From Thermoplasmata archaeon (GTDB lineage Archaea; Thermoplasmatota; Thermoplasmata; Lutacidiplasmatales; UBA184): a DNA stretch of 64,000 nt. The stretch covers positions 188,739 through 252,738 of the forward strand of contig JAKAWX010000001.1 of assembly GCA_021816865.1 (NCBI GenBank), in the 5' to 3' direction. This document shows, in pieces, positions 1-64,000 of the stretch. A program made the position numbers and the translations under genes. Each line of letters opens with the position of its first letter. The stretch's first letter is position 1. Under the pieces are notes generated by a model. The model was not told the origin of the DNA. It worked only from the letters and a program-made list of their open reading frames with translations, and made no database searches.

Positions 1-1
1 G

Positions 2-1909
2 AAGCGCCTCGAGTGGGGCGGGTGGGTCGCGGTCGCCTTCTCGGGCGCGGCGCTCGTCGTCGGGGTGCTCATCGGCGCGGGCGAGATGCTCGACCCGGGA
101 CGGTACACGGTCGTCCAGTACACCTGGCTCCACCTCGGCCCCGCGCCCGGGGTGTTCCCGAACGGCGTCTCGCTCGTCGTCGGGACGCTCGTCGACCCGA
201 TCTCGGCGCTGATGCTGCTCGTCGTGACGGTCGTCGGCTTCCTCGTGATGCTCTACTCGATCGGGTACATGCACCACGACCGGGGGCTTCCCCGGTACTA
301 CGCCGAGCTCTCGCTCTTCCTCGCGGCGATGAGCGGGCTCGTCCTCGCGAACAACCTGCTCGAGTTCTTCCTCTTCTGGGAGCTGGTCGGCGTCTGCTCC
401 TACTTCCTGATCGGCTTCTACTACGAGAAGCCGAGCGCCGCGAGCGCGGCGAAAGAGGCGTTCCTCGTGACGCGGGTCGGGGACGTGATGTTCCTGCTCG
501 GGATCTTCCTCTACTTCTCCCGCTACGCGCTCGCGGGCCCCGCCGGCCTCGGCGGATGGGCCGCGAACGGGTTCGTCTTCACGAACGGCAACCAGCCGTT
601 CCTCGCCTCCTCGATGGGCGGCAACTCGACGCTGCTCACGGTCGCGGGGATCATGATCCTCGGAGGCGCGGCGGGGAAGAGCGCACAGTTCCCGCTCCAC
701 GTCTGGCTACCGGACGCGATGGAGGGCCCGACGACCGTCTCGGCGCTCATCCACGCCGCGACGATGGTCGCCGCGGGCGTCTACCTGCTCGCGGTCACGA
801 GCCTCTTCCTCGGGTTCACCTCGCTCGACCAGCTCGTGATCGTCGCGATCGGCGGGTTCACGACGTTCTTCGCGGCGACGATGGCGGTCGTCCATCCCGA
901 CATCAAACGCGTGATCGCGTACTCGACGATCAGCCAGCTCGGCTACATGGTGCTCGCCGTCGGGGCGGGGTTCGCGATGGTCGGGCTCTTCCACCTCTTC
1001 ACGCACGCGTTCTTCAAGGCGCTCCTCTTCCTCGCCGCCGGCTCGGTCATCCACGCGGTCGGCACCCAGGACCTGTTCAAGATGGGCGGGCTCCGAAAGC
1101 CGATGCGCGTCACCGCCGCGGCGTTCGCGATCGGTGGCCTCGCGCTCGCCGGCATCCCGCCGTTCGCCGGGTTCTGGAGCAAGGACGACATCCTCGGCTC
1201 GCTCTACTCCGAGCTCGGGACGCACCCCGCGTACTGGCCGTTCTTCCTCCTCGCGTTCGCCGCGGTGTTCCTGACGGCGTACTACATCTTCCGGGCCTGG
1301 TTCCTCGCCTTCTCGGGCGACGGCCCGCGCGACCCCACGCTCCCGCACGCGCACGAGGGTCCGTGGGTCATGCAGGTCCCGCTCGTGGTCCTCTCCGCCC
1401 TCGCGATCGGCTCGGGGCTCCTCATCTTCTGGCCCAACTTCGACAGCCTCCTTCTGAACGGCGCGGGCGTCACCGGGATCCCGCCCGTCTTCGGGACGAG
1501 CGATCTTCTCCTCTCGGCCGCGAGCGTGATCCTCGCGGCGAGCGGCATCGCGCTCGCGTGGCGCCTCTGGGGGAACGGGCGCATCTTCGTCCTCGCCCCG
1601 ACGAGCGCGGTGGCCCCGGTCCGCACGCTCCTCCTCAACCGCTACTACTTCAAGATCGGCTACGACTGGATCGGGACCCGGGCCGTCTACACGGTCGCCC
1701 GGGCGGCCGACTTCGTCGACCAGTTCGTGATCGACGGGACCGTTCATGGTTTCGAGCGGATCTTCGCCGGGCTGAGCGAGCGCCTTCGGCGGATCCAGTC
1801 GGGGCTCGTCTCCGACTACGCGGCGTACGTCGTCGCGGGACTGCTCGCGGTGTTCGTCCTCCTGCTCCTGGTCGCGCCGTACCTCATCGCCACGGTCGGA
1901 GGGAAGTAG
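2..1909 (+). CDS. nuoL: Complex I antiporter-like subunit NuoL (5' partial)
   Basis: This is the large proton-pumping membrane subunit of NADH:quinone-oxidoreductase-like complex I. The frame is open to the window edge and the visible residues before the first GTG (base 65) are already membrane-spanning, so the true start lies upstream; 635 residues are visible. Family signatures are the glutamate-bearing helix LLEFFLFWELVGVCSYF, the lysine helix GKSAQFPLHVWLPDAMEGPT followed by the conserved HAAT segment, and a long amphipathic C-terminal tail ending in a last membrane helix. It lies four bases ahead of nuoM in an operon with nuoN. An F420H2-dehydrogenase (FpoL) role is possible because the input module is outside the window. 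Confidence 0.95.
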   Translation, partial: KRLEWGGWVAVAFSGAALVVGVLIGAGEMLDPGRYTVVQYTWLHLGPAPGVFPNGVSLVVGTLVDPISALMLLVVTVVGFLVMLYSIGYMHHDRGLPRYYAELSLFLAAMSGLVLANNLLEFFLFWELVGVCSYFLIGFYYEKPSAASAAKEAFLVTRVGDVMFLLGIFLYFSRYALAGPAGLGGWAANGFVFTNGNQPFLASSMGGNSTLLTVAGIMILGGAAGKSAQFPLHVWLPDAMEGPTTVSALIHAATMVAAGVYLLAVTSLFLGFTSLDQLVIVAIGGFTTFFAATMAVVHPDIKRVIAYSTISQLGYMVLAVGAGFAMVGLFHLFTHAFFKALLFLAAGSVIHAVGTQDLFKMGGLRKPMRVTAAAFAIGGLALAGIPPFAGFWSKDDILGSLYSELGTHPAYWPFFLLAFAAVFLTAYYIFRAWFLAFSGDGPRDPTLPHAHEGPWVMQVPLVVLSALAIGSGLLIFWPNFDSLLLNGAGVTGIPPVFGTSDLLLSAASVILAASGIALAWRLWGNGRIFVLAPTSAVAPVRTLLLNRYYFKIGYDWIGTRAVYTVARAADFVDQFVIDGTVHGFERIFAGLSERLRRIQSGLVSDYAAYVVAGLLAVFVLLLLVAPYLIATVGGK

Positions 1910-1913
1910 GTCG

Positions 1914-3389
1914 ATGCTGCCGCTGATCTCGATCGTCCTCGCGACCCTGCTGGCGGGCACCGTCGCGACGTTCCTCTCCGGCACGAGGGCCCGATGGACG
2001 GCGCTCGCGACCTCGCTCGCCTTCCTCGCCGAGGTCGCGGTCCTGTTCGTGCGCTACCCGGGCTGGCCGGGCTACACCGGCGCGGGGATCCCGGGTTTCG
2101 CCGAGGGCGAGTCGTACGCCTGGATCCACCTCTCGTGGCTCCAGATCAACTACACGGTCGGGGTCGACGGGATCTCGCTCGTCCTCATCCTCCTGACCGC
2201 GATCCTCCAGGTCGCGACGGTGATCTACTCCTGGGGCGAAGCGCGGCGGCCTTCGGCGTACTTCGGCCTCGTGTTGCTCACCTGCCTCGGCTGCTTCGGG
2301 GTCTTCGTCGCGCTCGACATCCTCCTGTTCTTCCTCTTCTGGGAGGCGGTTCTTGTGCCGATGTTCTTCCTCATCGGCTTCTGGGGCGGCCCGCGACGAC
2401 GCTACGCGGCGCTGAAGTTCTTCGTCTACACGCACGTCGCGTCGATCGTGATGCTGGTCGGCCTGCTCGCGCTCGTCTTCTACTCGGGCGCCACGTCGTT
2501 CGACTTCTCGGCCGTCGACGCCGCCGCCCGCGGCCTCACGGGGGTCGTGCAGGCGTTCCTGTTCCTCGCGCTCTTCTTCGGGTTCGGCGTCAAGTTCCCG
2601 ATCGTTCCGTTCCACACCTGGTTGCCGGACGCGCACGTCGAGGCGCCGACGGGCGCTTCGGTGCTGCTCGCGGGCCTCCTGCTCAAGCTCGGCGGCTACG
2701 GACTCATCCGCTGGGCCGTCGAGGTCCTCCCGAGCGGCCTGCACACCGACCAGCCGATCCTCTTTGCGGTCGCGTTCCTCTCGATCGTCTGGGGGTCGGT
2801 CCTCTCGCTCTCCCAGCGCGACCTGAAGCGCCTGGTCGCGTACTCGTCGATCAACCACATGGGCATCGTCCTCCTGGCGATCGCCCTCGGTTCGTCGCTC
2901 GGTCTGCTCGCCGCCGTGCTCCTCATGTTCGCCCACGGGATCGTGAGCGGACTTTTGTTCATGTCGGCGGGGAGCGTCCACCACACGTTCGGCACCCGCG
3001 ACATCCCGAACCTCGGCGGGATCACGCCCCGGACCCCCGCGCTCTCGACGATGATCATGGTCGGGTCGCTCGCCTCGCTCGGCCTGCCGGCCCTGATCAG
3101 CTTCCCGGCGGAGTTCACGGCCCTGCTCGCCACCTACAACGGTCTCGGCTACTGGGTCTTCGTTCCGCTCGCGATCCTGGTCGTCACGGCGGCGTTCTAC
3201 CTGTGGATGATGCAGCGGATGCTCTTCGGTCCCGAGAAGGGAGTACCGGGCGACGCCCGCGACCTCCCCTGGCACGAAGGCGTCGGGATGGGGATCCTCG
3301 TCGCGGCGACGATCGTCTTCGGCATCTTGCCGGCGCTCCTCGTGGACGTGATCGTGAGCTCGCCCGTGAAGGGCTTCCCGGGGACGTGA
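1914..3389 (+). CDS. nuoM: Complex I antiporter-like subunit NuoM
   Basis: A 491-residue polytopic membrane protein, the second Mrp-antiporter-like pump of the complex I membrane arm. It shows the glutamate helix LLFFLFWEAVLVPMFFLIGF and the lysine/histidine helix VKFPIVPFHTWLPDAHVEAP followed by TGASVLLAGLLLKLGGYG, both diagnostic of NuoM/FpoM. The length matches the family (about 490-510). It starts with ATG four bases after the nuoL stop and ends four bases before nuoN, so the three genes are almost certainly co-transcribed and translated together. Confidence 0.95.
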   Translation: MLPLISIVLATLLAGTVATFLSGTRARWTALATSLAFLAEVAVLFVRYPGWPGYTGAGIPGFAEGESYAWIHLSWLQINYTVGVDGISLVLILLTAILQVATVIYSWGEARRPSAYFGLVLLTCLGCFGVFVALDILLFFLFWEAVLVPMFFLIGFWGGPRRRYAALKFFVYTHVASIVMLVGLLALVFYSGATSFDFSAVDAAARGLTGVVQAFLFLALFFGFGVKFPIVPFHTWLPDAHVEAPTGASVLLAGLLLKLGGYGLIRWAVEVLPSGLHTDQPILFAVAFLSIVWGSVLSLSQRDLKRLVAYSSINHMGIVLLAIALGSSLGLLAAVLLMFAHGIVSGLLFMSAGSVHHTFGTRDIPNLGGITPRTPALSTMIMVGSLASLGLPALISFPAEFTALLATYNGLGYWVFVPLAILVVTAAFYLWMMQRMLFGPEKGVPGDARDLPWHEGVGMGILVAATIVFGILPALLVDVIVSSPVKGFPGT

Positions 3390-3393
3390 GACG

Positions 3394-4980
3394 ATGGACG
3401 TCGTCGCGTTCGTCCTGCCGTTCCTCCCCGAGGTCGTCCTGCTCGCGGCGACGCTGCTGATCTTCCTCCTCGACGTGCTGCACGTGCGCCGGACCGAGAT
3501 CGTCGGGACGCTCGCGGTCGCCGGGTCCGCCGTCGCGCTCCTCCTTGTCGTCGCCGACCTCCGCTTCGCACCGCTCGCGTCCCTCGCCACGTTGCCGGCG
3601 GCCCGCATCGACGCGGCCGGCTCGCCGACCGCCCTCTTCGCGTTCACGTCGCTCGGTCTCGTCTTCCAGGGCGTCTTCCTGATCGCGACCCTGCTCGTCA
3701 GCCTCGCCTCCGTGAGCCGCCCGTCCGACGAGCGCGGCGCGCCGATCTTCTTCGGCCTCCTCCTCCTCGCCACGCTCGGGATGCTCCTCGTCACGGTCGC
3801 AGCCGACCTCATCTTCCTGCTCCTCGCGATCGAGCTCACGAGCATCTCGACCTACCTCTTGGTCGCCTACACGCGCCGCGACCCTCGCTCGCTCGAGGCG
3901 GCGATGAAGTTCTACATCATCGGCGCCCTCTCGACGACGCTCTCGTTCTTCGGGGCCTCCCTGCTCTACGGCGCCTACGGCACGACGAACCTCTACGCGA
4001 TACGGCTCGCGGCCGGTCCTGTCGGCTTCCCCGTCCTGGTCCTGCTCGGCTACGGGTTCCTGATCGCGGGGCTCGCGTTCAAGGCGACCCTCGTCCCGTT
4101 CCACGCGTGGGCGGTCGACGTCTACGACGGCGCGCCGTCGGACGTCACCGCCTTCCTCGCGGGCGGGTCGAAGAAGGTCGGCCTCTTCGCGTTCTTCCTC
4201 GTCTTCCTGGCCCCGATCCTCTTCGTGCGGTCGGTGGGGGGCGGCTCGCCGTTTACGGGCGCCTCGGTCGGGCTCGGCCCGGTCTTCCAGCTCACGCTCG
4301 GCGTTCTCGCGGTCCTCACGATGACGGTCGGCAACGTCCTCGCGCTCCTCCAGAAGGAGATGAAGCGGATGCTCGCCTACTCGTCGATCAGCCAGGCCGG
4401 CTACATGCTCATCGGCATCACCGTCGGCACGGCGCCGGCGATCGCCGGCGCGACGCTCCAGATCTTCGCCCACGTCTTCATGAAGGGCGCCGCGTTCCTC
4501 GTGGTGGGGGGCGTCGCGGCGCTCGGGATCGGGCCCCTCGTCGACGACTACCGGGGCCTCGGGACGCGCCGGCCGCTCCTGTCCGTCGCGTTCGCCCTGA
4601 TGCTGCTGTCGCTCGCGGGCGTCCCGCTGACGATAGGGTTCGTGTCGAAGTTCGTCCTGTTCAGCGCCGCCGTCCAAGCCCAGGGTTTCTTCGTCTGGCT
4701 CGCGGTCGCCGGCTTGCTGAACAGCGCGCTCAGCGTCTTCTACTACGCCCGCGTTCTCAAGGTGATGTTCTTCGACCCCGCACCGGCCGCCCCTACCGTC
4801 CGCGGCGCGGTCGAGGGCGCCTCCGAGCCCCCGATCCTTCCCGCCGGCGGGCTTGGCTACGGCCGCGCGGTCGCGATCGGCCTCTCCGCCGTGCTGATCG
4901 TCCTCGTCGGGCTCTACCCGCAACCGGTTCTGGGCGCCATCCAGCTCGCCGCCCAGCATTTCGTGAGCAGCGGAGCGTGA
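3394..4980 (+). CDS. nuoN: Complex I antiporter-like subunit NuoN
   Basis: A 528-residue polytopic membrane protein, the third antiporter-like subunit of the membrane arm. It carries the family helix FLLLAIELTSISTYLLVAY with the conserved glutamate and the lysine helix FKATLVPFHAWAVDVYDGAP followed by a double lysine in GGSKKVGLFAF. It is the last complex I gene of the LMN block; the next gene (geranylgeranyl reductase) starts four bases after its stop, so transcription probably continues into lipid genes. No nuoA-K genes are visible because the operon begins upstream of the window. Confidence 0.94.
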   Translation: MDVVAFVLPFLPEVVLLAATLLIFLLDVLHVRRTEIVGTLAVAGSAVALLLVVADLRFAPLASLATLPAARIDAAGSPTALFAFTSLGLVFQGVFLIATLLVSLASVSRPSDERGAPIFFGLLLLATLGMLLVTVAADLIFLLLAIELTSISTYLLVAYTRRDPRSLEAAMKFYIIGALSTTLSFFGASLLYGAYGTTNLYAIRLAAGPVGFPVLVLLGYGFLIAGLAFKATLVPFHAWAVDVYDGAPSDVTAFLAGGSKKVGLFAFFLVFLAPILFVRSVGGGSPFTGASVGLGPVFQLTLGVLAVLTMTVGNVLALLQKEMKRMLAYSSISQAGYMLIGITVGTAPAIAGATLQIFAHVFMKGAAFLVVGGVAALGIGPLVDDYRGLGTRRPLLSVAFALMLLSLAGVPLTIGFVSKFVLFSAAVQAQGFFVWLAVAGLLNSALSVFYYARVLKVMFFDPAPAAPTVRGAVEGASEPPILPAGGLGYGRAVAIGLSAVLIVLVGLYPQPVLGAIQLAAQHFVSSGA

Positions 4981-4984
4981 GGGA

Positions 4985-6085
4985 ATGGACCGATACGACG
5001 TCGTGGTCGTCGGCGCCGGGCCCGCGGGGTCGCTCGCGGCGCGGGCGGCGGCCGAGCACGGCGCCCGCACGCTCCTGCTCGACCACCGACGGGAGCTCGG
5101 CCATCCCGTGCAGTGTGGGGAGTTCGTGCCGGCGCCCGAGGAGCTCGCGGACCTGTTCGACGCCCCCGAGCTCATCGCGACCGCGTTCGACGTCCCTCCG
5201 ACCACCGTCCAGCGGACGACCCGCACGATGGCGTGCGTCTCGCCGTACGGCCATCGCTTTTGCTTCCCGCTCCGCGGGCTGACGGTCTCCCGTCGCGCGT
5301 TCGACAAGGCGCTCGCCGTCCGGGCGGAAGGTGCGGGCGCCGAGCTGCGCTACCCCCTCGGGGTGACCGGGGTCCGGGACGACCAAGTCCGATGCGCGGA
5401 CGGCTCGACGGTCTCGGCGTCCGTCATCGTGGGGGCGGACGGCCCGATCTCGACGGTCGGCCGGTCGGTCGGGTTCGTCCCCCGCCGCGAGCTCTTCCGC
5501 ATGATCACGGCGACCGCCGACCGGCCGCTCGGCGACGAGATCGACCTCTACTTCGGTCGGTCGGCGCCCGGCGGCTACGCGTGGGCGTTCCCGAGGGCGC
5601 ACGACGCGAACGTCGGCCTCGGGGTGGGGCACCTCCCGAAGCACGGGAGCCTCGACCGAATGCTCGACCGGTTCGTCGCGGCCGAACACCTCGGCGCCGT
5701 GCGCGACCGCACGCGCTGGTGGGTCCCGATCGGACCGCCCCCCGACCGCCTCGTCTTCGGTCGGGCCCTCCTCGCCGGCGACGCGGCGAACCTCGTGATG
5801 GCGACGAACGGCGGGGGGATCCCGACGGCGATGCTCAGCGGGTGGCTCGCCGGCCGTCACGCCGGCCTCCACGTCCGGGACGGGGCCCCGCTCACCGACT
5901 ACGACGTCGCCTGGCGCCGGGCCCTCTTCGGGCCCCTCGAGCGGGCCGCCCGCATCGAGCGGTTCGCGGCGCGGTTCTCGGGGGTTGATTTCTTGCTCGC
6001 CCTGGGTATGCGCTATATCGGGAGCTCGGGTCTGGACGAGATGATGCGGCTGCGTTGGCCCGGGCGCCTCGGGAGAAACTCGTGA
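4985..6085 (+). CDS. Geranylgeranyl reductase family FAD-dependent oxidoreductase
   Basis: A 366-residue flavoprotein with an N-terminal Rossmann dinucleotide fold (VVVGAGPAG at residues 7-15), the PVQCGEF segment typical of the family near residue 43, and a second FAD-binding GDAAN motif in the C-terminal half. Archaeal members saturate the geranylgeranyl chains of membrane ether lipids (digeranylgeranylglycerophospholipid reductase) or of quinones. The neighbours support a membrane isoprenoid role: complex I genes lie directly upstream and a polyprenyl diphosphate synthase overlaps its 3' end. The exact substrate (lipid or quinone) cannot be told from sequence. Confidence 0.88.
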   Translation: MDRYDVVVVGAGPAGSLAARAAAEHGARTLLLDHRRELGHPVQCGEFVPAPEELADLFDAPELIATAFDVPPTTVQRTTRTMACVSPYGHRFCFPLRGLTVSRRAFDKALAVRAEGAGAELRYPLGVTGVRDDQVRCADGSTVSASVIVGADGPISTVGRSVGFVPRRELFRMITATADRPLGDEIDLYFGRSAPGGYAWAFPRAHDANVGLGVGHLPKHGSLDRMLDRFVAAEHLGAVRDRTRWWVPIGPPPDRLVFGRALLAGDAANLVMATNGGGIPTAMLSGWLAGRHAGLHVRDGAPLTDYDVAWRRALFGPLERAARIERFAARFSGVDFLLALGMRYIGSSGLDEMMRLRWPGRLGRNS

Positions 6086-7137
6086 CGAGCCCGCCGCCGG
6101 ACCGGGCCGTCGAGCCGACGCTCGAGTCGCTCGTCAGCCAGACGTTCGGCCCGGCGACGGCGGTCGAGCTGGCGGGCCTCCTGCCCGCGCTCGTGCGGGA
6201 CGTCTCCGACATCGACTGGAGGCTCGAACAGGTCCTCGGGTCGACGTACGCCAAGCTCACCGAGGCGGCCCGCTACGCCTGCTCGACGGGCGGAAAGCGT
6301 GTCCGTCCCCTTCTCATGTCCGCCGCCCACCGCGCGCTCGGAGCCGAATCGACGGCGCCGATCCATTCGCTCGCCGCCGCGTTCCAGCTGATCCACACCG
6401 CGACGCTCGTCCACGACGACGTCATCGACCATGCCGAGACCCGCCGGGGCCGGCCTTCGATGCCCCGGGCTTTCGGGACGCCGCTCGCGATCGTGGCGGG
6501 CGACTACCTGTTCGTCCGGGCGTTCGAGCTCGCGGCCGAGTACCCGAAGTCGATCATCCTGCGCTGCGGCGAGGCCTGCGCCGACCTGGTCGAGGGGGAG
6601 GTCCTCCAGGAAGCCTCCCGGTACGACCTCTCGACCGCCCAGGAGCACTACTACCGCATTGTCGAGCGGAAGACCGCCGCGATCATCGCCGCGGCGCTCG
6701 CCTCGGTCGCCGAGATCGCGGAGGTCACCCTGCCGGTCCTGACGGCGCTCGAGACGTACGGCCGGGCCCTCGGGATCGCGTTCCAGATCCGCGACGACCT
6801 GCTCGATGTCTACGGGGACCCCGACCTGTTGGGCAAGCCGCTCTTCACCGACTTCCGGGAAGGGAACCCGACGCTGGTCTCGCTCGAGGCGTACCGCCGG
6901 CTCGACCCGGGACGCCAGGCCGAGTTCGAGGAGCTCTTCCAGCTGCGTCGCAAGCGCACGAAGCACCTCCTCCGGCTCAAGGAGCTCGCCGACCTTGTCC
7001 GCACGGACGAGGTCGTTGCCCGCGAAGCCGCCGCCTGGACCGACCGGGCGGTCCGCTCCCTCGGTAGCCTGCCCGAGGGGCCGTACCGTAACCTCCTCGA
7101 GCGCCTCGCGCACGGCGCCGCCGAGCGCCGGTTCTAG
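6082..7137 (+). CDS. Polyprenyl (geranylgeranyl) diphosphate synthase
   Basis: An all-helical trans-prenyltransferase that condenses isopentenyl diphosphate with allylic diphosphates to make C20 or longer chains. The two aspartate-rich magnesium-binding motifs are intact: DDVID (first aspartate about residue 112) and DDLLD (about 238). The residue five positions before the first motif is alanine, small as in enzymes that make C20 or longer products rather than C15. The chosen GTG start forms a GTGA overlap with the upstream reductase stop; an in-frame ATG at 6055 would add nine residues and a 31-base overlap. It supplies the substrate for archaeal lipid synthesis beside the geranylgeranyl reductase. 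Confidence 0.9.
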   Translation: MTSPPPDRAVEPTLESLVSQTFGPATAVELAGLLPALVRDVSDIDWRLEQVLGSTYAKLTEAARYACSTGGKRVRPLLMSAAHRALGAESTAPIHSLAAAFQLIHTATLVHDDVIDHAETRRGRPSMPRAFGTPLAIVAGDYLFVRAFELAAEYPKSIILRCGEACADLVEGEVLQEASRYDLSTAQEHYYRIVERKTAAIIAAALASVAEIAEVTLPVLTALETYGRALGIAFQIRDDLLDVYGDPDLLGKPLFTDFREGNPTLVSLEAYRRLDPGRQAEFEELFQLRRKRTKHLLRLKELADLVRTDEVVAREAAAWTDRAVRSLGSLPEGPYRNLLERLAHGAAERRF

Positions 7138-7200
7138 CCGCGCCTCGAACGAAAGCTACATCTTCCCCTCCGCGGGTCGACGCCCTCCGGAGCCCTTGCG

Positions 7201-7668
7201 ATGAGCGCGACCGAGACCGCCCGAGGCCCCACGGGAGGCGCGTCGGCGCCCGCGCCGGTGGCGTTCGACCATCTCCCGCCGCGCTGGGAGCCGACCCCCG
7301 TCGCCCCCCGGCTCCCGATCGGCGTCGCGATCGTGTCGGTGCTGACCGCCGGGTTCGCGGTCGTGATGGTCCTCGCGGGCCTCCTCTTCCTGCTCGCCCA
7401 GTACGTGACCAACTTCGTCCCCCCGTCGCTCGAGATCTTCACGTCGATCGACCTCTTCGGCGCCGTGATCCTGGTCGTGCTCGGCTCCGCGCTCCTCGGT
7501 ATCGCGACGTCGCTCTGGCACCAGGAGACGTGGGCGCTCTGGACGACGATCGTCCTCGTCTTCGGGACGGCGGCGTACCTGTTCTTCACCGACTCGATCA
7601 CGATCCTGTTCCTCGCGCTGGTCGTCCTGTTCGTCTATCTGATCTCCGTGCGTCGGTACTTCTACTGA
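7201..7668 (+). CDS. Small membrane protein, unknown function
   Basis: 155 residues with a proline-rich, polar N-terminus of about 40 residues followed by four hydrophobic helices. I do not recognise a family. It is coupled to the next gene by a one-base TGATG overlap, so it is probably co-translated with the nitrilase-type hydrolase. An AT-rich patch near 7158 may be its promoter. Confidence 0.7.
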   Translation: MSATETARGPTGGASAPAPVAFDHLPPRWEPTPVAPRLPIGVAIVSVLTAGFAVVMVLAGLLFLLAQYVTNFVPPSLEIFTSIDLFGAVILVVLGSALLGIATSLWHQETWALWTTIVLVFGTAAYLFFTDSITILFLALVVLFVYLISVRRYFY

Positions 7669-8489
7669 TGCGGCTCGCTCTCGCCCAGCTCGCGCCGGTC
7701 CCGGGCGACCTCGGACGGAACGTCGCGCGGGTCGAGGAGGTCGTCCGGGCGGCCCGGGCCGACGTGGCGGTCTTCCCCGAACTCTACCTCTCGGGGTACC
7801 GCATCGGCGACCGGTTCCACCGGCTCGCGCTCGCGGACGGGGATCGGACGACCGAGGCGCTCCGGGCGCTCTCCCGCGAGACCGGGACGACGGTATTCGT
7901 CGGCGCGCCGCTCGCGTCGACCGAGCGCAAGGGGGAGATCCACAACGCCGCCCTCGCCTTCCTCCCGACCGAGGAGATGTTCGTCCAGGTCAAGCGCTAC
8001 CTCCCGACGTTCGGGCCGTTCGAGGAGGGGGTCCTCTTTACGGCGACCGACTCGAGCCGGCCCGTGACGGTCGGCTCGCACTCGCTCGGCCTCGAGGTCT
8101 GCTACGACACGTTCTTCCCCGAGGTCTCCCGCCAGCTCGCGCTCGCCGGGGCCGAGCTCCTGGTCGTCCTCTCCGCCTCGCCCGTCACGAGCCGGCGGCT
8201 CTTCGAACGCCTTCTGCCCGCCCGGGCGATCGAGAACGCGGTCCCCGTCGTCTACGTGAACCGCGTCGGCGTCGAGGACGGCGTCGTCTTCGGCGGGGGG
8301 TCGGGGGCGTGGGACGCCCGGGGCGAGGCGCTCTCGACCGCGCCGGTCGCCGTCCCCGAGCTCGGGCCCGAGGAGACCGTGAGCGCGGTCGAGATCGACC
8401 CCGGGGAATCGGTCCGCTGGCGGCCGTTCCGCCCGGTCCTGCGGGACGTCGCGAGCCGTCCGGGGGTCGTCCCGCCCGCCTCGCTCTGA
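7668..8489 (+). CDS. Carbon-nitrogen hydrolase (nitrilase superfamily)
   Basis: A 273-residue soluble enzyme with the complete Glu-Lys-Cys catalytic triad of the nitrilase superfamily: Glu38 in VFPELYLSGY, Lys109 in QVKRYLPTFG and Cys145 in EVCYDTFFPE. Members hydrolyse amides or nitriles, or act as glutamine amidase domains of NAD synthetase. The ATG start overlaps the preceding stop in TGATG. The genome's NAD synthetase gene (57576-58385) lacks an amidase domain, but nothing here shows the two proteins work together. Substrate unknown. Confidence 0.88.
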   Translation: MRLALAQLAPVPGDLGRNVARVEEVVRAARADVAVFPELYLSGYRIGDRFHRLALADGDRTTEALRALSRETGTTVFVGAPLASTERKGEIHNAALAFLPTEEMFVQVKRYLPTFGPFEEGVLFTATDSSRPVTVGSHSLGLEVCYDTFFPEVSRQLALAGAELLVVLSASPVTSRRLFERLLPARAIENAVPVVYVNRVGVEDGVVFGGGSGAWDARGEALSTAPVAVPELGPEETVSAVEIDPGESVRWRPFRPVLRDVASRPGVVPPASL

Positions 8490-8517
8490 CGGGCCATCGT
8501 TCGATTCCAACGTGCCT

Positions 8518-8526
8518 GTTATAGAG
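8518..8526 (+). promoter_or_regulatory. TATA-like promoter element of top6BA
   Basis: GTTATAGAG centred 25 bases before the GTG start; indicates a leaderless message. Confidence 0.6.
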
Positions 8527-8546
8527 GTGGGTGCCAGCCCGGGTCC

Positions 8547-10568
8547 GTGGTGCCGCCCCCCCCGAGCGTCGCGCAGCAGCTCGCCGCCCGGCAGCGCGAG
8601 ATCTCGGTCGCGGAGTTCTTCGAGCGGAACCGCCAGATCCTCGGCTTCGACAACCTCCAACGGGCGCTCCTGACGACCGTCAAGGAGGCGGTCGACAACG
8701 GCCTCGACGCGTGCGACGAGGCCCGGATCCTGCCCGAGGTCGAGGTCGAGGTCGCGAAGGAGGGCGAGGACCGCTACCGGGTCACCGTCACCGACAACGG
8801 CCCGGGGATCCTTCGGCGCGAGATCCCGAACGTCTTCGCCCGCCTCCTGTACGGGTCGCGCTTCCACGCCAACCGGCAGGCGCGCGGCCAGCAGGGGATC
8901 GGGATCTCGGCGGCGGTCCTCTACGCGAACCTGACGACCGCGCGGCCCGCGAAGATCACCTCGAAGGTCGAGGAAGAGGAGGCGGCGCACGTCCTCGAGC
9001 TCTCGATCGACACGCAGAAGAACCTCCCGAAGACCGTCGGCGAGGACCTCGTGCTGTGGGACCGGCCGCACGGTACGCGGGTCGAGCTGGTGCTCAAGGC
9101 GCGGTACGTCCGAGGTCGCCAGTCCCCGTTCGAGTACTTGCGCGGGACCGCGATCGTCAACCCGCACGCCCGCATCGTGCTCGTCGAGCCCGACGGGACC
9201 CGGGTGACGTTCGAACGGGCGGCGACCGAGCTTCCCCCGCTCGCGAAGGAGACGCTTCCGCACCCCTACGGGCTCGAGCTCGGCGAGCTCGGCTACCTCT
9301 TGAAGGCGAGCCGTCGGACGACGCTCGTCGACGCCCTCACGAAGGACCTCCAGGGGGTGAGCGTTCGGGCCGCCCGGGAGCTCGTCGCGGCGGTCGGCGC
9401 GAAGTCGTCCGACACCCCCAGCTCCGTTACGGGCGAGACGCAGGAGAAGCTCCTCGCCGCCCTCCACGCGGCGCCGCTGATCGCGCCGAGCGCGGACGGC
9501 CTCTCGCCGATCGGCGCTCTCCTGATCAAGCGGGGCCTGCGCAACGTCCTCGGCGACGTGCGGCCCGAGTTCTTCGCCCCGCCGGTGAGCCGACCGCCGA
9601 AGGTGCGCGGCGGCTACCCGTTCATGGTCGAGGTCGGGCTCGCCTACGGAGGAGGACTCCCGGCCGACCAGCCGGTCCAGATCCTCCGGTTCGCGAACCG
9701 CGTGCCCCTGCTTTTCCAGCAGGGGGCGTGCGCGATCACGAACGCGGTCGGCTCGATGGACTGGCGTCGGTACGGGCTCGAGCAGAAAGGCGGGAGCGGC
9801 GTGCCGGCCGGCCCCGGCCTCATCCTCGTCCACGTCGCGTCCACCAAGGTGCCGTTCACGAGCGAGGCGAAGGAGGCGATCGCCGAGGACCCCGAGCTCG
9901 ACAAGGAGCTCACGCTCGCGCTCCAGGCCGCCGCACGCCACCTGCGGACGCACCTCTCCCGGAAGAGCCGTCGGGACTTCGCGAGCGAGAAGTTCGCGAT
10001 CATTCGCAAGATCCTTCCGAAGCTCGCCGAGAAGACGAGCCATCTCGTGGGACAGCCGGTGCCGGACCTCACGCCGGTCGTCACGCGCATCATGGACGTC
10101 GTGAACGTGGAAGCCCCCGTCGTCGCGGAGGCATCGGGCGTGCGCGTCCCCGTCGAGGTCACGAACTACACGCCGCGCGCCCGCGTCCTCGAGCTGTTCG
10201 TGGAGCTTCCGCCCGAGCTCCTCGCCGCCGCGACGTTCGACCCTCCCCCGGAGGGGACCGAAGCCGAGCTCGGGCGGGCGTGGTGGACGCTCCCGAAGCT
10301 GCCACCGAGCGGGCGCGCGACCGTCCGCCTCGCGTTCCCCCCGCGGACCGACGTCGAGACGAACGACCTCGACTGGTTCGTCGCGGGCGTCGACGAGTCC
10401 CACCTGCTGGGGGCGGACCCGCTCCCCGGGGACTGGGACGTCCGCCTGCCCCGCACGATCGTCGAGGCGGCCGAAGAGGCCGCGAGCGAGGTCGCCCGCG
10501 AGCCGGGCGACGAGGAGGTCGATTACGATGCCGCCGAAGCGAGCGCGCGCGTCCGCGACGACGACTGA
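8547..10568 (+). CDS. top6B: DNA topoisomerase VI subunit B
   Basis: The ATPase subunit of type IIB topoisomerase VI, which relaxes and decatenates DNA by ATP-driven double-strand passage. GHKL ATPase motifs are intact: the N box EAVDNGLDACDEA (residues 47-59), G1 DNGPGI (83-88) and G2 RGQQGIG (113-119). The transducer region with a VPFTSEAK segment follows, then a C-terminal domain; 673 residues is at the long end for archaea. The start is GTG at 8547, with a second GTG three bases on; a TATA-like GTTATAGAG lies about 25 bases upstream, indicating a leaderless message. Its 3' end overlaps top6A by 41 bases. Confidence 0.97.
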   Translation: MVPPPPSVAQQLAARQREISVAEFFERNRQILGFDNLQRALLTTVKEAVDNGLDACDEARILPEVEVEVAKEGEDRYRVTVTDNGPGILRREIPNVFARLLYGSRFHANRQARGQQGIGISAAVLYANLTTARPAKITSKVEEEEAAHVLELSIDTQKNLPKTVGEDLVLWDRPHGTRVELVLKARYVRGRQSPFEYLRGTAIVNPHARIVLVEPDGTRVTFERAATELPPLAKETLPHPYGLELGELGYLLKASRRTTLVDALTKDLQGVSVRAARELVAAVGAKSSDTPSSVTGETQEKLLAALHAAPLIAPSADGLSPIGALLIKRGLRNVLGDVRPEFFAPPVSRPPKVRGGYPFMVEVGLAYGGGLPADQPVQILRFANRVPLLFQQGACAITNAVGSMDWRRYGLEQKGGSGVPAGPGLILVHVASTKVPFTSEAKEAIAEDPELDKELTLALQAAARHLRTHLSRKSRRDFASEKFAIIRKILPKLAEKTSHLVGQPVPDLTPVVTRIMDVVNVEAPVVAEASGVRVPVEVTNYTPRARVLELFVELPPELLAAATFDPPPEGTEAELGRAWWTLPKLPPSGRATVRLAFPPRTDVETNDLDWFVAGVDESHLLGADPLPGDWDVRLPRTIVEAAEEAASEVAREPGDEEVDYDAAEASARVRDDD

Positions 10569-11667
10569 CGACGAGGCACGGGAGGGTAGGGCCGATGCCC
10601 TCGCCCCGACGCGGACCCTCGCGACCCAGATCTACGGCCAGCTGGTCGCCGGGGAGATCCCGCGCATGCGCCTCCCGCTGCGCACGAAGCAGAACATCAG
10701 CTTCAGCTCCCGCGAGGGGGTCTGGAAGCTCGGAAAAGCGCTCGGGACGCGCAGCGCGCGCAAGCTCGACGGCGCGCTGATGCTCCTGCGGACGTTCTAC
10801 CTCGTCGACTTCATCAACGAGATGGCCCGCGACAAGAAGACGAGCACCCTGCGGGAGCTCTACTACATCAGCGAGGGCTGGGAGGAGGGGAAGTTCGGCA
10901 GCGAGGACGAGTCGAACCTCCTCATCGAGGACCTCGAGGTGATGTGCGAGCGCCTGCGCGAGGACTTCCGGCTCCACCCCGAAGAGAACGGCGCCTCGGT
11001 GATCGGCGACCTCACGATCAAGGAGCGGAACCGCAAGGGGATCGTGAAGAAGATCAACTGCCGGGACGACGTCGGCGACGGCGGCTACTCGCTCCCGTTC
11101 AACGTCGAGAAGGAGAAGATCGAGCTCGTCGGGACGAACGCGAAGTTCGTCATCGCGATCGAGTGCGGCGGCATGGTCGACCGGCTCGCCGAGAACGGCT
11201 TTGACGAGCAGCAGAACGCCCTCCTCCTCCACCTCAAGGGCCAGCCCGCGCGCTCGACGCGCCGTTTCCTGCGCCGGCTCACCGAGGAGCTGAAGCTCCC
11301 GGTGGTCGTCTTCACCGACGGGGACCCCTGGTCGTTCCGGATCTACGCGAGCGTCGCGTTCGGCGCGATCAAGACGGCCCACCTCTCCTCCTACCTCGCG
11401 ACGCCCGGCGCCGAGTTCCTCGGGATCACCGCCTCCGACATCGAGAACTACGACCTTCCGTCCGACCGCCTGAGCGACCAGGACGTCCGCGCGCTCGAGG
11501 CCGAGCTCACCGACCCCCGCTTCTCGACGGCGGAGTGGCGGAGCGAGATCCAGCTGATGCTCCAGAACGGCAAGAAGGCGGAGCAGCAATCGCTCGCGAA
11601 GTACGGTCTCAACTACGTCACGGAGCACTACCTGCCCGAGAAGCTCACCGAGATGGGCATCCTCTAG
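10528..11667 (+). CDS. top6A: DNA topoisomerase VI subunit A (Spo11-like)
   Basis: The 379-residue DNA-cleaving subunit of topoisomerase VI, homologous to Spo11. The winged-helix domain contains the catalytic tyrosine in TLRELYYISEGW (Tyr112/113) and the Toprim domain carries the metal-binding DGD at 264-266 (VFTDGDPW). It starts inside the last 41 bases of top6B, the usual arrangement for translational coupling of the A2B2 enzyme. The first 25 residues are basic and low-complexity, so a slightly later start cannot be excluded. Confidence 0.97.
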   Translation: MPPKRARASATTTDDEAREGRADALAPTRTLATQIYGQLVAGEIPRMRLPLRTKQNISFSSREGVWKLGKALGTRSARKLDGALMLLRTFYLVDFINEMARDKKTSTLRELYYISEGWEEGKFGSEDESNLLIEDLEVMCERLREDFRLHPEENGASVIGDLTIKERNRKGIVKKINCRDDVGDGGYSLPFNVEKEKIELVGTNAKFVIAIECGGMVDRLAENGFDEQQNALLLHLKGQPARSTRRFLRRLTEELKLPVVVFTDGDPWSFRIYASVAFGAIKTAHLSSYLATPGAEFLGITASDIENYDLPSDRLSDQDVRALEAELTDPRFSTAEWRSEIQLMLQNGKKAEQQSLAKYGLNYVTEHYLPEKLTEMGIL

Positions 11668-11713
11668 CGGCGCTCGCCGGCCGCGAACGCGCCCACGACC
11701 GCCCTCCAGCAAG

Positions 11714-11723
11714 CCTAAAAAAC
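11714..11723 (+). promoter_or_regulatory. TATA-like promoter element of the aquaporin gene
   Basis: CCTAAAAAAC centred 27 bases before the ATG; decides the start codon. Confidence 0.65.
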
Positions 11724-11744
11724 GCCCCGGACCGTCCTCGCCCG

Positions 11745-12491
11745 ATGGCAGCCACGTCGGCCCAGCGGTATCTCGCGGAGTTCCTCGGCACGTTTGGCCT
11801 CCTCGTCGCGGTGACCGGCGGGGCCCTCCTCTCGCTCAACCTGCCGATCCTCGACCCGATCTCGCGCGTGATGCTGATCAGCTTCGCGATCGGCGCCGGG
11901 CTCGTCGGCGTGATCTATGCGTTCGGCGACCTCTCGGGCGCGCATTTCAATCCCGCCGTCACGATCGCGATGTGGGCGGCCGGCCGGTTCAAGGCCCGCG
12001 ACGTCGTCCCGTACATCCTCGCCCAGCTCCTCGGGGGGATCGTCGGGGTCGCCGCGATCGCGGGCGTGGCGTACGGTTCCTCGGCGCTCTGGTCGAGCGC
12101 CACCGGCGCCGGGGCCGCGCTCGCGTCCCAGGGGTACTCGGGGAACGGCTCGCCGTACACCGTCGGCGTGGGCTCGGTCTTCCTCCTCGAGGTCGTCCTC
12201 ACGTACTTCCTCGTCCACGTGATCCTGTTCGCGACCCGGTCCGACAGCTCGGCGAAGAACCTCGCCCCTCTCGGGATCGGACTCACGCTGCTCATGATCA
12301 ACCTTCTCGCGATCCCGGTCGACGGAGCGTCCGTCAACCCGGCGCGGAGCTTCGCGCCGGCGCTCCTCTCGGTCGCGTTCGCCCCCGACCGCTGGGCGAT
12401 CGCCCAGAACTGGGTCTTCTGGGTCGCCCCGATCGTGGGAGGCCTCCTCGCCGCCGCGGTCGAGCGGGCGCTCCGACCGAACGCGTCCTAG
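11745..12491 (+). CDS. Aquaporin / glycerol facilitator (MIP family)
   Basis: A 248-residue channel with six predicted membrane helices and both signature half-helix motifs: NPA at 69-71 (GAHFNPAVTIA) and NPA at 198-200 (GASVNPARSF), the second followed by the selectivity-filter arginine. It probably conducts water or small neutral solutes. The ATG was chosen over upstream in-frame codons because a TATA-like CCTAAAAAAC sits 27 bases before it. It ends 16 bases from the convergent gene at 12508. Confidence 0.92.
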   Translation: MAATSAQRYLAEFLGTFGLLVAVTGGALLSLNLPILDPISRVMLISFAIGAGLVGVIYAFGDLSGAHFNPAVTIAMWAAGRFKARDVVPYILAQLLGGIVGVAAIAGVAYGSSALWSSATGAGAALASQGYSGNGSPYTVGVGSVFLLEVVLTYFLVHVILFATRSDSSAKNLAPLGIGLTLLMINLLAIPVDGASVNPARSFAPALLSVAFAPDRWAIAQNWVFWVAPIVGGLLAAAVERALRPNAS

Positions 12492-12507
12492 GACCCGCCC
12501 CGGGCCG

Positions 12508-12924
12508 TCAGGCGAGCCCGAGCGCCGCGCGGCCGGCGGGAGCCAGGAGCCGGGCCGCCTCGTCCGCGGGAGCGTAGAGGAACGCCCCCGCGGGCCCGGT
12601 CTCCCGAGACCAGTCGATCCCCTGCTCGCGGAACCGGGACGGTTCGGCCCCGACCTCCGCGACCGGCTCACTACGGCGGAGGCTCAGGCTCGAGCCGTCC
12701 CGCGCGAGACGGAGCACGTCGTTCGGTTCGTCGTAGACGATCCAGGCGAGCGGAACGACGAGGTGGAGGTGGACGAGCCGCGGCCGGAACTGGCTCTCGC
12801 TCTCGGTCTCCGTCCGGGAGAAGACGGCGTACGGCGTCTCGTCGACCGTTCCGAGCCGCGCGAACTGGAACGCCCGTTGGCGGAACTCGAGGAGGTTGAC
12901 CTCGAGGTCGGAGACCGAGAGCAC
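12508..12924 (-). CDS. Hypothetical protein
   Basis: 138 residues, mixed alpha/beta composition, no signal or membrane segment and no family I recognise. The GTG start was chosen because the minus strand carries a TATA-like GTTATCTAG about 25 bases upstream and the protein composition becomes ordinary from this codon; upstream of it the frame reads as GC-rich shadow. The central segment (LVHLHLVVPLAWIVYDEP) is hydrophobic beta-strand-like. It is monocistronic and convergent with the aquaporin gene. Confidence 0.6.
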   Translation of the reverse strand: MLSVSDLEVNLLEFRQRAFQFARLGTVDETPYAVFSRTETESESQFRPRLVHLHLVVPLAWIVYDEPNDVLRLARDGSSLSLRRSEPVAEVGAEPSRFREQGIDWSRETGPAGAFLYAPADEAARLLAPAGRAALGLA

Positions 12925-12944
12925 GCTCGAGCGAGCCGTTCGGG

Positions 12945-12953
12945 CTAGATAAC
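12945..12953 (-). promoter_or_regulatory. TATA-like promoter element of the 12508 gene
   Basis: Minus-strand GTTATCTAG centred 25 bases before the GTG start. Confidence 0.55.
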
Positions 12954-13155
12954 GGAGGGGAGCGTCCGTCGGCGCGCCGCCGCTGCCCGCCGGGCCCGGG
13001 GGGCTCCCTCCGGCCGGCGCCCCGGGGAACTCGGTCCGCGCCGGGGCCGTCCGCCCGGTCGCTCGCCTCCCGGGCCGATCCGGCCCGAAACGGCGCCCGA
13101 GCGAACATCTAAAGCGCCGATTCGGCTTCGGGGGTTGCCGTACGGGGGACCGAGC

Positions 13156-13650
13156 ATGAGCGAGCAGAAGGCGTTCGAGGACGCGAACGGGAGATACGCC
13201 GCGAAGTTCGAGAAGGGGGCATTGCCGATGCCGCCGGGCCGTCGTGTCGCGGTCGTGACCTGCATGGACGCCCGGCTCGACCCGGCGAAGTTCCTCGGGC
13301 TCTCCGAGGGCGATGCGCACGTCATCCGCAACGCGGGCGGCCGCGCCGACTGGAGCGCGATCCGGTCGCTCGCGATCTCGCAGGAGCTCCTCGGTACGAA
13401 CGAGGTCTTCGTGATCCACCACACCGATTGCGGCATGCTCACGTTCTCGAACTCGGACCTCCAGGAGCGTCTCCGCAAGAAGTACCGCGCCGAGACCACC
13501 GACCGAGACTTCCTCCCGTTCAAGGACCTCGAGGAAAGCGTCCGGGAGGACGTGCGAACGATCCGCAACTCCTCGATCGTCTCGAAGGACGCGCCCGTCC
13601 ACGGCTACGTCTACGACGTGAAGACGGGTCGGCTCAAGCCGGTCAAATAG
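13156..13650 (+). CDS. Beta-class carbonic anhydrase
   Basis: A 164-residue zinc enzyme that interconverts CO2 and bicarbonate. Zinc ligands are visible as Cys36 ([10 protein letters not shown]), His89 and Cys92 (HHTDCGM), with the Asp38-Arg40 catalytic dyad. The short length and compact motif spacing match the small archaeal/class D beta enzymes such as methanogen Cab. ATG at 13156 was preferred; a TTG at 13135 lies 25 bases after a TATA-like CATCTAAAG and would add seven residues if the message is leaderless. Confidence 0.92.
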
Positions 13651-13762
13651 GTCACCGTCCGGTCCTCGGTCCGGACCGACCCGGGGCGTCGGCGCGCGGT
13701 CGTCCGCCGGGGCGCGGGCGTACCGTCCGCCAGCGCCCCCGAGGCGGAGGCGGGCCGAGGCA

Positions 13763-13777
13763 ACCCTAATAAAGGGT
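13763..13777 (+). promoter_or_regulatory. TATA-like element inside an inverted repeat, eL41 gene
   Basis: ACCCT-AATAA-AGGGT: the AT-rich core is flanked by perfect five-base inverted repeats, about 43 bases before the ATG. It may be promoter and operator in one. Confidence 0.5.
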
Positions 13778-13811
13778 CACCCCTAGGCGCGCGCGTCCGG
13801 TCGATGAGGGA

Positions 13812-13919
13812 ATGAAACGCTCCTCGCGGGTCTGGAAGAAGCGCGGCCACATGCGGTGGAAGTGGCGCAAGAAGCGGATGCGCCGCCGCATGCGGGCTCA
13901 GAAGATGCGCAAGCAGTGA
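13812..13919 (+). CDS. rpl41e: Large-subunit ribosomal protein eL41
   Basis: A 35-residue, extremely basic peptide. After a short N-terminal extension (MKRSSRVWKKRGH) it contains RWKWRKKRMRRRMRAQKMRK, the single-helix arginine/lysine pattern of eL41, which lies at the ribosomal subunit interface. Archaeal versions are about 35-37 residues, as here, longer than the 25-residue eukaryotic one. The downstream ATG at 13851 would give a eukaryote-sized 22-residue form. A TATA-like CCTAATAAAG lies at 13765. It is easily missed by gene callers because of its size. Confidence 0.88.
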   Translation: MKRSSRVWKKRGHMRWKWRKKRMRRRMRAQKMRKQ

Positions 13920-14012
13920 GACCCGTCCCTCGGCGGTGTTTCGCGAACCCTTTCCCCGACGTTCCCCCGCGAAGGCCGTCGATCGGCGTATCCGACGGGA
14001 GCGGTGGGGACC

Positions 14013-14246
14013 CTACCAACCGAGCCGGTCGAGCTTCCGGGCGCCTTTCGTCGCCTTCTTCCACTCCCGATAATGGTCCCGACAGAGCGGCGCGCGACGT
14101 CCCTTTTCGGGGAGGTCCGTGAACGCCTTTCGGGCCTCGGCGAGCGCGAGGTGCCGCACCGACGGCGCCCCGCAGCCGCCGACCGCGCACGGTTCCTCGG
14201 CGTCGTCGTTCGCCCGAGGTCTCGGACCGGGTGCGTCCGGGGTCAT
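14013..14246 (-). CDS. Small zinc-binding-type protein coupled to sucD
   Basis: 77 residues with a CAVGGC pair (CX4C) and a later LCRDHYREWKK segment (CX2H), a spacing that suggests one zinc site; the middle is basic and helical. No named family recognised. Its ATG overlaps the sucD stop in ATGA, so it is translated behind succinyl-CoA synthetase on the minus strand. The same LC-X2-H signature appears in the small protein at 31421, though the rest of the two sequences is not similar. Confidence 0.65.
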   Translation of the reverse strand: MTPDAPGPRPRANDDAEEPCAVGGCGAPSVRHLALAEARKAFTDLPEKGRRAPLCRDHYREWKKATKGARKLDRLGW

Positions 14247-15127
14247 CGGCGGCCCTTCTCGGTGAGCGCACCGGCCACAAGGTCGGGGATCTCGTACGGG
14301 AACCGGGCGACCTTCGCGCCGGCCGACTCGAGCGCCGCGACCTTGCTCTCGGCCGTGCCCCGCCCGCGCGTGATGATCGCGCCGGCGTGCCCCATCCGCT
14401 TGCCGGGGGGCGCGCTGCGCCCGGCGATGTAGGCGACCACCGGCTTAGAGAAGTGGTGGCGGATGTATTCGGCGCCGTCCTCCTCGGCCGTCCCGCCGAT
14501 CTCGCCGACGAGCACCAGGAGGTCGGTCTCGGGGTCGGCCTCGAACAGCGGCAGGGCGTCGACGAACGAAGTGCCGACGACCGGGTCCCCACCGAGACCG
14601 ATGCACGTCGACTCCCCGAGTCCGTGCTCCGTTATCCCGTTCACGATCTCGTAGGTCAGCGTCCCGCTGCGCGAGATGACCCCGACGCGGCCGGGCCGAA
14701 AGACGACGTTCGGGATGATCCCGACCTTCGACTTCCCCGGGGAGGCGATCCCGGGGCAGTTCGGCCCGATGATCCGGGTCCCCTTCGCCTTCGCGTAGTG
14801 GTACATCACCAGCATGTCGTGGAACGGGATGTGCTCCGTCACGACGGTCGCCAGGCGGATCCCCGCGTCGACCGCCTCGATCAGCGCGTCCTTCGCGAAC
14901 GGGGCCGGCACGAAGATGCACGCCGCGTTCGCGCGGGCGCGCTCGACCGCGTCGCGCACCGAATCGAACACCGGCACGCCTTCGACCTCGCTGCCGGATT
15001 TGCCGGGCGTGACCCCGGCGACGACCTGCGTTCCGAAGAGCTTCATCTGGCGGGTGTGCACCGTCCCCTGGTGGCCGGTGATCCCCTGGACGACCACGCG
15101 CGTGTCGCGGTCGACGAGAACGGTCAC
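14243..15127 (-). CDS. sucD: Succinate-CoA ligase (ADP-forming) alpha subunit
   Basis: A 294-residue CoA-binding subunit of succinyl-CoA synthetase, the substrate-level phosphorylation step of the citric acid cycle. It shows the CoA-binding GITGHQGTVHT segment near the N-terminus and the active-site phospho-histidine segment GHAGAI (KRMGHAGAIITRG) near residue 245. The GTG start forms a GTGA overlap with the sucC stop. Gene order sucC-sucD is standard, and citrate synthase elsewhere in the window (60434) belongs to the same pathway. Confidence 0.96.
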   Translation of the reverse strand: MTVLVDRDTRVVVQGITGHQGTVHTRQMKLFGTQVVAGVTPGKSGSEVEGVPVFDSVRDAVERARANAACIFVPAPFAKDALIEAVDAGIRLATVVTEHIPFHDMLVMYHYAKAKGTRIIGPNCPGIASPGKSKVGIIPNVVFRPGRVGVISRSGTLTYEIVNGITEHGLGESTCIGLGGDPVVGTSFVDALPLFEADPETDLLVLVGEIGGTAEEDGAEYIRHHFSKPVVAYIAGRSAPPGKRMGHAGAIITRGRGTAESKVAALESAGAKVARFPYEIPDLVAGALTEKGRR

Positions 15128-16257
15128 GGCCGCCCCCCCGCCGCGGCGACGACGGCCTGGGCCGACTCCTTCAGGCTCGGGACCGACGTGACGCCCGCCG
15201 CGCGAAGGATCGCGATCCCCTCGGCCTCGTTGTTCCCTCGGATCCGGGCGACCAGCGGGAACCGGCGCTCGGCCGGGACCTGCCGCATCGCGGCGACGAG
15301 GCCGGTCGCGACCGTGTCGCACCGGGTGACGCCCCCGAAGATGTTCAGGAAAACCGCCGCCGGCCGGGCCTCGGCCATCAGGAGGAACGCCTCGGTGACC
15401 TTCTTCGGGTCGTCCGTGCCGCCGAGGTCGAGGAAGACGCCCGGCGCCCCGCCGAACTCCTTGAGAACGTCGAGGGTCGCCATCGTGAGGCCGGCCCCGT
15501 TCGCGATGACCCCGATGTTCCCGTCGAGCTGGACGAACGCGATCTCCTTCTCGCGGGCGATCTCCTCGAGCGGCGTGCGGTCGTCGCGGATCTCGGCGTA
15601 CTCGGGGTGCCGGAACGAGGCGTCGTCCTCGATGATCACCTTGGCGTCGAGCGCGACGAGCCCGTCGCCGACCGTAGCGAGCGGATTGATCTCGACCAGC
15701 TCGGCGTCCTCCTGTTCGAAGACCGTCCAGACCGCCTCGAGCAAGCGGTCGAGCGCTCGGGCCGCCCCGCCGGTGAGGCCGAGCACCTTGGCCGCGCGGC
15801 GCTTTTCGTAGCCGGTGAGGCCGGGGAACGGATGGACGGGCTGGCGGTCGATCTGCGCGTCCTCGACCGTTTCGATCTCGACGCCGCCCTGGGCGCTCGC
15901 TATCAAGATCGGAAGCCGCAGCGAACGGTCGAGCGTCAGGGAGAGGTAGAGCTCCCGACCGATCGCGAGCTTCTCCTCGAGGAGGACCTCCTTCACCTTC
16001 TCGCCCTTGAACTCGAGCCCCAAGATCGCCGCGGCCGCCGCGCGCGCCTCCTCGACCGACGTCGCGAACCGGACCGCGCCGCCCTTGCCCCGGCCCCCGG
16101 CGAGGACCTGGGCCTTCACCACGCACGGCAGCGGTACCCGGCCGTCGCGCACCAACGCCTCGGCGTCCTCCGCGCTGCGCGCGACCGCCCCACGGGGGAG
16201 AGGGACCCCGTGCCGGCGGAAGATCTCCTTGCCCCTCCACTCCGAGAGCTTGACCAT
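15124..16257 (-). CDS. sucC: Succinate-CoA ligase (ADP-forming) beta subunit
   Basis: A 377-residue ATP-grasp subunit that binds nucleotide and succinate. It begins VKLSEWRGKEIFRRHGVPLP, the standard ATP-grasp entry of the family, has the VKAQVLAGGRGKGG nucleotide loop and the NIFGGVTRCD segment in the C-terminal CoA-ligase domain. ATG at 16257 is preceded by a minus-strand TATA-like CCTTAATACG at 16286-16295. It is the first gene of a sucC-sucD-small zinc protein operon joined by four-base overlaps. Confidence 0.96.
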   Translation of the reverse strand: MVKLSEWRGKEIFRRHGVPLPRGAVARSAEDAEALVRDGRVPLPCVVKAQVLAGGRGKGGAVRFATSVEEARAAAAAILGLEFKGEKVKEVLLEEKLAIGRELYLSLTLDRSLRLPILIASAQGGVEIETVEDAQIDRQPVHPFPGLTGYEKRRAAKVLGLTGGAARALDRLLEAVWTVFEQEDAELVEINPLATVGDGLVALDAKVIIEDDASFRHPEYAEIRDDRTPLEEIAREKEIAFVQLDGNIGVIANGAGLTMATLDVLKEFGGAPGVFLDLGGTDDPKKVTEAFLLMAEARPAAVFLNIFGGVTRCDTVATGLVAAMRQVPAERRFPLVARIRGNNEAEGIAILRAAGVTSVPSLKESAQAVVAAAGGRP

Positions 16258-16285
16258 CCCGATCCTCGGCCGCGCAGGCGGCTCC

Positions 16286-16295
16286 CGTATTAAGG
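16286..16295 (-). promoter_or_regulatory. TATA-like promoter element of sucCD
   Basis: Minus-strand CCTTAATACG, centred about 33 bases before the sucC ATG. Confidence 0.55.
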
Positions 16296-16420
16296 GCGGC
16301 GGGCCCGGTGCCGTTCCGGGAGCGACCGGGTCCCGCTCCGTGGGCGGTCGGCCTCCCCGGTGTCCCCGGACCCGGGCCGACCCGAGGCCAGTCCCCCGCC
16401 CGGGCGGCGCCGGAGACGAG

Positions 16421-16429
16421 GTTAAGTAG
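16421..16429 (+). promoter_or_regulatory. TATA-like promoter element of the ZIP gene
   Basis: GTTAAGTAG centred 28 bases before the ATG. Confidence 0.6.
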
Positions 16430-16452
16430 TCCCCCATCCCCCGGCGAGCCGG

Positions 16453-17217
16453 ATGTCGGACTTTCCGACGCTCGTCGCACTCTCCGCGGTGATGGGGTTC
16501 TCGATTTTCCTCTCGATGCCCATCGTCCTGCGAAAGTCGTACGGGTCGCGGACCGTCACGTTGCTGAACGCGACCGCGATCGGCATCCTCCTCTTCCTGC
16601 TCGCCGACCTCTTTCTCGACGTCGGCCCGACGATCTACAGCGCCTCCTCAAGCGCCTACCTCGCGAACCCCACGTACGCTGTCACGTTCGTGCTCGCCGT
16701 CGGGGCGTGCTTCGTCGCCCTCTTCGTGGCCGAGCACCGCTCGCGCGGCTCCGCGCTGCCGCCCACCGGGATGGCCTTCGTCGTCGCCCTCGCGATCGGT
16801 TTCCAGAACCTCACGGAAGGCCTCGTCTTCGGCGCGTCGTGGGCGGCGGGCGCCGTCGGGCTCTCGGTCGTCGTCTTCGTCGGCTTCTTTCTCCAGAACA
16901 TCAGCGAGGGGTTCCCGATCACGGCGCCGCTGCTCGGCCGGACCGACGGTCGGACCGGGCTCATCGCGCTCTTCTTCGTGATCGGGGGCGTCCCGACGCT
17001 GATCGGCGGGATCGGCGGGTACTTCTACAACAGCGCGATGCTCGACCTCGTCTTCGCGTCGTTAGCGATCGGGGCGATCCTGTACTCGATCCTTCCGATG
17101 CTCCGCGTCGCGTTCCGCCCCGCGGAGCCGCCGGCGACGACCTACATGAAACAGCGGTTGACCTACCTCGGCGTGCTGCTCGGCTTCTTGATCGGGTTCA
17201 TCGTGAACGCGCTCTGA
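16453..17217 (+). CDS. ZIP-family metal transporter with altered motif
   Basis: A 254-residue protein with about eight hydrophobic helices. Two helices carry the ZIP pattern: QNLTEG (residues 118-123) and QNISEG (148-153), which correspond to the HNxPEG-type metal-binding motifs but with glutamine where the first histidine usually sits. The Asn and Glu ligands remain. ZIP proteins usually import zinc, iron or manganese. It is monocistronic, with a TATA-like GTTAAGTAG 28 bases before the ATG. Metal and direction of transport cannot be inferred. Confidence 0.8.
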   Translation: MSDFPTLVALSAVMGFSIFLSMPIVLRKSYGSRTVTLLNATAIGILLFLLADLFLDVGPTIYSASSSAYLANPTYAVTFVLAVGACFVALFVAEHRSRGSALPPTGMAFVVALAIGFQNLTEGLVFGASWAAGAVGLSVVVFVGFFLQNISEGFPITAPLLGRTDGRTGLIALFFVIGGVPTLIGGIGGYFYNSAMLDLVFASLAIGAILYSILPMLRVAFRPAEPPATTYMKQRLTYLGVLLGFLIGFIVNAL

Positions 17218-17322
17218 CCGGAGGCAGAGCCGTTCGGCCGCGGGCGGGCGCCCGGCCCGGTCCCGGCGACCCTCCCCGCCCCGACCGGCCGGCGACCCCG
17301 CCCGGGAACTCCGTCGCGCGAC

Positions 17323-18612
17323 CTAGCGGCCCGACCGGCGCGCGGGCGCCCGGCGGACGGTCCGGGCGACCGGGGTCCCCACTATCGTGGCGAGGTCGCG
17401 CCCGATATCGTCGAGCAGCTTGCCCGCAAACTCGGCCTTCGGCCCCCGGATCCACCGTCGGTCGCCCCGGGGCGAGAGGACGAGCGCGTTCGTCTCGACG
17501 CTCCCCATCGTGGCGACGTCGTTGGCCACCACCCAGTCCGCGGAGACCTCCGCAGCGAGGGCCCGCCCTTCGGCCTCGAGCTCGTCGGCCGACCGTCCCG
17601 CGTCAAGCTTGAACGCCACGAGACGCGCCGGCGGGCGGGCGAGACGACGGAGCTCCGGTAGGACCTTCGGCGCGGCGCGCAACGTAAGGGTCAGGCTCGG
17701 GTGCTCCCGCGAGGGGATCTTGCCGTCCCTTGGGTCGACCGTGTAGTCGGAGAGTGCGGCGGGCACGAAGACCACCGCGGCGGCCGCGAGGCTCGCCCGG
17801 CGGCGTCGCGCGAGCGCGAGAAGGTCGGCGACCCCTCGCCATCGCTCGACCGCGACGAACGGCGGCACCGGCACCTGGAGCGCACCGGCCCAGAGCTCCA
17901 CGTTCGCGCCGCGGAAGTGCGCCTGGGTCGCGAGGGCGATCGCGCTCGCGCCCGAGCTCTCGTTCGTGACCGAGCGGACCGCGTCGATCGACTCGCGGGC
18001 GGCGCCGCCGATCACGACGACCGTGCGGCCCTTGTAAACGCCGCCCGCGAGCGCGTGGAGCACCGAGGCCGCCACCTCCTCGGGCGACGCGATCTTTTCC
18101 TCGCCTTCCGCCAACGCGCCCGTCACCACCCCGACGCCCCACGAGCGAAGCTTCTCGAGGCTCTCCCGGACCGCGGGGTTCCCTCGCATCTGGGCGTGCA
18201 TCGCCGGAGCGATCAGGATCGGAACGCCGCCCCCGAGGGCGACCGACGCGCACGACGTGACGGGGGTGTCGTCGATACCGTGCGCGATCTTCGAGATCGT
18301 GTTCGCGGTCGCCGGGGCGATCAGGTACAGGTCCGCACGCCCGGGCCCGGGACCGAGCAGGGTCACGTGTTCCACGTTCCCGCTCAGCCGGACGACCGGC
18401 GGGTGGCCGGTCGCGAACTCGAGCGCCTCCGGGGCGAGGATGCGGCTCGCCTCGCCGCTCATGATCGCGCGCACGTCGGCGCCGTGACGGATCAGCTCGC
18501 GGATGATGCGGACGACCTCGACGGCGGCGATCGACCCCGAAACCCCGACCAGGATGTGCCGACCGGCGAGCAGTTGCGTCGTCCGACCGCGGATGGCGTG
18601 GCTCGGGTGCAT
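17323..18612 (-). CDS. coaBC: Bifunctional phosphopantothenoylcysteine synthetase/decarboxylase CoaBC
   Basis: A 429-residue fusion that converts 4'-phosphopantothenate to phosphopantetheine in coenzyme A synthesis. The N-terminal flavin decarboxylase half has GVSGSIAAVE, the histidine in NVEHVTLLG, the ATANTISKIAHG motif and PAMHAQM, where the family usually has PAMNxxM. The C-terminal synthetase half starts near residue 190 with a Rossmann-like segment and shows VPAALSDYT and WVVANDV. It is transcribed divergently from the HAD phosphatase gene. Confidence 0.93.
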   Translation of the reverse strand: MHPSHAIRGRTTQLLAGRHILVGVSGSIAAVEVVRIIRELIRHGADVRAIMSGEASRILAPEALEFATGHPPVVRLSGNVEHVTLLGPGPGRADLYLIAPATANTISKIAHGIDDTPVTSCASVALGGGVPILIAPAMHAQMRGNPAVRESLEKLRSWGVGVVTGALAEGEEKIASPEEVAASVLHALAGGVYKGRTVVVIGGAARESIDAVRSVTNESSGASAIALATQAHFRGANVELWAGALQVPVPPFVAVERWRGVADLLALARRRRASLAAAAVVFVPAALSDYTVDPRDGKIPSREHPSLTLTLRAAPKVLPELRRLARPPARLVAFKLDAGRSADELEAEGRALAAEVSADWVVANDVATMGSVETNALVLSPRGDRRWIRGPKAEFAGKLLDDIGRDLATIVGTPVARTVRRAPARRSGR

Positions 18613-18680
18613 CGGTGCCCTCTTGCCCCCGGACCACCGAGCGGCCGTCCGCGGGCGGACCCTCCTACGTGCCGGGCGAC

Positions 18681-18688
18681 CTTAAATG
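18681..18688 (+). promoter_or_regulatory. TATA-like promoter element of the HAD gene
   Basis: CTTAAATG centred 27 bases before the ATG at 18711; decides that start over longer frames. Confidence 0.65.
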
Positions 18689-18710
18689 GACCGCCCCCTC
18701 GGCCCCGACG

Positions 18711-19601
18711 ATGCCCGGTCCGGAAGGTCAGGGTCCTGTGCCCGACGACCCCCGCGAGCGGGATCCGCCCTCGCTCGACGGTCTCGACCTCCCGATGGTC
18801 GCGGCGCCGAGCCAGTTCGCGGAACTCGCCCGCCCGACGGTGGGCAAGCGGCCGCCGGTCGCTCCGCGGACGGTCGATCGCGGCGTCGTCGTCTTTGACC
18901 TCGACGGCACGATCCTCGACGATCTGGGCGCGATCAGCGCGGTCGCCGCGGACGTGATGGAGAAGGCGTTCGGGACGCCGGCGGCCGAAGCGCGCGTCCA
19001 TTACCTCGCGACGACCGGCCTGCCGTTCGAGGCCCAGCTCGCCCAGCTCTACCCCGAGGCGCCGATCGCGCTGCGTCGGGCGACGGCCCGAACGTTCCAC
19101 GGCCGCAAGGTGACCGAGGCGTACGCGCTCGCGAAGCCGTTTCCCGAGATCCCCAAGCTCCTCAAGCGGTTGAGCGTCGAGCGTTGGACGCTCGCGGTCT
19201 CCACGGGCGCCGAGACCGAAATGGCCGACCTGATCCTCGAGCGCGAGGGGCTCCGCTACTGGTTCGAGGACGTCCTCGGCTCGGGCGAGGGAACGAAGCG
19301 CGAACATCTTCGGGAGTACCGTCGTCGCTTCCCGGGCGTCCGGATGTTCCTCGTCGGCGACTCGCGGTTCGATATGGAGGCGGCGCAGTCGACCGAGGGC
19401 GTCGTGCCGGTCGGCCGGGCCTCCTCGATGCCCGGCTGGACCCTCACCCCCGCGGACCTCTCGACGTGGGGTGCGGCCTGGGCCGACTACTCGCTCTCGA
19501 AGCTTCCCGAGGCGCTCGAAGCGTTCGAGCACCGACGGGCGGGAAGGAGCCCCCGCGCACCGCGACGGCCGGCCCGAGCCCCGACACGTCGACCGCGGTA
19601 G
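18711..19601 (+). CDS. HAD-superfamily hydrolase
   Basis: A 296-residue protein with a disordered N-terminal stretch of about 55 residues and then a complete haloacid-dehalogenase core: nucleophile motif VFDLDGTILDD (Asp63, Asp65), motif II threonine in AVSTGAE, a lysine in GTKREH and motif IV GDSRFD. It is likely a phosphatase (phosphoglycolate-phosphatase-like), substrate unknown. ATG at 18711 was chosen because a TATA-like CTTAAATG lies 27 bases upstream. Its stop codon directly abuts the 3' end of the tRNA-His gene on the other strand. Confidence 0.85.
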   Translation: MPGPEGQGPVPDDPRERDPPSLDGLDLPMVAAPSQFAELARPTVGKRPPVAPRTVDRGVVVFDLDGTILDDLGAISAVAADVMEKAFGTPAAEARVHYLATTGLPFEAQLAQLYPEAPIALRRATARTFHGRKVTEAYALAKPFPEIPKLLKRLSVERWTLAVSTGAETEMADLILEREGLRYWFEDVLGSGEGTKREHLREYRRRFPGVRMFLVGDSRFDMEAAQSTEGVVPVGRASSMPGWTLTPADLSTWGAAWADYSLSKLPEALEAFEHRRAGRSPRAPRRPARAPTRRPR

Positions 19602-19709
19602 GGCCGGGACCGAGAGTCTCACGGAACGGGGGTCGGCCCCGCGCCGCTTTGAACCCGGGTCGAGGGATCCACAGTCCCCCAGGATAGGCCAAGCTACCCC
19701 ATCCCGGCC
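19602..19709 (-). tRNA. tRNA-His (GTG) with a 32-base intron in the T-loop
   Basis: On the minus strand the acceptor strand GCCGGGA (19708-19702) pairs with TCCCGGC (19609-19603). The anticodon loop is CTGTGGA (19674-19668, anticodon GTG), closed by a five-pair stem GGGGA/TCCCT. The histidine identity pair G-1 (19709) and C73 (19602) is encoded; CCA is not. The T-stem CCGGG and loop start TTCAAA are separated from the rest (T then CTCGG) by bases 19647-19616. Position 54-57 TTCA pairs with intron TGAG, giving three-base bulges AAg and acT on opposite strands around a four-pair helix. This is a bulge-helix-bulge whose predicted cuts fall exactly at position 59/60. Joining restores a standard TTCAAAT loop. 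Confidence 0.9.
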
Positions 19710-19732
19710 ACGACCGTTGGACGGCGTGCTCC

Positions 19733-19745
19733 CAAGAAAAGGTTT
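19733..19745 (-). promoter_or_regulatory. Putative promoter of the tRNA-His gene
   Basis: Minus-strand AT-rich patch AACCTTTTCTTGG, about 29 bases upstream of the tRNA 5' end. Confidence 0.5.
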
Positions 19746-19766
19746 GCCCGGTCGCGAACCCGGGTC

Positions 19767-20009
19767 CTACGGGCCCCGTCCGGTGGGGGGCGGCGGTCCC
19801 TCCGCGGAGCGGAGGAACGCAAGTCGCTCCCGCCGCTCGGCGCGCGCCACGTGGACGAAGAACCCCCCCAAGAGAAAGGCGAGGGGGACCGCGAGCCAGG
19901 CGCTGAAGAACTCAACGCCGGCCCCCGCGGCGTAGAGCCCGTAGCCGAGCAGGACGCCGACCCCGATGAGGCCGGACCCCCCGAGCAGGAACGTGGTCTC
20001 GCGCAGCAC
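19767..20009 (-). CDS. Small two-helix membrane protein
   Basis: 80 residues with two hydrophobic segments (around residues 8-27 and 33-53) and a charged arginine/glutamate-rich tail ending in a proline run. No family recognised. The GTG start was chosen because earlier codons in this frame overlap the methyltransferase and read as shadow; TTG codons a little upstream are alternatives. It lies 46 bases behind the methyltransferase stop and is probably co-transcribed with it. Confidence 0.55.
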   Translation of the reverse strand: MLRETTFLLGGSGLIGVGVLLGYGLYAAGAGVEFFSAWLAVPLAFLLGGFFVHVARAERRERLAFLRSAEGPPPPTGRGP

Positions 20010-20055
20010 GGCCCGATCGCCCCCGCCCCGGTGCAAGGCACCGACGCGCAAGACG

Positions 20056-20757
20056 TCACTTGTACGCCCAGACGACCGCCTGCGCGTAGAACTTCCAGGG
20101 ATTCGCGACGTGAGCGAACCCCGACCGGGCGAGCGCGGCGATCTCCGCGTCGACCGTACACGGTCGGTCGAACCGCTCGTGCTCGTGCCAGACCTCTTGG
20201 GGCCTCGACCAGGTCGTGGACCGCGGTCCACGGGCGGTGAGGCTCGACGCGATCTGCGCGTACCGGCCGTCGAACGTCGAATCCTCGGGAAGGTGGTCGT
20301 CGCCGTCGCCGAAGTACCCGCCGCGGGGAAGGCAGCGATAGATGCGGTCGAACAGCCGCCACTTCGCGAGGTCGGTGAGGTGGTGGATCGCGAGCGCCGA
20401 CACGACCGCATCGTACTTCCCGGGCGGGAAGGCGCCGAGGTCCCCCGCGACGAGCTCGACGCGGTCGGCCTCTCTCCTGAGCTTGGTCCGGGCCTGGGCG
20501 ATCATCCGGGGGGAGAGGTCGATACCGGTGACCCGGGCGTGGGGGAACTCGCGCAGGATGAGGGCCGTTAACGTCCCGGTCCCGACGCCGAGCTCAAGGA
20601 GATGGAACGCGCGCGTCGGAAGGTACGGGATCCCCCAGACGAGGGTGCGATGGAGGTCCCCGTAGCCGGGCATCGACTCCCGCGCGGTCCGGTCGTACCC
20701 GCGGGCCTCCCGGTCGAACTCCTCGCGGGCCGCCGGGGAGCTACGTTTGGGGCTCAT
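20056..20757 (-). CDS. Class I SAM-dependent methyltransferase
   Basis: A 233-residue Rossmann-fold methyltransferase. Motif I is HLLELGVGTGTLT (about residues 52-64), followed by the acidic GIDLSPRM motif II, the GDLGAFPPG segment and the SALAIHHLTD motif IV of small-molecule or ubiquinone/menaquinone-type methyltransferases. The acceptor cannot be inferred. The ATG has a minus-strand TATA-like CCATAAGG 26 bases upstream. Confidence 0.85.
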   Translation of the reverse strand: MSPKRSSPAAREEFDREARGYDRTARESMPGYGDLHRTLVWGIPYLPTRAFHLLELGVGTGTLTALILREFPHARVTGIDLSPRMIAQARTKLRREADRVELVAGDLGAFPPGKYDAVVSALAIHHLTDLAKWRLFDRIYRCLPRGGYFGDGDDHLPEDSTFDGRYAQIASSLTARGPRSTTWSRPQEVWHEHERFDRPCTVDAEIAALARSGFAHVANPWKFYAQAVVWAYK

Positions 20758-20778
20758 CGTTCCCAGGAGGCCGTGCGG

Positions 20779-20786
20779 CCTTATGG
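20779..20786 (-). promoter_or_regulatory. TATA-like promoter element of the methyltransferase gene
   Basis: Minus-strand CCATAAGG centred 26 bases before the ATG. Confidence 0.55.
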
Positions 20787-20861
20787 CTTCCGAGCGTCCC
20801 CCGGGAGGCCTCGCAAGCCTCATCTTCCCGCTCGGCCGGAGGGCCTCGGAGGGGGGAAACC

Positions 20862-21227
20862 GTGCGTCCAAGGAGCGACCGGTGGATCGCCGGGACGTTC
20901 GGCCTGGTCGGGGCCGTCCTGATCGTCCTCGACGGCATTCTCGGGATGCTGGGGGGCGTCCTGTATTGGGCGACCGGCCGGACCGGCCGTCCGTTCGCGG
21001 CGATCGACCACGGGTTCGTGCTGATCGTCGTCGGGGTCTTGCTCGCCTTCTTCGCCGGATTAGGGCGGGTCGGCCGGGACGAGTACACGCTCGCCGCGGG
21101 AGCGGTCCTGGTCGTCTTCGCGATCGTGGGCTACCTCCTGCTCGGCTTCGGCAACGGCGTGCTGGCGCTCGTCGGGTCGGTGCTCGTCCTTGTCGGCGGA
21201 GTGATCTTCCTCGTCGCGTCCCGCTAG
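20862..21227 (+). CDS. Small four-helix membrane protein
   Basis: 121 residues with four hydrophobic helices and a short basic N-terminus; starts with GTG. No family recognised. Its TAG stop (21225-21227) overlaps the TAG stop of the opposing gene (21224-21226) in the palindrome CTAG. Confidence 0.65.
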   Translation: MRPRSDRWIAGTFGLVGAVLIVLDGILGMLGGVLYWATGRTGRPFAAIDHGFVLIVVGVLLAFFAGLGRVGRDEYTLAAGAVLVVFAIVGYLLLGFGNGVLALVGSVLVLVGGVIFLVASR

Positions 21228-21664
21228 GGAGCGAGGCGGTCGCTGCGGGAGACCGACCGGATCTCCCGGTGCTCTCTCCACCATTGTACCCCGCCCACCA
21301 CCGCGACCGCCCCGACCGCGGCGACGAGACCGAAGAGCAGCGGGCCGAGGAACAGGAAGACCGGGCCCGGCAGGCCCTCGGCCCCGGCGAGCTGGTTCGT
21401 GAGCGCTTCCCGGGGGGCCGAGGGGAGGAGAAGAAGGAGAACGGTCCAGTAGCCGAAGCCGACCGCGAACGCGGCCAACCCCCCGAATCCGGCGCGCCAC
21501 CGGAGGCCGATCGCCGACCCGACGAGGATCGATATCGGCAGGGCGGCCCACCAGGCCGCGGCGAGATACGCGACCATCAGGAACGCCGCCGCGAGGATGA
21601 TGCCGATCACCGAGCCCACGAGGGACCGCCGGCGGCGGGAGACCGTCAGGGGTTCAGGGTCCAT
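21224..21664 (-). CDS. Membrane protein coupled to penicillin acylase family gene
   Basis: 146 residues: a basic N-terminus (VSRRRRSLV) and four or five hydrophobic helices, with a short loop between the second and third pairs. No family recognised. The start lies 19 bases inside the end of the upstream acylase gene, so the two are probably co-translated and could act together at the membrane. It ends tail-to-tail with the plus-strand gene in a shared CTAG. Confidence 0.65.
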   Translation of the reverse strand: MDPEPLTVSRRRRSLVGSVIGIILAAAFLMVAYLAAAWWAALPISILVGSAIGLRWRAGFGGLAAFAVGFGYWTVLLLLLPSAPREALTNQLAGAEGLPGPVFLFLGPLLFGLVAAVGAVAVVGGVQWWREHREIRSVSRSDRLAP

Positions 21665-24294
21665 GTGGACACCACCCCCTCCGGGAACGGCCCAGCCGGG
21701 TCGGGAACGAGCGCGAGGCTCGTGTACTCGTGATCGAACCAGAGCGGTAACTGGTTGTCGTAATACGCCGACGCGATGTTCCCGCTCCCCCCGCCCGGAA
21801 GGACTCCGAACGACGGGGACGCACTCGGGGCCGAGACGAGGCGCAGGGAGGAGCCGAGAGCGACCTCCGTGAGCGGGACGGTGTAGTTGTCGGTGAACGG
21901 AGCCACGCTGACCGTGAAGGTGTCCCCGTTCTCCGGGCCGAGGTCGCGACCGAACGCCGCGACCCCCGTGATCGACGGGAGCGTGAACGTATGGACCGCG
22001 CCCCACGTCCACCCGGATACGTCCGGTGGGGCGTTCGTTGAGAACAGGCTCGGGCCGAGCGTGCTCGTAAGCACCTCGAAGGCCGTCATCACGCCGACCT
22101 TGTCGGCGGTCAGGAACCCCGTGGGGAACCACGTGGAATTGCCGGGATCGTTGGCCGCGATCCACGCGACCTGGTTCGGGAACCACGACGGGGCGCTCGA
22201 GATGCCGGCGGCCGCGAGCCGCGGGTCGTACTCGGACCTCGAGAGCGAGTTCCACCAGTAGGTGTAGAAGGTCGGGGCGACCTCGCCCGTGTAGAACGTC
22301 CCGTTCCAGTCCTCGACGAGGGGAAGGAGGACCCGGGCGAACGCGCCGTAGGTCGAGCTCGCGTTCGCGGTCTGCTCGAGGCCGTCGACGAGGTACGGTT
22401 TGAGCTCAAGGGCCCAAGCGTCGCTGACGTTCGCCTGGAGCGCCTCCATCAGCCCGACCGACATCACGGGATGGGCGGCGAGGAACGGGCCGATCGAGTG
22501 CGCGCGTCCTCCCGAGTCCCACCAGCCTCCGACGAACGGGAACGGATACTCCTGCCCGACCGTCGGCTGGTTCGGTGTGTAGAGGTATCCTTGGGCCGGG
22601 TCCTCCACCTGGGGTCGGTCGGCGAACGGCACCGACCCGATCGGCTCGAACGCCCCGCTCCCGTTGAGGGGACCGCGCGAGCCGATCACCTCGACCGTCG
22701 CGCCGTCCGGCATCGTGACGGCGACGAGCGGGTACGCGGCGGGGATCACCCACGCGAGATGGCCCCCCGTGCCGGAGCCTCCGTTGTCCGAGACGACGAG
22801 CGCGTTCAGGTTGGGCACCGTCCAGTAGGCCCGGAGGTCGGCGAAGAACGACGAGACGTTCGAGGCCCGGTCGAACTCGATCTCGGCGATCGCCTCCCAG
22901 GTCGCGCCCGTACCGGCCCAGCGGACGCTGAGCCCGACGGTCCCCAGCCGGGCGACGACGGGACCGTTGTCGGTCCACGGAAGCGTGAGGTCGACGGGGG
23001 CCGCGCCGGCGACGTCGATCGTCTCGTTCGTGTAGGTGAGCGGGTGCCAGCCGCCGTTCTCGAAGTAGCGGCTCCCGTTCAGCTGCTCGACGTAGTCGAG
23101 CGCCGTCGCGCCCTCCGAGTTCGTGAGCGCCCACGCGAGGTGGGCGTTGTGTCCGATGAGGACGCCCGGAAGTCCGGCGAGCGCCCACCCCTCGACGTCG
23201 TAGTTCGGGTCGACGAGCTCGGTCGGGACCCAAAGTGACGGGATCTGAAGCGGCAGGTGCGGGTCGTTCGCGAGGAGCGGAACGCCGAGACTGCTACGGT
23301 TCGCGGCGACCGCCCAGGCGTTGCTCCCGAACGCGCTCGACACCCTCAGCTCGACCGTTGCGGGGTCGGAGAGGTTCGCGATCGCGGCGCGGTAGAGCGG
23401 GGCGAGCGACGAAAGGGACGAGGGAGGGAGCCCGGTCGCCCAGGCGCCGAGCCAATCCTCCCCGAAGAGGTAGCTCGGGGAGACGCCGAGCCCGGAAAGC
23501 GAGAGCCCGTTGAGGGTCCCGTTCCCCGGAAGCACCGTGAAGTTCTGCCAGTCCGCCGGATAGATCGGCTGGATCTCGTTCGCCGAAGCGTCGCCCACCG
23601 AGGCGGCGAGGGTGGCGAAGTAGAGCGGCTCGGTGAACCCGGTCGTCTGGGCGATCACCATCAAACGGTCGAACGCGAAGGTGGCGTACGCGGTCCACGG
23701 GAACGGGCGGACGCCGAGCAACCCGAACTCGATCGGCACGGCGTGGTGCGCCTCCGACCAGTTGATGTAGGCGTTCACGCCCGAGTCGAACGCGGAGAGG
23801 TCCTGGGCGGCGGACGGCGAGACGGAGGCGAGCCCGGTGGCCATCGCGGCGGCGGCCTGGGGGACGCCCAGGTAGCGGAACGTTTCGTCCGAGGTGAGCG
23901 CGCTCGGCCCGAGCCAGGACGCCAGGCTGCCCTGCGCCTTCAGGCTCTCGACCTCCATCTGGAACAGCCGGTCCGACGCCTGTTCGTACCCCTGGCCGAA
24001 GAAGAGGTCGGGGTCGCTCGAGGCATAGATGTGGGCCGTCCCGGCCCCGTCGCGCACGATGGTCACGGGTCCGGTGAGACCCGGTACGGTCGTGGTCTGG
24101 TTGCCCCAGACCGCGGTCCGGGCGGCGGTCCATACCCCGTTCACAGGGTCGAGGCCCGTGAGGGTCGCGCCCAGGAGGACGACCAGGACGACGAACACCG
24201 CGGACGGGATCACGAACAGGGCCCACGCGCGGCGCCGGACTCGCCGGCGTCGGAGAGCGGGAGGCGGCCCGGAGCCGTCAGGGCCTGAGACCAT
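21646..24294 (-). CDS. Penicillin acylase family amidohydrolase (Ntn hydrolase), membrane-anchored
   Basis: An 882-residue member of the penicillin/acyl-homoserine-lactone acylase family. A single N-terminal membrane helix (about residues 20-43) anchors the enzyme outside the cell. The candidate N-terminal nucleophile is Ser324 in GSNAWAVA, preceded by an alpha-chain and spacer region and followed by LLANDPHL and GHNAHLAWALTN, all conserved in the family. Autocatalytic cleavage would make Ser324 the first residue of the beta chain. Many N-x-S/T sequons agree with an extracytoplasmic place. Substrate (amide, lactone or peptide) unknown. ATG 24294 was preferred over an upstream low-complexity extension. 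Confidence 0.88.
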   Translation of the reverse strand: MVSGPDGSGPPPALRRRRVRRRAWALFVIPSAVFVVLVVLLGATLTGLDPVNGVWTAARTAVWGNQTTTVPGLTGPVTIVRDGAGTAHIYASSDPDLFFGQGYEQASDRLFQMEVESLKAQGSLASWLGPSALTSDETFRYLGVPQAAAAMATGLASVSPSAAQDLSAFDSGVNAYINWSEAHHAVPIEFGLLGVRPFPWTAYATFAFDRLMVIAQTTGFTEPLYFATLAASVGDASANEIQPIYPADWQNFTVLPGNGTLNGLSLSGLGVSPSYLFGEDWLGAWATGLPPSSLSSLAPLYRAAIANLSDPATVELRVSSAFGSNAWAVAANRSSLGVPLLANDPHLPLQIPSLWVPTELVDPNYDVEGWALAGLPGVLIGHNAHLAWALTNSEGATALDYVEQLNGSRYFENGGWHPLTYTNETIDVAGAAPVDLTLPWTDNGPVVARLGTVGLSVRWAGTGATWEAIAEIEFDRASNVSSFFADLRAYWTVPNLNALVVSDNGGSGTGGHLAWVIPAAYPLVAVTMPDGATVEVIGSRGPLNGSGAFEPIGSVPFADRPQVEDPAQGYLYTPNQPTVGQEYPFPFVGGWWDSGGRAHSIGPFLAAHPVMSVGLMEALQANVSDAWALELKPYLVDGLEQTANASSTYGAFARVLLPLVEDWNGTFYTGEVAPTFYTYWWNSLSRSEYDPRLAAAGISSAPSWFPNQVAWIAANDPGNSTWFPTGFLTADKVGVMTAFEVLTSTLGPSLFSTNAPPDVSGWTWGAVHTFTLPSITGVAAFGRDLGPENGDTFTVSVAPFTDNYTVPLTEVALGSSLRLVSAPSASPSFGVLPGGGSGNIASAYYDNQLPLWFDHEYTSLALVPDPAGPFPEGVVSTWTLNP

Positions 24295-24452
24295 CGCACG
24301 GGGTGCATCCCCTCCTGCGGAAAAAACCCCGACCTCGGCCGTCGGGCCCCTTCGGACGGTGGTCCCGCTCCGTTCGGGCGCCCCGGCCCCGACGCGGGGG
24401 GGCCGGGACGGACCACGGCCCACGCGCCCGACCCTCTCGGGCGGACACCGGC

Positions 24453-24461
24453 GTTAAGAAG
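24453..24461 (+). promoter_or_regulatory. TATA-like promoter element of the 24483 gene
   Basis: GTTAAGAAG centred 26 bases before the ATG. Confidence 0.6.
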
Positions 24462-24482
24462 CCCCCACGCGGTGGGGCATCG

Positions 24483-25055
24483 ATGGCGCTCGTACCGTTC
24501 GGCTCCGTGGACCGGATCGCGCTGCGATGGCTCCGGGGTCCCGGGCCCGAAACCGCGTTCACCCTCTCCTCCGGCGATGCGAACGTCGCGACGCTGCGCT
24601 GGACCGAGGGCGCCCGTTCGCTTGCCACCGCCGAGACCGCGGACGCCCAATGGACGCTGAAGCGCGGAGGGTTCCTCAACCCGCACATTACGGCGCGCAG
24701 GGCGGGGAGCCCGACCGACCTCGCGCGGCTCTCGGTCCACCTGAGCTACCATCGGATCGAGCTCGCCGGCGGGCCGGGCTACCGCTTCCGGCGCGCGGGC
24801 CTCCTCGTGCCCGCGTGGACGATCACGACCGACGACGGCGTCGAGGTCGCCCACATCGAGCCCGTCCGAGAGGGACGCACGCTCGTCGGCGGCGCGGTCC
24901 TCGTTCCCGCCGCCGCGGCCGACCGACCCGAGCTCCTCCTGCTCGTCGTCCTTGGCTGGTACTTCATCGTTCTCGCCTGGTTCGAGGACGAGGCGCTCGT
25001 CCCGCTCGAAGGGCCCGACGCCTCGGAACGGCCGACCCGACCGGCCCCGCCGTAG
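24483..25055 (+). CDS. Hypothetical protein with one hydrophobic segment
   Basis: 190 residues, mostly beta-rich and soluble, with a single hydrophobic segment near residue 150-165 (LLLLVVLGWYFIVLAWF) and an acidic, proline-rich end. No family recognised. A TATA-like GTTAAGAAG 26 bases before the ATG fixes the start. Its stop codon directly abuts that of the small zinc protein on the other strand (TAG-CTA at 25053-25058). Confidence 0.6.
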   Translation: MALVPFGSVDRIALRWLRGPGPETAFTLSSGDANVATLRWTEGARSLATAETADAQWTLKRGGFLNPHITARRAGSPTDLARLSVHLSYHRIELAGGPGYRFRRAGLLVPAWTITTDDGVEVAHIEPVREGRTLVGGAVLVPAAAADRPELLLLVVLGWYFIVLAWFEDEALVPLEGPDASERPTRPAPP

Positions 25056-25202
25056 CTAGCGCGGGAGCGATCGGGCCCGAAGGGCATCGAAGCACGGGCT
25101 GCAGAGATTGTGCAGGGACGGCCAGCCGTCGGGCGGCACCTCCGTGTACCGGGTTATCGGCTTCTCGCAGGCGTCGCAGACCATCCGCCCGTCCTTGAGC
25201 AT
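25056..25202 (-). CDS. 48-residue zinc-finger protein
   Basis: A very small protein with two cysteine pairs: VCDACEK near residues 8-14 and NLCSPCFD near 32-39, a spacing typical of a single treble-clef or zinc-ribbon site. It starts with ATG at 25202 and ends with TAG at 25056-25058. Being under 60 residues it is easily missed. It lies 54 bases downstream of the esterase gene on the same strand and may be co-transcribed. Function unknown; nucleic-acid or protein binding is usual for such fingers. Confidence 0.65.
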   Translation of the reverse strand: MLKDGRMVCDACEKPITRYTEVPPDGWPSLHNLCSPCFDALRARSLPR

Positions 25203-25256
25203 CGTCCTCTCCCCCGACCGCGACCCGCCGGGCAGATCGGACAGCCCTAACAGATA

Positions 25257-26339
25257 CTAAACAGGTGTCGAACCGGGGCCGGGCGCCGGAAAGCCGAGGG
25301 CCGCGAGGAGGCGGGGGACCATGACCTCGTACCGCGGCCCGCCGTCCGCGTGGACCCCGTCGAACTCCTGGAAGTCGACCGCCACCCCTTGACGCCGGGC
25401 GACCGCGGCGAAGATCCGGGCGCCCACGTCGAGCGCGTACTCGTCCCGGGTCCCGCCGTCCACGTACACGTACGCCAGACGCCGCAACGCGTCGCGATAG
25501 CGCCCGGTCTGGATCATCCGGACCGGATCGTGCGCGAGCCAGCGGGCCCAGACGTCGGCCCGCAACTCCCCCGAATCGAGGTCGAACGGAAGGTCGAAGC
25601 GCCCGGGCTCGTCCTCCACCGGTGAGTAACAGGAGGCATAGCCCATCGTTTCGATCGTCTGGACCTGGGGCTGGTGGGGGCCGAAGGCGCTCACCGGCTC
25701 GGAGAGGACCTTCCTCAGGAGCGCCTCCGTCCCCCCCGCCTTCCGGATCTCGCGAAACGCGATCGGGAACTCGGGTACGTAACAGTACTCGAACGCGGAA
25801 TCCCCCGCGTTCGACCCGGCGGCCCGAAGGACGTCGGGATGACGCAACGCGAGGGAGAGAGCACCGTAGCCCCCGCTCGAGGTTCCCATCACCGCGACCG
25901 GACCCGTTCCGTACCGCTCCCGGACCCACGGGAGAATCTCCGAGATCACGTACTCCTCGTAGTGGCCCGTGGCGGAGGAGTCCAGGTACTGGCTTCCGCC
26001 GAGCGTGGTGAGGCAATCGGGGCCGACGACGACGCACTCGGCCGCCCGACCCTCGCGGATCAGGCGGTCGACCCGCCCGACGATGCTATCGGTCAGGAAC
26101 CGCGGCCGCTGGAAGTGCATCCAGCCGGCTCCCGTGTACCCGCTCAGAAGGAGCAGGAGCGGACGGCCCTCGGTCCGGCCCGAAGGGGGCAGGTAGATCG
26201 GAAGCTCCCGCTCGACCGGGTCGCCCCAGGGATTCCCTTCGAGGGCCCGGCTCGGGAACCGATGGGACTCGATCCGACCGCGGATCGGGCCGGGAAACAC
26301 TTGTTGCGTTCGCGCCTCGGTCGGGATTCGCTCGGACAT
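25257..26339 (-). CDS. Putative esterase (esterase D / enterochelin-esterase-like)
   Basis: A 360-residue alpha/beta hydrolase of the putative esterase family. The nucleophile elbow is GTSSG (Ser154 as nucleophile), and the remaining triad candidates are an aspartate in DGGTRDEY and the histidine in DGVHADGG near the C-terminus. There is no signal peptide, so it is cytoplasmic. The family includes S-formylglutathione, mycolyl and siderophore esterases; the substrate is not predictable. It is divergent from the eIF2B-like gene, 63 bases apart. Confidence 0.82.
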   Translation of the reverse strand: MSERIPTEARTQQVFPGPIRGRIESHRFPSRALEGNPWGDPVERELPIYLPPSGRTEGRPLLLLLSGYTGAGWMHFQRPRFLTDSIVGRVDRLIREGRAAECVVVGPDCLTTLGGSQYLDSSATGHYEEYVISEILPWVRERYGTGPVAVMGTSSGGYGALSLALRHPDVLRAAGSNAGDSAFEYCYVPEFPIAFREIRKAGGTEALLRKVLSEPVSAFGPHQPQVQTIETMGYASCYSPVEDEPGRFDLPFDLDSGELRADVWARWLAHDPVRMIQTGRYRDALRRLAYVYVDGGTRDEYALDVGARIFAAVARRQGVAVDFQEFDGVHADGGPRYEVMVPRLLAALGFPAPGPGSTPV

Positions 26340-26402
26340 GGTCTCCCTCGGTCCCTTTCCACCTGCGGCGAAGTTCAAGAGGACTGGGTTGGTTCCCGGA
26401 TC

Positions 26403-27314
26403 GTGAGGGTCGCTCCACGACCGGCTCGGAGGTCCGACCGGGGAACCGAGGGGCTCCTCCGCGTCCTCGCCGCGGTCCGTGCCGACCGGCGTCGGGGGGC
26501 CCGAAGCCTCGCGGGCGCGACCCTCGCCGCGATGGCCCGGTCGCTTGCGGCGTGGGAGCGCTACCCTCCGGACGACCCCCGACGCCGTTGCCGTGCGATC
26601 GCACGGGCGCTCGGAACCAGCCAGCCGGCGATGGGGCCTTTCCAGCAGTGGTCCCTCGAATGGGCCCGGATCGCCCGGACGGCTCCCGCCGATCACCTCG
26701 TCCGCTCGTTGGGGGAGTGGACGCGCGAGCGGACCGCGCGATGGCGAGACGAACCGGCCCGGATCGCGCGCACGGTCCGGGATCGCTTCCCCCCCGCCGC
26801 GCGGGTCGTCACGATCAGTCGCAGCGACTCCGTCCGGCGCGCCCTCGCATCGCTGCCGCGCGGGCGTCGCCCGACGGAGGTCCTCGCGCTCGAGAGCCGA
26901 CCCGGCGGAGAGGGGGGCGCGTTCGCCCGGGACCTGCGCCGGTCGGGCGTGCGGGCTCAGGTCGTGTCCGACCTCGCGGGCCGGCGGGCGGTGGGTGAGG
27001 CCGACCTCGTCCTTCTCGGCGCCGACGCCGTCTATGCGGACGGCAGTGTGATCCACAAGGTCGGGACCCGCACGCTCGCCTTCGCCGCCCGACGGGCCGG
27101 CGTGGCGGTCGTCGTCGTCGTCGGAACGCTCAAGGGCGTCGAACGGCGGCGACCGTCCCGTCCCCTCGGCTCCCTCTTCGACCGGACCCCGGCACGTCTC
27201 GTCTCGGCCTACTGGACGGATCGGGGGGAGTTCCCGGGCGGTGAGTGGTCCCGGGCGCTCCGGACCGGACCGCAAGAGGTATCTTCTCCTCGCGGGGAGC
27301 GCGCGTACCGATGA
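26403..27314 (+). CDS. eIF2B alpha/beta/delta-family protein
   Basis: A 303-residue protein with the two-domain fold of eIF2B-alpha, methylthioribose-1-phosphate isomerase and ribose-1,5-bisphosphate isomerase. The C-terminal nucleotide-sugar-binding pattern GADAVYADGSVIHKVGTRTL is clear. The isomerase catalytic cysteine is not seen: the matching region reads VVTISRSDSVRRAL, as in regulatory eIF2B-type members. A translation-factor-like or sugar-phosphate-sensing role is more likely than catalysis. The GTG start is the first plausible codon after the divergent promoter region. Its stop overlaps the thioredoxin-like start in ATGA. Confidence 0.75.
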   Translation: MRVAPRPARRSDRGTEGLLRVLAAVRADRRRGARSLAGATLAAMARSLAAWERYPPDDPRRRCRAIARALGTSQPAMGPFQQWSLEWARIARTAPADHLVRSLGEWTRERTARWRDEPARIARTVRDRFPPAARVVTISRSDSVRRALASLPRGRRPTEVLALESRPGGEGGAFARDLRRSGVRAQVVSDLAGRRAVGEADLVLLGADAVYADGSVIHKVGTRTLAFAARRAGVAVVVVVGTLKGVERRRPSRPLGSLFDRTPARLVSAYWTDRGEFPGGEWSRALRTGPQEVSSPRGERAYR

Positions 27315-27670
27315 ACGCGACTCGACCCGTACCGGCGGACCGCCTTGTGCGGGTCGGGCCCGAGGCGTTCGACGGCCGGAGCCTTTTGCGCCCCGGGGTC
27401 TGGGCGGTCGCGTTCCTCGCCGACTGGTGCCCCTACTGCCGTGAGTTCGCCCCGGAGTTCGCCGGGCTCGCGGGCCCGGGCCGCGCGCTCGCGGTCGCCG
27501 ACCTCACGGACGACGACGCCCCGCTCTGGGAACGGTTCGAGGTCGAGATCGTGCCGTCCGTGATCGTGTTTCGGGACGGCGAGGCGGTGCTGCGGATCGA
27601 CGGGCGACCGATGGAGGGCCTCCGCTCGGAGGACCTCCGGCGGGTCGACCGCGTGCTCGCGGGTACCTGA
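27311..27670 (+). CDS. Thioredoxin-family protein
   Basis: A 119-residue thioredoxin-fold protein with active site WCPYC in LADWCPYCREFAP and the cis-proline in EIVPSVIVFRDG, followed by the usual last strand and helix. It would act as a cytoplasmic thiol-disulfide reductant. It is translationally coupled (ATGA) to the eIF2B-like gene, an unusual partner. A second WCPxC protein is encoded at 29155. Confidence 0.87.
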   Translation: MNATRPVPADRLVRVGPEAFDGRSLLRPGVWAVAFLADWCPYCREFAPEFAGLAGPGRALAVADLTDDDAPLWERFEVEIVPSVIVFRDGEAVLRIDGRPMEGLRSEDLRRVDRVLAGT

Positions 27671-27715
27671 CCGCGACCGCGGCAACGTTTTTGCCCGTGC
27701 CGGGTTCGGCCGCGC

Positions 27716-28543
27716 GTGTCGGATTCCGCGGCACCTCGGCACGACGCGAAGCCCGTGGCCCTGATCACGGGCGGTGGCACGGGGCTGGGGCGGGCGATCG
27801 GCGTCGCGCTCGCGCAGGACGGGTACAACCTCTGCATCGCGAGCCGTTCCGCGGAGCACCTCGCCGAGGGAGGAGCCGAATTGAGGGGACGGGGCGCGCG
27901 GACCCTCGAGGTCCCGACCGACGTTCGTCATCCCGACCAGGTCGACCGGCTGATCGAAGCGGTACGCTCCGAGTACGGCCGGCTCGACGTCCTCGTCAAC
28001 AACGCCGCCGGAAACTTCCTCTCCCCGGCGGAGCGGATCTCCCCCAACGGGTGGCGCGCCGTCGTGGGCATTGTCCTGGACGGGACGTTCTTCTGCTCGA
28101 GAGCGGCGTTCCCGCTCCTCCGGGCGTCGCCGGCCCCGGCGGTCGTGAACATCGTCGCGTCGTACGCCTGGATGGCCGGGCCCGGCACCGCCCACTCAGC
28201 CTCGGCGAAGGCGGGGGTCCTCGCCCTGACCCGCACGCTCGCGGTCGAATGGGCGCGCTTCGGGATCCGGGTGAACGCGGTCGCCCCGGGTCCGGTACGG
28301 ACCGAGGGGACCGACCGACAGCTCTGGCAGAACGACGCGGTCGTCCGAGCGGTCACGCGCGGGGTGCCGCTCGGCCGATTCGGGACCCCGGAAGAGGTCG
28401 CGGAGGCGGTGCGTTTCCTCGCGGGACCGCGCGCGAGCTACATCACCGGCCAGGTCCTCGCGGTGGACGGAGGACAGTGGCTCGGTAAAGGCGTGATGGA
28501 CCTCCTCGAGGCGATTCCTCCGCCCGAGACGGTTTCCCGCTGA
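27716..28543 (+). CDS. SDR oxidoreductase, 2,4-dienoyl-CoA-reductase-like
   Basis: A 275-residue NAD(P)-dependent short-chain dehydrogenase. It has the cofactor loop GGGTGLG (19-25), NNAAGNF (95-101) and the catalytic lysine K165 in HSASAKAG. The usual YxxxK tyrosine is absent (serine at 161). This, together with NNAAGNF, AVEW and NAVAPGPVRTEG, matches 2,4-dienoyl-CoA reductases of the peroxisomal type rather than classical alcohol SDRs. It suggests unsaturated acyl-CoA metabolism. The GTG start lies about 26 bases after an AT-rich GTTTTTG. Confidence 0.8.
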   Translation: MSDSAAPRHDAKPVALITGGGTGLGRAIGVALAQDGYNLCIASRSAEHLAEGGAELRGRGARTLEVPTDVRHPDQVDRLIEAVRSEYGRLDVLVNNAAGNFLSPAERISPNGWRAVVGIVLDGTFFCSRAAFPLLRASPAPAVVNIVASYAWMAGPGTAHSASAKAGVLALTRTLAVEWARFGIRVNAVAPGPVRTEGTDRQLWQNDAVVRAVTRGVPLGRFGTPEEVAEAVRFLAGPRASYITGQVLAVDGGQWLGKGVMDLLEAIPPPETVSR

Positions 28544-28590
28544 GGGTCGCCGTCGACGACCGATCGGCCGCCGGACCCGAGACGAGACGG

Positions 28591-29016
28591 TTACAGGTGT
28601 TTGAGCAGACCGTCGGTCCCGTTGCGGGCAACCGTCATCGCATGACGGACGACGGCCGCGGCCGAAATGGGCGCGAGGTCGGTCCACGTGGTCACCGTCA
28701 CGTCCAGCGTGACCACCGGCGCGGACCCTTCGGCGACGATGATCCCGTGGCGCGTGCCCGGCGGCAGGAACAGGGAATCCCCCTCCTGGAGGTCGCGCTC
28801 CTGGTCCTCGACGAGGAACCGACCCCGGCCCGAGAGGACGACGGCGAGCTCGGCGAACGTATGGGAATGCGGCTCGAAGCGGGTGCCCGGTGCCATTCGG
28901 TAGAGTACGATCGTGGTGCCCGCGCCCTCCACCATCGGCCGCATCTGGACGCCGTGCCCCGCGGCGACCCACCGGGCGGGGGGCTCGTCGCGGACCGGGA
29001 AGACCCGTTCGCCCAC
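28591..29016 (-). CDS. Cupin-domain protein
   Basis: A 141-residue single cupin beta-barrel. Motif 1 is PHSHTFAELAVVLSGRG with two histidines and a glutamate for metal binding, and motif 2 is PPGTRHGI with the fourth histidine. Such proteins act as small dioxygenases, isomerases or sensors. The GTG start has a minus-strand TATA-like CTTTTTAGT 25 bases upstream. Convergent with the SDR gene; function not predictable. Confidence 0.8.
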   Translation of the reverse strand: MGERVFPVRDEPPARWVAAGHGVQMRPMVEGAGTTIVLYRMAPGTRFEPHSHTFAELAVVLSGRGRFLVEDQERDLQEGDSLFLPPGTRHGIIVAEGSAPVVTLDVTVTTWTDLAPISAAAVVRHAMTVARNGTDGLLKHL

Positions 29017-29036
29017 GGCGGAGCGAGAACCCGGAG

Positions 29037-29045
29037 ACTAAAAAG
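29037..29045 (-). promoter_or_regulatory. TATA-like promoter element of the cupin gene
   Basis: Minus-strand CTTTTTAGT centred 25 bases before the GTG start. Confidence 0.6.
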
Positions 29046-29154
29046 CCGCGTACCGCAGCGGCCATCGAGGTTTCCCGCGACGGAACGGGGCGCCCCCGTC
29101 GCGAGAGGCTCCGGCACGGCGCGAACCTTTGAATCATCGCCCCTTGCGCCGACC

Positions 29155-29520
29155 ATGGTCTCCCCAACCACGTCCGCCCGCCCCCGCCGACTGACGATCG
29201 TCCTCGCGGACTGGTGCCCCCATTGCGTTCCCCTCTCGGACCGCAACGTCCGGCGGCTCGCCCGGGCCCTGAAGGTGCCGGTCCGACGCCTCGACATCGA
29301 CCGGCGGGCCGAGGGACGCATCGCGGATGCGGTCGTGGAGAAGTTCGGTGACGCGTCCCCCGACTACCTGATCCCCCAAGTGTTCCTCGAGTGGTCGGAC
29401 GGTCGGGTCGAGCACCTCCTCACGGGGTTCTCCGAAGAGGTGGCGCGGACCGCCCGGGCCTGGAAGGACCTGTTCGCGAGCGACTGGCTGCGCTCGCTCC
29501 TCGCGCGGGAGGGGCCGTGA
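29155..29520 (+). CDS. Thioredoxin/glutaredoxin-like protein
   Basis: 121 residues with a WCPHC active site in VLADWCPHCVPLS close to the N-terminus and the cis-proline segment LIPQVFLEWSDG. It differs from the thioredoxin at 27311 by a shorter N-terminus and a glutaredoxin-like CPHC. It is coupled by GTGA to the next gene. Likely a thiol-disulfide exchanger of unknown target. Confidence 0.78.
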   Translation: MVSPTTSARPRRLTIVLADWCPHCVPLSDRNVRRLARALKVPVRRLDIDRRAEGRIADAVVEKFGDASPDYLIPQVFLEWSDGRVEHLLTGFSEEVARTARAWKDLFASDWLRSLLAREGP

Positions 29521-30056
29521 GCCGGGCGGGGGGAGCGGCCCCGCCGCCGCCCGCGGTGCGGAAGGCGCTCGAGCCCGCGGCGCCCCGATGCTACCGGCAC
29601 TGCACGGCACCGGTCGGCGCCCGTCGGATCCGGTCGACGCTGCCCGGCACGGTCACGGTCTACGCGTGCCCCGGCGGGGCCGTCAGCGTGGCGACGTACG
29701 CCGAGTGGTCCCGGCGCGACCCGAGTTCGGCGTTCCGCCGGTTTCTCGTCGGTCGAACGCTCCCCCGATCGCTCGTGCAGGAGGTCGACCTGAGGGGAGC
29801 GACACGCCACGGCCCCGAGCTCGGGCTTCCGGCCGAACGGGCGCTCCGTCGCGCGGCCTCCCCCCGGTCGGTCCTCGTCGTCTACTGGAGGGTGTACCCG
29901 TCGAAAGACCCGGACGGCACGGAACGTCGCCTGTTCGTCTGCTACCGCCACGGGCGCGCGGAACCCATTTTCTTCCGTGCCCCGACCGATGCCGACCGGC
30001 CCCGTTGTCCTCGCTGCGGCCCTGGGGGCCGGACCACCCGGCGGACGCGCGCCTAG
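29517..30056 (+). CDS. Hypothetical protein with C-terminal CPRC pair
   Basis: 179 residues, basic, no membrane segment. Cysteines occur as CYRHC near residue 28, a single CPGG, and CPRCG near the end, which may bind a metal. The start is GTG in a GTGA overlap with the thioredoxin-like gene, implying co-expression and a possible substrate relation, though this is only inference. No family recognised. Confidence 0.6.
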   Translation: MSRAGGAAPPPPAVRKALEPAAPRCYRHCTAPVGARRIRSTLPGTVTVYACPGGAVSVATYAEWSRRDPSSAFRRFLVGRTLPRSLVQEVDLRGATRHGPELGLPAERALRRAASPRSVLVVYWRVYPSKDPDGTERRLFVCYRHGRAEPIFFRAPTDADRPRCPRCGPGGRTTRRTRA

Positions 30057-30129
30057 CCGGCCCACGATCTCGTCGCGCGAGGCGGTGGGGCCCGCAGCGC
30101 GGTGGGGCCGGTGCGACCGGGGTTCGGCC

Positions 30130-30960
30130 TCAGGTCGGCGGGACGTTGCGCTCGAGCAGGAAGTCGGTCACGAGGCCAACGTACTGGAACGGTCGAGTGA
30201 CGTGCGGAACGTGACCGACGTCCGGCAGAACACGGAGCGTGACGTTCTTGAGCCGGCCGCTGAGGGCTTGATTGATGCGACGAAGGAACGGTGGGCTCAG
30301 CTGCCCCGAGGTCAGGAGGACCGGCACGAGGAGGTCGCCGAGCGCGTCGCGCGCGGGCGAGGTCGCTTCGGGGTCGTCGAACTCCTCGCACCAGCGGAGG
30401 GCGTGGCGAACGAACCCGGCCCGGAGGTCGGGTCGCAGCCGTTCCCAACCGCCCTCGTCGTGGGCGAACCCTTCGACGAACTCTCGGGCGGCCGCCTCGA
30501 GCTCCCCGGCGCGGACGAGCGCCTGGAGCCGGCGGATCCCGCCCGTCAGGCGTTCGGCCTCGGCGGCCGTCGCCGGGTCGTCTTCCAGGAGGTCGACGAA
30601 CGACGGCTCGTGGACGACCAGGCTACGGACCATCTCCGGTCGGTCGGCGGCGAGCCGGAACGCCACCGCACCTCCGTAGGAATGGGCCACCACGTGCACC
30701 GGGTAGAGGTCGATCGCTTCGAGGAGGGCCGCGAGGTCCGCGGCGTCGTCCCGCACCGGGCGCCGGCGCACGGCGCCCGAGCTCTCGCCGTGGCCCCGGC
30801 GGTCGTAGACGAGCACCTCGAGACTCCGGCCGAACGACGCGGCGACCGCGTCCCAGCTGTGGTGGTCCACCCACGAGCCGTGGACGAGGACCGCCGGGTC
30901 CCCCCGGGTGCCGTGACGTTCGTAGAAAAGGTCGGCGTCCGGCACGGAGACTCTGGGCAA
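30130..30960 (-). CDS. Alpha/beta hydrolase
   Basis: A 276-residue alpha/beta hydrolase. The oxyanion segment LVHGSWVDHHSW, the nucleophile elbow AHSYGG (GxSxG variant with Ala first) and the C-terminal catalytic histidine in DVGHVPHVT are all present. Substrate unknown; resembles small-ester or epoxide-type hydrolases. The start shown is TTG; an in-frame GTG 15 bases later (30945) is an equally good start because a weak TATA-like element lies near 30964. Confidence 0.82.
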   Translation of the reverse strand: MPRVSVPDADLFYERHGTRGDPAVLVHGSWVDHHSWDAVAASFGRSLEVLVYDRRGHGESSGAVRRRPVRDDAADLAALLEAIDLYPVHVVAHSYGGAVAFRLAADRPEMVRSLVVHEPSFVDLLEDDPATAAEAERLTGGIRRLQALVRAGELEAAAREFVEGFAHDEGGWERLRPDLRAGFVRHALRWCEEFDDPEATSPARDALGDLLVPVLLTSGQLSPPFLRRINQALSGRLKNVTLRVLPDVGHVPHVTRPFQYVGLVTDFLLERNVPPT

Positions 30961-31088
30961 AAGTGACCCCCTCCGACGTCCTCGGCCGTGCCGGTGGCAC
31001 GCCGGAGGAGGCTCTTAGCGCTGGGGGGCTCGCCGCGGCGCCCCAAACCCTTTGAGGGCGCGCGCCTCCCGGGGAGGCGGGGCGACGC

Positions 31089-31379
31089 ATGGCGTACTAC
31101 GTGATCTTGGCGAACTGGACCGACGAGGGCATCCGCGGCATCCGGCAATCGACCGACCGCGTCGACGCGTTCCGGGCCCGGGTCGCGGAGGCCGGCGGAA
31201 AGGTCCTCCAGTTCCTCTACACGATGGGGGTCCACGACGTCGTCATCGTCGCGGAGTTCCCCTCGGACGATGCGGCGAACCGCGTCGTGCTCCGCACCGG
31301 CATGCAGGGGTTCGTCCGCAGCGTGACCCTCAAGGCGTGGTCGCCCGAGGAGTTCCGCGCGCTCGCGAACGGCGCCTAG
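31089..31379 (+). CDS. GYD-domain protein
   Basis: A 96-residue single-domain protein of the GYD family, a small ferredoxin-like alpha/beta fold of unknown function. It begins AYYVILANWTDEGIRGI and contains the helix-strand segment ending LQFLYTMGVHDVVIVAEF. The family-naming Gly-Tyr-Asp is here Gly-Val-His-Asp. It is followed 41 bases later by another small gene on the same strand. Confidence 0.8.
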   Translation: MAYYVILANWTDEGIRGIRQSTDRVDAFRARVAEAGGKVLQFLYTMGVHDVVIVAEFPSDDAANRVVLRTGMQGFVRSVTLKAWSPEEFRALANGA

Positions 31380-31420
31380 GCGTCCCTCGGCGGCCGCACC
31401 GTGGGAGGTGACCTCGGCCC

Positions 31421-31723
31421 GTGAGCGCGATCTTCCAGCGTCCGCTCTGCGACATGGGTCCGGCGTACGACCACGCGTTCCGGCCGCGGGTCGGCGAGCC
31501 GGACCCGGCTTCGGGCGGTCCCTGCGACGACCGCCCGCACCGTGTCGAGCTCTACTCCGCGTCGGCCCGTCCTTCGGCCGTCTGCACCGATTGGCGAACG
31601 TTCTCTCTTTGCCCCGAACACGAAGCCCAGCTCGCCCGGTACGATGTGCGCCTCGCCGCGGAGAACGTGGCGTCCCGGTTCCGGACGCCCCGCCCGGCGA
31701 TCGTTCCTCCCGGCGAAAGCTAA
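31421..31723 (+). CDS. Small cysteine/histidine-containing hypothetical protein
   Basis: 100 residues with cysteines at about 10, 35, 55 and 64 and an LCPEHEAQL segment (CX2H), suggesting one zinc site. It starts with GTG behind a good ribosome-binding sequence GGAGGTGA (31404-31411, nine bases away). No family recognised. The aldo/keto reductase promoter overlaps its stop codon. Confidence 0.55.
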   Translation: MSAIFQRPLCDMGPAYDHAFRPRVGEPDPASGGPCDDRPHRVELYSASARPSAVCTDWRTFSLCPEHEAQLARYDVRLAAENVASRFRTPRPAIVPPGES

Positions 31724-31726
31724 GTC
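31718..31726 (+). promoter_or_regulatory. TATA-like promoter element of the aldo/keto reductase gene
   Basis: AGCTAAGTC, overlapping the TAA stop of the preceding gene, about 27 bases before the ATG. Confidence 0.55.
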
Positions 31727-31748
31727 GCCCGACGATTTCGGTCTGACG

Positions 31749-32606
31749 ATGACCCGACCCCTACCGGTCCGCGCGCGGGTCGTGCCCCGCGTGCGACTCA
31801 ACCAAGGCGCCGAGATACCGATGCTCGGCCTCGGGGTCTTCCAGAGCCCGGCCGGCGCTGCGACGCGGGACGCGATCGCCTGGGCGTTCGACGCGGGCTA
31901 CCGGCACGTCGACACCGCGGCGATGTACGGCAACGAGGCGGACGTCGGGGCGGCGGTCCGGTCGAGCGGGCTCCCGCGCGAAGAGTTGTTCGTCACGACG
32001 AAGCTCTGGCACACCGACCATGGTTTCGACTCGGCGCAGGCCGCGGCGCGCAGGAGCCTCGAACGACTGGGCCTCTCCTACATTGATCTCTACCTCATCC
32101 ACTGGCCGCGGGCGAAGGCGCCCGCGGACCGCCTCGACTCCTGGCGCGCCCTCGAGAAGCTCCAGCGGGAGGGTGTCTGCCGGTCGATCGGCGTGAGCAA
32201 CTACACGGTCCGCCATCTCGAGGAGCTCGAGGCGCACGCCGGGGTCGTCCCGGCCGTCGACCAGGTCGAGTTCCACCCGTTCGTCTACAACCCCGACCTG
32301 CTCGCCTACTGCGAGCGCCACGGGATTCGCCTCGAAGCGTGGGCGCCCCTCACGCGCGGGCGGCATTTCGACCATCCGACCGTCCAAGCGGTCGCGCGGG
32401 CCCACGGCCGCACACCGGCCCAGGTCCTCCTCCGCTGGGGCCTCGAGCACGGGGTCATCGAGATCCCGAAGTCGGTCCATCGGGAACGGATCCTCGAGAA
32501 TGCGCGGGTCTTCGACTTTGCCCTCGACGCGTCGGAGGTGGCGTCCCTCGACGCGCTCCGGGGCGGCCCGCGGGTCGGCCTTTGGGACCCGACCGACATC
32601 CCGTAG
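31749..32606 (+). CDS. Aldo/keto reductase
   Basis: A 285-residue TIM-barrel NADPH-dependent reductase. The catalytic tetrad is intact: Asp55 and Tyr60 (HVDTAAMYGNE), Lys85 (TTKLWH) and His118 (LIHWP). The NADPH site IPKSVHRERILEN near residue 240 is typical. It reduces aldehydes or keto acids; the substrate is unknown. The start is fixed by a TATA-like GCTAAGTCG centred 27 bases upstream, which overlaps the previous stop codon. It resembles the 2,5-diketo-gluconate-reductase group. Confidence 0.92.
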   Translation: MTRPLPVRARVVPRVRLNQGAEIPMLGLGVFQSPAGAATRDAIAWAFDAGYRHVDTAAMYGNEADVGAAVRSSGLPREELFVTTKLWHTDHGFDSAQAAARRSLERLGLSYIDLYLIHWPRAKAPADRLDSWRALEKLQREGVCRSIGVSNYTVRHLEELEAHAGVVPAVDQVEFHPFVYNPDLLAYCERHGIRLEAWAPLTRGRHFDHPTVQAVARAHGRTPAQVLLRWGLEHGVIEIPKSVHRERILENARVFDFALDASEVASLDALRGGPRVGLWDPTDIP

Positions 32607-32706
32607 CTTCGGCGCGTGGCCGGGGAGGCGAAGGCCGCTCCGGACCCCCGCCGATCGGCGGGTCGACGCCCCTCACCGTCATCCGCCGCGCCCCCGGACC
32701 GCGTAG

Positions 32707-32716
32707 TCTAATATAG
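32707..32716 (+). promoter_or_regulatory. TATA box of the ferredoxin gene
   Basis: TCTAATATAG, a strong AT block in GC-rich surroundings, centred about 34 bases before the ATG. Confidence 0.65.
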
Positions 32717-32745
32717 ACCCCCTCGGTGGGCGCGCCAGGTTCGCC

Positions 32746-33024
32746 ATGGTCAGCGTCGAGGTTGCTCACGAGAAGTGCACCGGTTGCAGCCACTGCCGGG
32801 ACGTGTGCCCGGTCACGGTCTTCGAGATGCAGCCGCGGGAGAACTGGCCGAACGTCGTCGACGACCCTGCGGTCGCCGCGAAGTTCCAGTTCCGCGCCGA
32901 GAAGTCGGCGGTGATCCACGGCCCCGACTGCATCATGTGCGAAGCGTGCCTCTTCGAGTGCGAAGGGGAATGCATCACGATCGTCGACGACGAGGGGAAC
33001 ACCCACCAGTCGACGTACAAGTAG
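32746..33024 (+). CDS. 2x[4Fe-4S] ferredoxin-like protein
   Basis: A 92-residue dicluster ferredoxin. Cluster I ligands are Cys11, 14, 17 and 21 (CTGCSHCRDVC) and cluster II ligands Cys62, 65, 68 and 72 (CIMCEACLFEC). About 35 residues separate the clusters, longer than in small clostridial ferredoxins. It could carry electrons for the 2-oxoacid oxidoreductase (49167) or for complex I. A strong TATA-like TCTAATATAG at 32707 lies upstream. Confidence 0.9.
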   Translation: MVSVEVAHEKCTGCSHCRDVCPVTVFEMQPRENWPNVVDDPAVAAKFQFRAEKSAVIHGPDCIMCEACLFECEGECITIVDDEGNTHQSTYK

Positions 33025-33062
33025 GCCCGTCGGCCCGGCCCTCCGCGGACGGTCCCGATACC

Positions 33063-33071
33063 CTCTATACC
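33063..33071 (+). promoter_or_regulatory. TATA-like promoter element of the beta-hydroxyacid dehydrogenase gene
   Basis: CTCTATACC centred 25 bases before the ATG. Confidence 0.6.
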
Positions 33072-33091
33072 GCTCGGGACCTCGGTCGCGC

Positions 33092-34048
33092 ATGAGCGCC
33101 ACGCCACCGGCCCCCGTTCCGCCCGTCGGATTCGTCGGGCTTGGGATGATGGGGGCTCCGATCGCCTCGCGCCTAGTGGCCGCGGGCACCCCGCTCGTGG
33201 TCTATAACCGCACCCGGGAGAAGGCCGACGCGGTCGTCGCCCAAGGCGCCCGGTGGGCGTTCACGCCGAAGGACCTCGGCCGGGCGGTCGGGGCCGGGAT
33301 CATCTTCGTGCTCCTCTCGGACGCCCGGGCGGTACGCGCCGTCCTCTTCGGGAGGAACGGGCTCGTCCGAGGCGCCTCCCGGGGGGCGCTCGTGGTCGAC
33401 CTGAGCACGATCGCCCCCGGGGAGAGCCGATCGATCGCCGCCGACCTCACTTCCCTCGGCGTCGGCTACGTCGACGCGCCGCTCGGAGGAAGCGTGGACG
33501 CGGCGGGGTCCGGCCGCCTCATCGTCTTCGCCGGCGGGAGCGCGGAGGACGTCACGCGCGTCCGCCCCCACCTGGACCGATTCGCCCGGCGGGTCGAGCA
33601 CCTCGGACCGGTCGGGGCGGGGACGAGCGCGAAGCTCGTGAACAACCTGCTCACCCTGGCGACCGTCGCGCTCGACGCCGAAGCGGTCGCGCTCGCCGAG
33701 CGCCTCGGGCTCGACCGGCGACGGATGCTCGAGCTCCTGCTCGACGGCGGCGGTCGGAGCGCGATGCTCGAGTCGAAGCGCGGGGCGTTCCAGGAGCGCG
33801 CGTATCCGACGTCGTTCAAGCTCTCGCTCGCGGCGAAGGACCTCAAGCTCATCGAGCGGACCGCGCGGGACGCGGGCGGGAGCGCGCGGCTCGCGCGCGA
33901 GGCTCGCCGGCTCGTCGACGAGGCCGTGCGCGCGGGACTCGCGGACGCCGACTACTCGGCGGTCTTCGAGGCGGCGCTCGCCCGCACGGGGCATGCGCGG
34001 GCGCCCGCGGTCGCGCGCGCGGCCGCGACCTCCGCCGTCCCGGGCTAG
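33092..34048 (+). CDS. NAD(P)-dependent beta-hydroxyacid dehydrogenase (3-hydroxyisobutyrate dehydrogenase family)
   Basis: A 318-residue enzyme with the N-terminal Rossmann motif GFVGLGMMGAPIA, the substrate-binding DAPLGGSVDAAGSG segment, the catalytic-lysine segment GAGTSAKLVNN and the all-helical C-terminal domain. Members oxidise 3-hydroxyisobutyrate, tartronate semialdehyde or related acids, or reduce glyoxylate. A TATA-like CTCTATACC lies 25 bases before the ATG. The stop overlaps the opposing gene's stop in CTAG. Confidence 0.88.
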   Translation: MSATPPAPVPPVGFVGLGMMGAPIASRLVAAGTPLVVYNRTREKADAVVAQGARWAFTPKDLGRAVGAGIIFVLLSDARAVRAVLFGRNGLVRGASRGALVVDLSTIAPGESRSIAADLTSLGVGYVDAPLGGSVDAAGSGRLIVFAGGSAEDVTRVRPHLDRFARRVEHLGPVGAGTSAKLVNNLLTLATVALDAEAVALAERLGLDRRRMLELLLDGGGRSAMLESKRGAFQERAYPTSFKLSLAAKDLKLIERTARDAGGSARLAREARRLVDEAVRAGLADADYSAVFEAALARTGHARAPAVARAAATSAVPG

Positions 34049-35028
34049 ACGCCGCGCCGCCGCGGCCGGTAGAACGTCGAGCGGACCTCGGCGGGTCCGC
34101 CGCCCGCCGGGAACCGCACCCGGACCGCGGCCGAACGGCCGAACGCGGTGAACTCGAGGGAGTACCAGAACGCGACCCACCCGCCGGTCCCCTCGGGGAA
34201 CGCCTCGCCGAAATGGTACGTCGACTCGAGGACGCGGCTCGCCCTCCGCGCGAGGGGATACGACCACTCGAGGGCCTCCGTCGCGGTCGCCGGCAGCCCC
34301 TCGTGGGGGCTCGGCTCGACCGGTCCGTCGACGCTGTGCGGGCCGTCGACGATCCCGCGGCCGAGAACGTACCGGGCCCACGTCGTCCGGACGCGCCCGT
34401 CGCGCACCTCCTCGCGGAGGAGCAGCCAGGCGAACGGGTTCGTCGTCGGGACCGGCTGCGCGAGGTCGCCGAGCGCTCGCCGGTGGCGGCCGATCGCGAG
34501 GCGTCCGGCGAGGCGGACGGCGAAGTAGACGACGAAGAGCGCCGAGAGGGCGTAGACGGTCGCGAGGTAGGTCGCGAACGCGACGTGGTTGCGCTCGACC
34601 CCGAGGAGGAGGTAGAACGAGACCGCCGAGACGGCCAACGTCACGAAGTTCACGGCCCGGTCGGCGTCCATCTGAAGGCGTTTGTCACTGAACGGCGCGA
34701 GCGGGGGCACCGCGAACTGCGTGAACCCGTCCTGGAGGACGTGCGCGAGCCCCCCCGCCTCGAGGACGAGGAAGTACACGAGGATCGATCCCGGCGCGAT
34801 CCACGGGGCGACGAACGCCCCCACGACGGCGACGATGGTGACACCGGTCACCGAGTGGGTGATCCCGTGGTGGCGCAGGATCGGGAACCGTCGGGCGAGA
34901 GGGAAGAAGAGCGCGTCGGCGTCCGGGAGCCCGCCCGCGAGAGCTCCGGCCGCGAGGTACTGGGGCTGGAATCCGACGAGGCCGTAGGTGAGCAGGTACG
35001 CGACGAGGACGTGGGTGAGCAGGTCCAC
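34045..35028 (-). CDS. Membrane-bound metal-dependent hydrolase (YdjM family)
   Basis: A 327-residue protein. The N-terminal 190 residues hold four to five membrane helices with the family's metal-ligand residues: LTHVLVAY, GGLPDADAL and RHHGITHSVTG. The C-terminal 135 residues are soluble and beta-rich, an addition absent from short YdjM proteins. The family is thought to be metal-dependent hydrolases acting at the membrane. It is 21 bases behind the aEF1-beta gene on the minus strand. Confidence 0.85.
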   Translation of the reverse strand: MDLLTHVLVAYLLTYGLVGFQPQYLAAGALAGGLPDADALFFPLARRFPILRHHGITHSVTGVTIVAVVGAFVAPWIAPGSILVYFLVLEAGGLAHVLQDGFTQFAVPPLAPFSDKRLQMDADRAVNFVTLAVSAVSFYLLLGVERNHVAFATYLATVYALSALFVVYFAVRLAGRLAIGRHRRALGDLAQPVPTTNPFAWLLLREEVRDGRVRTTWARYVLGRGIVDGPHSVDGPVEPSPHEGLPATATEALEWSYPLARRASRVLESTYHFGEAFPEGTGGWVAFWYSLEFTAFGRSAAVRVRFPAGGGPAEVRSTFYRPRRRGV

Positions 35029-35049
35029 GGTCGCGGAAGACGGGCGCCC

Positions 35050-35316
35050 CTAAAGGAGCCCTTCCTCCATCACCTCGACCGACTCGACGTGCGGGATCTT
35101 GGCGAGCGCGTGCTCGGTCGTTTCGAGGACACCACCCGCGTCGGCCATCACGACCGAGACGAGGAGCGACTTAAGGCCGAACGCGATGTCCTTGACCTGC
35201 ATCCCCCGGACCGTCACGCCGCCGGGGACGGCCGCACGGACCGCGCCGGCCATGGCGTTCATGTCCGTCTCGACGCCCTCGGGCATCAATCGGAAGAGCA
35301 CGGCGACCTGCCCCAC
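35050..35316 (-). CDS. ef1b: Translation elongation factor aEF1-beta
   Basis: An 88-residue guanine-nucleotide exchange factor for elongation factor 1A. The family pattern is clear: an initial strand VAVLFRLMPEG, the central DIAFGLKSLLVSVVM and a final VESVEVMEEG. Length matches archaeal aEF1-beta (about 88-90). The zinc-finger gene 10 bases upstream is its frequent archaeal neighbour. Confidence 0.95.
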   Translation of the reverse strand: MGQVAVLFRLMPEGVETDMNAMAGAVRAAVPGGVTVRGMQVKDIAFGLKSLLVSVVMADAGGVLETTEHALAKIPHVESVEVMEEGLL

Positions 35317-35326
35317 GTCCGGCCTC

Positions 35327-35500
35327 CTACGGGCCCTCGAAACCGCACTTCGGGCACCGGTACGAGACGCTCTGGTCGCGGCAGCGCGCGCACCGGCCGA
35401 TCGACGCCTCGCCGCACTTCGGGCAGGGGAACTGGGTCGCTCCCTTCGCCGGGACCGCCCGGCCGCAGGAGGTGCACCGGAGCTCGATCGTGGCCTGCAT
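35327..35500 (-). CDS. Zinc-ribbon protein with four CxxC motifs (HVO_2753-like)
   Basis: A 57-residue protein with cysteine pairs at 9/12, 26/29, 37/40 and 49/52 (CTSC, CPKC, CARC, CPKC), enough for two zinc sites. It belongs to the small archaeal zinc-finger family commonly next to the aEF1-beta gene and suspected to bind RNA or the ribosome. ATG at 35500 was preferred over an upstream codon nine residues earlier. It lies 23 bases behind the surface protein gene. Confidence 0.85.
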
Positions 35501-35523
35501 CGTCGTCGGTCCTGCGCGGGAGG

Positions 35524-36354
35524 TCACTTGCGGACGTTGCCCCGCCGGCGGGCGGCCACCCGGGTGGCGAATATAAAGAGTACCCCGAAGAACGCGACCG
35601 CGCCCGCGACGTACCAGAGGGTGTAGTCCGTTCCCGGACCGGTCACGTAGAACGTCGAGGAGTACTCGGTCGCCCCTCCGGCGAACGCGACCATGCCGTG
35701 CTCCGTGGCGAGGGAGATCGTGAACGTGTGCTCCCCGGGGGCGAGCCCGATCGTCGCGTACTGGTACGAGAGGTTGTACGACTGGCCGGGCGTGAGGGTC
35801 GGGACCTTGACCGTGCCGACCGGCGTCCCGTCGAGATCGATCACGAGGGGAAAGCTCAGGACCGTCACGGACGTGGTCGCGACGATCTGCGCGGAGACGA
35901 TGTAGGGCTGGACGACGTGCACGGTGTAGGTCAGGTTGAACGACTCGTTCTGCGTGCGGTAGACGGACGTGATCTCGACCTGGATCGTGAGGACCTCCGG
36001 CGCCGCTCCGACCGTGAGGGTCGGGACGGCCGGGTACCCCGGAATGATCGCGCCGGACGAGGGGGCGACCGAGACGCCGGTGAGGTTCGGTCCGAGGACC
36101 GAGACGTAGTACGAGAGGTTCCCGATCCGCGTCCCGTTCGGGGAGAACGCCGGCCCTCCCGTCCCGTTGAGGGTGTACGGAGAGTGGCCGAGGAGCGGGA
36201 GCACCGACGGGCCCGTGAACGTTCCCGTCACGGGTGTGGCGCTCGACCCGCCGGCGTTCGGGGCGACGAGGAGGCCGGCGACCGTGAGCGTCAGGAGCAC
36301 GAGCGCGATCGATCCCGCGAGCGGACGGGGGACGAGACGCGAGGCCGCCGTCAT
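35524..36354 (-). CDS. Signal-anchored surface protein coupled to AglB
   Basis: A 276-residue exported protein: an N-terminal signal/anchor helix (about residues 14-32), a beta-rich extracellular region with several N-x-S/T sequons, and a C-terminal membrane helix (about 246-266) with an arginine-rich cytoplasmic tail [12 protein letters not shown]. The ectodomain looks like Ig-like or CARDB-like strands. Its ATG overlaps the aglB stop in ATGA. It may be a glycosylation substrate or a partner of the long AglB ectodomain, but this is inference. Confidence 0.7.
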
Positions 36355-39300
36355 CGGCGGGTCCACCTCCGGGTACGCCACCAGCGATAGCCGATCACCC
36401 CGAGCGCGAGCGCCAGGGCCGGGACGAAGACGAGGAGCGGAACGAGCCACGGCGGCAACGCCGCCGGAGCGATCCCGATGCCGGGGCCGGTGACGACGAT
36501 CGCCGAGCCGTTCGGCGGAACGTTCGGGCGGACCGTCGCCGTCCCCACGCCGAGGGTGACCGTCGCCGAGATCGACCCGCTCGCGTTGAGCACCGAGGCG
36601 CTCACGGTGACCGTGCCCGGGGGCAGGTAGACCGTGCCGCTGGCGTTCAGCTCGACGAAGAACGTCTGGTTCTCGCCGGCCGTGAGGTTCGTGATCGGCC
36701 CGCCGTGCTGCTGCCGCACGTTCAGGATGTCGGACGTCCACCCGTAGCTCGCGAGCCGCGGGGCGTCCGTGACGGTGAGCCGGAGGTACTCCTTCTGGTT
36801 CCCCGTGTTGAGGACGTAGAACGGCACGAGGACATGGGCAGAGCCGACCTGGTTCGTGGCCGAGCCGGGGCCGAGCGCGACGCCGTAGTAGCCGAGGACG
36901 GTGACGACGGGCGCCGGCGCGACCTGGCCGACGACCGTCCCGTTGGCGAGCGCGAAGGAGATCGCGACGGGCGGGTGGTCGACCGGCGTCCCGCCGGGCA
37001 CCGTGACCGTGACCTCGCCCGAGACCGAAGAGCCGGCGCCGCCCGGTTCAAGGAGGACGCTGCCGAGGCTGAAGTTGAACGACCAGTATGCGGGGCTCCC
37101 CACGGGATGGACCACGACGGGCGCGTTGCCGGTGTTGCGGACGGTGAAGGAGAACGTGGCCGCGCTCCCGACCCGGACGGTCGCGGAGCCGGGGCCGACG
37201 AGCGACGCCGACACGGAGCGGACCGGCACGGTCGCGAGGACGACCGTCGCGACCACGTTGCCGCTCACCACGGCGAACGTCGTCGCCCCGACGACGGACG
37301 ACACGACCCCGTAGTCGCTCCCTGCCGCCGTGGCCCGGGCGACGTAGGTGCCGACCGGGAGCGCGAGCGAGACCGACCCGGTCGGGGAGAGGCCGGTGTA
37401 GACGACACGATCGCCCTGGGCGTCGCTCACCGCGAGGGTCACGGGCCCCACGCCGGCCGTGCCGTTCGGGGAGGCGAGGGCGACCGTCGCGACCCACGTC
37501 GGAGCGAGGGAGAGCGTCACGTTGGTCGAGGAGCGGGGCAACGCCACCGCGCTGCCGAAGCCGGAACGCGCAAGGCCCGCGAGGCCCCCGGTCGCGAAGA
37601 GCGAGTAGGCTCCCGGGAGCACGCGGGCCCGGAACGTCCCGTTCGGCGCCGACACCAACGTCGTGTTGAGCGAGGGGTAGGGGCCGACCATGCGGACCGT
37701 TCCCGAGAACGCGCCCGGCACGCCCGGCGCCGAGAGCGTACCGTTCAGCCAGACGAGGAGGGTCGTGGGGACGACCGTCACCGAACACGTCGTCACCGGC
37801 GTCGCCGACGAGCACGTGGCTCCCGGTTCGCTCGACCAGCTCTGGTAGAAGCTCCCGTTCGGACCGGCCGTGAGGCCGGTTCCGGTGGCCGCCACCGAGT
37901 AGGTGACGCCCGGGGGAAGGACGACCCGGAAGCTTCCCGACGCTACCGCGGCGTGGACGGTCGCCCCGCTCGGGCTCGTGAGCGCGACGGTCGTGTTGAG
38001 GTCGACCGCGCCCCCGGTGGCGTTCGAGAGGCGGCCCGTCAGGGCGACGGAGCCCTGGTCGATCGATACGCTCGGCGACGTCGCGCCGTCCGCGGCAATG
38101 GTGAGGCTCGTGAGGTTCGTGTACGTCGTGCCGTTGACGGTGACGTTGGCGTAGGCCGAGTAGGTGCCCGGCGCAGCGTAGAACCCGCTCTCGAACGCCG
38201 TTCCGTTCACCGTGACGTTGAAGAACGTCGACGAGAGCGCGACCGTGGCGTTCGCGAGGCGCGCGGAGGGGGGCAGGTGGATCACCCCCTTCGCGGTGAC
38301 CTGGGGGACGAGGACGAGCGTGAGGTTCGACACGCTCGCACCGAGGGGGATCGTGGTCGAGAGGACCGTCGGAGGTAGGTAGACGGTCTGGTTGCCGACG
38401 GGCGCCGAGGCCCCCACCCCGTAGGCGCCGGGCGGCAGCGAGAACGAGTAGGCGGCCGCCCCCGAGAGCGTGAGGTTCGTCGCGGTCGGGCTCTGGGCCG
38501 TGAAGTTGACGGTCACCGGCGTTCCGCTCGGCGGTCCGAGGACGCGCAGGGTCACAACGACGCTCCGCAGGGAGAGCGGAACGCGCGTGAGCGCCGAAAG
38601 CCCGCTCGGGGAGAGGCCGCAGGTCGTCGTCGGCGCGAAGCCGGCGGAATCGACCGACACGCAGTAGCCGGAGGACGTCGACGGGAGCGTGCCGGGCACG
38701 TAGAGCACCGCCCGGCCGTTCGAGTCGGCGAGGGCGCTCACCGCGGGCTGGCCCGGACCGAGCGAGACCGAGACGACGGCCGCGGCCGCCGGGAAGAGGG
38801 TCCCGTTCGCGAGCGGCGACCCGACCGAGAACCGGGGGTCGAGGCTGGCGACCGGGGCGAGACGGACCGAGGTCGGACCCGTAAGGTCGGCCGAAGCGAG
38901 CGCGGCGTAGATGGGGGTCGCGAGCCCGAGAGGTCCCGAGAGCGCGAGGAGGCTATAGTTCGCCGCGGGCAGGAGGAACGAGAACGAGCGGTTCGCGTCG
39001 GTCCACGCGACCGACTCCCCACCGCCCGGGACGTAGGCAATCACGGCCGTCCGGTCCGTCTGCGGGGTCGCTCCCGCCGCAAGGACGGTGCCGCCCAGGC
39101 GCAGGGCCGGGGCGAGTACGAGAGGAGTGACGACCGGCGGAAGGAGGGGCGAGACGGCGACGTCCGCAAGGCCGGCCACGAGCGTGCCGTCCACGTTGCC
39201 GAGCGCGTAGACCGAGTACGTCCCCGGCGGAAGGACCGCCGTGACGGTCCCGCCGGCCCCGCTCGAGACCACCGTACCGTTCGAGGTGGCGGCCGCGAGG

Positions 39301-42300
39301 TACGCGAGGGGGGAGACGCTCGCGTTCTCGTAGGTCGCGATCGGGACGAAGCGGACCGGGACCCCGACGACCGGCACGCCGTTGCGGAGCAGCGTGAGCG
39401 AGACCGACGCGGTCGGCCCGACCGTCAGGTTCGTGACGACCACGGCCCCGGGAGTCCTCGCCGTCACGGCGATCCCGGCCGACCGCAGGCCCGCCGAGAG
39501 GCCGAACGCCGTGAGCGTGTAGTTGCCGACCCCCGCCTCCCGCAGGTGGTAGACGCCGCTCGCGTTGGTGACCGTGCTCGCCACCGTTCCGTTCGCGTTC
39601 GCGAGCGTCACGGTCGCTCCGAGGTACGGCAGGCCGTTCGGGTCGACGACGTGACCCGTGAACACCCCCGGCGAGAGGCCCACGGTCGCGTTGTACGCCG
39701 CGCCCGCCGTGGCCGTCGCCGAGGGGAGGGAGTAGTTGTAGCCCCGGTAGATCACGTTGTAGTTGTAGACGGCCGGGGCGACGTTCGGGATATCGAACGA
39801 CCCGCTCGCGTCGGCGACCGCGGTGTACCTCGAGGTCCCGTTCGCCCCCCAGAAGACGACTTCGGCGCCCGGGGCGAGGGGATCGACGCGCGGGGCGTAG
39901 ACCGAGGTGTTGTTCGCGTTCAGGTAGACGAAGCCCTGGAGCGACGTCGGCTTCACCGGGAAGGTCTCGACGAGGTTGGGGGCGTTGACGCTCAGGCCCA
40001 CGGCCTGGGGTACCGAGATCGGGATCGAGCGAACGAGCAAGGAGTCCTGCTGCCGCTGCGCACCGAACGTCCCCATCGTGATGTTCAGCGTATCGTTGCC
40101 GGGCGGGAGGACGACCGAGAACGAACCGTCCCGAGCCGAGAGCGTGGTCATGTGCGGGATCCCCCAACCGTCGTCGACGGTCACTCGCGCCCCCGAGACC
40201 GGGGTTCCATCGGGCAGCACGACCTGGCCGAGCAGGGTCTGGCCCGGGTAGTACTCGAGCATCGTCTCGCCGCCCCCAAAATATGCGCCGGCGGACGTGT
40301 CCGCCGAGCCGTTCGTCCGGTTCGCGAGCGCGACCGCGGTCGGGAGGTTCTCGGCCGAGTAGCAGCTCGAGCCGACGGGGGCGTTCTTCTGCGGGCAGTA
40401 GTAGGCGGTGCGGTAGACGACCTGGAAGTGCTCGAGCATCCAACCGGGCATGAGCGGCGCGTTCAGGGAGAGCCCCGGGATCCCCGGGCCGAGCCCCGCG
40501 TCCGTCCCGTTGTAGCCGATGTACGTGTGGTAGATCATCGAGTTGTAGAACGGGGCGAAATAGTTGATCTGGTAGTTGACGGGGACCGCCCCGGGAGGGA
40601 CCTGGCCGGCGGGATAGCTCCCCGACGTCGTGATCACGGTGACGTTGAAGAACGTGGTCGGCATGCCCGCGGCGTTGACGATCCGCCCCGTGAGGTCCGC
40701 CGGCGCGTAGAAGATCCCCGTTTGCGTCCCGGAGAACGGGAAGAGACGGGAGTCGGACATTGCGTAGCGGATCGACCATCCCGTGTACTGCTGAACGTCA
40801 TCGTAGACCTTCGCGACGCCCGAGAGCGGCAGCGAGGTCGCGAGGAAGTACGCCATCGCGAGGTACATCGCGTTGGTGGCGGTGATCGTGCTCGGGTTGA
40901 CCGGCAGGTAGCGGTCGGGATGGTCGATGACGAGCGGAAGGTCCGCGGACGTGTTCGCGAGCAGGGTGTGGAGCTCGGTCAGGTTGAGCCCGTCCGATGC
41001 GAGGACAGCGTTGAGCGAAGAGGGCAGGTAGGGAAGGCCCGACTTCGTCTGTTCGGCCGAGAGGAGCGTGGTCGTCAGGACCCCGATCGCTTGGGACTCG
41101 TTCTGGGCGAGGAGGAACTGGCCCGCCGGGTCGATCCCGTTCTGGAAGTTGTCCGCGACGCTCGGGTGGTTCCCCTGCGCGATGGCCTGGAACCCGTAGT
41201 CCCACCAGCTGACGAACGCCGGACGTTGCGAGGGGGGGACGTTGACGTCCTGCTGACTCAGCCAATTGTACCCGGCACTATCGTACTGGTTCGGAGTGTC
41301 GAGGCTCGAGCCAGCGGCGCCGAAGTAGTAGCTCGAGGGGTTCGACGTGTTCAGCTGGAGCCACGGGGGGAGCGTCGCCGCGACCTGGGACGATGCCTGG
41401 CCCTTCGTATTCCCGGGGATCCCCGCATCGATCGACGTCCAGACGTTCGGGAGGATCAGCGCGACGACCAGGACGAGGACCACCACGTGGCGGACCTTGA
41501 ACGCCTTGCGGAACGCCGCGAACTGGCTGCGCCGGTCGGAGAGCGAGGCGACCGTCCGTCGAAGCTCGGGATAGCCCCCGATGTCGAGCGCGCGGCGCAG
41601 CGCCTCGGCCGGGAGGAGCGCGAAGATCGGCGACCCGAGGAGGAAGAACTTGGAGGCGGAGATCGGGAGGTAGATCGACAGGATCGCGAACACGAGGAAG
41701 ACGACGTGGTAGCGCTTGAATCGTCCGTGGACGAGGGTGTAGAAGAAGACCGCGAGGCCGACGAACGCGAGGAAGAACGTCACGACGCCGTACCCGATGA
41801 TCAACTGGTCGATCGATGGCGCCTGGGCCTCGGCAACGGTCGAGTAGATGAGGTTCTTGACGAAGTACCCCTGCCCCGTCACGATGCTGGTGAAGTAGGT
41901 CGGACTGACGACCGCGAGACCCACGGCCGCGGCGACCACGAGGGCCGCCAACATCGGGATCGAGAAGACCCAGGGAACGTCGCGCAGGAGGAGGAACGGG
42001 AGCAGCAGGAGGAGCACGCCGAAGTAGAGGAGGAGCGGCAGGTCGAACCAGATGGTGAACTGCTGCTGGACGATGTAGTACGGCATCGCCATCGGGAAGC
42101 CGATCAGGCCCACGATCCACGTGGCGACGTAGAGACCGAACGAATCGACCCGCCGGATCCGCTCGGCGATCATCGCGACGAAGATCGAGACCCCGATGAC
42201 CGCGACCGCGTACGTGTACCCCTGCCAAGCCAGTGCGAGAGCCCCAAGGGACACGCCGGTGAAGACGGCCCACTTCACGGCCGTCCGTTCGGTCCGGGCA

Positions 42301-42938
42301 AACGCCCGGAGGGCGGGAACGTACTGGCGAGGCTCCCGGTAGCTCTCGACCCAGCGGCGGCTGCCGACCGCCTTGACCGTCCGAATGTAGCAGTAGATGA
42401 CGACCAGGATGAGGAACGTGTAGAACGAGAGGTAGTTCGCGTACCCGAAGATCGACGAATCGATGTTCGCGCTCAGGAACGGGTAGATGAGCGCGGCGAG
42501 CAGGCCGGCCCGGCGGCTCGCGACCTCGCGTCCGATCAGGTAGACCGGGATCACCCCGAGCGCCGCCCAGAGGGGGCCCTGCAGGTCGAGGAACCACGCG
42601 CCCGCGACGACGGCGTTTCCGCCGAAGAACGGGGCGAAGACGAGGCCGAGGATCGCGTTCATCCAGTCGAACAGCGGCTCGCGGGGGTTGATCGCCCCGA
42701 ACGGGAACTTGAGCAGCGGGTCGTGGATCAGGTTCCGATGGTTCAGGACGATGTACTCCATCACGCGCGAGTGGTAGAACGAGTCGGACCCGCCGGCGTA
42801 GGTGAACAGGGGGCCCCACTGGGCGACGACCGGATACGCCCAGATCGTCCGGATCGCGAACGAGAAGCCGAACGCTGTAAGCAGGATCGCCACGGTCCAG
42901 CCGTGACGATGCCACCACCCGGTGTCGGAGGACTCCAT
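36351..42938 (-). CDS. aglB: Oligosaccharyltransferase AglB/STT3 with giant C-terminal extension
   Basis: A 2195-residue membrane enzyme that transfers lipid-linked glycan to Asn-x-Ser/Thr of exported proteins. The first 500 residues hold about 13 helices and the metal-binding Asp52 ([10 protein letters not shown]); Glu370 in STVAEAQ is the loop-5 sequon-binding motif, and WWDYG is at 578-582. Archaeal AglB is normally about 800-1000 residues. Here about 1300 extra residues follow residue 870: repeated carboxypeptidase-regulatory-like and Ig-like beta units (for example [18 protein letters not shown] and [18 protein letters not shown]), about 40 N-x-S/T sequons, then a C-terminal membrane helix and an arginine-rich tail. 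A TATA-like CTATTTATAC is centred about 50 bases upstream. Confidence 0.95.
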
Positions 42939-42984
42939 GCGATGCCGCTCTCCGTGAGCCGGCGGCGCGCGAGACCGAGGGGGT

Positions 42985-42994
42985 GTATAAATAG
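42985..42994 (-). promoter_or_regulatory. TATA box of the aglB operon
   Basis: Minus-strand CTATTTATAC, the best TATA match in the window; predicts a leader of about 24 bases before the aglB ATG. The plus-strand reading has no gene to serve. Confidence 0.7.
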
Positions 42995-43065
42995 CCTGCT
43001 CTGGTCGGCGCCGTCAGAGGACGAACCGGGCGTGGCGCCGAGCCGAGCCGGAGGTGTCGGGGGGT

Positions 43066-43629
43066 CTACGCGACCGGCGGGCCCCCGGGCCCGGGGCCGG
43101 CCCGGAACCGGTAGAAGACCCTACCGTCCCCGACCTCGTACGACTCGACCCGGACGGTCTCTCCGATCCGGAGGTCGGTGTAGGACGCCCCCTCGATGCG
43201 TCCGAACAGCCGGAGCGGGGCGCCGTCGAGGTCCACGAGGCCGACCGCGAACGGGAGATCGGCCTCCATACCGAGCGGCGCTCCGGCCAGGACCGCGCTG
43301 AACGCGTAGATCGTCCCGCGCTCCGGCAGGTCGACCCACTCGAGCTCCTCCGTATGGCAGCTCGGGCACGCGGTCCGTGGGGGCCAGTGGAGCGTCCCCT
43401 CCTTCGGACATCGGGTCGTTGAGAGACGGCCCTCCGCGAGCCGCTCGTAGAAACGGTGGAGTCGGGTCTCCCGCTCGGATTCGAGCGGAAAGAAGTCGAG
43501 GAGGTACGGGGGCCGTACCGACGACCGGTCGCCGGCCGACTTCGTCGCCGCGTCCGCCGGCGGCGGGGGCACCGTGTCGAGGCGGGGATCGGCGGCCCGG
43601 GCGCGTCGGGGCGGTGCTTCCGGGCTCAC
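43066..43629 (-). CDS. DUF35 OB-fold acyl-CoA-associated protein
   Basis: A 187-residue DUF35 (ChsH2-type) protein: a disordered N-terminus, a rubredoxin-like zinc ribbon (RCPKEG and CPSC, with ERGTIYAFSAVLAG after it) and a C-terminal OB-fold. Family members bridge thiolase and HMG-CoA synthase in archaea or help other acyl-CoA enzymes. The GTG start overlaps the thiolase stop in GTGA, which fits a stable thiolase-DUF35 complex. It is the last gene of the leu-like operon; no HMG-CoA synthase gene is visible in the window. Confidence 0.9.
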   Translation of the reverse strand: MSPEAPPRRARAADPRLDTVPPPPADAATKSAGDRSSVRPPYLLDFFPLESERETRLHRFYERLAEGRLSTTRCPKEGTLHWPPRTACPSCHTEELEWVDLPERGTIYAFSAVLAGAPLGMEADLPFAVGLVDLDGAPLRLFGRIEGASYTDLRIGETVRVESYEVGDGRVFYRFRAGPGPGGPPVA

Positions 43630-44810
43630 GCCGCCCTCCCGCGTCCGTAGACCATCACCGAGTGGACGTTCGCGCTCCCCGAAAGATTGTGGACGAGCGC
43701 CCACTCGGGGTCCGGCGCCTGCCGGGACGGAGGCACTTGGTGGGCGAACTGCTGGTAGACCTCGACCGCCTGCCCGATCCCGGTCGCGCCGAGCGGGTGG
43801 CCGCAGCCGAGGAGCCCGCCCCGGGGGTTCACGACGAGGTCGCCCCCCACGTCGCCCCGGCCGTCGGCGGCGAACGGGCCCCCTTCGCCCGGGCCGCAGA
43901 GCCCGAGTGCCTCGTACTCCACGATCTCGGAGATCGTGAAGCAGTCGTGGATCTCGGCCAGGTCGAGGTCGCGGACGGTGATCCCCGCACGACCGAGCGC
44001 CTCGCGGGCCGCGTGCTTGAGTCCGACCCAGTCGGTGAGCGAACCGGCGTTCGCGAGGTTGTGGAAGTCGGAATACTGGCCCGTTCCCCGGACCCAGACC
44101 GGGGTATCGGTGAAACGGGAGGCGAACTCCTCTCCGACCAGGAGGACCGCCGCGGCTCCGTCGGTCATCGACGAGCAGTCGCCGAGCCGCAGCGGCGGCG
44201 CGACGAGGGGCAGCCGCAGCAGCTTGTCGCGGGTGAACGACTTCGCGTAGAACTGGGCCGTCGGGTTCGTGTTCGCGAAGCGGTGGTTCTTCTCCGAGAC
44301 CGCCGCGAGCTGCTCTTCGGTCGTGCCGTACTCGAGCATGTGGCGCTGCGCCACCATCGCGAAGAACGGGGGCGCGGTCGCGCCGTGCGGCCCGTCCCAG
44401 GGGCGGTCCATGACGCACCCCATCGCGGAGTTCGCCTCGGCCATCGAGGGGAGGTTCATCTTCTCGACCCCGACGGCGACCGCGATGTCGGAGAGGCCCG
44501 CAGCGATCGCCGCGTACGCGGAGCGGATCGCCGACTGGCCCGACGCACAGGCGAGCTCGGTCCGCTGGAGGATGCGACGGGGGCGCAAACCCATCTGCTC
44601 GGCGGCGAGCGGCGCGACGTGCGACTGGAAGGCAAAGCGCTCGGGTTCGGCCGCACCCACGAACAAGGAGTCGCACTCGTCGGCCCGGAGCTCGGGGATG
44701 GCGCGAAAGAGGGCGGCGCCGGCCTCCTGCGCCATCTCGGCCCAGGTCGTGGGTCGCACGCCGAAACGGGTCGTGGCCCCGCCGACCAGGGCGACCGCGC
44801 GTCCGCTCAC
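43626..44810 (-). CDS. Thiolase (acetyl-CoA acetyltransferase family, SCP2/archaeal type)
   Basis: A 394-residue thiolase with the nucleophilic cysteine Cys88 (ELACASGQ), the HDCFTISE segment and the second active-site GCGHPLGATG near residue 342. Archaeal members make acetoacetyl-CoA for the mevalonate pathway or cleave beta-ketoacyl-CoA. It overlaps both neighbours by four bases (GTGA each side), placing it firmly between leuB and the DUF35 gene. Whether it serves mevalonate, beta-oxidation or the 2-oxoacid pathway is open. Confidence 0.93.
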   Translation of the reverse strand: MSGRAVALVGGATTRFGVRPTTWAEMAQEAGAALFRAIPELRADECDSLFVGAAEPERFAFQSHVAPLAAEQMGLRPRRILQRTELACASGQSAIRSAYAAIAAGLSDIAVAVGVEKMNLPSMAEANSAMGCVMDRPWDGPHGATAPPFFAMVAQRHMLEYGTTEEQLAAVSEKNHRFANTNPTAQFYAKSFTRDKLLRLPLVAPPLRLGDCSSMTDGAAAVLLVGEEFASRFTDTPVWVRGTGQYSDFHNLANAGSLTDWVGLKHAAREALGRAGITVRDLDLAEIHDCFTISEIVEYEALGLCGPGEGGPFAADGRGDVGGDLVVNPRGGLLGCGHPLGATGIGQAVEVYQQFAHQVPPSRQAPDPEWALVHNLSGSANVHSVMVYGRGRAA

Positions 44811-45940
44811 GAGCGCACCGCCCGGACCGCGTCGGCGACGCGGTCTCCCGCCGCGCTGGTCGTAACGGACCCGCCCTGGTCGTACGTGCGGGCCGTCCCG
44901 TTCGCGAGCACCGAGGCGAGGGCCGACTCGAGGCGGTCCCCCTGCCGCGCGAGCCGGGGATCCGCGTGCCGTTCCGAGAGCCAGCGAAGCATCTGCACGA
45001 TCGCGAAGAACGTGGCGAACGGATTCGCCCGGTTGTGCCCCGCGTGCTTCGGGGCGCTCCCGTGGACGGGCTCGAACAGGCCATGGTCGCGGCCGAGGTT
45101 CGCCCCCGAGGCGAACCCCATGCCGCCCTGGAGGACCGCCGCGAGGTCCGTGATGATGTCGCCCATCATGTTGGTCGCCACCACCACATCGAAGCGTTCG
45201 GGGTCGCGCACGAGCCACTGGGTGAACGCGTCCACGTACGCGTAGTCCCGCTCGATCTCCGGGTACTCCGCGCCCACCCGGTCGAACGTCTCGCGGAAGA
45301 ACCGGCACCCCTCGAGGACGTTCGACTTGTCGACGCACGTGAGCCGCTTACGGCCGTCCTGGGGCGCCCCGTGCGGGCGGGCGCGCGCGAGTTCGAAGGC
45401 GGCGCGGACGATCCGCTCGGAGCCCTTGCGCGTGACGACACGCGTGTCGATCGCCACCTCCGTCTCGCCGGCCCGGGAGAGACGTCCCCGCGCGGGCGTG
45501 TAGAGGTCCTCGGTGTTCTCCCGGACGATCACAAGGTCGACGTTTCGGGGAGCCCAAACCTCCCGGAACGTGCCGCTGATCCGGTGGCGCACGCCGGGAT
45601 AGAGCTTGCACGGCCGGACGTTCGCGAAGAGGTCGAGCCGCTCGCGCAGCCCGAGAACGAGCGCCCGGCCGGCGAGGTCCCCGTTGGGCAGCGTGGCGCC
45701 CGGCCAGCCGACGGCCCCGAGAAGGATCGCGTCCGCCTTCTCCGCGGCGGCCTTCGCTTCGGGCTCCCACTCGCGGCCGGTCGCGAGGTAGTACTGGCCA
45801 CCGCCCGGGTACTCGGTCAGGTGCCAGGGCGCCGGCCCGCCTTCCGCGAGCGCGGCGAGCACCTTGGTCCCCTCCCGAACGACCTCGGGCCCGGTGCCGT
45901 CGCCGGCGAAGACGGCGATCGAGTATCCCGAGTCCTTCAT
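44807..45940 (-). CDS. leuB: Isocitrate/3-isopropylmalate dehydrogenase family (LeuB-like)
   Basis: A 377-residue decarboxylating dehydrogenase. It shows GDGTGPEVV near the N-terminus, the substrate loop IVRENTEDLYTP, the lysine/tyrosine-type active site (DKSNVL, DAFTQWLV) and the NAD-binding HGSAPKHAG. Family members act on 3-isopropylmalate, homoisocitrate, isocitrate or tartrate. The context (short LeuA, LeuC, LeuD) indicates isopropylmalate or homoisocitrate. It overlaps leuD by ATGA and thiolase by GTGA. Confidence 0.9.
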   Translation of the reverse strand: MKDSGYSIAVFAGDGTGPEVVREGTKVLAALAEGGPAPWHLTEYPGGGQYYLATGREWEPEAKAAAEKADAILLGAVGWPGATLPNGDLAGRALVLGLRERLDLFANVRPCKLYPGVRHRISGTFREVWAPRNVDLVIVRENTEDLYTPARGRLSRAGETEVAIDTRVVTRKGSERIVRAAFELARARPHGAPQDGRKRLTCVDKSNVLEGCRFFRETFDRVGAEYPEIERDYAYVDAFTQWLVRDPERFDVVVATNMMGDIITDLAAVLQGGMGFASGANLGRDHGLFEPVHGSAPKHAGHNRANPFATFFAIVQMLRWLSERHADPRLARQGDRLESALASVLANGTARTYDQGGSVTTSAAGDRVADAVRAVRS

Positions 45941-46461
45941 GAGGACCCGCGCGGGCCGGCGCGGGCGGCGAGCTCGCGCCGGACCTTCTCCACGAGCCCC
46001 CCCGCCTCGAGGAGCTCGAGGAGGTGGTGGGGGAGCGGTGGGAACGGAACGGAGGCCCCCGTCCGGGCGTTCGCGATCCGGCCCGCCCGCATTTCGATCC
46101 GAGCGACGTCGCCCGTCTCGAAGATCGCCCGGACGCCGCGGGCCTCGATGGTCGGGATGCCGAGATTGATCGCGTTGCGGTAGAAGATCCGGGCGAACGA
46201 GTCGGCCACGACCGCGCCGACGCCGATCGCCCGCATCGCCTGGGGAGCGTGTTCGCGGCTCGACCCCGAGCCGAAGTTCTCGCCCGCGACCAGGATGTCG
46301 CCGGGCCGCGCGCGGGTCGCGAACTCGGGGAGTGCGATCTCCAGAACGTGCTTCTTGAGCTCGTTCGGGTCGATGATCGTGAGGTACTTGCCCGAGATGA
46401 TCTGGTCGGTATCGACGTCGCGGCCGAGGGCCCAGACCCGCCCTTCGATGAGCTCCTGCAT
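45937..46461 (-). CDS. leuD: 3-isopropylmalate (or homoaconitate) dehydratase small subunit
   Basis: A 174-residue swivelling small subunit of the aconitase family. It has the start GRVWALGRDVDTDQIISG, the GENFGSGSSREHAP substrate-recognition loop and SFARIFYRNAINLG. Length is typical of the archaeal free-standing small subunit. It works with the large subunit encoded 15 bases upstream. The substrate is not fixed by sequence alone, because archaeal LeuD and homoaconitase small subunits are very similar. Confidence 0.93.
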   Translation of the reverse strand: MQELIEGRVWALGRDVDTDQIISGKYLTIIDPNELKKHVLEIALPEFATRARPGDILVAGENFGSGSSREHAPQAMRAIGVGAVVADSFARIFYRNAINLGIPTIEARGVRAIFETGDVARIEMRAGRIANARTGASVPFPPLPHHLLELLEAGGLVEKVRRELAARAGPRGSS

Positions 46462-46476
46462 CGTGATCCGGCCCCC

Positions 46477-47763
46477 TTACATGTACTCCCGAGGGTCCGC
46501 AATCTCGCCCCGGATCGCGGTCGCGACGACGGCGGCGGGCGACATGAGGTAGATCCGGGCCTCCTTCGCGCCCATGCGGCCGGGGAAGTTGCGGTTGGAC
46601 GACGACGCACAGACCTCGTCCGGCGCCAGGATGCCCATGTTCCCCCCGAAGCAGGCGGAGCAGCTCGAGCTGGTGAATACCGCTCCGGCCTCGGTGAACG
46701 TCTCGATGATCCCCTCGCGAAGACACTGCTCGTAGATCCGGGTCGATGCCGGTGAGACGATGAATCGCACCCCCTTCGCGACCTTCTGACCTTTCATGAG
46801 CGCCGCGCCTTCCCTCAGGTCCTCGATGCGCGCGTTCGTGCACGACCCGAGGAACACCTGGTCGACCTTCACGTGCTCCCGGGCCACGTCGGGCAGCGGC
46901 CGCACGTTGTCGGGCGAATAGGGGCAGGCGACCATCGGCGGCATCTCGTCCACCCGGATGTCGATCGTCCGCTCGTACCGGGCGTCCCCGTCCGGGTACA
47001 TCGGATGCATGGCGTGCTTTGCGATCGGGGCCAGGTAGTCGAACGTCGTCTGGTCGGGGGCGACGACTCCCGTCTTCGCCCCCATCTCGGTCGTCATGTT
47101 GCAAATCGTGAACCGCTCGGGCATCGAGAGACGCTCGATCGTCGCTCCCGAATACTCGACCGCCCGGTACGCGGCCCCCGTCGTGCGGACCTCCCCGAGG
47201 ATCCGAAGGACGAGGTCCTTCGCGGTGACCCCCGGACCCAGGCGGCCGTCGACGCGAATGCGAACGGTCTCGGGGACCTTGAGCCAGAGACGTCCCAGGG
47301 CGAGGACCGCGGCCATCTCGGTCGGGCCGATCCCCGTCGCTACGGCGCCCATCGCGCCGAGCATGTTTGTGTGGGAGTCCGTCCCGACCGCAAGGTCCCC
47401 CGGAACGACCCAACCGTTCTCCGCGAGGATCTGATGGCAGATTCCGTGTCGCCCGACGTCGTAGAAGTGCGGCAGTCCGGTCTCCGCGGCGAACTTGCGC
47501 AGGATGCGGTGGAGGACCGCCGCGCCTTCCGTAGAGGCCGGCACCCAGTGATCGATCGCGATCACGACGCGTTCGGGGTCCCAGACCGAGGTCGCTCCCA
47601 TCTCGTGGAACGGACCGACGGTCTGGGCGCCCTGTTCGTGCATCATCGCGAGGTCGACGGACCCTTCCACGATCTCTCCCGGCGTCACCGTTTCCTGTCC
47701 GGAGGCCCGGGCGAGGACTTTCTCGACCAGGGTCGCCCCGTGGCCCCGCGTGCTCGGCGTCAT
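46477..47763 (-). CDS. leuC: 3-isopropylmalate (or homoaconitate) dehydratase large subunit
   Basis: A 428-residue aconitase-family subunit that binds the [4Fe-4S] cluster. Cluster cysteines are in GSCTNARIED (about residue 300) and SSCSACFGGNMG (about residue 360). It begins TLVEKVLARASG as in archaeal LeuC/homoaconitase. The ATG overlaps the upstream acyltransferase stop in ATGA. With LeuD it isomerises 2- to 3-isopropylmalate, or converts homocitrate to homoisocitrate. Confidence 0.94.
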   Translation of the reverse strand: MTPSTRGHGATLVEKVLARASGQETVTPGEIVEGSVDLAMMHEQGAQTVGPFHEMGATSVWDPERVVIAIDHWVPASTEGAAVLHRILRKFAAETGLPHFYDVGRHGICHQILAENGWVVPGDLAVGTDSHTNMLGAMGAVATGIGPTEMAAVLALGRLWLKVPETVRIRVDGRLGPGVTAKDLVLRILGEVRTTGAAYRAVEYSGATIERLSMPERFTICNMTTEMGAKTGVVAPDQTTFDYLAPIAKHAMHPMYPDGDARYERTIDIRVDEMPPMVACPYSPDNVRPLPDVAREHVKVDQVFLGSCTNARIEDLREGAALMKGQKVAKGVRFIVSPASTRIYEQCLREGIIETFTEAGAVFTSSSCSACFGGNMGILAPDEVCASSSNRNFPGRMGAKEARIYLMSPAAVVATAIRGEIADPREYM

Positions 47764-49007
47764 GAATTGCCCGTCCGGATCCCCACCGCCGCGACCATCG
47801 CCCAGAACTCGTCGTCGGAGATGCCGGGCCGTTCGAACAGCGCGCGGTAGTCGCGGAGGAACCGACCGAGGTCGGTCTTGGAGCGGGATTCGGTCTCGGT
47901 CTTGACGCGCCGCAGGAGCTCGAGGAGGAGGGGGTCGGCGGCCGTGATCCCGCGTTCTTTGAGCTTCTCGACGAGCGCGGCCTTGCCGGTGTGCTTGCCG
48001 AGGATCATCTGGCGGCGGCGGCCCACCGTTTCGGGCTGCATCGGCTCGTACGTCAGCGTGTGGGCGAGGATCCCGTGGGTATGTATCCCGGCTTCGTGGG
48101 AGAAGGCGTTGTACCCGACCAGCGCTTTGTTCGCCGCCACGGGTACGCCCGAGCGCTCCTCGACGAGCCGGGAGAGCTCATGGAGCCGCTCCGTCCGTAT
48201 CCCCGTCGAGACGCCGTAAAGCGCCTCGAGGTCGAGCACGACCTCCTCGAGCGAGGCGTTGCCCGCCCGCTCGCCGATCCCGTTGACGCAGACCTGCGGC
48301 GCCCGCGCCCCGCACTCGACGGCCGTGAGCGTGTTGGCGGTCGCGAGGCCGAAATCGTTGTGGCAGTGGACCGAGAGGTCCTTCGGCCGGACCCGTCGGA
48401 CGAATTCCGTCAGGTACCAGCGGAACGTCAGCGGCGTCATGATCCCGACGGTGTCGGCGACGACGAGTCGGTCCGCCCCCGCGTCCTGAACGTCCCGATA
48501 GAGTCCCTCCACGAAGTCGAACGGCGCCCGGACCGTGTCCTCGGTGACGAACGCGACGTGTAGGCCGGCCTCCTTCGCACGCTTCACCGACGCCAGGGAC
48601 GCCTCGCGGACCTGGGACTGGGACATCTTCAGCTTGTACTTGAGGTGGACATGGCTGGCCGCCACGAAGACCGCGATATGGGTGGCGCCGCTGTCGATGA
48701 CGGCGTCCACGTCCGCGAGGACCGTCCGGGCCGCGGCGAGGACCTTGGCCTTAAGGCCGGCGTGGGCGACGAGCCGTACCGCGCGTGCTTCCTCCTCCGA
48801 GACGACGGGGATCCCCGCGTTAACCACCCCGACCCCCACCTCGGAGAGGAGCCGGGCGATCTCGAGCTTCTCCTCCGGGGTGAAGTGGACGCCCGGCATC
48901 TGCTCGCCGTCGCGCAGCGTCTCGTCCCAGACCTCGATCGACGACGGGATGCGCCGGGCGTCGGCGGTCTCGGAGTGATAGTTCTCGACCAGCCGGGGCT
49001 CCGGCAT
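47760..49007 (-). CDS. Short LeuA-family acyltransferase (isopropylmalate, homocitrate or citramalate synthase)
   Basis: A 415-residue Claisen-condensing enzyme of the DRE-TIM barrel family. Catalytic signatures are DETLRDGEQMPG (substrate and metal site), the metal-binding HCHNDFGLA and GNASLEEVVL, and HTHGIL with VGRRRQMILGKHTGK. It lacks the roughly 120-residue LeuA allosteric domain of feedback-regulated isopropylmalate synthases, so it more resembles homocitrate synthase, NifV or AksA proteins. It heads an operon with leuC-leuD-leuB-like genes; a minus-strand TATA-like GGTTAATCC lies 28 bases before the ATG. Confidence 0.88.
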   Translation of the reverse strand: MPEPRLVENYHSETADARRIPSSIEVWDETLRDGEQMPGVHFTPEEKLEIARLLSEVGVGVVNAGIPVVSEEEARAVRLVAHAGLKAKVLAAARTVLADVDAVIDSGATHIAVFVAASHVHLKYKLKMSQSQVREASLASVKRAKEAGLHVAFVTEDTVRAPFDFVEGLYRDVQDAGADRLVVADTVGIMTPLTFRWYLTEFVRRVRPKDLSVHCHNDFGLATANTLTAVECGARAPQVCVNGIGERAGNASLEEVVLDLEALYGVSTGIRTERLHELSRLVEERSGVPVAANKALVGYNAFSHEAGIHTHGILAHTLTYEPMQPETVGRRRQMILGKHTGKAALVEKLKERGITAADPLLLELLRRVKTETESRSKTDLGRFLRDYRALFERPGISDDEFWAMVAAVGIRTGNS

Positions 49008-49030
49008 CGGAGTTCCAATCCTCGAGCGGG

Positions 49031-49039
49031 ATTAACCTT
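49031..49039 (-). promoter_or_regulatory. TATA-like promoter element of the leu-like operon
   Basis: Minus-strand AAGGTTAAT, centred 28 bases before the first gene's ATG. Confidence 0.6.
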
Positions 49040-49104
49040 TGTTGCGGGACGTTCGGCGGCTCCCCGCGCGTCCCACGACAGCACGGCGGTCCACCCGGTC
49101 ACTT

Positions 49105-49113
49105 CTTAAATAG
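49105..49113 (+). promoter_or_regulatory. TATA-like promoter element of korAB
   Basis: CTTAAATAG; predicts a leader of about 30 bases that contains a six-codon open frame. Confidence 0.65.
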
Positions 49114-49156
49114 AGCCCGGACCTCAAACTGCCAACAAGTCGATGTCGACTCGTTC

Positions 49157-49163
49157 GAGGTGA
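49157..49163 (+). promoter_or_regulatory. Ribosome-binding site of korA
   Basis: GAGGTGA, three bases before the ATG at 49167 when counted to the end of the motif; one of few strong Shine-Dalgarno sites here. It contains the TGA stop of the leader open frame. Confidence 0.7.
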
Positions 49164-49166
49164 CCC

Positions 49167-50960
49167 ATGACAACGGCGGAAGCTCAGGTCCGACCCATCC
49201 CGTCCGAAGCCGGACCGGGCGAAACGCGCCCTCCGATGGAGCTCGCGGACCTCAGCGTGATGATCGGGGGCCAGGGCGGGGACGGAACGCTCACCGTCTC
49301 GGACCTTCTCGGGCGGTACTTCCGCAAGCGCGGCCTCTACGTCTACACCTCCCGCAACGTCCTCTCCCGGATCCGGGGCGGCCACGCCGACGCTTCGGTG
49401 CGCTCGAGCCGCGACCCGATCGCCGCGGTGAAGGCCCAGGTCGATGTCCTGGTCGCCTTTGACAACGAAGCGGTCGAGATGGGGAAAGCGGAGCTGGCCC
49501 CGCACGGTTTCGTCCTCTACGACTCGACGACGTTCCACGTCGACCTTCCGAGCTCGGTCGGATTCCCGTTCGCGACGCTGGTCGGTGGACCTCTGGGCCA
49601 GCCGATCTTCAAGAACACCGCCGCCTACGGCGCGCTCTCGGTCCTCCTCGGGTTCGACCCGACGATGACGCGGGCGGTCATCGAAGAACGATTCCGACGG
49701 CGCGGCGGCGAGGCCCTCGAGAAGAACCTGAAGGCGCTCGAGATCGGTCGCAAGGCCGCGCTCGACGCTCCCGGCGTCGCGAACCGGTACTCGGTCGCGG
49801 ACGGGGACGCTCACGACCTCATCCTCACGACCGGCAACCAGGCGGTCGCGCTCGGCTTCGTCGTCGGCGGCGGCCGCTTCTTCGCGGGCTACCCGATCAC
49901 CCCGGCGACCGAGATCATGGAGTACCTCCAGCGCTACCTCCCCGCGTTCGACGGCGTCGTCCGCCAGGCGGAGGACGAGCTGGCCGCGATCAACATGGTG
50001 ATCGGCGCGTCGTACGCCGGCACCCGCGTGATGACGTCCACGAGCGGTCCCGGGCTCTCCCTCATGACCGAGGGGATCGGCCACGCCGGCGCCGCCGAGG
50101 TGCCGGTCGTCGTCGCCGACTGCCAGCGGGTCGGCCCCTCCACGGGCCAGCCGACACGCCACGAGCAGTCCGACCTGTCGCATCTCGCGAACCTCGGCCA
50201 CGGCGAGTTCCCGCGGTTCATCCTCGCGCCCGCGACTCCCGAGGACGCCTTCTCGATCACCGTGGACGCCTTGAACCTGGCCGAGAGGTGGCGCGTCCCG
50301 GTCATTCTGCTCCTCGACCAGGCCCTTTGCCAGAACACGACCACGAGCCACCGGTTCGACCTCGGAAGCGTCCGCGTCGACCGGGGGAAGCGCCTCTCCC
50401 CCGAGGCGACCGCCCGGCTGCAGCAGTTCAAGGTCTACGAGTTCACCGAGGACGGCGTCAGCGCCGTCGCGCCGCCCGGTACCCCCGGCGTCTGGTCGGA
50501 GGTCACCGGCAACGAGCACGACGAGTGGGGGCACGTCTCCGTCAACCCGTCCAACCGCGTCCGTCAGATGAAGAAACGGATGGAGAAGATGGTCAAGGCG
50601 CGGGACGAGCTCCCGCACGCCCGCTTCTTCGGCCCGCCCGAGGCGAAGATCGGGTTCATCGGCTTCGGCAACACGGCCGGACCGATCCTCGAGTCGATGC
50701 GCCTCCTCGAGGCGAAGGGGGTCGCGGCCCGGTTCCTGGAGGCCCGAACGCTCTATCCGGTGCCGGTCCACGAGATCGACCCGTTCCTGAAGGACGTCGA
50801 CGTCGCCTACGTCGTCGAGCACAACTACACCGGCCAGTTCGCGCGCCTCCTGCGGGAGACGATGCCCTGGCACCATGCGAAGCTCCGGTCGATCCTCAAG
50901 TACGACGGCTACACGTTCCGCGCCCCCCAGATCCTCGCCGAAGTGAAGGAGGCGGCGTAA
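49167..50960 (+). CDS. korA: 2-oxoacid:ferredoxin oxidoreductase, fused gamma-alpha subunit
   Basis: A 597-residue fusion. The N-terminal gamma domain (about residues 25-210) begins VMIGGQGGDGT; the alpha domain carries the YPITPATEI motif (Tyr242) that contacts thiamine diphosphate. The enzyme oxidatively decarboxylates 2-oxoacids to acyl-CoA and reduces ferredoxin. A gamma-alpha fusion plus a separate beta subunit is the usual aerobic-archaeal layout. The ATG has a strong ribosome-binding GAGGTGA four bases upstream, and a TATA-like CTTAAATAG is at 49105. Substrate (2-oxoglutarate or branched 2-oxoacids) is uncertain. Confidence 0.93.
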   Translation: MTTAEAQVRPIPSEAGPGETRPPMELADLSVMIGGQGGDGTLTVSDLLGRYFRKRGLYVYTSRNVLSRIRGGHADASVRSSRDPIAAVKAQVDVLVAFDNEAVEMGKAELAPHGFVLYDSTTFHVDLPSSVGFPFATLVGGPLGQPIFKNTAAYGALSVLLGFDPTMTRAVIEERFRRRGGEALEKNLKALEIGRKAALDAPGVANRYSVADGDAHDLILTTGNQAVALGFVVGGGRFFAGYPITPATEIMEYLQRYLPAFDGVVRQAEDELAAINMVIGASYAGTRVMTSTSGPGLSLMTEGIGHAGAAEVPVVVADCQRVGPSTGQPTRHEQSDLSHLANLGHGEFPRFILAPATPEDAFSITVDALNLAERWRVPVILLLDQALCQNTTTSHRFDLGSVRVDRGKRLSPEATARLQQFKVYEFTEDGVSAVAPPGTPGVWSEVTGNEHDEWGHVSVNPSNRVRQMKKRMEKMVKARDELPHARFFGPPEAKIGFIGFGNTAGPILESMRLLEAKGVAARFLEARTLYPVPVHEIDPFLKDVDVAYVVEHNYTGQFARLLRETMPWHHAKLRSILKYDGYTFRAPQILAEVKEAA

Positions 50961-50961
50961 G

Positions 50962-51828
50962 ATGGTGCAGTCCGCGAAACCGGTACCGCCCACGTGGTGC
51001 CCGGGATGTGGCGACTTCGGGGTGCTGGCGGCCGTCAAGCGGGCGGCGGCCGAGCTCAAGATCCCGACCCACGAGCTCGTCCTCGTCGGCGGGATCGGCT
51101 GCTCCGGCTCGATCCACAACTTCCTCGAGATCAACGGCATCCACGCGCTCCACGGCCGCCTTCTGGCGCAGGCGGTCGGGGTCAAGCTCGCGAACCCGAG
51201 CCTCACGGTCGTGGCGGCGGGCGGCGACGGGGACGGCTACGCGATCGGGATGGGCCACTTCATGCACGCGTTCAAGAAGAACGCCTCGATCCTCTACCTC
51301 GTCATGAACAACGAGACCTACGGTCTCACGAAAGGCCAAGCCTCCCCGACCAGCCAGATCGGCTTCGAGGGGAACGTCGAACCCCCGTTCCACTCGATCC
51401 TGACGGCGCTGTCGATCCCGGCCCCGAACTTCATCGCGCGGACGTTCTCCGGGGACCCGAAGGGGATGACCGCGATCCTGGCGGAAGCGCTTCGGTTCAA
51501 CCGCGAGGGCCGCGGGTTCGCCTTCATCGAGGACCTATCTCCGTGCGTGACGTACAACGACACCTACAAGCTCTGGCGGGAAAAAGTCCTCGACGTCTCG
51601 AAGCTTCCCGGGTACGACCCGACCGACCGCAAGACCATGTTCCGGCTCTGCCTCGAGACGACGGAACAGGGGCGGATCCCTATCGGCGTGATGCACCGCC
51701 CGAAGGAGCCCGGACACGACGGTCTCGAGGTCAAGCTGGTCGGGGACCGACCGGGACCGGTGCGGACCGACATCGGGCTGGCCGCCAACCTCCCCGCGTA
51801 CGAGAAGCTCCTGTCGGGACTCTCGTAG
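50962..51828 (+). CDS. korB: 2-oxoacid:ferredoxin oxidoreductase, beta subunit
   Basis: A 288-residue thiamine-diphosphate-binding subunit. It starts with the cluster-ligand WCPGCGDFG (Cys13, Cys16), has GGIGCSGSIHN, the metal/ThDP motif GGDGDGYAIG followed by NNETYGLTKGQASPT, and a third conserved cysteine in LSPCVTYND. One base separates it from korA. It completes the KorAB enzyme that feeds acyl-CoA to central metabolism beside sucCD and citrate synthase. Confidence 0.95.
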   Translation: MVQSAKPVPPTWCPGCGDFGVLAAVKRAAAELKIPTHELVLVGGIGCSGSIHNFLEINGIHALHGRLLAQAVGVKLANPSLTVVAAGGDGDGYAIGMGHFMHAFKKNASILYLVMNNETYGLTKGQASPTSQIGFEGNVEPPFHSILTALSIPAPNFIARTFSGDPKGMTAILAEALRFNREGRGFAFIEDLSPCVTYNDTYKLWREKVLDVSKLPGYDPTDRKTMFRLCLETTEQGRIPIGVMHRPKEPGHDGLEVKLVGDRPGPVRTDIGLAANLPAYEKLLSGLS

Positions 51829-51870
51829 ACCGCGGCGCGCGCGGAGGACCCTTCGCGCCTCGTCGGACGA

Positions 51871-51877
51871 GGAGGTG
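51871..51877 (+). promoter_or_regulatory. Ribosome-binding site that decides the tiaS start
   Basis: GGAGGTG, five bases before codon ATC 51883 where the conserved protein begins, and 17 bases before the first standard codon GTG 51895. Confidence 0.65.
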
Positions 51878-51882
51878 GGACG

Positions 51883-53193
51883 ATCTGGGTCGGCGTGGAC
51901 GACACGGACAGCCCGAGCGGGGGCTGCACCACCCATGTGCTCACGGGCCTGATCGACCTCGCGATGACCAGCGGCCTCGACCTCATCGGCGAGCCGCGGC
52001 TCGTCCGCCTGAACCCCAACGTCCCCTGGAAGACCCGCGGGAACGCCGCCCTCTCGGCGCGCTTCGGCGCCGGCGTCGGCCCGCGGAGGGCGATCGGCGA
52101 GATCGAGCGAAGGACCGTATGGTCGTACGCGCGCTCCCGTGCTCCGGACGCTGGGGCCGTCCGTGCCTTCGAGCGCGATGCCTGGGACCGAGTGCTCCGG
52201 GGTTCCCGGTCCGGAGAGGCGGGGACCGACCCGGCGCTCGTCGTCGCCCCCCGTCACGTCCCCGCTGCGTTCTACTGGAGGGCCGTTCGCGAGGTCGTTC
52301 CCGTGGCCGAGGCTCGCGCGAGCCTCGAGAGGGCGGGGGCGGCCTGGTGGACCGCGACCAGCGACCGGGGCCTGGTCGGAGCGGCCGCGGCCGTCGCCTG
52401 GCCGGGTCGCCATTCCACGTGGGAACTGACCAGCTACCGAGAGCCGGCGCGCCTCCTCCGTCCGCGCGAGATCGACGGCGAGAGCGTGCGTCAGATCGCG
52501 CGCGAGATCCCGACCCTCTTCCTCTGCGACGACCCCCGGACCCGACGCCTGCTCGTGGCCCCCCACACGTCCTGTCCGATCCTCTTCGGTCTTCGCGGGA
52601 CCCGTCCCGCCGACCTCCTCCGGGCCCGCCGGCGGGTGAGCTCGGAGCCGGTCGATCGTTGGGTCCTCTTCCGCACGAACCAGGGCACGGGCGACCATCT
52701 CGTGCGCCGCAACGCCGCCGGGCTCGGTCCGTTCCTGTCCGCCCGCATCGTCGGGACCGTCGCTCGGCCGCCCACGACGCTCCGCGGGGGACACGTCCGG
52801 CTCGTCGTCACCGACGACGAGAGAACCGAACTCGAGTGCGTCGCGTTCGAGCCGACCAAGACGCTTCCCCGGGTCGCTCGCACCCTGGTCGTCGGCGACC
52901 GCGTCGAAGTCTGGGGCGGCCGAGGGGAAAAGCCGACCTTGCGGCTCGAGGGCCTGCGCCTGCTGCGCCTGCGGCCCCGCCACACGCGGCCGACCGCCCC
53001 GGCCTGCCCCGGCTGCCGCCGTCGAGCCGGGTCGCTCGGAGCGGGTCGCGGATACCGGTGCCCCGCCTGCCGCCGCCGCTGGCCGCCCGAAGCGGCGGTC
53101 CGGGAGCGCGCGCGGCCGGTCTACCCCGTGGGCGAGTACCACCCTACCCCCTCCGCCCGGCGGCATCTCGCCCCGCGGGGCCCCGAGCCGTAG
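51883..53193 (+). CDS. tiaS: tRNA(Ile2) 2-agmatinylcytidine synthetase TiaS
   Basis: The archaeal enzyme that ATP-dependently attaches agmatine to C34 of tRNA-Ile(CAU), so it reads AUA. The N-terminal IWVGVDDTDSPSGGCTTH is the conserved first strand and ATP/metal motif; a central kinase-like domain, an OB-fold (near residue 290) and a C-terminal zinc ribbon (CPGC and CPAC) follow. About 436 residues, family-like. No ATG is available: the conserved strand begins at codon ATC (51883), five bases after a perfect GGAGGTG. The first standard codon, GTG 51895, would delete four conserved residues. The start is therefore uncertain. Confidence 0.9.
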   Translation: MWVGVDDTDSPSGGCTTHVLTGLIDLAMTSGLDLIGEPRLVRLNPNVPWKTRGNAALSARFGAGVGPRRAIGEIERRTVWSYARSRAPDAGAVRAFERDAWDRVLRGSRSGEAGTDPALVVAPRHVPAAFYWRAVREVVPVAEARASLERAGAAWWTATSDRGLVGAAAAVAWPGRHSTWELTSYREPARLLRPREIDGESVRQIAREIPTLFLCDDPRTRRLLVAPHTSCPILFGLRGTRPADLLRARRRVSSEPVDRWVLFRTNQGTGDHLVRRNAAGLGPFLSARIVGTVARPPTTLRGGHVRLVVTDDERTELECVAFEPTKTLPRVARTLVVGDRVEVWGGRGEKPTLRLEGLRLLRLRPRHTRPTAPACPGCRRRAGSLGAGRGYRCPACRRRWPPEAAVRERARPVYPVGEYHPTPSARRHLAPRGPEP

Positions 53194-53257
53194 GCCGCGA
53201 GCCGTACGAGAGAGCTTTTGAGCCGTCCTACCGTGGAGAGCCGAGGAACCCCCGACG

Positions 53258-54193
53258 ATGGTCGGACCCCGCATCAAGACCGCCGTCCTCTTTGCGGTCA
53301 TCATCGGCCTCTTCGTGGTCATCGGAACGCTCGTCGGACAGTACCTCTTCCAGTCGTGGCTCGCGGGGCTCGTCGTCTTTCTGGGCCTCTCGCTCGTCCT
53401 CAACCTCGTGAGCTACTTCGCGGCCGACCGGATCGTCCTCTGGTCGACCCGCGCGAAGATCGTCTCCGCATCCGAAGCCCCGCGCCTCGCGAGGGCCGTG
53501 GCGGAACTCGCCCCCAAGTTCGGGCTGGTCACCCCCCGTCTCGCGATCGTCCCGACCCAGACCCCGAACGCGTTCGCGACCGGCCGCGACGAGCGGCACG
53601 CGATCGTCGCCGCGACCGAGGGCCTGCTGAGGCTGGTCGACGACCGCGAGCTGAAGGCGGTGCTCGCGCACGAGCTGGCGCACGTCCGGGACCGGGACGT
53701 GCTGTTGATGACGTTCGCCGCGACCCTCGCGGGCGCGATCGGCTACGCCGCCCAGATCGTGATCTTCTCGATGCTCTTTGGCGGGAACGGGAACCGAAAC
53801 GGGGTCAACCCGTTCCTGCTCCTGGTCGCCGCCGTTACCGCCCCGATCGCCGCGATGACGATCCAGCTCGCGATCTCGCGGTCGCGGGAGTTCCGCGCGG
53901 ACCAGGTCGGCGCGACGATCGGAGGCGACCCCGAAGCGCTCGCGAGCGCGCTCGAGAAGCTCGAGGTCATGAACCTCCGCCGGCCGCTGAACGTCGGTTC
54001 GCCGGCGCAGTCGAGCCTCTATATCGTCAATCCCTTCCGGGGCGTGACGTTCGCCTCGCTCTTCTCTACGCACCCGCCGACCGCCGAGCGGATCCGCCGG
54101 CTAAGGGCGATGCGACCGAACTACACCTACCGCGTCGACGTGCGGGGCCCGGCGGCCCGCGCCGGCGCGTCGGACCGGGCGGCGCGAAGCTAG
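53258..54193 (+). CDS. htpX: HtpX-like M48 zinc metalloprotease
   Basis: A 311-residue integral-membrane protease of the HtpX family for membrane-protein quality control. Two N-terminal helices are followed by the zinc site HELAH (138-142), a second pair of helices, and the third zinc ligand Glu in SREFRADQVG, then the FSTHPPTAERIRRL tail. Length matches archaeal HtpX homologues (about 290-320). It is followed 12 bases later by a zinc-ribbon coiled-coil protein gene, probably in the same transcript. Confidence 0.93.
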   Translation: MVGPRIKTAVLFAVIIGLFVVIGTLVGQYLFQSWLAGLVVFLGLSLVLNLVSYFAADRIVLWSTRAKIVSASEAPRLARAVAELAPKFGLVTPRLAIVPTQTPNAFATGRDERHAIVAATEGLLRLVDDRELKAVLAHELAHVRDRDVLLMTFAATLAGAIGYAAQIVIFSMLFGGNGNRNGVNPFLLLVAAVTAPIAAMTIQLAISRSREFRADQVGATIGGDPEALASALEKLEVMNLRRPLNVGSPAQSSLYIVNPFRGVTFASLFSTHPPTAERIRRLRAMRPNYTYRVDVRGPAARAGASDRAARS

Positions 54194-54205
54194 ACGGGGC
54201 GGTCG

Positions 54206-55321
54206 ATGGTGGGATGCCCGGCGTGTGGGACCGAAGTCCCCGGCGCCGCCGCCGACTGTCCCCACTGCCATCTGTCCACCGGCCTCTTTGACGCGGTCCG
54301 GGACGCGGCCGGTCCGGGGGAGTCGCAGGACCCCGCGTACTTGCGGACGATCGGCGAACTTCTCGCGTCGGTCGACCTTTCGACGGCCCCCGAGCCCGTT
54401 CCCGACCGACCGCGAGGCCTTCTGAGCCGGCCGGCTCGCTTCCCCTCCCTTCCACCGACCGAAGCCCCGACGCGGGCGTCGGTCCGTTCCGCGTCCGTGA
54501 CCCCGATGACCGACCTACCGGCGCTTCCCGGCGCCGGCACGGCGATCGAGCTCAAGCGCCGGATCGAGGAGTACTTCCAGATCGGGCGTCGCCTCGGCCT
54601 CGATTTCACCGACTTCGAGGGCCGGTCGGGCGCGGCCGCCCTCGTGAACGATACCCCATCGCTCGAGGTCCTCGCCCGCGAGATGTTCGTCCACATCGCG
54701 AGCGTGGTCGCCGAGGAGTACGAGGGGACGCTCGCACGGCGCAACGAACTCGCCCAGCTCGTCCCGGTCCCGAGCGCGGACGTCGAGCTCGAGGCGATCC
54801 GACGCGCGATCGCGGTCGGCGACATGAGCGGCGCGCAGCGCCGCCTCGTCCATGTCCGCGACGAGCTCGGGCGACTCGAGGAGGAGTGGGAGGTCGGTCG
54901 GATCCTCGTCACCGAGTGCGACCTCCTCGTCCAGACCCTCCGCGGCTTGGGCGGTGACCCGGCGCCTGCGACCGGACCGCTCGAGGAGGGGCGACGGTGC
55001 TTCGGCGAAGGACGGCGGACCGACGCGGAGCGACTCCTGGCCCGGGCGGCGGTCGCGCTCTGGACCCTGCTCGAGCCGAGGTTCTTTGCCGACCTCAAGC
55101 GGCTGCGCGACCGGCTTGTCGAGATGCGGGGGAGCGGAGCGGACGTCGCGCCGGCGGTCCGGGAGCTCAAGAAGGTCGCGGAGGAGCTGCGGCAACGCAA
55201 CTTCGTCGGGACCGTGGTCGCCTATCGCCGCCTACGGTCGTTCGTGGAGGGGATCTCGCCAACGGAGGAGCTCGGTCCTCCCGAACTCGCGGGGACCCTG
55301 CGTTCGTCGCCCCCGGCGTAG
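54206..55321 (+). CDS. Zinc-ribbon protein with helical C-terminal region
   Basis: 371 residues: a zinc ribbon at the N-terminus (GCPACGTEV and CPHCHLSTG), a proline-rich linker of about 80 residues, and a long, mostly helical and charged region with likely coiled-coil segments (EELRRLEEEW-like repeats). No enzyme motif. Proteins of this layout occur in Thermoplasmata without assigned roles. It sits between htpX and hisS on the plus strand; co-transcription with htpX is likely. Confidence 0.65.
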   Translation: MVGCPACGTEVPGAAADCPHCHLSTGLFDAVRDAAGPGESQDPAYLRTIGELLASVDLSTAPEPVPDRPRGLLSRPARFPSLPPTEAPTRASVRSASVTPMTDLPALPGAGTAIELKRRIEEYFQIGRRLGLDFTDFEGRSGAAALVNDTPSLEVLAREMFVHIASVVAEEYEGTLARRNELAQLVPVPSADVELEAIRRAIAVGDMSGAQRRLVHVRDELGRLEEEWEVGRILVTECDLLVQTLRGLGGDPAPATGPLEEGRRCFGEGRRTDAERLLARAAVALWTLLEPRFFADLKRLRDRLVEMRGSGADVAPAVRELKKVAEELRQRNFVGTVVAYRRLRSFVEGISPTEELGPPELAGTLRSSPPA

Positions 55322-55412
55322 CCGGCGGCGGTCGATCGATCGCCCGACCGGAACGTCCGGACCCGTTCGGTGACGGACCGGGGCCTGCGGGGGGGACGAG
55401 GCGCGCGCACGG

Positions 55413-55420
55413 TCAAATAC
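55413..55420 (+). promoter_or_regulatory. TATA-like promoter element of hisS
   Basis: TCAAATAC centred 26 bases before GTG 55442; supports the shorter hisS. Confidence 0.6.
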
Positions 55421-55441
55421 TTCCCCGAGGGTCCCCGGCGC

Positions 55442-56743
55442 GTGCCGTTCCAGGTCCTCCGGGGGTTCCGCGACTACCCCCCGCCCGACGCGGGCGCTCG
55501 GTCCGAGATCCGGCGACGGATGCGCGTGGTGGCCCGCCGAGCCGGGTACACGGAGCTCGAGGCGCCGTGCGTCGAGAGCTTCGAACTCTACCAGGTGAAG
55601 AGCGGGGAGGGGATCGCGGCCGAGACCTGGCTCTTCCGGGACAAGGGGAACCGCGCCGTCGCGCTCGTCTCCGAAACGACCCCCTCCCTCGCCCGGATCT
55701 TCACCGACCGTGCGAAAGCGGAACCGATGCCGGTGAAGTGGTTCACGCTCCAGAAGGTCTGGCGCTACGAGGAGCCCCAGGCGGGTCGTACCCGCGAGTT
55801 CCTCCAGTTCAACCTCGACATCCTGGGGGTCCCGGGGGTCGAGGCGGAGACGGACCTCCTCGCGACGGCCGCGCTCGTGCTCGACGAGGTCGGGGCGAGC
55901 GGCCTCTACGCGTTCCGCGTCAGCGATCGGGCGATCGCCGAGGGCCTCGGTCGGCTCTACGGGGCGCGCGACATGACCCGGTTCTTCCGGGCGGTCGACC
56001 GCTACCACAAGATCCCCCCGGCCGAATTCGAGGGAGAGCTGGGGGCGGCGGGGATCCCGGCGGACCGCGTGGGGGAGCTCGAAGCGTTCTTCGAGAGCGT
56101 GGGACAGGGGGTCGCGCCGGACGCGCTCGCGGGGTTCCTCGATGCCCTCGGGACCCGGGGGCTCGACGAGGCGGCCCGCGCCGGTCTCGAGCGGGTCCGG
56201 GCCCTCTTCGCGCTCCTCGACCGCGCCGGGCTGTCGGACCGCGTCGTCTTCGACCCGACGGTCGTGCGCGGCCTCGCCTACTACACGTCCACCGTCTTCG
56301 AGGCGTACGCGCGCGACGGTGACGGACGGGCGATCTTCGGCGGCGGCCGGTACGACCACCTCATCGAGCTGTTCGAGGGCCCCCCCACGCCCGCCGCCGG
56401 TCTCGCGATCGGCGACCAGACCCTCGAGATCCTCCTGCGCGGCCACGGCCGGTGGCCCGAAGGGGAGCCGCCCATCGACACCTACGTCGTCGTGGTCGAC
56501 CCGACCCAGCGGCCGGAAGCGGTCGAGATCGTCCAAGAGCTTCGACGCGCCGGCGTGAGCGCCGATTGCGACCTGCTCTCCCGGTCGATGTCGCGCCAGC
56601 TCAGGGAGGCGGCGCGCCGGCGGAGCCGTCGAGCTCTGATCGTGGGCCTGAAGGAGGCGGCGCCGGGGACGGTGGTCGAGCGAGATCTCGCGACGGGCGA
56701 GCAGCGTGAGGTCGCTCGGTCCTCGGTGGGACGACCGGGGTGA
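55442..56743 (+). CDS. hisS: Histidyl-tRNA synthetase
   Basis: A 433-residue class II synthetase. Motif 2 is FTLQKVWRYEEPQAGRTREF, the histidine-specific motifs are VVRGLAYYTSTVFE and FGGGRYDHL, and a C-terminal anticodon-binding domain ends near residue 425. The GTG at 55442 was chosen because a TATA-like TCAAATAC is centred 26 bases upstream; an upstream in-frame start (55370) would put that element inside the gene. Its 3' end overlaps the convergent TPD-protein gene by 143 bases. Its substrate tRNA-His is encoded at 19602. Confidence 0.95.
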   Translation: MPFQVLRGFRDYPPPDAGARSEIRRRMRVVARRAGYTELEAPCVESFELYQVKSGEGIAAETWLFRDKGNRAVALVSETTPSLARIFTDRAKAEPMPVKWFTLQKVWRYEEPQAGRTREFLQFNLDILGVPGVEAETDLLATAALVLDEVGASGLYAFRVSDRAIAEGLGRLYGARDMTRFFRAVDRYHKIPPAEFEGELGAAGIPADRVGELEAFFESVGQGVAPDALAGFLDALGTRGLDEAARAGLERVRALFALLDRAGLSDRVVFDPTVVRGLAYYTSTVFEAYARDGDGRAIFGGGRYDHLIELFEGPPTPAAGLAIGDQTLEILLRGHGRWPEGEPPIDTYVVVVDPTQRPEAVEIVQELRRAGVSADCDLLSRSMSRQLREAARRRSRRALIVGLKEAAPGTVVERDLATGEQREVARSSVGRPG

Positions 56744-57485
56744 TCCCCTCGAACGTCGTTCCGTCCCACAGGATGATCCCGTCCGGGGACTCGGCGCCGT
56801 CCACGTACCCGTACCAGTAGACGACCGCCCCTTCGCCGAAGATCTGCGTGTACGGGGCGAGCTGACGTTTCAGGTTCTTGCGGAGCTCGACGTCGTCGCC
56901 GAAGTTCGCCTTCGACTCGATCCAGGTGAGCTTCTGGCCGAAGAAGATGATCGGCTCGTCGAGGAGGGCGTCCGGCGTCTTCGCGTACTTCCCGCGCAGG
57001 TCCTTCTCGGTCCGGTAGCCGATCCCGTGCTTCTCGAGCCATGCCTGCAGCCGTTCCTCGCCCTTGCGCCCGCGCTCCCGCTGGAGCTCCATTCCTCGGG
57101 GCGAGTAGATCAGGTCGTTCTCGAGGAGCTCCGAGACCTCCTGGCGCAGCCGAGCGTCGGGCGCCGTGTCGGGATTCAGGAACGTCTGCCAGACCTTCTT
57201 GCGGGGGATCCCGAGCTCGCCGAGCATCTGCTGGCCCATCAGGACCGGCGGGAACTTCCACTCGCGCGCGATGTCGAGGATCGAGCGGCCGTGCTTCCAC
57301 TGGCCGACCAGGCGCGGAAGCTGCCGCTTGACGACGTAGAAGCGCCGGGTGGCGTCGCGCGTGACGCGGTGGGTGTGGATGACGAAGAGCAGCTCCTCGT
57401 CGAGGTGTTCCGTATGGCTGACGCGGCGCACGTCGTCGTACGTCGCGAGGAGGTCGAAGAGCCGCTGGTAGGTCTGCCGGTCCAT
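56601..57485 (-). CDS. TPD-domain protein (CDIN1/C15orf41 archaeal homologue)
   Basis: 294 residues. The core resembles the TPD-motif family: a helical N-terminal half, then TPD at residues 170-172 (YAKTPDALLDEPII) and WIESKANFG (Glu190, Lys192), a PD-(D/E)xK-nuclease-like arrangement. The human homologue CDIN1 is mutated in congenital dyserythropoietic anaemia type I; the archaeal function is unknown. The last 30 or so residues are low-complexity proline/arginine sequence produced by read-through antisense to hisS. It lies 90 bases behind nadE, with a TATA-like GTTTTAC near 57530. Confidence 0.82.
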   Translation of the reverse strand: MDRQTYQRLFDLLATYDDVRRVSHTEHLDEELLFVIHTHRVTRDATRRFYVVKRQLPRLVGQWKHGRSILDIAREWKFPPVLMGQQMLGELGIPRKKVWQTFLNPDTAPDARLRQEVSELLENDLIYSPRGMELQRERGRKGEERLQAWLEKHGIGYRTEKDLRGKYAKTPDALLDEPIIFFGQKLTWIESKANFGDDVELRKNLKRQLAPYTQIFGEGAVVYWYGYVDGAESPDGIILWDGTTFEGITPVVPPRTERPHAARPSRDLARPPSPAPPPSGPRSELDGSAGAPPP

Positions 57486-57575
57486 GCCCGATCGTCCTGG
57501 AGGAGTCGGCCCACCGAGCCGTGGGTCCGTAAAACGTTACTTGACCGCGAGCCCGGCACCGCCGCGACCGGCGGC

Positions 57576-58385
57576 TCACTCCCGCCAGTCGATCCCGATC
57601 GTCCGCAGGCCGATCTTGGGGATCGGCGGGGGGCGACGCTTGTGCCGGTGCCGGGCCACGCGGGCCGCGACCTCGCGCACCCGGGCGAGGGGGGTGCCCG
57701 TCGCGGCGGCGATCTCCTCCTCCGTGCGCAGCTGCTCGAGGCCGAACAGGATCGGGTCGAGCTCCGCGTAGGGGAGGCCGAGCTCGGCCTCGTCCGTCTG
57801 GCCCTCCCAGAGGCCGGCGGTCGGCGGACGCGCCCGGACCGACGCGGGAAGCCCGAGCTGTTCGGCGAGCGCGCGGACCTCGGTCTTGTAGAGGTCGCCG
57901 ATCGGCAGGAGGTCGACCCCGCCGTCCCCGTACTTCGTGAAGTAGCCGAGCAGGAGCTCGGACTTGTTGCCGGCCCCCGCGACGAGGGCCCGGCGCTCGC
58001 GGGCGAGGGCGTACCAGACGATCATCCGGACGCGGGCCGTCACGTTCCCGAGGGCGACCCGGTCCCGCACGTCGGGCAGGAGCGCCCGGAACGCCTCCAC
58101 GGCGGGTTCGATCTCCACGACCCGCGACGCGATCCCGAGCGTGCGCGCGTAGGCCTCGGTCTCGGCCCGGAGTTCGGGGGGATAGCGAGCGTCGGGCAGG
58201 AGGACCCCGAAGACCCGGGTCGGTCCGAGCGCGTCGACGGCCAGCCGGGCCACGAGCGCGCTGTCGATCCCCCCCGAGAGCCCGACGACCACCCCCTCGA
58301 GGCCGTCTGCGAGCGCGTGGGCGCGCAGGAACTGGTGGACCGTGGAGACCGCGTGGGCGGGCAGCCGCGGCACGAGGCTCGTCAT
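57576..58385 (-). CDS. nadE: NAD synthetase (ammonia-dependent type)
   Basis: A 269-residue NAD+ synthase of the N-type ATP pyrophosphatase family. The P-loop is VVGLSGGIDSALVARL, the ATP/NaAD sites include GAGNKSELLLGYFTKYGDG and a second DLYKTEVRALAE segment. It lacks a glutaminase domain, so it uses ammonia or depends on a separate amidase. Its ATG overlaps the RaSEA stop in ATGA; it ends the LSm-RibK-RaSEA-NadE run. Confidence 0.95.
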   Translation of the reverse strand: MTSLVPRLPAHAVSTVHQFLRAHALADGLEGVVVGLSGGIDSALVARLAVDALGPTRVFGVLLPDARYPPELRAETEAYARTLGIASRVVEIEPAVEAFRALLPDVRDRVALGNVTARVRMIVWYALARERRALVAGAGNKSELLLGYFTKYGDGGVDLLPIGDLYKTEVRALAEQLGLPASVRARPPTAGLWEGQTDEAELGLPYAELDPILFGLEQLRTEEEIAAATGTPLARVREVAARVARHRHKRRPPPIPKIGLRTIGIDWRE

Positions 58386-59404
58386 GCCTCGACTCCAAGG
58401 GGCTCGAGGGCGCGGTGCGATTCCCAGCGCGCCCGGCACGCACAATCGAGGGCGTCGAGCGGGGAGAACTCTTGCGTCAGCGACGCGGTTTCGATCGCTT
58501 CGAGGACGCGCGCGTCGCACGACCCGCAGTTGTGAGGACCCCGACGCAGGCCGCCCGCCGTCGGGAACGAGACGAGCCGCGTCGTCCCCCGCGCGCTCGC
58601 GCCGTGTCGGAGCACCTCGACGACAGACCAGAGCCAGGGGGGCCGGTAGCGACCCCGATGGTAAAGCCACTCGACGACGGTTCCGTTCTGGATATGGACC
58701 GGGTTCACCGACAGGGTGTCGAAGTGCGGCGCCGCCTGCTCGATCGACGCGAGGACGTCGGCGACCGATTCGCTCTCCGTCAGGTACGGCGGCTTCAGCA
58801 GGAGGTAGCCCTTCGCCCGGAGCCCGAGCGCGCGCACGCGGTCGGCCGCGTCGAGATACTCCGCGGGCGACGCGCTCTTATGCACGAACCGGGCGAGGAC
58901 GACCGGGTCCGTCGTCTCGAGCCCGAGCGCCACCTCGAGCTCTCCCGCGAACGCCTCCCGCAGCGGCGCGAGCGTCTCGGCGGTGGCGAACTCGGGGAGC
59001 GTCTCGAAGAGGAGGCGACGGGCGCGCCCCGAGAACGCGGTCGCGATCGCGCGGCGGCTCGGAGGATCGACCTCGCGGTCGTCGAGAAAGCTTCCCGAGG
59101 TGTACACCTTCACGTACGGTTCGTCGTGGTATCGGTCGAGGGCGCGGGCGAGTTGCTCGGCGAGCTCCGCGGGGGTCGCCGAGCGGCCGAGGGTGTCCTT
59201 CGCGTACCCGCACATCGAACACCCCTTCAGGTCCGCCCAGTAGCACCCCCGCGTCTTCAGGATCAGAACGAAGGCGCGGACCTCGTCGCGTCCGAGGGCC
59301 TCGCGCTCGACCCACTGGTGGACGTAGCGGCGGGCGGTCTCGGGACCCGCGGGCTCGGGACGGCGGTCGCGAGCGACCGCACGGGCGAGGGATTCCGGCG
59401 TCAT
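58382..59404 (-). CDS. raSEA: Archaeosine synthase radical-SAM subunit RaSEA
   Basis: A 340-residue radical-SAM protein. The [4Fe-4S]-SAM cysteines are Cys54, 62 and 65 in RGCYWADLKGCSMCGY, the CX7CX2C spacing of the archaeosine/Elp3-like subgroup rather than CX3CX2C. A second cysteine group (NCGSCDAR, CACR) near the C-terminus may bind another metal. With ArcS/TgtA2 it converts lysine-modified preQ0 to archaeosine at tRNA position 15. It is coupled by ATGA to both neighbours. Confidence 0.9.
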   Translation of the reverse strand: MTPESLARAVARDRRPEPAGPETARRYVHQWVEREALGRDEVRAFVLILKTRGCYWADLKGCSMCGYAKDTLGRSATPAELAEQLARALDRYHDEPYVKVYTSGSFLDDREVDPPSRRAIATAFSGRARRLLFETLPEFATAETLAPLREAFAGELEVALGLETTDPVVLARFVHKSASPAEYLDAADRVRALGLRAKGYLLLKPPYLTESESVADVLASIEQAAPHFDTLSVNPVHIQNGTVVEWLYHRGRYRPPWLWSVVEVLRHGASARGTTRLVSFPTAGGLRRGPHNCGSCDARVLEAIETASLTQEFSPLDALDCACRARWESHRALEPLGVEA

Positions 59405-60105
59405 TTCTCCTCGATGTCGACCTCGACGACGTCGTCGTCGCGCACCGGCAACGCCTCGCGCAGGCACACGGCCGCCACGAACTCGACGACGTCCTTGTAG
59501 TGCGAGCGGTCGGGGTGGATGAGGTGGCAAGAATGACCGTTCAACTTCGCCGGGAAGCACGTGGCCCCGCCGAACGTCCGGCCGCTCGCGTGGAATCCGT
59601 CGATCCGGATCCCGGTCCACGAATCGAGGAGGGCGACCTTGCGCAGCGATCGGGCGTGCAGGCGGACGTTGAGGGTGCCCGGGTACGGGGCGTAGCCGAG
59701 ACGCTCCGTGAACTGAACGACGTACCCCGGCTGGCTGAGGTAGTAGCGGCCCTCGCCGAGGCCCGACGCGACCTGCCCCGAGAACGAGACCCGGGCCGGT
59801 CCCTCGAAGATGCGGTGGTAGCCGTGGTACTCGCCTCGCAGGAGGTCCATCGCGGCCGGGGTGAGGAGGAGGCGCTGCCGCCGCTGAGCGAGCGCGCGGC
59901 TCAAAAGGCCCTTCTTCTCGAGGGCGACGAGGTAGCGGTCGGCCGCCTGCTGGCTCACCCCGAGCCGCTGGCCGAGCTCGCGCGACGTGAGGACGACGGG
60001 CGTCTCGTCCGCGCCGGCGAGGGCGAGGAGCTTCAGCACCGCGAGCGTGTCGCCGCGGGCCCGGGGCCGGCCGCTCGTGTCGTGGAGTACCCCCGTCTCC
60101 GGCAC
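59401..60105 (-). CDS. ribK: CTP-dependent riboflavin kinase with N-terminal HTH
   Basis: A 234-residue protein. Residues about 20-95 form a winged helix (SRELGQRLGVSQQAADRYLVAL), the rest is the RibK barrel (GLGEGRYYLSQPGYV, GYAPYPGTLNV, HASGRTFGGATCFPA). RibK makes FMN using CTP; the fused HTH suggests it also represses riboflavin genes, as in other archaea. The GTG start lies five bases after the LSm stop. FMN production links functionally to the flavoproteins CoaBC and geranylgeranyl reductase. Confidence 0.93.
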   Translation of the reverse strand: MPETGVLHDTSGRPRARGDTLAVLKLLALAGADETPVVLTSRELGQRLGVSQQAADRYLVALEKKGLLSRALAQRRQRLLLTPAAMDLLRGEYHGYHRIFEGPARVSFSGQVASGLGEGRYYLSQPGYVVQFTERLGYAPYPGTLNVRLHARSLRKVALLDSWTGIRIDGFHASGRTFGGATCFPAKLNGHSCHLIHPDRSHYKDVVEFVAAVCLREALPVRDDDVVEVDIEEK

Positions 60106-60110
60106 GGTCG

Positions 60111-60350
60111 CTACGGCTTCGCCGCCGGACCCTGGGGCGCGTGGAGGGTGATCACGTTCGACCCGCGGAGGATGAGCCGGCCCAGCCGACGACGCGTCTC
60201 GGGACCGGTCTCGTCGGCGTCGTCGAGGACGAGGTTCATGTGCTCGTCGACCCCGAGCAACCGGCCCGAGAGTTCCCGGCCGTCCTTGAGCATGAGGGTC
60301 ACCCGTTGCTGGAGCACGCGCTCGAGCAAGCGAACCGGCGCGTCGGCCAT
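60111..60350 (-). CDS. Sm-like archaeal protein (LSm)
   Basis: A 79-residue Sm-fold protein that forms RNA-binding heptameric rings. The Sm1 motif covers VTLMLKDGRELSGRLLGVDEHMNLVLDDA and Sm2 is LILRGSNVITL. It is the first gene of a four-gene minus-strand operon; a TATA-like GCTTAAGG is centred 26 bases before the ATG, so the message is probably leaderless. Confidence 0.95.
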   Translation of the reverse strand: MADAPVRLLERVLQQRVTLMLKDGRELSGRLLGVDEHMNLVLDDADETGPETRRRLGRLILRGSNVITLHAPQGPAAKP

Positions 60351-60372
60351 CGGCCGTCCGACGGTCCACCGA

Positions 60373-60380
60373 CCTTAAGC
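60373..60380 (-). promoter_or_regulatory. TATA-like promoter element of the LSm operon
   Basis: Minus-strand GCTTAAGG centred 26 bases before the LSm ATG. Confidence 0.6.
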
Positions 60381-60403
60381 GTTGTGGACCGACCGTCCGC
60401 CGG

Positions 60404-60412
60404 GTATATCTC
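60404..60412 (+). promoter_or_regulatory. TATA-like promoter element of citrate synthase
   Basis: GTATATCTC centred 26 bases before the GTG start. Confidence 0.65.
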
Positions 60413-60433
60413 GGCGACCCGATTGGAGACGCC

Positions 60434-61579
60434 GTGGCGGTGGGGCGACGGGTCTCGAAGGGGCTCGACGAGGTGTCGGTCGGTGAGTCGTCCATCTCGT
60501 TCGTCGGGGGAGAAACCGGGGAGCTCGTCTACCGCGGGTTCGACGTGCGGGATCTCGTGCCCGGCGTCCCCTACGAGTCGATCGTCCACCTGCTGCTCCA
60601 CGGAGAACCCCCGGAGGCCGACCCGTCCCCCGAGGTCGTTCGCTCGCTCCGGGCCGCGCGCGAGGTTCCCGCCGCGATCGAGCGGGTCGTCGACGCCCTC
60701 GCGCCGGGCCTCCCCCCGCTCGAGGCCCTCCGAACGATCCTATCGGCGCTGGGCGACGGGACGTACGGATACCCCCCCACTCTCGAACAGGGGTACCGCC
60801 TCATCGCGCGCACCCCGATCCTGCTCGCACGCCACGTCCGGCGCGCGCAGGGGCTTCCCCCTCTGCGGTCCCGCAGCGACCTTTCGCACGCCGCGGACTA
60901 CCTCTACTTGCTGAAGGGCGAGAAGGCCGACCCCCGGCACGTCCGGGCGCTCGACGCGTACCTCGGTCTTCTCGCCGACCACGGGATGAACGCGTCGACG
61001 TTCGCCCTGCGCGTTGCGATATCGACCCAGTCCGACCTTGTGAGCGGGGCGACCGGCGCGCTCGGAACGCTCAAGGGACCTCTTCACGGCGGGGCACCGA
61101 GCCGGGTCTCCGACATGCTCGACGACGTCGGGACGCCCGACCGGGCGGAGGCGTGGGTCGCCGGACGCCTCGCGCGGCACGAGGTCCTCTTCGGGTTCGG
61201 CCACCGAGTGTACAAGACGGACGACCCCCGGGGCCTCGTCCTCCACGAGATCGCGCGGACGGTCGCGTCGCCCGAGCGGTTCGCGCTCGCCGAAGCGGTC
61301 GAGCGCGCCGCGCTCGCGGGGTTGCGGGCGGCACGGCCGGGCGCCCGGCTGTTCACGAACGTGGAGTTCTACACCTCGGTCGTCCTCGAGGGGATTGGGA
61401 TCCCGCGAGAGCTCTTCACCCCGACGTTCGCGGTCGCGCGGACCGTCGGGTGGACCGCCCACGCGCTCGAGCAGGCGGCCCGCAACCGGCTGATGCGCCC
61501 CGACGTCGACTACGTCGGTCCGGCGAAGGGCCGGCTCTGGCCCCGTCCTAGGCCCCGATCGGGGGAGGCGGGGACCTAA
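60434..61579 (+). CDS. gltA: Citrate synthase
   Basis: A 381-residue citrate synthase family protein. The catalytic histidines are His218 (GPLHGGA) and His257 (GFGHRVYKT). The position of the usual catalytic aspartate (NVDFY) is glutamate 311 in NVEFYTS, a difference also found in some actinobacterial-type members; activity as 2-methylcitrate synthase is possible. The GTG start is fixed by a TATA-like GTATATCTC centred 26 bases upstream. It forms a divergent promoter region with LSm and its stop overlaps that of dnaK. Confidence 0.92.
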
Positions 61580-63471
61580 GAGTTCCCCTTCGTCTCGCCG
61601 TCCTCTTTGTCCACGACCTTGAAGTCCGCGTCGACCGCCCCCGGCGCACCCGAGCTGGCCCCAGAGGAAGGTTCCTCGGGGGTCTCGGGCCCGGGCGAAC
61701 TGCCCGTCGGGCCGGTCGCCGACTGGTAGAGCTTCTGGGCCACCGCATGGAGGGCCTTGGTGAGCTCGTCGGCCCGCGCCTGGATCTCGGTCTTCGTCGC
61801 GTCCTTCTTCTGGACGACCTCCCGAACCCCCTTGACCTTATCGCGGATCGACTCCGTCTCGGTCGAGCTCAGCTTCTCCTTCTGGTCGGTCAGGACGCGC
61901 TCGGCCTCGTACGCGAGCGACTCGGCTTGGTTCCGCGCGGTGATGAGCTCGGCGCGTTCACGGTCCTTCTCGGCGAACTCCTCCGCCTGGTGGACCATCC
62001 GGCCGACCTCGTCTTTCGATAGCTTGTTCGACGCGGTGATCGTGATCCCCTGTTTGCGCCCCGTCGCGAGGTCTTTGGCCGACACGTTGAGGATCCCGTT
62101 GGCATCGATGTCGAAGCCGACCTCCACCTGAGGGACCCCGCGCGGTGCGGGCGGGATGCCGGTGAGCAGGAAGCTTCCGAGCGCGACGTTGTCCGCCGCG
62201 ATCGGCCGTTCTCCCTGGAAGACCTGGATCTCGACCGACGATTGGCTGTCGGCCGCGGTCGTGAAGATCTGGCTCTTGCGGGTGGGGATCGTCGTGTTGC
62301 GCTCGATCAGCCGCGTGAAGACGCCGCCGATCGTCTCGACCCCGAGGGAGAGAGGTGTCACGTCGAGCAGTACGACGTCCTTGACCTCGCCCGCCAGGAC
62401 GCCTCCCTGTACCGCCGCGCCCATCGCGACGCACTCCATCGGGTCGACGCCATGTTCGATCGGGCGCCCGATCGACTGCTCGAGGAACTTCTGAACGATC
62501 GGCATCCGGGTCGGACCGCCCACGAGGACGACACGGTGGATCTGGTCCTTCGAGAGCTTCGCGTCGCGGATCGCCTGATCGACCGGCGCGCGGCACCGGT
62601 CGACGATCGGGCGGATCAGCTCCTCGAGCTTCGCCCGGGTGAGCGGTAGGGCGAGGTGTTTTGGACCCTCGTTCGTCGCGGTCAGGAACGGCAGGTTGAT
62701 CTGGGTCTCGACGGTCGACGAGAGCTCGATCTTCGCCTTCTCGGCGGCGTCGCGCACCCGCTGCATCGCCATCTTGTCGCCGCGAACGTTGACGCCGGTC
62801 TCCTTCTGGAACTCCGCGGCGATGTACTCGGTGACGGCGTTGTCCATATCCGTGCCGCCGAGCTGCGTGTCGCCGCTCGTCGACAGGACCTCGAAGACCC
62901 CGTCGCCGAACTCCATGAGCGTCACGTCGAGCGTTCCGCCTCCGAGGTCGAAGACGAGGATCTTCTGGTTCGCACCAGCCTTGTCGAGGCCGTAGGCCAG
63001 GGACGCCGCCGTCGGTTCGTTGATGATGCGGACGACTTCGAGCCCGGCGATCGCCCCGGCGTCCTTGGTCGCTTGACGCTGGTTGTCGTTGAAGTAGGCC
63101 GGTACGGTGATGACCGCCTTCTCGACCTTCTCCCCGAGGAACGCCTCCGCGTCCCGCTTGATCTTCTGGAGGAGGAACGCCGAGAGCTGCTGCGGGGTGT
63201 ACTGCTTGCCGTGGAGGGTGTAGTGGTAATCGGTTCCCATCTTTCGCTTGAACGCCGTGACCGTACCTTCCGGGTTCGACACCGCCTGCCGACGGGCGGG
63301 CTCTCCGACGATCAGCTGGCCGTCTTTCGTGAACGCCACGTACGACGGGAACGCCTTCCCTCCGCCGACGGTCGTCCCCTCGGCGCTGGGGACGATCACG
63401 GGTCGCGCGGCTTCCAGGACGGCGGCGGCCGAATTGCTGGTTCCCAGATCGATTCCGATGATCTTCGCCAT
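61576..63471 (-). CDS. dnaK: Chaperone DnaK (Hsp70)
   Basis: A 631-residue Hsp70. The ATPase domain starts [15 protein letters not shown] and has [12 protein letters not shown] and [10 protein letters not shown]; the substrate domain includes the [16 protein letters not shown] linker region; the lid ends in a disordered proline/serine-rich tail. Archaeal DnaK is widely thought to have come from bacteria. Here grpE and dnaJ are not adjacent: a citrate synthase gene converges at its 3' end and a non-coding gap lies upstream. The leader is about 30-50 bases, longer than for most genes here, which may allow heat-shock control. Confidence 0.97.
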
Positions 63472-63523
63472 GGTGCGAGGTCCTGCCGTCGCCCGCCTCG
63501 AGGGGGGCGCCGGCCCATACTCT

Positions 63524-63553
63524 GCATAAGTAAGAAAGCACTCATATAAAAAC
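63524..63553 (-). promoter_or_regulatory. AT-rich promoter region of dnaK
   Basis: Two TATA-like elements on the minus strand: TTTTATATG (63543-63551) and CTTACTTATGC (63524-63534). They predict leaders of about 50 or 32 bases. Confidence 0.6.
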
Positions 63554-63557
63554 TAAT

Positions 63558-63693
63558 CCGTTGGCCGCCGCCGAAGACGGGGGACGACGCGCGCGAGGCG
63601 CCGTTTCGAGTGGGCGGCGCGCTCCGGGTCGGGCCGCGGCCTTTCGCGAACCGGGGATCCTTGAGAGGAGGTCAAGGAATCGCCGGCCAACGG
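63558..63693. repeat. Long inverted repeat with inner hairpin
   Basis: The sequence CCGTTGGCCGCCG (63558-63570) is matched at 12 of 13 bases by the reverse complement at 63681-63693 (CGCCGGCCAACGG). Inside lies a perfect six-pair hairpin, CCTTGA (63659-63664) with TCAAGG (63672-63677), loop GAGGAGG. The element could be a structured RNA or a DNA operator region upstream of dnaK. Strand and transcription are unknown. Confidence 0.5.
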
Positions 63694-63928
63694 GCTCCTG
63701 GGCCGCCGACGCACCGAGTCGCGACCTTTCCCCGAAGGACATCCTGCGTTCCGGGGGGGCCCACCGCTCTTCTTGGAGTGCACCTCCCACCGAGACCGAG
63801 CTCGACGTCAGGGAAGGTCGAGGGCCACCCGTGGTTCCGGACCGACGCGAGTGTGGGGTCCGTGGCGGGCCGCCGGGGTTCTCCGGGGAGCCTACTTTTG
63901 AGGCACGCCGACCTGTCGCTCGTCCGCC

Positions 63929-64000
63929 GTGTCGTCCCACCCCTCCGCGCGCTCGGCCGCCCGGCCTCCCCTACCGAAAGCGGTCCTGTTCGACATGGAC
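63929..64000 (+). CDS. HAD-superfamily hydrolase (3' partial, first 24 codons)
   Basis: The frame from GTG 63929 reads through a serine/proline-rich lead of about 15 residues into KAVLFDMD at the window edge, the nucleophile motif of HAD hydrolases (probably continuing DMDG). A TATA-like CTACTTTTGA lies about 30 bases upstream. Only the N-terminus is visible, so the subgroup cannot be assigned. Confidence 0.75.
   Translation, partial: MSSHPSARSAARPPLPKAVLFDMD

Follow-up and report, generated by a model that had tools for sequence, protein, structure and literature searches.

A predicted bulge-helix-bulge intron in the T-loop of tRNA-His, and related T-loop introns in its Thermoplasmata clade

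Introduction

The locus described here raises the question of whether a tRNA-His gene that is interrupted within its T-loop carries a genuine, removable intron, and which enzyme would remove it. According to the available parts of two reviews, the alpha4 and alpha2 splicing endonucleases (EndA) of Euryarchaeota are paired with single introns at the canonical position 37/38, and loop-bearing enzymes opened other positions (PMC4090602, PMC4033280). Enzymes like the one found here have been tied to a narrow specificity (PMC6379350), and the strict-motif view of alpha-prime-2 enzymes is repeated in a 2025 study (PMC12397907).

The window, by which we mean the whole stretch of 64,000 nucleotides that was analysed, covers positions 188739-252738 of contig 2 of a Thermoplasmata genome of 1.54 Mb in 11 contigs (83% complete; G000, hereafter the window genome). 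The order Lutacidiplasmatales was named by Sheridan et al. 2022, a study that also used tRNAscan-SE, and the word "intron" occurs 0 times in its main text as available to us (PMC9287336).

Results

A tRNA-His gene interrupted at position 59/60

The tRNA-His gene and its insert are read on the minus strand, exactly at the coordinates that an initial annotation had given (Table 1). Deletion of the insert leaves a 76-nt tRNA-His with a TTCAAAT T-loop, in which G-1/C73, the GTG anticodon and the stems are complete, as had been claimed. Essentially the same result was obtained for the relatives described below, with all cloverleaf stems paired after intron removal in 32/32 tRNA-His sequences.

Table 1. 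Features of the interrupted tRNA-His gene, in window coordinates
Feature	Position	Strand	Remarks
tRNA-His (GTG) gene, interrupted	19602..19709	(-)	G-1 (19709) to C73 (19602); anticodon also called by ARAGORN
Exon 1, G-1 through position 59 (3' end GGGTTCAAA)	19648..19709	(-)	
Acceptor 5' strand	19702..19708	(-)	
T-stem 5' strand CCGGG, outer exon helix of the BHB	19654..19658	(-)	partner 19610-19614
TTCAAA of the T-loop	19648..19653	(-)	
TTCA (54-57), central helix 5' strand	19650..19653	(-)	partner TGAG at 19618-19621
5' bulge AAg	19647..19649	(-)	predicted cut 19648/19647, from the known EndA rule
32-nt intron at tRNA positions 59/60	19616..19647	(-)	orthologous introns 29-32 nt, 31/37 genus genomes
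Intron hairpin	19622..19646	(-)	CGG/CCG (19646-19644 with 19624-19622) and GCGGGG/CCCCGT; covaries in genus
3' bulge acT	19615..19617	(-)	predicted cut 19616/19615, from the same rule
Exon 2: T60, T-stem 3' strand, acceptor 3' strand and C73	19602..19615	(-)	T60 at 19615
T-stem 3' strand CTCGG	19610..19614	(-)	
Acceptor 3' strand	19603..19609	(-)	

At the exon-intron junctions, a central helix of 4 bp lies between two 3-nt bulges, which is the arrangement of an archaeal bulge-helix-bulge (BHB) motif; the intron sits at 59/60 and not at the canonical site 37/38. The motif had been called ideal, and its geometry is as described (TTCA/TGAG, bulges AAg and acT), but the word is too strong, because the central helix (T-G, T-A, C-G, A-T) contains one G-U pair besides three Watson-Crick pairs. 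The proposed folding of the intron on itself was also confirmed, with CGG/CCG followed by CGGGG/CCCCG. A self-splicing group I or group II intron was rejected, the insert being 32 nt long as against ribozyme cores of hundreds of bases, and no Rfam family in the window reached its gathering score. The best reading of the sequence is that the insert is a genuine archaeal BHB-type tRNA intron, predicted to be spliced, in the only tRNA-His found.

Interrupted genes as seen by tRNA finders

At this locus, ARAGORN reported a tRNA-His of 80 nt without interruption, in which the T-arm is wrong. With Rfam, no tRNA in the 64-kb window reached the gathering score, and the tRNA-His was unmatched by the tRNA model in a search of the whole window genome even at E <= 10. 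This model alone recovered 20 of the 29 tRNA genes of the window genome at E <= 0.001, the 29 consisting of 27 Rfam matches (E <= 10), His and Trp (L076). Genes with an interrupted T-loop were read as weak or truncated matches: two of the ten such genes described below scored above the cut-off and seven below it, His being the tenth. In practice, the tRNA sets of such genomes are easily missed.

An ARAGORN call of tRNA-Arg(CCG) at window positions 43881-43968 is probably false; the region appears to be coding and thiolase-like, and another locus (L014) was called as a regular Arg-CCG. The tRNA-Trp genes (L076, L271, L281, L304) carry a 75-92-nt intron at 37/38, and a Trp-type intron of this kind is said to nest a box C/D RNA (PMC4090602).

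Conservation and covariation of the His intron

The His gene was used as a query in 61 genomes, 37 of them of the same genus. An interrupted tRNA-His was found in 31 of these 37 (32 copies, two in G031), no tRNA-His was found in the other six (G003, G006, G011, G015, G017 and G024; 59-85% complete), and an uninterrupted tRNA-His was seen in none of the 37. A second tRNA-His gene, suggested as a check in the initial annotation, was sought and not found in the window genome at its 83% completeness.

Across the genus copies, the exons are nearly invariant, and the intron is variable. In the 32 sequences, 8 of the 10 pairs of the intron helix had changed on both sides, and the whole structure gave 35 double-changed cells, compared with 13.4 +/- 2.5 for shuffles and no more than 12 with the partners slid. 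The fourth central pair, A57-T, is missing in 7/32 copies, and the intron pair adjoining the bulges fails in 17/32.

For the 18 His loci sampled beyond the genus, one per genome (L181, L182, L187 and L194 were left unparsed by the script), the T-loop was uninterrupted in 13, three of which have a 37/38 intron, and interrupted in one (G052). In the order relatives G037 and G039, the tRNA-His intron is at 37/38 instead. In G055 (L191), counted among the 13, a second tRNA-His copy lies close to the uninterrupted one and has a long insertion in its T-loop region.

T-loop introns in other tRNAs and in relatives

The intron is real, as had been proposed, but the view of a single locus was too narrow: 10 of the 29 tRNA genes found in the window genome carry a 59/60 intron, of 26-34 nt. 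These are Glu-CTC, Arg-TCT, Ser-GCT, Ala-GGC, Gly-TCC (its anticodon read by eye), Ser-GGA, Ser-CGA, Asp-GTC, Arg-TCG and His. G029, listed as 100% complete, has 13 T-loop introns, in the same ten tRNAs and in Asn, Gln-CTG and Lys.

Five genomes supplied the 32 T-arm introns for a covariance model, R1 (G000 10, G029 13, G018 5, G037 3, G052 1), and these genomes match it by construction. In the window, it gave the His gene 47.9 bits and the next-best match 15.7. Among 400 genomes of the class, 215 were matched at E <= 0.05. These comprised 70/70 genomes of the genus (4-14 matches each), 25/25 in the rest of the family (4-13 each) and three other genomes of the order (3, 3 and 1), all of these counts being lower bounds because just 15 candidates were scored per genome; beyond the order, 117/302 genomes were matched, with at most 6 matches among the 15 scored candidates per genome. 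When 150 candidates were scored for G082, its matches rose from 3 to 7. All but one (L380) of the 42 R1 loci fetched could be read as tRNA genes interrupted by an intron at 59/60, some of the anticodon calls among the 42 being uncertain.

In G038, the T-loop introns are merely 13-15 nt long and almost without an intron helix (L296, L300, L301, L302, L305, L309). Most of these short introns were lost by R1, though other scans, among them a pattern match, show them. The pattern GTTCAAAN{5,35}TGAAAATC matched in 90/400 class genomes and in 1/70 genus genomes; it was informative for G038 (9 matches versus 1 for the control) and noisy elsewhere.

In addition, D-loop introns were seen by eye in the genus, in iMet (L013, L257), Arg-GCG (L020, L263) and Lys (L273); that of iMet has CAGG/CCTG, AAA bulges and an irregular outer helix. 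Counts by intron position are biased, because the intron scripts covered just 37/38 and 59/60.

The 59/60 site has the frame of the anticodon arm

The 59/60 site consists of a 5-bp stem and a 7-nt loop with the insert between loop bases 6 and 7, the same as at 37/38 in the anticodon arm. This frame is assumed, the scans having been set to this junction; its support comes from pairing compared with shuffles. Of 28 T-loop introns taken from three genomes of the genus, 27 form central pairs one to three (shuffles 20%) and 10 form all four (2.9%). When an intron helix of 3 bp or more was required as well, the figures were 21/28 for the first three central pairs (1.6%) and 7/28 for all four (0.13%). 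Fewer than four standard central pairs are thus present in 18/28.

Beyond the family, four standard central pairs were found in 28 of 29 parsed T-loop introns, mostly in G57 tRNAs (Arg-TCT, Lys-TTT), a figure that comes from the best-scoring R1 loci and is therefore biased to regular motifs. In this family, G57 and A57 tRNAs alike carry introns at the site; in the A57 tRNAs, the fourth central apposition is often A-G, as in TTCA/GGAG (L017). An A-G fourth pair also occurs in canonical 37/38 introns, namely eMet CTCA/GGAG (L256) and Leu CTTA/GAAG among 25 introns of the class that were read. From these distributions, the strict four-pair form seems to be old and shared across the class, with the A57 form added later in the family.

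By RNAfold, the His precursor favours a symmetric internal loop (-56.6 kcal/mol) over the BHB (-42.2 kcal/mol), which is not its minimum-energy fold, and the central-pair probability for the His T-arm alone was about 0.02. Taken alone this would tell against the BHB, yet the same test gave values below 0.05 for 13/25 canonical introns of the class.

Splicing enzymes

The initial annotation had expected splicing here to require an endonuclease of heteromeric or relaxed type. The gene content gave this no support: one EndA gene was found in the window genome, a single ORF with two PF01974 domains, which are the only matches to this domain at E <= 10. A separate beta subunit, a third domain and a CSL/ASL-like insertion were sought by sequence in this 83%-complete genome, and none was found. 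PF01974 likewise occurs twice in one ORF in 14 further genomes of the class, the first-domain match being below the cut-off in G051 and G055; G029, listed as 100% complete, agrees. One extra weak match elsewhere (11.4-18.8 bits) was present in G038, G041, G044 and G055.

Residues 19-322 align with the alpha-prime EndA of A. fulgidus, and Tyr, His and Lys in the C-terminal half align with its catalytic residues, which we take to include Y246 and H257. The loop site was placed by the 10-residue shift between the structures 3p1y, presumably a CSL chimera, and 1r0v. Residues R280 and K287 of the A. fulgidus enzyme are named in PMC12397907. At the loop site, the turn YGSRVGD has the same length as YGSEKGD of A. 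fulgidus and YGNVEGN of M. jannaschii, and it is not lengthened in the window genome or in the 14 other class genomes. G047, G051 and G056, which have no R1 match, share both the EndA architecture and the turn length of their intron-rich relatives. The EndA is of the fused alpha-prime type, presumably a homodimer, and by sequence it lacks the crenarchaeal or ARMAN loop. RtcB is also present in the window genome (568.7 bits).

Discussion

We consider it likely that the insert is a genuine intron whose predicted removal falls to ordinary EndA and RtcB, since the T-arm mimics the anticodon arm. Pairing of loop bases 1-4 with the intron would give the central helix, loop bases 5-6 and the first intron base would form the 5' bulge, and the last two intron bases with loop base 7 would form the 3' bulge. 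The fused alpha-prime EndA, presumably a homodimer, would cut after the second base of each bulge, and RtcB would ligate the exons, whereupon the 76-nt tRNA-His could fold. The loop geometry matches at both arms, and 59/60 would therefore be the twin of 37/38. Ferroplasma is another member of the Thermoplasmata. Its homodimeric EndA is described as cleaving minimal BHB substrates (PMC8707768), and Haloferax EndA as processing BHBs in rRNA and in an mRNA 5' UTR (PMC7714728). BHB recognition need not depend on the place of the motif in the RNA, and a loop-less enzyme would therefore suffice. The chemistry of the His intron is likely ordinary, whereas its place and its enzyme setting are unusual.

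The wider proposal is that the T-arm serves as a second anticodon arm for splicing, so that about a dozen 59/60 introns per genome coexist with a loop-less fused EndA since the site reproduces the 37/38 geometry; our confidence in it is evenly balanced. If true, intron position would be set by motif geometry and not by the subunit type of the endonuclease, which contradicts the co-evolution rule of the reviews. A clade that pairs many T-loop introns with a simple enzyme is a natural test of that rule.

A less probable but serious alternative is that the intron is real and that EndA has been relaxed, whether through substitutions at other places or through the aid of a helper, and that this drives intron expansion, as in the co-evolution model but without the loop. 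Consistent with it, most A57 introns have A-G or another mismatch as their fourth central pair, and with fewer than four standard pairs in 18/28 genus introns, a truly strict enzyme should handle these badly. The 13-15-nt introns of G038 without an intron helix agree with it as well, and the D-loop introns of iMet, Arg-GCG and Lys hint at some relaxation of the enzyme. Conversely, the three genomes without R1 matches do not differ in EndA architecture or turn length, the A-G fourth pair is found in 37/38 introns too, and outside the family nearly all T-loop introns, among best-scoring and hence biased loci, have four standard pairs. Judged by their sequences, the His and class-wide introns would fit an enzyme that is strict as to motif but not as to position, and the A57 forms would strain the motif rule too.

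Two further proposals concern how such introns persist or spread. A split T-arm may destroy an integrase attachment site at the tRNA 3' end, an idea of Randau and Soll cited in PMC3293823. This is compatible with removal of the intron by ordinary EndA, and we hold it to be improbable in itself: a tRNA-gene 5' or 3' terminus is the typical attachment site (PMC3293823) and 59/60 lies in the 3' part, but intron-bearing tRNA genes of Thaumarchaeota are reported to serve as integration sites as well (PMC8371274).

Still more doubtful is a spread by copies of a single intron from one tRNA gene to another, a process described in Thermoproteales (PMC4090602). Many tRNAs do share one position, and 3 of 78 intron pairs in G029 reached z 4.0-4.3; in G000, however, introns of different tRNAs barely exceeded shuffles (45 pairs, mean z 0.29, best 2.9), so that these scores do not support recent copying there, and neither of the two genomes showed nearly identical introns in different tRNAs. 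Old copying may still have taken place, because the ten G000/G029 ortholog pairs themselves span z -0.7 to 4.8.

That the insert is kept, giving a mature tRNA with an enlarged T-arm or a dead gene, is very improbable: the minimum-energy fold is indeed an extended T-arm hairpin, but no other tRNA-His was seen in the genus genomes searched, nearly invariant exons flank a drifting intron with compensatory changes, the same site and motif recur in ten tRNAs of the genome, and the junction pairs in 27/28 introns versus 20% of shuffles.

Compared with the canonical 37/38 intron, the His intron shares the 5-bp stem, the 7-nt loop, insertion after base 6, the central helix at bases 1-4, the 3-nt bulges and the often hairpin-shaped intron; it differs in lying in the T-arm, so that the T-loop is broken until spliced. 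The non-canonical introns of Crenarchaeota/Thermoproteota are likewise of the BHB type, with 59/60 among the listed positions (PMC4090602), a likeness in position and type. Their EndA is a heterotetramer with a specific loop (PMC6379350), unlike the apparently loop-less fused alpha-prime EndA here. Korarchaeum cryptofilum combines a homodimer-type (alpha2) EndA with non-canonical introns and is termed the sole such archaeon, but its enzyme is said to bear the specific loop (PMC4033280), which was not seen in the EndA of the window genome. The Asgard Atabeyarchaeia and Freyarchaeia also have many, often non-canonical, introns outside Thermoproteota, but these occupy 92-95% of their tRNA genes, with several introns in over half (PMC11291895).

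The initial annotation had regarded a T-loop intron as unusual for this phylum, in agreement with the available parts of the reviews (PMC4090602, PMC4033280). For Euryarchaeota in its older sense, non-canonical introns are already known: multiple-intron tRNAs are described in Methanopyrus and Methanothermobacter (PMC4033280), the former with a different, (alpha-beta)2 enzyme (PMC6379350), and euryarchaeal non-canonical introns were used in training tRNAscan-SE 2.0 (PMC8450103). Among the exceptions given in the available parts of PMC4033280 and PMC8450103, neither Thermoplasmata nor a T-loop series is named. In the literature searched, T-loop introns were not found reported for Thermoplasmatota, and an earlier listing, for example in GtRNAdb, may exist. 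What appears to be new is a clade-wide repertoire of T-arm introns alongside a presumably loop-less fused enzyme, the kind of intron itself being already known.

Finally, two introns interrupt the tRNA-Lys gene of G029 (L273), one in the D-loop and one in the T-loop; GCACAGAG at the D-loop junction is complementary to CTCTGTGC within the T-loop intron.
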